Shown one piece after another: positions 1-24,152 of a stretch of DNA of 24,152 bases (positions within the stretch are counted from its first letter, which is position 1; every line of letters starts with the position of its first letter). This DNA is from Ectocarpus siliculosus. Taxonomy: Eukaryota > Sar > Phaeophyceae > Ectocarpales > Ectocarpaceae. The stretch spans positions 230,442 through 254,593 of the forward strand of contig FN647790.1 in assembly GCA_000310025.1 (NCBI GenBank), read 5' to 3'. The notes under the pieces are model-generated. The model was not told where the DNA came from, did no database searches, and was given only the letters and a program-made list of their open reading frames with translations. The position numbers and the translations under genes are program-made.

Positions 1-230
1 ACTTTTACGTTATCCCCCTGTGGCACCCCCCCTCCCCGTTTTTTGGATTTTGGTATTTTTTTTTGGGGGGAGGGGGTCCTTTTGTCCATTTTGGGGGCGC
101 CCAATGTGATTAATTGTATTTCCCAGAGCCGGTGGTTTCAGCCCTTGTGGGGTCTTGTGGCCCGCCCCCCCAGGACCAGGGGGCCCTGGCCCCCCCCCCC
201 CCCCCTCTCGCCCGAAAACAGAAGAAACAT

Positions 231-378
231 GTCACCAATACCCCATACACGCAAACACGCCTCCGGTGATACCGCCGTGTGGTTCATGCGCTCCTACCGT
301 TTAGAACGTGTGCCCCCCGCCCCCGCCCCCTTCCCTGCACATTTCGACGTGTCGACGTTGCAAATGCTGCCATCAGTG
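231..378 (+). repeat. Decayed tandem copy of the MTFP1-like exon start
   Basis: This stretch aligns with 630-759 in the same orientation. Both contain, in order, gtcacc, a C-rich run, cgcaaac, gcctcc, gttcatg, an AG followed by aacgtg, ttcgacgtg, gacgtt and caaatgctg. Here the acceptor-like end is TAG (302-304) instead of CAG. A C-rich insertion of about 16 nt follows the acceptor and shifts the frame, and a stop (382-384) comes soon after the similarity ends. The similarity stops where the intact copy goes on to encode the conserved core. I read it as a truncated, non-functional duplicate of an intron end plus exon start. It also lies close to a 16-base poly-C tract (190-205), which may have helped the rearrangement or may affect assembly accuracy. 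Confidence 0.6.
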
Positions 379-629
379 CAATAGGCTTCCTTGGAGAGTC
401 GCGACTAAGGCATGCATAACATGAGTACGCTTACCCCTCACCCCAAGCGACTCGCCGAATATCTCACGGCGCTTCGCGCTTGGTGATGTGCTAGCCTGGT
501 GCGGTGAGAAGCCGGCGTGCTCCGTCCCGGCATTGTAGGGATGCGAGGTCAATGGTCTAACGGCTACGGCATGCGCGACTGTATGAGTACACACACACGC
601 ACGCCCTCGTCCGAAACCAAAACGATCGC

Positions 630-759
630 GTCACCGTACCCCCCCCCCCCCCTTCGCAAACGCCTCCTACGGCCATGGGTTCATGTTCTTCTGCCCTGCA
701 GAACGTGCGCCCTCCCCGCATCTTTCGACGTGTTGACGTTCCAAATGCTGGCGTCGGTG
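630..759 (+). repeat. Second (intact) copy of the tandem duplication
   Basis: This is the partner of 231-378. It includes a 14-base poly-C tract (639-652), the polypyrimidine end of an intron, the CAG acceptor at 699-701 and the first part of the MTFP1-like exon. The two copies start about 400 bp apart. Only this copy continues into an open, conserved coding segment, so it is taken as the functional or ancestral one. Confidence 0.55.
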
Positions 760-837
760 GTGTTCCCGGGCTTCACGATCAACCGTTGGGTGGCCTTCGT
801 AGAGTACCTGCTTCAAGCCTCCGACCTGGAGTCGCAG
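702..837 (+). CDS. MTFP1: MTFP1/MTP18-like mitochondrial fission process protein, single internal exon
   Basis: The exon is bounded by ctgcag at 701 and GTGAGC from 838. It enters with the last base of a split codon and ends on a codon boundary. It encodes about 45 residues including the motif FQMLASVVFPGFTINR. That closely matches the conserved core of mitochondrial fission process protein 1 (MTP18 family), where a hydrophobic ASVxxPGFTINR segment precedes the C-terminal membrane stretch. Members are small inner-membrane proteins of mitochondria linked to fission. I could not find the upstream exon or the C-terminal exon (the part with the conserved PxDHxV-like end) anywhere nearby. The gene may therefore begin before the window and be interrupted, or this may be a gene fragment. 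The tandem decayed copy at 231-378 supports local instability. The family call rests on one motif-rich exon. Confidence 0.6.
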
Positions 838-1009
838 GTGAGCGCTGATTGGTCACGACTGCCGCTGCTGGTGCAACTGCGATTCCGGTGTGCGAAGCCC
901 CGTGCTACATGATCGTTGGGAACGGGCGTCGAAGACTTGGGGGGTGGACTGAACGGGGGCGGGGGCGGTAGTGGTTGCGTTTGTGGAAATTGTTGGTTCT
1001 GGTTCAGGT

Positions 1010-1010
<1 letters not shown>

Positions 1011-1043
<33 letters not shown>
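1011..1043 (+). repeat. (TGC)11 trinucleotide microsatellite
   Basis: Eleven uninterrupted TGC units. Three forward frames stay open across it because every phase of the repeat encodes a residue (Leu, Ala or Cys), and the reverse strand reads poly-Gln. The long open frames here are therefore an artefact of the repeat, not evidence of a gene. It is the reverse complement of the motif at 3518-3553. Confidence 0.95.
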
Positions 1044-1445
1044 GTTTCTTGCCTATTGGGTCGTTTCGTTTCCATCACGAGTGGTCTTGGTCGGTCCCCG
1101 GTGTCGAGGACAAAAGGGAAAGGACTACTACTCGCAAGACCTATTTTTCCCAATTCCGCATTTTTTTGGTTGATACACATGCATTCACGGTCTTGATAGG
1201 TTGGTGCTTGCTTCGAAAATCCTCGCTCGGTGGGTGGGGGTTTTCTTTCCCTTTTTTTAGTGAGTGTTGCGTTTATTTTAAGAATAGCTTTCATATGCGG
1301 CGAAAAGTGCTGCTGTGTTTCGCGTGCCCCCGCCGGACTTGTTCGGAGGGATTTCCATGACCTAACGCGCAGAACCGATAGCCTTCCTTCAAAAGTGCCG
1401 TAACACGTACGCGGCGCCTCTACTTTGTAGTGTATTTCCAGGTCG

Positions 1446-1469
1446 CCCCCCCCCCCCCCCCCCCCCCCC
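1446..1469 (+). repeat. 24-base poly-C tract
   Basis: An uninterrupted run of 24 C followed by cccg units. It is the longest of three poly-C tracts in the first 1.5 kb (others at 190-205 and 639-652). Runs this long are prone to length errors in sequencing and to slippage. On the other strand it forms a G-run that could take up a G-quadruplex-type structure. Confidence 0.95.
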
Positions 1470-3391
1470 GCCCGCCCGCCGGGTTGAGACCGGTTCTGCA
1501 TGCCGCACTTTTGCCACGACCACCATGGGAGCTGACACTTCACACTTTCAGGCAAGACCCCACACCGACATTTCTAAGGATCGATTTCCAAAGCTCTATC
1601 GATGCCATCCACAGCACAAGAGGGTGTCTGCGCCGAGAAAGAGGCGGAGGCTTTCGCAACTGCCATCTTTTTCTGAGGAGGCGTGCATAGCTCTGAACTT
1701 CTGTCACGCTGCCCATGCGGGGCAGCCAACATCTAAAAAAACCGGCTTGGGTATGCAGGAGGCGCGCAGTTTTCACGAGTTTGATGTCGTACGGTAGGGC
1801 GAGCGGAAATAGCGTCCAGAAGAGTGCTTGACGTTCTTGCTACAAAGTCTCCTCCATCAAACATACGGCGAACAGAAGTCAAATGATTGTGTATGGGTCG
1901 TTGCAAGTGAAACGCCACCCATTCCTTGTCCTCAATCGTCGAATTTGAGCATTGGGTTCGACAGCCCCTTTTCAGACCACCTGCCTCTCCGAATGTATCA
2001 TATCGTCACAGAGAGACTACCATTCGAGATGACACCACAGCAGCCGAAGGGAATGCGCAGAAAACTTCGTCTTAGTGGTAAGACGGCCACGAAACGGATG
2101 GGTGTCTCGAGTGGTTGGATTTCGTCTATCCATGTAGAAAATATACCACATTCCAGAAATGGTACTATTTCGAGACCCCTCCCAGGCATTGGTCTGGTCT
2201 CTGCCGTGTCAGGACTTAAACCGTTAGGATGTGTCATATGTTCACACCTACTGTACCGTGTGTACTTCGAAGTGCCATGCGTGTGGGAAAAGCTTGTGAG
2301 CACGAAAATTCGTTTTTTTAACTCGAAGCCACAGCTGCAGCGCCGACTACATGTAGGGTTCAGTAGCGGACACCGGTCCGAACGTTGCTCTACTGGGAGG
2401 ACAACACCACCTATATTGTGACTGCTGCAGTATCGAGTAGGGTGTTGAGCCTTCTCTCGCCTTATGTATGCTTCCAAGAAGTCGATGCTACAAGCAATAG
2501 ATCGGGGGATGCGAGATCGTTCAGCGGCGGTGTGACCTGTAGGGAACGGAACCCACTTATTTTCAACTCGGTCCAAGTGCCGGTGCCTCATAGTGCCGCC
2601 GGCATGTCGGACTCGGAGGTGGTGGTGCGGGAAACTTCACCACCCCTCGGCTGATGTACATCAACGGTTACAGAACACGAATGATGGATACAACTGCTGT
2701 GAACAACGTCAGCGAAGAAAAGAGAGCGAGAGAGGGCGATCAAGAAAGGAGAAGCTTCCTAAAACCAACACCACCACCACTTAACACGAATTACGAACCT
2801 TCAATTCTTCACGAGGGCTGTTTCCTTACTGAGTGAGTCTGCGAGGGAAGCCGACACCGATAACATATTTGTACACGCTTCTACAATGGGAACCGCTTCG
2901 TTTGTCTTTTGGACTAATATCAATTTCCCGAATCCTATTATTAATAGAAGATCAGAACGGCGTGCGACTGCTGTTGCGCGTCTGTTTTGGTTCAAAATGT
3001 TCCGGGGAAATGGAACTTTGAAATTTAAGTGCACGCAACAACACATCGACAGATGGACAAGAAAACATCCATCGTTCGTGCGATCCCCGACTACGTGTAC
3101 ATGAAAAAATGCTCAGTCACTACTTGGAAAAAAAGGGCAAGCGTGGCGCCCCGGATGATGTGGTGCACTCGTACTCGACCTGGCAAACAATTGTAACTTG
3201 AAGGGAAAACCAGAAGAATTTCCACGCCTGTCGCTTGCTGCCAACAAAGGTCAAGACGAACGGAGACACAGACGCCATATATTTTATTTTGTTCGCGGCG
3301 GCACGTGCTGTTTTACGTGGCGTGGTGGTGATTGCTTACACATTGTGCATTTTCCACCCCGCATCTTTTCATGTCACCAGAGAAAAGCTGA

Positions 3392-3410
3392 GCTACGTAG
3401 CATACGTAGC
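3392..3410. repeat. Perfect inverted repeat, 8-bp arms
   Basis: Arms GCTACGTA and TACGTAGC are separated by three bases (gca). A perfect short hairpin is possible on either strand. It lies downstream of the ankyrin exons on their strand. No poly-U tract follows and no function is claimed. Confidence 0.8.
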
Positions 3411-3515
3411 CGTCTGCCCGATACACACACGCCCCAGGCGCACGCCCTTCGATTGCGTCAACTGTCAACTGGCCTACTGTCAGGGGATACAGGAACGAAA
3501 AATTGATTCTTCGAA

Positions 3516-3517
<2 letters not shown>

Positions 3518-3553
<36 letters not shown>
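3518..3553 (+). repeat. (CAG)12 trinucleotide microsatellite
   Basis: Twelve uninterrupted CAG units, ending in CAGCTG. It lies 85 nt downstream of the second ankyrin exon in that gene's orientation, where it reads CTG. Read forward it makes a poly-Ala run inside a 223-codon open frame (3235-3906) that is otherwise unremarkable and lies antisense to the ankyrin exon. I do not call that frame a gene. Confidence 0.95.
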
Positions 3554-3554
<1 letters not shown>

Positions 3555-3638
3555 TGATTGCGCACCACCCGCGTTGATATTTGAAATTGAAAATCAAAAT
3601 TGCTCCCTCCCGGCGGCCATCGCATCCCCGCCTCGTAC

Positions 3639-4499
3639 CTTGTTTCGATGCCCTGCGTTCGCCCCCCCTTGCTTCACCAGCCATTCTACCACCTCCAGAC
3701 TGCCGCCGGTGCTCGCCCAAAGCAGCGCTGTAGAGCCCTGTTTTCTCGGAAAAATCATCACATCCAAACGCAGTCGCCAACAGTCAACAGCAGGGCGGCG
3801 AAAAAAAAGTGGTTCGCTGCAATTTATGTGTTCCCCGGTGCCTTTGTGTGTGTTCACGCATTTGCAGCTGTTCATTTGCATAGAACGCCGTACAGGCGGC
3901 TGCTGAAAACTTTCCAAGGCAGCGAGCCGGTCATGGCTTCTGCCTTGTAGAGGTAGGAAAGGTGGTGGGTAGAAAGAACGAGCGGTCTGATCGGGCGAGA
4001 GACATGTAAGCAAGAAGCGATCATGGCCGACCGTTCCCGGCGGAAAGGACGACTATACAAAAATCAAGACATTTGTTGTTAGCCCCACCAGCAGCAGCAG
4101 GTAGTGTGCGATCATTCGAAATCGAAAAACCAAGCCACGCCGCAGGAGAGACGGTGAGCTGGAAGCCTTCTCTAGCTGGGTCTCAAGGGAAACAGGCCAA
4201 CTTGCTGCTCTTGCCGTGGTTAACAGCATGGCGGTGTCCCACAGCAGCGGTGTGGGAAGGGAGAGATTCGAAAAGGAGAACAACTGCTGTGGCCGAAAAC
4301 AAAAAGTTGGATCCCTCCCATCTGCTCCTGCTGTCTGCACTATGTCATCATCAAATCCCGTACATACCTTGTTTGGGTCAGCAACGTCCGCAGAGAGCGC
4401 GTTGTTTTTCAGCGTGGACTTCACGTCCGCCAGGTTTCCGCTGTAAGCCGCCAGGAACAGCCCTGCCAACACGGACTCATCGGAGCACTTCGTGGCCAT
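3639..4499 (-). CDS. Ankyrin-repeat protein, two 5' exons (3' end not found)
   Basis: Exon 1 is 4499-4368 (44 codons, starts MATKCSDESVL). Exon 2 is 3737-3639 (33 codons). They are separated by a 630-nt GT...AG intron, with donor GTATGT after DPNK and acceptor ACAG. Both exons begin and end on codon boundaries. Exon 1 carries LFLAAYSGNLADVKSTL, an ankyrin-like helix pair. Exon 2 is exactly one ankyrin repeat, with GSTALLWASTGG followed by SLEVVEWLVKQGGAN. One repeat per phase-0 exon lets repeats be added or lost without frame damage. Ankyrin repeats bind partner proteins; no partner can be inferred. A donor-like GTACGA follows exon 2, implying more exons, but none is visible downstream to position 1. 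If the donor is not used, translation runs 14 codons to a stop near 3597, giving a 91-residue product. Confidence 0.7.
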
Positions 4500-5394
4500 C
4501 TTCTTCTCTACCCAGTATCACAAGAGAGAGGAGGACTGCTCGTGAACAACTCTTCCCGCGCGCCTTTCCCTTCCCAGGAGACACACACAAACTCTGCTGC
4601 AGTCAGCAAGCAGTCCAACACGAGCCGCGGGAAACAAGCACCCCTCTCCCGGAAACTTATCCCAACAAAGAGCTCCTTGGTCTCCTGACCAAACGTAGCT
4701 TCTTGCACGGAGAAGGGCACAGAGATGAGACAGCGACGGCCGTTCTTCACGGGAACAAACGTTCGCTACTATCTGTTCTTGATGAACACACGCGGCAGCA
4801 AACCCACACGGTCAGAAATCAGCAGGCGGTAGATCAGGCAGGGGCTCGAAAGCCAGACGCCCCCCCCCACCGGAGATCCGTAAAATAATTGACCTACCCC
4901 CTTTGCGAGAACTATGAATGCCATGCGCGTGCCCCCCTGTCAGCCATCCGGTGGGCGAGGGGTTCTCACACTTGCACGAGCACGCACGCTCCCACAAGGG
5001 TGAGTGGAAGGATTGCTACGCGTTGCAGCTGCCAGGGAGGGCTGCTTTGCTTGTGCTAGGCGATTGTTGGCTTGGAAATGCGTTAGCTTCAAACTTGGGG
5101 CGTGATCGTGTGGCTTTGCTCGTAGTTTTGAAAGCGTGAGCGAGCAAGGAACACAACCGTCTGCACTGCTGTCACAGCAGGCATGACCTGCTCTCCATGA
5201 TGAAACACGAGCGGCAAAGACCACGTTGCCAAGGTAATTGCAGGTAGGCCTGTTTGCATGGGGTTAACGTTGTCTCATGCCAAACGCACGCCGATCTCTG
5301 ACGCTGTCTTGTATGCTGTTTCAATTTTCAATTTGTCCCCACTCTGGTGCTCTTGCTTCCTCCGCCACCCATCCCAGCACACACCAGACGCACC
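4500..5394. promoter_or_regulatory. RPL3: Divergent intergenic region between ankyrin gene and RPL3
   Basis: This 895-bp spacer separates two divergent start codons, so it must hold both 5' untranslated regions and probably both promoters. I see no canonical TATA box close to either start. Just before the RPL3 start is a pyrimidine-rich run (about 5342-5374, ctcttgcttcctcc within it), reminiscent of the 5' pyrimidine tracts of ribosomal-protein messages. Whether transcription starts there is unknown. Open frames across this region (for example 4073-4888 +) show no family motif and are taken as chance. Confidence 0.4.
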
Positions 5395-8300
5395 ATGTCC
5401 CACCGTAAGTTCGAGGCTCCCCGCAACGGATCCCTTGGGTTCCTCCCCAAGAAGCGCACGAAGAAGCACCGCGGACACATCCGGTCCTTCCCGAAGGATG
5501 ATGCGGCGAAGGAGCCCCACCTTACGGCCTTCATGGCCTACAAGGTACGAGAGAGAGTATTTTTTTTCTTTTCCGGTGGTCCTTGTACACGCCAGCAGAC
5601 TGAACCTGAGTTCGGTTGCTCCTGTATCTTCCTGGACAGCCCCATTTGTATTGACAAACGTTCGAGAAATGCAATGCCACACTTCACCTTTGCGGCAGCC
5701 CTCGAAATGCAGGAAGGAGAAGAGCACGATAGCAATCGTATTGCAGGCACCGGAGCCTCGTTTCGGTCAACCTAGGCACACTGCATATTGTAGTTTGAAA
5801 TCCTGAATCCTGGCAAGACTAGCCTTTAGTTAAAACTGCAGTACGTGTTTTGCATGCATAAGAATCATCGAGGGACGAATACCGCGGTACAGCAGGATAC
5901 CAGAATAATATATGCCGAATAATCGGTGATTGCAGCGTCAATACTGGGCATGCATACGGCGTATACGTCAGATGTTTTCCTGCGTAGGTAACTCGTACAT
6001 ATCAAAGTATCCATTGCTTCCGAAGGTTGCCGCTGATGAAACACGCGTCGGACAAGTGAGAAATATCGCGAACCCCCCCACCACCGACTCGGTTGCCACC
6101 GGCCCCAACCACTGCTGTGCCACACATGCGTGGGGCGTTAGTTGAACGGCCCGCCGCCCGCCCCCAAACCCTTTCATGTTTTCATATTTTCCTACTCCAA
6201 CTCAACCACACGCTTCGGTGCGTGTCAACAACAGGCGGGCATGACCCACATCGCTCGCGAGGTGGACCGCCCTGGATCCAAGGTCCACAAGAAGGAGGTC
6301 GTAGAGGCGGTCACCATCCTCGAGACTCCCCCCATCGTTGTCGTGGGAGTCGTGGGCTACGTGGAGACCCCCAAGGGCCTCCGCACCCTCACCACCGTGT
6401 GGGCGGGCCACCTCTCGGACGAGTGCAAGAGGAGGTAAAAGGCGGGTGCTTCGTTGTAGCGTGTAGAGCGCAGGGGGGAAAAGGGAGACTGGTTTGTACT
6501 GACTTTGCTCCAAGTGGTAAACCGTTGACTGTGGGTCCCTGTACTTCAGTACTTGACGTTACCACGCTTTTGGGCGTCACACTGGCACTTGGGGGGACCT
6601 TTTTTTTTTTTTGAGATTAGGGAAGGAACCAGATTGCTTTTTTGGTCTGGCAGGCGAGAGCAACGATGAGCATTGGAGGCGGTTGGTCTGACTCGGGTGG
6701 TGGGTGCAGCGTTGCTTGTTTTGTGTCACGAGTGGCCGTGTGGGTGGGTGATATGTTCGCGGTTGCGTCCAAAGAGCGTCGACCAGGCTGAGAAAACATA
6801 GCTTCAAATGTAGATGCTTGCCACTTCATCTTGGAACTGATCAACCTCCTCTCTCCCCCCTCGCCGTCGACGATGACCGCGCGCGAAGGTTCTACAAGCA
6901 CTGGTACACGTCCAAGAAGAAGGCGTTCACCCGGTACGCCAAGAAGTTCGCGGACGCCCCGCAGGAGATCGACGCTGAGCTCGGCCGCATCAAGCAGTAC
7001 GCCCAGGTCGTGCGCGTCATCGCCCACACCCAGGTAGGAAGCGCGCGGTTCGTGATTGCAATACCCGCATGCGGTTTTGGTTCTGGACAAAGTTGACCTA
7101 CATGCGGATTTCGTTGCACATCGTGCGCAGTCGTGAAGGTCGTCGTGGCAGTTGGAAACACCAAGCTGTACACCCAGGGCGTGCGCGTGATCCTGCTCAC
7201 GCGCACGTGAGCCGTAAGACGAATCCAGAATGGTGTTTGTTGTAGTTTGGTCGTCGTCATCGCCGTTTTTCTGCTGTTGTTGCCACATTGCCATACGCAA
7301 CCGATTCCAAACTTGGCCCTATCCCCTCGGCCTCTTCTGCTGCACAGGTCGGCCTTGTCAAGCTGAGGCAGAAGAAGGCGCACATCTGCGAGATCCAGGT
7401 GAACGGCGGCGACGTGGCCGCTAAGGTCGACTTCGCCCGCGGCCTGTTCGAGCAGAAGGTGCCCGTGGACGCCGTCTTCGCCAAGGTGCGTTACGAACAC
7501 TTCGCTCCTCATTCGTTGGTAGAAGAAACCACAATTTGTGGTTAACGTATTTCTCGGCGCGGTCCGAATAATGTTTCACACTCGTTTGGTGTTGAATGGA
7601 CGGTTGCAGAGTGTTACCGGAATCGGATCTCGCACTGTCATGTCTGGCAGATGTGTCACAACCAAAGCAGATATGTCTCTTGAGACACATGAAGCGATAC
7701 GCTGGCCAAGTCACGAATTTTTCAGGCCCGCAAAAGCGAAGTAAGAGAGTAGGCTCTCAGTGCTGTGCGCACTCGCTTGTTAGTCGCTAGTGCTCAATAG
7801 GATTGGGTCGAAACTCGCGATGTCCTCGTGGGAACACAACACCCAAGCCCTTTAGGGGACCGGACAAAGTCGACATTGAAGGTGTTTTTCGTGGGTAGGG
7901 GCACAATGAAGCACGATTACGGTCAGGCGGGGGACAAAGCCCCTGGGACCGGTTGCCGGTAGTGCTCGTCACCTGACTACGCGTGGCGCTAAACGGTTAT
8001 ATAGATTTTGTTGGGTCGGGTTTTTGGAGTAGGAGTCATGGTGAAATCGTATTGGGCGATGTGTTTGCTCGGGGCTGGCCGCCAATCCGCATCTGTGGTG
8101 TTGGCGTTTCACTAGGAAGCCCTCGTTTGGCCAATGCATTTTTTTTGTTTGTGAGCCCAGGTGCGGATACGATTTTGTTGTGCAGGCAGCTTCACGGGGC
8201 GCGGCCCTTGTCGCCTACAGGGGTTGCGCCCTTTCGTGGTTCAGTCGAAAGCCTTCGGGTATAAAGCTGAACCGGTTGCCGAGATGGAAAATCACACCAG

Positions 8301-10923
8301 CTTTACACACTCACCGAGCCGGAGCTTCGGCGCGGATGTGCTTGGCCTTACACTGCTGGACATTTTGAAATCAACGGTCGCCCTTTGCGGCACCGTGCGT
8401 AGCACCCTGAGTTGGCCCTGTTGTGAATTGCTTGGTTTTCCTGTGCCGCTTCAGGGTGTTTCTGTTCGTGTTTGCGTTGGTCGAGCGTTGGCACTCCTCA
8501 TCGAAGTTTTAACTCCTCTCAATGTTGGTGCTGTCATGGAACACACCCTTCCCAGCGGGAGGGATGCATACCTCATGTTCGAAGCGTTCCGTTTTTTCCC
8601 TTTGTCGCTCTTGCGCAGGACGAGTGCATCGACGTGCTGGGAGCCTCCAAGGGTCACGGTACCGAGGGTGTGGTGACTCGTTGGGGTGTGACCCGTCTTC
8701 CCCGCAAGACCCACCGCGGTCTCCGCAAGGTGGCCTGCATCGGCGCGTGGCACCCTGCCCGCGTCAGCTTCTCCGTCGCCCGCGCCGGTCAGCACGGATA
8801 CCACCACCGTACCGAGGTGAGTTTTGTGCTTTTGATTTTGGCTATTCCGCCCCTCGTGTGGTGCTGTGCGCTCTTCTTGTCTGGAGTTGTAGAGAATGTG
8901 GTCCCCTTGAGATAGTAACTTTTTGGTAGACTCAAGCACCCGACTGTTCTCTCTCGATGCCTTGTGGCTGTTGTCGTGATTTTATGCATACTATGGTTGA
9001 TGTAGCTCATTCATACTGTGGCACCGCGGTTTCTTGCTGTTTCGACATCTCTTATCTTGTAGCAAATTTGTCCGCGCCAGCTCGCGCATTTGTAACCGTC
9101 GCTGATGTATGCTCCTTCATGTCCTGTTTTTTTGTTGACAGCTCAACAAGAAGATCTACCGGATCGGAAAGAAGGGCGACGTCGCTTCGGCCTCCACGGA
9201 GGCTGACCTTACGGTCAAGCACATCACCCCTCTCGGTGGATTCCCTCACTACGGCGAGGTACGATCAGATCAGACCTTGTCCTTCATTTTCGTCCATCGA
9301 TTGTCGCTGTACAGGTGCTTTCTTAACTGGTTTCAAGCAACGCATCTCATGAGATAAGATGATGTTTTCCTGGCATGGAGAGGTATCCGGGTGGGTCCTC
9401 ATCAGATAATCAGCCTTAAATTAGTTAGTAGAACATTTTGAGTTTCGCTGCTTTCCATCCCCTTCGAATGTGTGGGCTTGAGTTTTTTGTTTTGCCTTTC
9501 CTTGGTGGCTACCCGGAATATGAAGGGTACGGTAGACGGAGTTGACACGACCAAGTGCAGTTTGTCCTTTCCACAGCACAGTCATCCATCCCGAGACATC
9601 CGAAAAACTTAGTGTAGGCAAGGAAACGTGATGAACTTTGGGGACAGTGGCGGTATCAGTCTGAGTCAGTCTGAGAGATGCGGAAGCTGCCTGTTGACAG
9701 TCACGCCCGATCTAATGAGTTCTATTGCCCTTCCTCAAAGCGTAGTTGTCGTGTTTTATTGAGTAATATAGTTTTAGTTCCCGGCAGGTTCACGGGGCGC
9801 GGCTCTTGTCCCCTACAGGTTTCGCGCCCTTTTTCGGCTCAGTCGAAAACCTTCGGGTGGAAAGCTGAAGCGGTTGCCCAGATGAAAAATCACACCAGCT
9901 TTACACACTCACCGAGCCGGAGCTTCGGCGCGGATGTGCTTGGCCTTACACTGCTGGACATTTTCGTTGTCACCTGTTGTTTATTGGGGCATGGGGCAGG
10001 GTAGCTTTGCGACTGTTTTCTTAGACATCCTTCCCCCTTTTTTTTTCGTGTTGGTGTCCTGTTTCGGTTGTCTCCTCATGTTGTCGAAGGGGGACCACCT
10101 CCTTTTCGTGGGTAGCATAAGACCCCCTAGCTGATGCTTCGAGAGAGCATCCCATCCCCTTGTTTCTTGACCACCAAACACGAAGCACTGGCATACCTAT
10201 GCGTGCCAGAGGGAAGCTTGCGACGCACATTGTTTTCGTTGCCTTCGTTGCCTTCGGGCGAATTGTCGTGGTGACAAGGCTACCTCCTGGTGGTTCCCCC
10301 AAAGCTGAGCCCGGTTCCCGTGCTGTTATCGTTTTGGCAGATCAACGAGGACTGGCTGATGCTCAAGGGCTGCGTCATCGGGTGCAAGAAGCGCTGCATC
10401 ACCCTGCGCAAGTCTCTCATGAGCCACTCCCGCCGCATCCACCTCGAGGTTGGTATTGTTTGGTCGATTTGTTTGTTTTCCTGTTGCGCACCACTCGACC
10501 TCTTCCATTCTCATGCGCCCATCGTTCAAGATCGGTTGGTACGTACGCATTTGCGTGTCTTTGCCTCACCAAGAGACAACGGGTGCAGAGCCGTTAGTAG
10601 TGCCCTGTGCCGTAGGTGGGTGTTGTTCAGGTGTATGTTTATTTTGTTTTCCAATACTTCGGTGTTGTTTTACTGGTTTGTTGTGTTGTTGAATGCTTGT
10701 TTCTCATTCTGTGTTGCGTATGCTTAAGCGATTTGGATAACCGCCTTTGCTCGAGCCACTCTGATACCGACGTGCGCAAATCCCTTGTTTTCCCCTCGAT
10801 CCTCAGCAAGTGGAGCTCAAGTTCATCGACACCTCGTCGAAGTACGGCCACGGACGCTTCCAGACGAAGGAGGAGAAGGACAAGTTCCTGGGCCCTCTTG
10901 CGTCCAAGCTGCCCAAGGCTTAA
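5395..10923 (+). CDS. RPL3: 60S ribosomal protein uL3 (RPL3), eight exons
   Basis: Exons: 5395-5544, 6235-6434, 6889-7033, 7348-7485, 8619-8816, 9142-9258, 10341-10448 and 10807-10923 (stop TAA). All introns are GT...AG. The total is 1173 nt, or 390 residues, close to yeast L3 (387) and human (403). The start is fixed by [20 protein letters not shown], with A at -3. uL3 is a core protein of the large subunit that reaches the peptidyl-transferase centre. The family signature lies at about residues 209-232 (F, D216, G219, S221, GHG, G228, R232). KTHRGLRK with His243 (a methylated histidine in yeast) and GAWHP with Trp255 (the tip of the central finger) are present at the yeast numbering. Codon use is strongly C/G-ended (AAG, CTC, GTC, ATC), as expected for high expression, unlike the gene downstream. 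Introns 4 and 6 carry a duplicated snoRNA-like element, and intron 3 an exon-like island. Confidence 0.97.
6600..6612 (+). repeat. Poly-T tract in RPL3 intron 2
   Basis: Thirteen consecutive T within intron 2, 166 nt after the donor. It could act as a decoy polypyrimidine tract, but no good AG acceptor follows immediately. Recorded as simple sequence only. Confidence 0.85.
7131..7206 (+). other. RPL3: Exon-like island in RPL3 intron 3 (candidate poison exon / exon-3 remnant)
   Basis: A 76-nt GC-rich segment is bounded by gtgcgcag on the left and GTGAGC on the right, both good splice-site matches, inside a T/G-rich intron. Within it, 7163-7192 matches 6992-7021 of exon 3 at 26 of 30 positions. 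In that frame it reads [13 protein letters not shown], against [13 protein letters not shown] at the end of exon 3. Inserted between exons 3 and 4 it would be read TCG TGA at once, so inclusion would truncate the protein at about residue 166. Its length is not a multiple of three. It is either a decayed partial duplication of exon 3 or a cassette whose inclusion sends the message to decay. Without transcript data the second option is a hypothesis. Confidence 0.45.
8185..8365 (+). ncRNA. Candidate box H/ACA snoRNA, copy 1 (RPL3 intron 4)
   Basis: This is an intronic element with a near-identical copy in intron 6. The 5' part is closed by GGCAG (8185-8189) with TTGCC (8276-8280) and contains GGGCGC/GCGCCC and TTCAG/CTGAA stems. 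An H-box-like AAATCA (ANANNA) lies at 8289-8294. The 3' hairpin runs CCAGC (8297-8301), a 12-nt left strand, CCGAGC, an apical part with GCCG/CGGC, GCTTGG, a 9-nt right strand and GCTGG (8355-8359). It abuts ACA (8360-8362), with three bases to the proposed 3' end. The pocket-to-ACA distance is 14 nt, as the H/ACA class requires. H/ACA snoRNAs guide pseudouridylation of rRNA with dyskerin, Nhp2, Nop10 and Gar1, and often sit in ribosomal-protein introns. The 5' domain is more branched than usual, and the target is not assigned. Confidence 0.6.
9783..9963 (+). ncRNA. Candidate box H/ACA snoRNA, copy 2 (RPL3 intron 6)
   Basis: This is a second copy of the intron-4 element, same orientation and length, with 16 differences that all fall in the first 104 nt. 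The last 79 aligned bases, including the H-box-like AAATCA (9887-9892), the whole 3' hairpin (CCAGC 9895-9899 with GCTGG 9953-9957) and ACA (9958-9960), are identical. The closing GGCAG/TTGCC and the GGGCGC/GCGCCC stems are retained despite the changes around them. Such uneven divergence suggests selection on the 3' guide pocket, or a recent conversion covering only that half. The copy lies 377 nt before the exon-7 acceptor; copy 1 lies 253 nt before the exon-5 acceptor. Confidence 0.6.
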
Positions 10924-12573
10924 GAGATCTCCACCTCGGCGTTCTCGCAAGCGCCGGCGGGTAAACCAGACCGGGGGGTTAATTCCTGTCTGGTTTTCCC
11001 CACTGGGAGTTTGGGTGGACACATGGGAGACAGGAGCACGACCTCACTCAGGGTGTTGCTTTTGTGGAGGCTTTTTCAGAACGCGTGTTTTGCCCGGCGG
11101 GGAAGGTTGTCTCTTGTGCGTGCGGCAACGTTTCTTCGTCTTCTGCTTTTATTGGGAGCAATCAAGTCGCTATTTCGTTGCACTCCCCTCCCCCCCGTCT
11201 TTTCGTTTCACGTGGCATGTCGCTGTCGGTTCTTCAGTTGATGTACAATAACTCGCTTCTTCGGAGGTGAATTTGGGTCGATTGATTTTCGGTCTTTAGC
11301 GTGAATCAGTGTCGCGTGTGCGTTGGGAAGGGGGGTATGGTTTTGTGTGCGGAGTGCGAAGAGGGGCTCGTGCAAGTTTTCCCTTGGTGGCTTTTGTCAT
11401 CCAAGGGATTTTTCAATAAGCAAGCGGGGTACACTCATTTTTCTTCTCTCACAGCAACAGCTCGAGGATGTATCACACGGGTCGCACCACGCGAGGGTCA
11501 TCTCGCGGGGCTGTTGCAGCTACGGCGTGTGTTTGGCGGACGGCTCGTTTTCGCCGGGCTTTGCCGTGGCCACGGCAGCACAATGCCCAACTTCAAGGGC
11601 GAAGCCTTCATGCCGGAGGTTGGCGCGTTCATCGCTCGTCCATCATCCACGGCCTGTACTCGTTCTCCACTTCACACATATGCAGCTCACTCTTCTCTCG
11701 TAGTTGTTTCTGGAGGCAGGACAGTGGTACAGACAAGTTCGATGATGCTCGTACTTTCACAACTACTGAAGCCGGAAGATATATATTATGCTGTGTCCCA
11801 TCAGCTAGTCACGGTTCCGGTTCAAGACACCACCGAGGCACCACAACCGCAAACAGCCTATTAACCGTGGCCGGACACTCGTCTTCGTCCTACTTCATCT
11901 TCGATGTTGGTTACTCTTCCAAAGCTTGACATCTACTTGACCTGTAGACACAGTGATGCGTCCTACACGACCGTTCTGCACCTCGGATAATTTAACGTGA
12001 ATTGAGTTGGTTGTTGCGTGGGACCACGGAATCTCGCTTTGTCATGGAGTGGAAAGTATCTTGTAGGGGAAAAAGGTCTTGGCGAAAGTGCAGGTTTGTT
12101 CGAGTGTCACTACAACGATCACGGCACACCAACAACAGCACGCGGTGAAGGGAGGTCGAACTGCATGCGAACTTCATATTCTACTGTTGTAGTCTATGAA
12201 GGACTATCCGTTGGGTGCTACTAGGAGCAGCTCCTACCTACACCACCAGCGACGTGGCGGAGGAAGACGGAGACGAGGGTACTTCAAAGAGTCGGACGAT
12301 GACGACGAACCTCAATCCTTGACCAATCCAGCCCTAGACTAAAGTTCTGACCCTCACACCCTCGAAGCTTCTTCCTGTGGTGGGTCAGAGCTCGAGACTT
12401 CTAGGTGTTGCGTCAAGCACTAAGTAATTTCCGGGGTCTTCTTGATGAGCTACAAGGTGGACATACATGTTTCCAAAATATTTCACTCCGCGGACTCCCC
12501 AAGAGAGAGCGGGGGGGAGAGCCGGACATCCGGAGGGGACGTTCGCCAAGGACCTGCAGACACGCAAAGCTCA
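10924..12573. other. RPL3 3' untranslated region and intergenic DNA
   Basis: After the RPL3 stop the sequence becomes T/G-rich, consistent with a long 3' untranslated region. No AATAAA-type signal marks its end clearly. Around 11460-11930 three forward frames stay partly open (for example 11468-11929), but none shows a family motif, and they cover the same bases in different frames. I call no gene there. The 5' end of the next gene probably lies in the last few hundred bases; an in-frame ATG at 12445 could extend that gene upstream by 43 codons. Confidence 0.5.
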
Positions 12574-15500
12574 ATGGACGCAGGACTAGATACCGTTGAG
12601 GAAGATGTCGAGCGCAATCGTGTGGGCAAGAACCCTTTCGATCAAAGGTTCACTGCTCTGGTAAGTGCACAAGAGAGGGAGAGAGAGAGTGAGTAGTAGT
12701 CTGGTGCGCTGTGCTGCCGTACAGTATTCTACTCCTAGCTTTGAGTGCGTTTGCCCTGGCTCTCTTTCTGCTGGCACGTGTGCATAGGGCTACACTGCCT
12801 TACTTCGTCATCGTTTGAACGTGTGAGGTAGGGTCGATGGCAAGAGGAGCGCTCCCACCAACACAACACGCAATCAGAACCGGCCGGTTTCAGTGCTGCT
12901 GCTGTGAGCGATAATTTTTTCCCTCAACTGAGTTTTGAACAGCAACAACGCCAAGGACACAAGTTTTCTTGCACTTGCGCCGCCATTCGACACTGCCGTG
13001 TATGAAACGAAGTTGGAAACGCGAGGTATTCAGAGATATCAGAGAAACTGTTGGAGTACGTGTGTTACGGATGCCACGGTTGGTGTGTGCTTGTTTGTTT
13101 GGCGGACATGGGTAGCGGAAGTTCTCGCTGCGTTGGATATGAATGGGACTCACGCCGCTTGAAAAGGTTGGCGCACACACGCCTGTTGTTGATCATCTTT
13201 CTTTGTAAGCCTGACTGGGAAGCAGCAGAATGAAGCAAGGCCCTATTTGTGGTACGTTGTATTGATCGCCCAGCTCGCAACCGGCAGCATATCGGCTTGT
13301 CTTGTCGGTTTCTGGCGTGCACACACCACGCCAACGCAAATCATTCACTCGTGTAAGTACCGAGAGACTACTCGTCCTCTCACCCAGAATGATCCAAGGC
13401 GACCCTCTCTGTCCCCACGCGTGGGTGCGATGATTTAAAACTACGCAGACGGAATCGCCCTTCACCGAGACGTCGACTTCAACAGGTCAAATTGGAAACG
13501 GCGGCCATGAGATTGAGACTATCTCTCGCCACATCATCGTCAGGTAACAAGTGCCTTGCCATGACCCGGTGGCGCGTCTCGAATAGTCATGGCCAGCTGT
13601 GAAACCCTCTGTTTGCTTTTGCTGCTGGTGATGCTGCTGCTGCCGCCCCTGCTGCTGCTGTCGCCGTTGCTGCTGCTGTGATTTATTCTGCAGTCCAGCT
13701 ATGCATTCCATACTGCAGTAAGTAGTCTACACTATAGTCACCTTTTGCAGCTAACACCAACGTGGAGTCGTACCTCTTTCCTCTGCAAGTCCACATAGCT
13801 CAGGTAGGGTGCCTGATATGGAACGTTCACCACAGTTTTCGGGCATTTCACAGCTACCGCGGATGTAGTTTGGATCTATCTCTGCATTTCAAAGCGCGCG
13901 ATTCATTCGCTGCTTGCTGCTCGTATGTCCCACTGGGGGGAGTCTCCACAAGTATACACTGCGGCCCTTGACCAATGGTCAGAGACCCGACAACAAATCG
14001 GCGCGGCACTCCCGGTCGCCGCAGGAGGTCTCACCACATACATTCACCTATCATTTCAGTCGATCGGCACTGAGAACCAATGAAATAGAGGGGCAATGTG
14101 AAGTTGGGAAGCAATAGTCTCAGGTGGCGTTGCGCGGACAATATTACATCCTATGTACAAGTTTTCTTGTCCATTCATCACACATGGCGCTGCTGGGTTC
14201 TTGCGAAGAAGGTTCTAGGCCGCGGGCGATTGGTTCGGCTGTACGCTTACTATGGACGAATGTTCTCAAGAATTCACAATCGCTTTACGGTGGGCTGCTT
14301 TTTGAAAAACTACTCCGTGACGTGCTCACCGCAGCACACGCACTTATATATTTATTCGAACGGATCGTTGTGAAAGCGAATCATTATTGGGCACCAGCTC
14401 TAGTACAGTATTAGGGTCTTTTTTGTGACAGTTTCATACCCAACGTATGTAGTACGAGAATGAAATAATTAGCGATGGACAACTTATCAACGTCCAACCA
14501 TGATCGTTTCGTTTCAGGATGGAAGTGATCGCCAAACAGATCGCGTTTTTGTCGAAGGAGACCGCCGGGCAGCCACACAAGGTCCTAGCCGGAGGAGGTC
14601 GGGTTGGTGCTTCTTCTTCGTCTGCAACCTCCGCGGGCCGGCTGCAGCGGAACGTCAGCGTATGCGTACATCCATTAGCAGTTAACGTCTCCATGCCTAT
14701 TACTCGCTTATTTTCTCTTGGGCCTGGTAGCGAGTGCCCGAACAAGGATGTGGGATAGAGATGAATTAAGAAAAATGTCTAGACGCTTCAGAACGGGCAT
14801 GGTCTCCGTAAGCCGAAACAGGCTGCGAAAGTCCCGGTTAGATAGAGGGCTGCTGAACTGTACGATTTTCAACGTATCCAGGCTCATGACCTTCTGTAGT
14901 GAATTGAGGACAACAATACACACTCATCCAGGAAAATCATTTGCCCTTTCCCTTCCCGCCTTGTACTCTCTTGAGACTTTCCGAACCGAAGCACGCGCGC
15001 AAACGCGTTCCCTCCTACTTCTGGTCTCTATTCCGCGTCACACGGCAGGTCGAGGGTGCGGCAGAGAGGCCGTTGGACACAAGAGCCGGCAACGCCAAAA
15101 TCGGTAGCAGATCAGGTTTTAACGACATCGGAACAGGCGTAGCAAGCGGTGATTCGTCCTCGCCGTTCGGGGCTCCGCTAGTGGCCAGGCTCGATCTCTA
15201 CCGCAAGATTCGTCAGGGTCTGGCCACAGCCGAAGACCTCCTTCCGGCGGGCATGTTGTCGGCGGCGCCTTCAGGCATGGCGTCGTCCCGGCCAACGCCG
15301 CTACCGGCGACTGTGACGTCCCTGTCCAGCGACGGTCTCGCTTCATCCACAGGTGAATTCACTCTTCTCGGTGCTTTACTACAGGTGAATTCACTCTTCT
15401 CTGTGCTTCACTATAGGTGAATTCACTCTTGTTGGAGCTTCACTACAGGTGAATTCACTCTTGTTGGTTATTCACTACAGGCGAATTCACTCGTGTTGGT

Positions 15501-18500
15501 GCTATCCTGCAGGTGAATTCACTCTTCTCGGTGTTTCACTGCATGTGATTTCACTCTTGTTGAAGCATCACCGTGGTCGAGAGAGGGTGGTCATGCAGAC
15601 AAGGCGCTGCTGTAGTGGGTATTGTTGTCGGCAAGGTTGCTGCCGCTCCTGCGAGAGTTGCCGCGAATTGTTGTACATTGCCTGACCCTGCTCTGACCTT
15701 GTGCTATCGTCTTTGTGGTGTGGCCGTAACTTGCGATCGTACGCGCATCAATCCTCTTCTCCAACATTTAGTCGGTAAAAACAACTGCAAGTGATACCCG
15801 CCAAGGAGGAGTGGAGCGGCAGCATATTGGCATACAGTGGGAGCATAGAAAGTGAGGGAGTTCACCACTACGTCAGCTCCACAACCTCGGGGCTGAAGAT
15901 TCACTCCTCGCCCCCCGTAGTGCGCGTTCTTTGCCTACGCGCAACCCGAGAAGGTTGACGAGATATGAAAAAGAGGCTGTCTCTCACGTCAACCACGGCC
16001 CAAGCTAGTAGTTTGTTGAACAACTTCAGCCTCCGACGGCGTTTATTTTTTTCTTTATCACGACCCCGAGCCCCTCCAACCTCATGCGAATACCACCGCT
16101 GTGCGTTGCCCCCTATCACCGTTTTTTGCGGCACACCGACGGTGGAATGCATCGACCCTGGGCTTATCCGACAACGTTTTAGCCGGCTCAACAACAGCTC
16201 GAAACCAAGAGGACGCCATTCACGGTGGCAGCATCACCCTCGACGGTGATTGTGGCTCCCGAGACGACGGCACCCCCGGTAAATCATCGATTGCTGTGGT
16301 ACCGAGTACCGAATAAATCAAGAGCGTATGTCGGCCGGGCCTCTTTCTCAAACTACCGACAGAACGAACGCCTTCAAACCACCCGAAAGAACACGGGTGT
16401 TTGCTGTATACGATAGCTATGAAGTAGCTCCCCGTTGTGGGACGGCCATCATTGCTGTAAAAGTTGTGAGCCAACGATCCGTACTGAGGGGGCCATCGCT
16501 CCAAACCAAATCAACCAAGCGACGAACATAGGGCTTTTGAAATACCGCCCTGACCTTCTGTGTCTCTTGTTGGGCGGCCGTTTCCACCATGCCCGCGGTT
16601 TCGTTCCGCTCTCGCGCTGACCCAAGCCCCGGGTATCCTTCATGGATTTATCAAGCACGTGAAGCCCTTCTCTGTCTGCTACGCGTCGGCTGCGCAAGCG
16701 AACGGGCCACCGAAGGAGAACGATGACGACATGCATAAGAACGCGAAGAGTGTGAGCACGTTTGTCGAGGACGAGGGCCACGGTGACGGCAACTCCAACG
16801 GCGGCGGCGACGGCAACTCCGACAACGGCAATGGTAGCGGGGTTGCGGCCAACTTCTGCTACTACGGGGATGATATGCCTTGCTCTCCGTATGAGGCTAC
16901 CATCGGTCACGCAACGCCCACCTCATCAGCGGGACGCAGCCCTACCACAACGATGGCAGCGGCAGCAGCGGCAGCAACTGCAGGGGAAGGACTCACGCAC
17001 ACCAGGGCGGAAAAAGGCGGCGACAGCGGCGATGGCAGCAGGAGCTGCGAACAAGGAGAGGAGCAGGAAAGGCAACACGGAGCTCCACGAAAGCCTGCCT
17101 TGCCCCCTGCCGGAGGCGCCGAGGCTCTTCGCCGGGCTAAGGCGCGCCTCCAGGGAAAACGAAAGCTGTCATACCCCGGCTTCTCTTCTCCGATCCCCGA
17201 GAACCCCATCACGAGACTCGGTTACTGCGAACAGGCGGTAGGCAAGGACATTGCTGAAGGAGGTAGGTACCGGGATGGGGGACTTATGTCGGTGGAGGGG
17301 GTACGAGGTGGAGGAGGAGGAGGAGGGTCATCGGCGCTTCACAGTTCGCTTCGCGGCACTGATACATCAACGCCAAGCGCAGCTACAACGGTGGCTGCGG
17401 TGGCAAGGCTTAGGACTTCGAGCGGTGTTGCTGGGACGCGAGGAGTGGGAGGTTTTTCTCGACGTAAAAGAAACGGCAATGATAGCAACACCAACGACAG
17501 CAACAGCTGCAATAGCAACAACGGAGAAAGAAAGGGAGCGACCGGTAAGAAGAGACGGGGCGCGGTGGTCGGCGGAGTTCATGGTGGAAGAAACGGCGGC
17601 GGAGGTGGAGCTGAACCTGGTTGGTCGGTTCTTTCCTGGGGCTCAGCGAAGCAGCTGCGCAAGCAAATGGAGGCCGCAGCAACAGCAGCAGTGAGAGAGC
17701 CCGTCTAGTTTTCCCTCTAGTATCCGAATCCGGCTTGTGTAGGTTGACGAGCACGCGTAGCTTCCTTCTCTCTCTACTTGGCGTCTCGGTATACCTTTCT
17801 CTCGCAAGGGGAGACACTCCCACGATGCTTCGGCACACGAAGTTTTCGGTACTGCAAGAGAATGTGTGCGGTTCCCTGGTGAAGCCACATGGAGAGGTAT
17901 TCACCCCTTTTCCCCTTTTGATCGTTCGTGCTGCGGCTCCAGTCCCGTAGGATGCCCAATCAGCGCATTGCCTAGCCTTAGTAGGTCCGCGGGGGGCTTC
18001 GTGTCGAGGTTCTGCGTAGACCGAAATCACACCATCAGGAAACACCTAACTCAGGGGAAAACGAACCTGTTCGAGTACTTTGCCGCGGTCAGAAAGCTCG
18101 TTGCCTTCTTGTCTACAAGGTTGACTGTTCTCCGTCCCAAAACCTCCTAGGGCAAGACTGCTTCCGAGGGAAAAGGAGGGAGACGCAGCAAAGGTCGGGG
18201 AGGAGGAGGAGGAGGAGCGGCCTCCAGCAAGAAAAATATCACTTTATCAGACCCGGTGACTGGATCAGGAGGGGGAGGGGCGGTCTCTTCCATTGGCCCC
18301 CTCGGCCTCGTACCGTGTTCGAACGCCCTCCGCCTGGAGTTTCCTCCTGCTGCGGAGGGGCTGGAGTGTTACCTAGTGTCACTCGCCAATCCATTCAGGG
18401 ACCTGGCCGCAATGAAGGTGAGTACGGGGAGGCGTTCTCCGATCGTAGCTCTGATTGTCGTGGATGTGTCGGCCTAGGGTAAACTGTCGATGGCGCGAGG

Positions 18501-21500
18501 GAGGGAAGGCTTGCGTGCCCTGGTGCTGAAGCATGAGAGAGAAATGACGAGGGAAGAGGCAGGAAAATGCAGGAGAAACGACGCTCGATGGCAGGTGTTT
18601 CATGGTTGTTCACATATTCGTCGATAGGGGCTAACCACTTCGTTCCTTCCCGGTTCCGGATGGCGATGAAGTTGGGGGTGGAGCCCTTTGCGAAGGCCGC
18701 CAGGAGATGTTCTGCGCCTGGCTAGAAGTTCTGGGGTTGCACAACAGGCCGGGGTGAGGAGGGAGGGAGGGAGGGGAATGCACCCAACGGCAACGCACAG
18801 GATGTGAACAGGCGTCTCGTTGGGCAATCCTTAACCTACAGCCTTCTCCAGGCACCGGTGACCCATGCGATATGCCATGTGAAGGTCGTGCAACTCCTCG
18901 CCAGGAAGTGGTTAGTGTCCCGCGAGGAGATGTCTTGGCACTGGCAGTCACCTGCACTTGGTATAGCAGCATGCCCTTCCTCGCTTTCATGCGTCTTACA
19001 CGGGTGTGGAATATTTTTTCTCGAATGCTCGTGTGCTGCGTTGCCCGTCGCAGAGCGCCTTCGAGGAAGAACCCCAGCTCTCCCCAGAAGTTTCGGGTGG
19101 AATGGTCCCCTTCCCGGAGGCATCACCACCTCTCTCCGCCTTGGGGGGAACGCCCCCGTCGGATGGGTTCGACTTTGTTCTCGGCCCGGACTTCCAAAAT
19201 GAAACCGCCGTCGCCACCGCCGTCGTGGCGGCAGTCGACCACATCCACGAGGTTGGCGCGAACGTCAAGGCCGACGTTCCCAAGGGGAGTACACATCCGG
19301 TGGGTACACCGATGTTGTTGTTGTTGTTATTGTTGGATGGCAGGGGGAATAGTCAATGGCGTATTTGGTGCCATCTGTTATCAGGTGAGGTTGCTGCACC
19401 GCCCGTAGATTGCTGCTAGGTTTTTCATCTGGTCCATTGTTTCTTCGTGCTAACTCTGTGGCCACATAATTCGCCCCTTCTACTTTGTCATTCTTCAATA
19501 AGAGACGAAAGATGGACGGTAACAACTGCCTACCCTGCAATCAACGTTTACATCCTTCTTGCCAGGGTTCAGAAACGCCGAATCCGAACACTGCAGGGCC
19601 TCGTGGCGGCGCATTGCGTACAGTTACGGCGCAACAGGCACCGCCACCGCTTCCATCGCCCCCGGTGCGCCCGAGCGACGCGGCGGCGACTGCAAATGGG
19701 CTCAATCCAGGTACATACAAGAAGGTGGAAGCACAAGTGGACGTGCTTGCGTACGGTTCAATCCTTTCAACAATGACACGAATGTGCAGGGAGTACAAAC
19801 ACGCAAGTCCAGGTACAATGGGCGACGTTCTTTGGGATATCCGCGGTCGTCTTTCCCCAAGAGTATTTCTTTGTCGCCTCCGTGCTAGCTGGTTTCGTGG
19901 GGTATGTCTTGGAAGGAACATCAACCGCCGTTCGCTCATGCTGTTCTCGCGAAGTGAGCTAGTTCATCACCACGACGTTGCTCTCGAGTTTTAGAGCCAA
20001 CGGGCCGATTCCGACGTATGCCAAGCTCTCGATCGCCGCATCATACAAATACAGCACAACGACGACGTTGAGGGTTGTCGAAGTGCCGTTCGTGAACAAC
20101 AAGCGGCAGAAAAAAGCCGAAGCTCCTACACAAAGACCCTCCGCGTCAATACTCACGCCACACCCTACTTGCGCAGGCGGGACTTGCATGATTGACCTCA
20201 GGAACATTTGGCAGCGCACGGGGGCAGTCTCGCGGGCCATCTCGCAGGCGAGGAGTGGGCACACCAGTCCCTGGAATATCTCCACCTTAGCGGACCCGAA
20301 TAGGCTCGAGGCGCCGTGAAGAAAGTGCTACAAGCGTTCCCCATAGGACTGTCTTCAGTAGCAGCACGCAAGGAGTTTTCCTAAGCTGAGCTTTTGTCCA
20401 AGACTGGAGTTGATTCGCCGAAGAGCTAGTTCCGCTCAAACGCGTTTTTTCCGGCGTATACTGTACCTGTTTTTTCGTTTTTTCCGTCGCCAGTTTTCAT
20501 GTGCAATAAGCAGACTAACCTCATCCCGTTTCGTAGCACCTTCTCGGTAGATGACTAAGAGATTGATGTTTCTCGGAGTTGCGGGTGTTAGCGGGATATT
20601 TCATCGTGTGATCGATTGTCAATCATCACGTTACATCAACCAATCAATATCATTCATCAGGCGTCAGTGAAGCAAAGCAGCCTGGTCAAGGATCTGCGCG
20701 AGTCTCTCGTTCGGTTGGATCTGCAGCACCGCCAGAAACAAGAGCAGGAGGCACGCAGACAAATAGCTGAGCCGGTCGAACGCGGCAAGCCCCGTGCCGA
20801 CGGAGGCGATGGCAAGGACGGTGGGCGTGGAAACCCCATCGACATCGAGACGTCCATGTCATTTAGGTCAGAAGTACGCGCCACCTCGTTCAGGCATGGC
20901 AGAACGTCATACGTAGGTGGTTCTCCTGTGAGCCCCTCAAAACCACGGTACGGAGTGTTTGTTCCTTGTTCCGACTTTCCTATGTGGGTTCACCCGTTCT
21001 ATCGAAGATGCAGGGTGAAGAACAGGTGAAAAACGGTGGATCAACGGAGCGGGTAGCCTTCAGCGACGAAGAGTTCCCTCGCAACTGCAACCGTCACCAG
21101 TTTCGGGAAACAAATTCCATTCTTCTGCCACATCCCCGTTTTACGGAACACAGCATGACACATCCAAGCGCGCACAAGGGTCAAGGCATGACCTGAAAAT
21201 GGAAACCCTACCTGGGAAAAGTTCGACAGGAAACACGAACGAAACTCCCAACACCTCGAAATCACGACGTTCTCACTCAACGTTCGGCAATAAAAACAAT
21301 CCCTGCTTTTCGGTCATCACGGTCTTTTGCGCTCCGCTAGCCTCAAACACCCCCAGGAGGAACCGGATAGTGCAGCGGCGGTGGCGACGGCAGCGGGTGG
21401 GGGAGGAGGCGGTGCGGCCCGAAGGTTCGCTCTCGTGGTGTCCCTCGCCCATGTGCACAACATATCGGCTACGCCGGGGCGTGGTGTTGTTGGAGGTGGC

Positions 21501-21638
21501 CTTGTTGGTCGCGAAAGTACCGATGGTGAGGGCAACCTACCGTCCCAGCTGCGGGTACAGCTCGGCAGCGGAGGGAACGAGGCCATCGTGACGGCACGAA
21601 GGAAGGGACCGTCGATGAGTGTAATGAACGGTTCCTAG
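12574..21638 (+). CDS. Hypothetical low-complexity protein, 12-exon model
   Basis: Proposed exons: 12574-12660, 13449-13543, 14518-14659, 15049-15352, 16183-16278, 16627-17690, 18151-18417, 19054-19299, 19566-19710, 19790-19812, 20661-20873 and 21357-21638 (stop TAG). All junctions are GT...AG, splice phases match throughout, and the sum is 2964 nt (987 residues). I recognise no family. The N-terminal part (NPFDQRFTAL..., then GGHEIETISRHIIV joined to MEVIAKQIAFLSKE) looks globular or coiled-coil. The middle (exon 6) is rich in Gly, Asn, Asp and Ala with a basic KKRR segment, suggesting disorder and possibly the nucleus. Near the C-terminus, LVKDLRESLVRLDLQHRQKQ is a probable coiled coil. Weakest points: the start (12445 is an alternative), exons 5 and 10, the left edge of exon 6, and the last junction, which also works as 20866 to 21341. 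It may be two genes divided near 16 kb. Confidence 0.5.
12956..13025 (+). other. Possible alternative exon, intron 1 of the hypothetical gene
   Basis: It lies between an AG (12954-12955) and a GT (13026) and reads DTSFLALAPPFDTAVYETKL in one frame, a sequence with protein-like composition. Its phase fits the end of exon 1, but it does not fit the entry of exon 2 in the model. It would fit the segment at 13751-13803 instead. The two together add 123 nt, a multiple of three. They may be exons of an alternative transcript or chance open frames. Confidence 0.2.
13613..13680 (+). repeat. Imperfect CTG-rich microsatellite
   Basis: Interrupted runs of CTG (gctgctg blocks broken by gtgatg, ccgcccc and tcgccgt) within an intron of the hypothetical gene. 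The reverse strand reads Gln-rich over 74 codons (13711-13487), which is a by-product of the repeat and not a gene. Confidence 0.8.
13751..13803 (+). other. Possible alternative exon, intron 2 of the hypothetical gene
   Basis: It is flanked by tttgcag and GTAGGG. In the frame that continues 12956-13025 it reads NTNVESYLFPLQVHIAQ. It cannot be placed in the main model because joining it to exon 2 (13449-13543) creates a stop. It is recorded as a candidate that transcript reads could confirm or remove. Confidence 0.2.
15353..15576 (+). repeat. Seven-unit 32-bp minisatellite starting exactly at a splice donor
   Basis: Seven tandem units of 32 bp start at 15353, 15385, 15417, 15449, 15481, 15513 and 15545. 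The common unit starts GTGAATTCACTC and ends CACTACAG. The first base of unit 1 is the first base of the intron that follows exon 4 of the hypothetical gene. The exon's own last bases (ATCCACAG) resemble the unit end, so each of the first unit boundaries repeats an AG|GT splice junction. The last two units have decayed ends (gcat and gtgg), so divergence increases with distance. Thirty-two is not a multiple of three, and reading through meets stops. There are no unique spacers, so this is not a CRISPR array. Confidence 0.9.
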
Positions 21639-22487
21639 ATCGGATCCCAGAATGGCCCCAATGAACGTGTGGTAGGTATCGTTTGACTAGGGGTTCCTTT
21701 CAGGTGGCTTGGGACAGCAGAGCGTAGAGTCAGGGAAGCTGGCGCTAAACAGATTCAAACAGCGTTCTCGGAAGAAGCTGAAACGAACGGTGTTTACCGG
21801 GCATGGTGTTAGGAGCACTCCCCAGAGCGAGAGGGTTGATAGTGGCAGTTCGGGAGCGAAGAGAGTTGCCTGAAGCCAGCAATGGAACATAAACGTATGA
21901 GAAGTTTCCCGGAAAAACTGGCCTGACTGGGCTGCAAGCAGTGCTCCCCGTTCGGGGTAGGAACCGTCTTGCCTCCCGCGTTTCTGTCGCTCTCGAAGTA
22001 TCGAAAGCATTTAATCAACCTTCTCTCTGTCGGCCTCTGACGATGCTGCCGCACCCAAACATGACCAACTGATTGCTTCACATGGTGTGCCACTAATGAA
22101 AGTCCGCGGGGCAACTTTTGTTTTTTCTCAAACGATGCCGGTGACATCCACGTCTTTCGGCTGGCGAATCCTACCGCGCGACATGTCCATCATACACATA
22201 TCATCCACGGAACCCCCGGAGGCCCCGTGGACAGTGTTCTGACGAGCACCATAAAGTGATCAGGCGACAGGCACGACCTATGCTCCCTACTTTGTCTTTT
22301 GTTCTTCAACCTGGACCCCACGAATACCTGTTGACACCTAAGATTACCCGACGATATCGCCCCACAGCCTCATTCGATGTTCCATCGATATGCTTCCTAC
22401 AGCTCGGCCAGGTCTGTCGCCTATATCTTGAAGAATATCTGGCAAGAGTCTGTTTGGAAGCAACAGTTCCGAAACGTAGCATCACTT

Positions 22488-22505
22488 CTGAAGCTTTAGC
22501 TTCAG
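22488..22505. repeat. Perfect inverted repeat, 8-bp arms
   Basis: CTGAAGCT and AGCTTCAG are separated by TT. It is able to form a tight hairpin; no function is indicated by its surroundings. Confidence 0.75.
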
Positions 22506-22702
22506 CTTCTCAGACCAATATCCATGTTTCATTCGACTCGCCCACCCCTTGCCCGACCCGGCCCGAAATGCTGATCTCGAGCTACAATGCAAATCTCGCG
22601 GAGTCTCGAGTATGGTTCGGTGGGGAATCGCAGATCATCAACCCTCCCCGAGTTTGACGAGCTTCCTCCTCCTGTGGCCGACAAGCGGTGGCCTTGTCCG
22701 TG

Positions 22703-22744
22703 TCGCCACCCGGACGGGGCGGTTGAACAGACAAAGAGGGTCCG
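22703..22744 (+). repeat. Dispersed repeat, copy A
   Basis: These 42 bp match 23742-23783 at 38 positions in the same orientation, with core acggggcggttgaacagac. Both translate in one frame to RTGRLNR-x-RGS. The flanks diverge quickly, with only scattered similarity further right (QAAV in both translations). It may be the remnant of a mobile element or an older local duplication; I recognise no family. Confidence 0.6.
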
Positions 22745-23412
22745 TTCGGCGCATCCAGCTTCCCACCTTCTTGGTGGTTTGTATCCCTCAGGCTGCTGTT
22801 GTGATGCACCACAGCGGGCATCTCGGAGGTATTTTGTCTCTCTGTCTCTTCTAGGGTTGGACGCCCGTACGGTTCTCTAACGTGCAACAATCATCGTTGC
22901 TCTCGCACGACGTAGAACGATGTATGTATGCGTATGTCCGGCATATATTATATTTTAACCGCGCGGGCGGGCCTTTTTGTGTCTCTTCCTTAGTATACTC
23001 ATCTTCCACGCGCGTTGTATTTTTTTGTGTATTCAATTATTTCAGTTGCTGCTTCGAGTTGAGCAGTGTGCATCCGGACCGCATGTGTCAACTTCCGCCA
23101 CGATCGCTGCCCCTCCCTGCAGTACATGGTTCGGTGGTGTGCATTTGACTTGCTTCCCATTTTACATGTCGGCCGCCCAGTCCATGTACGTACGTCATCA
23201 AACGTTGGCAAGTTGGCTCTCTTTGTGGTGCAACTGTCCGTCCGTCCGTCACATCTATTTTTATTGTCGATGCTCTCGAACAAGAATAATATTGTTTTTG
23301 TCGGCGTGTGCCTTCGACCTAAATGCGAGAGAGCGGCACAAGCCACCAACTGATGCCTTCCATATCACACAGAGTGCAGTAAATTACGTCATGTCCATAT
23401 GACGGAGGAAAC

Positions 23413-23431
23413 GCGTACCACGGTGGTACGC
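23413..23431. repeat. Perfect 19-bp palindrome
   Basis: GCGTACCAC and GTGGTACGC are arranged around a single central G. A two-fold symmetric site of this length is a plausible protein-binding site, but nothing nearby identifies a gene it would control. Confidence 0.7.
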
Positions 23432-23741
23432 CTTCGGCCTTCCATTCTCGTGTCCTCTCTCCTCTCTCCGTCCGTCCCCTTTCCGGCTCTTCTTGGGGGT
23501 AACGAGAAGAAGCGTAATGTGCATGAGATGGCCTCAAGCAGCGTTGCTAGCGTAAAAAATAAGGAAGCGTTTAGGCGGGCAAAGAACGTCCTCATGTATG
23601 TCATCATGTGTGTGTTATACGCATACATACAGCATGCACATAAGATTCATTGGCGGAATTCTCTACCATTTACTTCCTCTGTCTTCACGGTCGGTCTATC
23701 TCCTGTTTTTTTTATATTTTGTAACAGCCTGTTGGGGTCTT

Positions 23742-23783
23742 TCGACATCCGAACGGGGCGGTTGAACAGACGAAGAGGGTCCG
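23742..23783 (+). repeat. Dispersed repeat, copy B
   Basis: Partner of 22703-22744, 1039 bp downstream, in direct orientation. No target-site duplication or terminal repeat structure could be recognised around either copy. Confidence 0.6.
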
Positions 23784-24152
23784 GTGCATCATCAAGTAAT
23801 ATTTCGTTGCTTTTTTTTACTTTTCTTGCTGAGAGGAGGGGCTCAAGCGTGCCGTCTAATGTAGCACTGCAAAGAATCCGCCAGGCCGCTGTATGTGTAG
23901 TGAGTGGTTCAAGGCATCACCGTCATCCACGTAGTACTAGATATAGGGGGGGAGGGCAATGAGCCGCGGGTGATGACTCTATAACTTGCAGTAGTCTGTC
24001 CAAGTCTATCTGCGATGCTGTGCAAGGTGCGAGGCACGCTAAATAGGGAAGATATTTTTTTGCCAACTTTGGAAAATTAGGAAGGAACGATTGGCCATCG
24101 GTAATCGGTCCTGTAGGAACGACGCGCCGTCCTCTCGAGGACGCGTGGTCAA

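Follow-up and report, generated by a model that had tools for sequence, protein, structure and literature searches.

The RPL3 gene and its intronic repeat

The window analysed here is a stretch of 24,152 nucleotides of the brown alga Ectocarpus siliculosus (contig FN647790.1), and the gene of interest within it is that of ribosomal protein L3 (RPL3), identified by matches of all three exon pieces submitted to Pfam to the family PF00297. Two of its introns carry near-copies of one block (Table 1). By the reading of the exons and their borders, exons 1 to 4 precede the first copy, and the copies therefore sit in introns 4 and 6. In intron 3 of the same gene, a segment of 34 nt (7159-7192) is 85% identical to 6988-7021, the end part of exon 3, and from its sequence it resembles a decayed exon duplicate.

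Table 1. Coordinates of the host introns and of the parts of the two copies, with the basis of each assignment
Feature	Position in window	Strand	Basis or detail
Intron 4 of RPL3 (holds copy 1)	7486-8618	+	exon reading and borders
Intron 6 of RPL3 (holds copy 2)	9259-10340	+	borders GAG/GTACGA and GGCAG/ATC
Presumed mature RNA of copy 1, ending at ACA+3, in RPL3 intron 4	8185-8365	+	repeat, alignment, fold z -2.97
5′ domain, copy 1	8185-8280	+	stem 8185-8191/8274-8280 closes hairpins 8196-8232 and 8238-8273
H box AAATCA (ANANNA), copy 1	8289-8294	+	descriptor match
3′ hairpin, copy 1	8297-8359	+	descriptor match, constrained fold
Lower stem, copy 1	8297-8301/8355-8359	+	descriptor
Upper stem, copy 1	8314-8319/8340-8345	+	descriptor
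Pocket strands, copy 1	8302-8313 and 8346-8354	+	12 and 9 nt
ACA box, copy 1 (block ends 4 nt further)	8360-8362	+	fold, descriptor, alignment
Copy 2, presumed mature RNA, RPL3 intron 6	9783-9963	+	repeat; the minimum-energy fold (z -1.39) is not H/ACA-like
H box AAATCA, copy 2	9887-9892	+	within identical block
3′ hairpin, copy 2 (same as copy 1)	9895-9957	+	descriptor, alignment
Lower stem, copy 2	9895-9899/9953-9957	+	descriptor, alignment
Upper stem, copy 2	9912-9917/9938-9943	+	descriptor, alignment
Pocket strands, copy 2	9900-9911 and 9944-9952	+	descriptor, alignment
ACA box, copy 2	9958-9960	+	descriptor, alignment

The two copies align without gaps over 182 nt (8185-8366 against 9783-9964) at 91% identity. 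An earlier note on this DNA, made from the letters of the sequence, had described such near-copies in introns 4 and 6, and the alignment bears it out; its figure of 181 nt for the repeat is corrected here to 182 nt. All 16 differences fall within columns 6-103, and columns 104-182, the final 79 nt, are without change, again as the note had said. If differences were spread evenly, the probability that all 16 would lie in the first 103 columns is 6.4e-5, and that of a clean run of at least 79 columns is 0.001. The 79-nt identity could reflect gene conversion. Outside the block, introns 4 and 6 are unrelated (the next best mutual match is 13 nt, with E=0.043), which agrees with the earlier statement that the homology of the introns is limited to the element. 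The homology begins at the first base of the closing stem of the 5′ domain and stops at ACA+4; mature H/ACA RNAs usually end at ACA+3.

Copy number in the genome bears on whether the block is simply a piece of mobile or inert DNA. Widespread occurrence as a transposon-derived repeat had been named beforehand as an outcome that would speak against a functional RNA. In the genome (189 Mb, 492 contigs), at least two places carry the block and, among the matches listed, both are the RPL3 copies, in the sense orientation. Likewise, a pattern of 24 nt taken from the 3′ hairpin, allowing up to three mismatches, gave two forward and no reverse matches among those listed, and none in a reversed control. 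The 15-nt flanks to the left and right have no 5-mer in common at either copy, and thus no target-site duplication is seen. A transposon was rejected on these two grounds, the copy number (among the matches listed) and the flanks. An inert duplicated block, or a small mobile element whose good fold is accidental, would fit copies that are 91% alike amid otherwise unrelated introns, as well as the partly decayed look of copy 2; but the presence of two listed copies, both sense and in the same gene, the flanks and an uneven divergence that leaves the 3′ hairpin unchanged all run against it, and we regard it as very improbable.

Structure of the element

In the predicted fold of copy 1, a 5′ domain is joined to a 3′ hairpin set against the ACA by a linker that contains the H box AAATCA. 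The H box, which conforms to ANANNA and lies in the hinge in both copies, had already been pointed out upstream of the 3′ hairpin, and is present there. Specifically, a 5-bp lower stem of the 3′ hairpin abuts the ACA, and the block ends at ACA+4, the 3′ end of the RNA itself being presumed. The distance from the top of the pocket to the ACA is 14 nt, within the range of 14-16 nt that is expected of H/ACA RNAs, in a fold that is not the one of minimum energy: the hairpin with the pocket is predicted at -18.2 kcal/mol, i.e. 2.2 above the minimum of -20.4. The pocket fold is therefore plausible by the folding model, yet it is not the predicted resting fold.

A descriptor was composed after the element had been seen, and asks for a 5-bp lower stem at the ACA, a 6-bp upper stem 13-16 nt above the ACA, a pocket and a nearby H box. 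On the + strand of the window it matches solely at the two copies, and since both matches fall within copies of one block they count as one independent event. There are also two matches on the minus strand of the window, and five in total over 12 Markov shuffles. Without the H box, the descriptor finds seven (+) and eight (-) distinct ends in the window, against 2-7 (mean 4.5) in the shuffles; these higher counts and the minus-strand matches indicate that the shuffles somewhat understate chance. At the shuffle rate of about 1.7e-5 per base, a descriptor match that ends at the very border of the homology is nevertheless unlikely to arise by chance.

The 5′ half is less regular. In copy 1 it folds as a three-way junction with a 7-bp closing stem and without a usable pocket, closing 8 nt upstream of the H box; the domain is weaker in copy 2, where, folded alone, it retains one hairpin and a closing stem shortened to 5 bp (-40.5 kcal/mol, against -53.8 in copy 1). 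At full length, copy 1 reaches -75.9 kcal/mol (z -2.97), a value equalled by 2 of 200 shuffles, while copy 2 has a z of -1.39, is equalled by 18 of 200, and has a minimum fold that is not H/ACA-like. When the 16 substitutions are set on the copy-1 fold (counted by eye), eight fall in loops or the linker, four break pairs, two keep or improve a pair, and the remaining two break one unless the stem shifts by one, so this comparison holds no evidence of covariation.

A probable duplicated intron-encoded H/ACA RNA

Taken together, the element probably consists of two copies of one intron-encoded box H/ACA RNA, where any function is allowed for, including a non-guide function of the snR30/U17 kind. 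This reading is preferred because it accounts for the boundaries, the H box, the ACA, the 14-nt spacing and the unchanged 3′ hairpin, and agrees with the copy number and with a location on the sense strand of ribosomal-protein introns. The element shares with known intron-encoded H/ACA guides an H box of the form ANANNA, an ACA close to where the RNA would presumably end, a pocket with two sides placed 14 nt above the ACA and a position in a sense intron of a ribosomal-protein gene; it differs from them in its pocketless 5′ domain, in having no Rfam match and in having no recognisable target. It is probably an ordinary H/ACA RNA that is absent from Rfam and has an odd 5′ half.

The earlier note had called the 3′ hairpin a textbook one. 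Its stems, two-sided pocket, 14-nt spacing and ACA all stand, and an H/ACA pair remains the best explanation of the boxes, limits and spacing, but the word ‘textbook’ is too strong, because the pocket is not in the minimum fold, the 5′ half has no usable pocket, copy 2 does not adopt this fold at full length, and neither an Rfam match nor a standard target above chance in the reference rRNA was found. The covariance-model search that had been proposed as a check came back without a family: Rfam has no match in the window at the gathering score, and none at E<=10 for 8130-8420, the region of copy 1 with its flanks, which is what the scan at the lax threshold covered. A candidate for the machinery is at hand, in the form of one match to the DKCLD (dyskerin) domain in the genome (C11, E 1.4e-29). 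A scaRNA was rejected, as the UGAG of a CAB box, expected in a terminal loop, has no counterpart (TGAG) in either copy.

In the proposed mechanism, each copy would encode the same box H/ACA snoRNA on the sense strand of its RPL3 intron. The RNA would be released from the excised intron and trimmed by exonucleases to a dyskerin-bound core, with its end about 3 nt past the ACA. The working part would be the 3′ hairpin: in its pocket (UUUACACACUCA / CCUUACACU) an rRNA target would be bound, most likely so as to position one uridine for pseudouridylation. The 5′ domain would mainly provide a scaffold on which the core proteins could assemble a second time. That the element is transcribed, released and assembled into an RNP, and that it leads to any modification, is inferred. 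That it is a standard pseudouridine guide seems likely to us, though less so than an H/ACA RNA of any function. Should it be real, the element would be a duplicated H/ACA RNA hosted by introns and without an Rfam match, and a case where one half of such an RNA is free to diverge and the other half is held fixed. The pair was not found reported in the portions of the literature that were searched, and the Ectocarpus list made with ACAseeker may hold an entry for it; passages of PMC4513859 describe the prediction of snoRNA loci in Ectocarpus with ACAseeker and CDseeker.

A structure that acts in cis within the RPL3 introns, e.g. one through which L3 regulates the splicing of its own transcript, would make the likeness to H/ACA RNAs superficial. 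A cis role has real precedent in the autoregulation of ribosomal-protein genes through their introns: PMC13232506 describes three yeast ribosomal-protein genes that are autoregulated via introns, two of which need a predicted conserved intronic structure, and structured motifs occur in fungal ribosomal-protein introns (PMC5640933). The element resembles these systems in being a structured RNA within introns of a ribosomal-protein gene, and differs from them in its H and ACA boxes and in borders like those of a trimmed RNA. Why an element acting in cis should stop at ACA+4, contain an H box or keep a spacing of 14 nt is not obvious, and the copies are separated from their 3′ splice sites by about 250 and 375 nt, in introns that are not adjacent. 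Such a role is quite improbable in our judgement, and the H/ACA reading is kept in what follows.

Search for a target

The reference rRNA for the target tests was eukaryotic rDNA from five records titled as bacterial metagenome-assembled genomes (MAGs; L017-L021), in which it is contamination. These records were retrieved by a pattern of the GTPase centre, and that motif is thus present in all five by construction. Of the 18S gene of the genome itself, the 3′ part alone was recognised (C28:5113-5837, L009); the sequence upstream looks unrelated, and C28:1-5000 reads N. This 18S part is 71-80% identical to three of the references over most of its length, which means that none of them is a close relative. 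The target tests left out the viral contigs L012-L016.

Five models of the pocket were scanned for standard uridine targets in rRNA, and no convincing conserved site was found. With the pocket as drawn in the earlier note, the best standard target with an unpaired UN did not exceed chance: its score was reached by 35, 109 and 231 of 300 shuffled guides in three rRNA sets, from three of the five MAG records. The genome’s own U2, U5 and U6 gave no convincing target site either; the top score among these snRNAs, a U2 site with a score of 21, came from an alternative pocket model and without a shuffle control, and was judged not convincing.

The best pairing of the pocket lies in the GTPase centre of the 28S rRNA. 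The left pocket strand pairs over 10 nt with GAGUGUGUAA at -15.0 kcal/mol, which is its top site in each of the two LSUs scanned. If the right strand also pairs, with the UAAG that adjoins this site, the result is a flush match of 14 bp in total that leaves no unpaired UN. This match was noticed before being tested. At least 14 pairs in the LSU and SSU of L017 were reached by 24 of 4000 shuffled guides and by 22 of 4000 pseudo-guides drawn from the window (about 0.6%), and by none of 300 shuffled guides in a smaller run. Judged by eye, the guide would apparently have to bulge out 3 nt in a register that frees a U of the GTPase centre. The complementarity is a lead, not a target; it is concrete and checkable, and the interest of the element is modest unless it holds. 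According to PMC8351944, this segment of the GTPase centre is modified in Arabidopsis, and in neither human nor yeast.

A possible non-guiding role similar to that of snR30/U17

The same match suggests a sub-case of the H/ACA reading, namely a non-guiding RNA of the snR30/U17 kind whose pocket would clamp the 28S GTPase centre (UAAG+GAGUGUGUAA) as a folding chaperone, without pseudouridylating it. Like the element here, vertebrate U17 is present more than once within the introns of a single gene. As set out in PMC7601244, snR30/U17 combines a 5′ domain that varies and lacks a pocket with a 3′ hairpin of standard form (14-16 nt to the ACA) and with the motifs m1 and m2, and human U17 measures 207 nt, a length similar to that of the element. 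The variable pocketless 5′ domain with extra hairpins, next to a standard 3′ hairpin, is shared with snR30/U17 (SNORA73), and both strands of the pocket can pair at the site, the left one having its best site there. On the other hand, the 14-bp match is expected by chance at the rate given above and was seen prior to testing, the best sites of the right strand lie elsewhere (among the top three listed), and the comparison was made with 28S sequences other than that of Ectocarpus. Moreover, snR30 binds 18S, via the basal side of its pocket, whereas the best rRNA match found here is in 28S. The motifs of snR30/U17, m1 AUAUUCCUA and m2 AAACCAU, do not fit either: with m1 as given in Table 1 of PMC7601244, neither copy has a site within two mismatches, and m2, from the same source, has sites with one or two mismatches only, none of them in the pocket strands of either copy. 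The anatomy of U17 thus fits and its motifs do not, and identity with snR30/U17 was rejected on the motif test. By analogy, the element may still work in a way similar to U17, and we consider the non-guiding clamp unlikely. Its boldest form, a duplicated non-modifying H/ACA RNA that would clamp the 28S GTPase centre during 60S assembly as the large-subunit counterpart of snR30/U17, has only a slim chance of being right; if true, that counterpart would be encoded inside the gene for a 60S protein, RPL3.

Other rRNA and snRNA sequences

Several further matches were met in these searches. Two 5.8S-like matches in the genome, of 75 and 46.9 bits (L005, L006), were not taken as a working gene, and 28S patterns elsewhere in the genome fall in an unrelated-looking gene (L010). 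A lone 28S scrap of about 110 nt (L011 1501-1610, on C25) matches the 28S query at 94% identity; the sequence around it looks unrelated. Among the viral contigs, L012 and L014 carry the GTPase-centre motif in a 28S-like context, L013 and L015 share another context, and L016 begins with a 28S-like eukaryotic piece of about 110 nt that gives way to other sequence, and is perhaps a chimeric assembly. As for the snRNAs, the five listed U5 matches (on C479, C47, C3 and C9) each have a U2 match no more than about 1.2 kb away, and the genes of these two snRNAs seem to be clustered in this genome.
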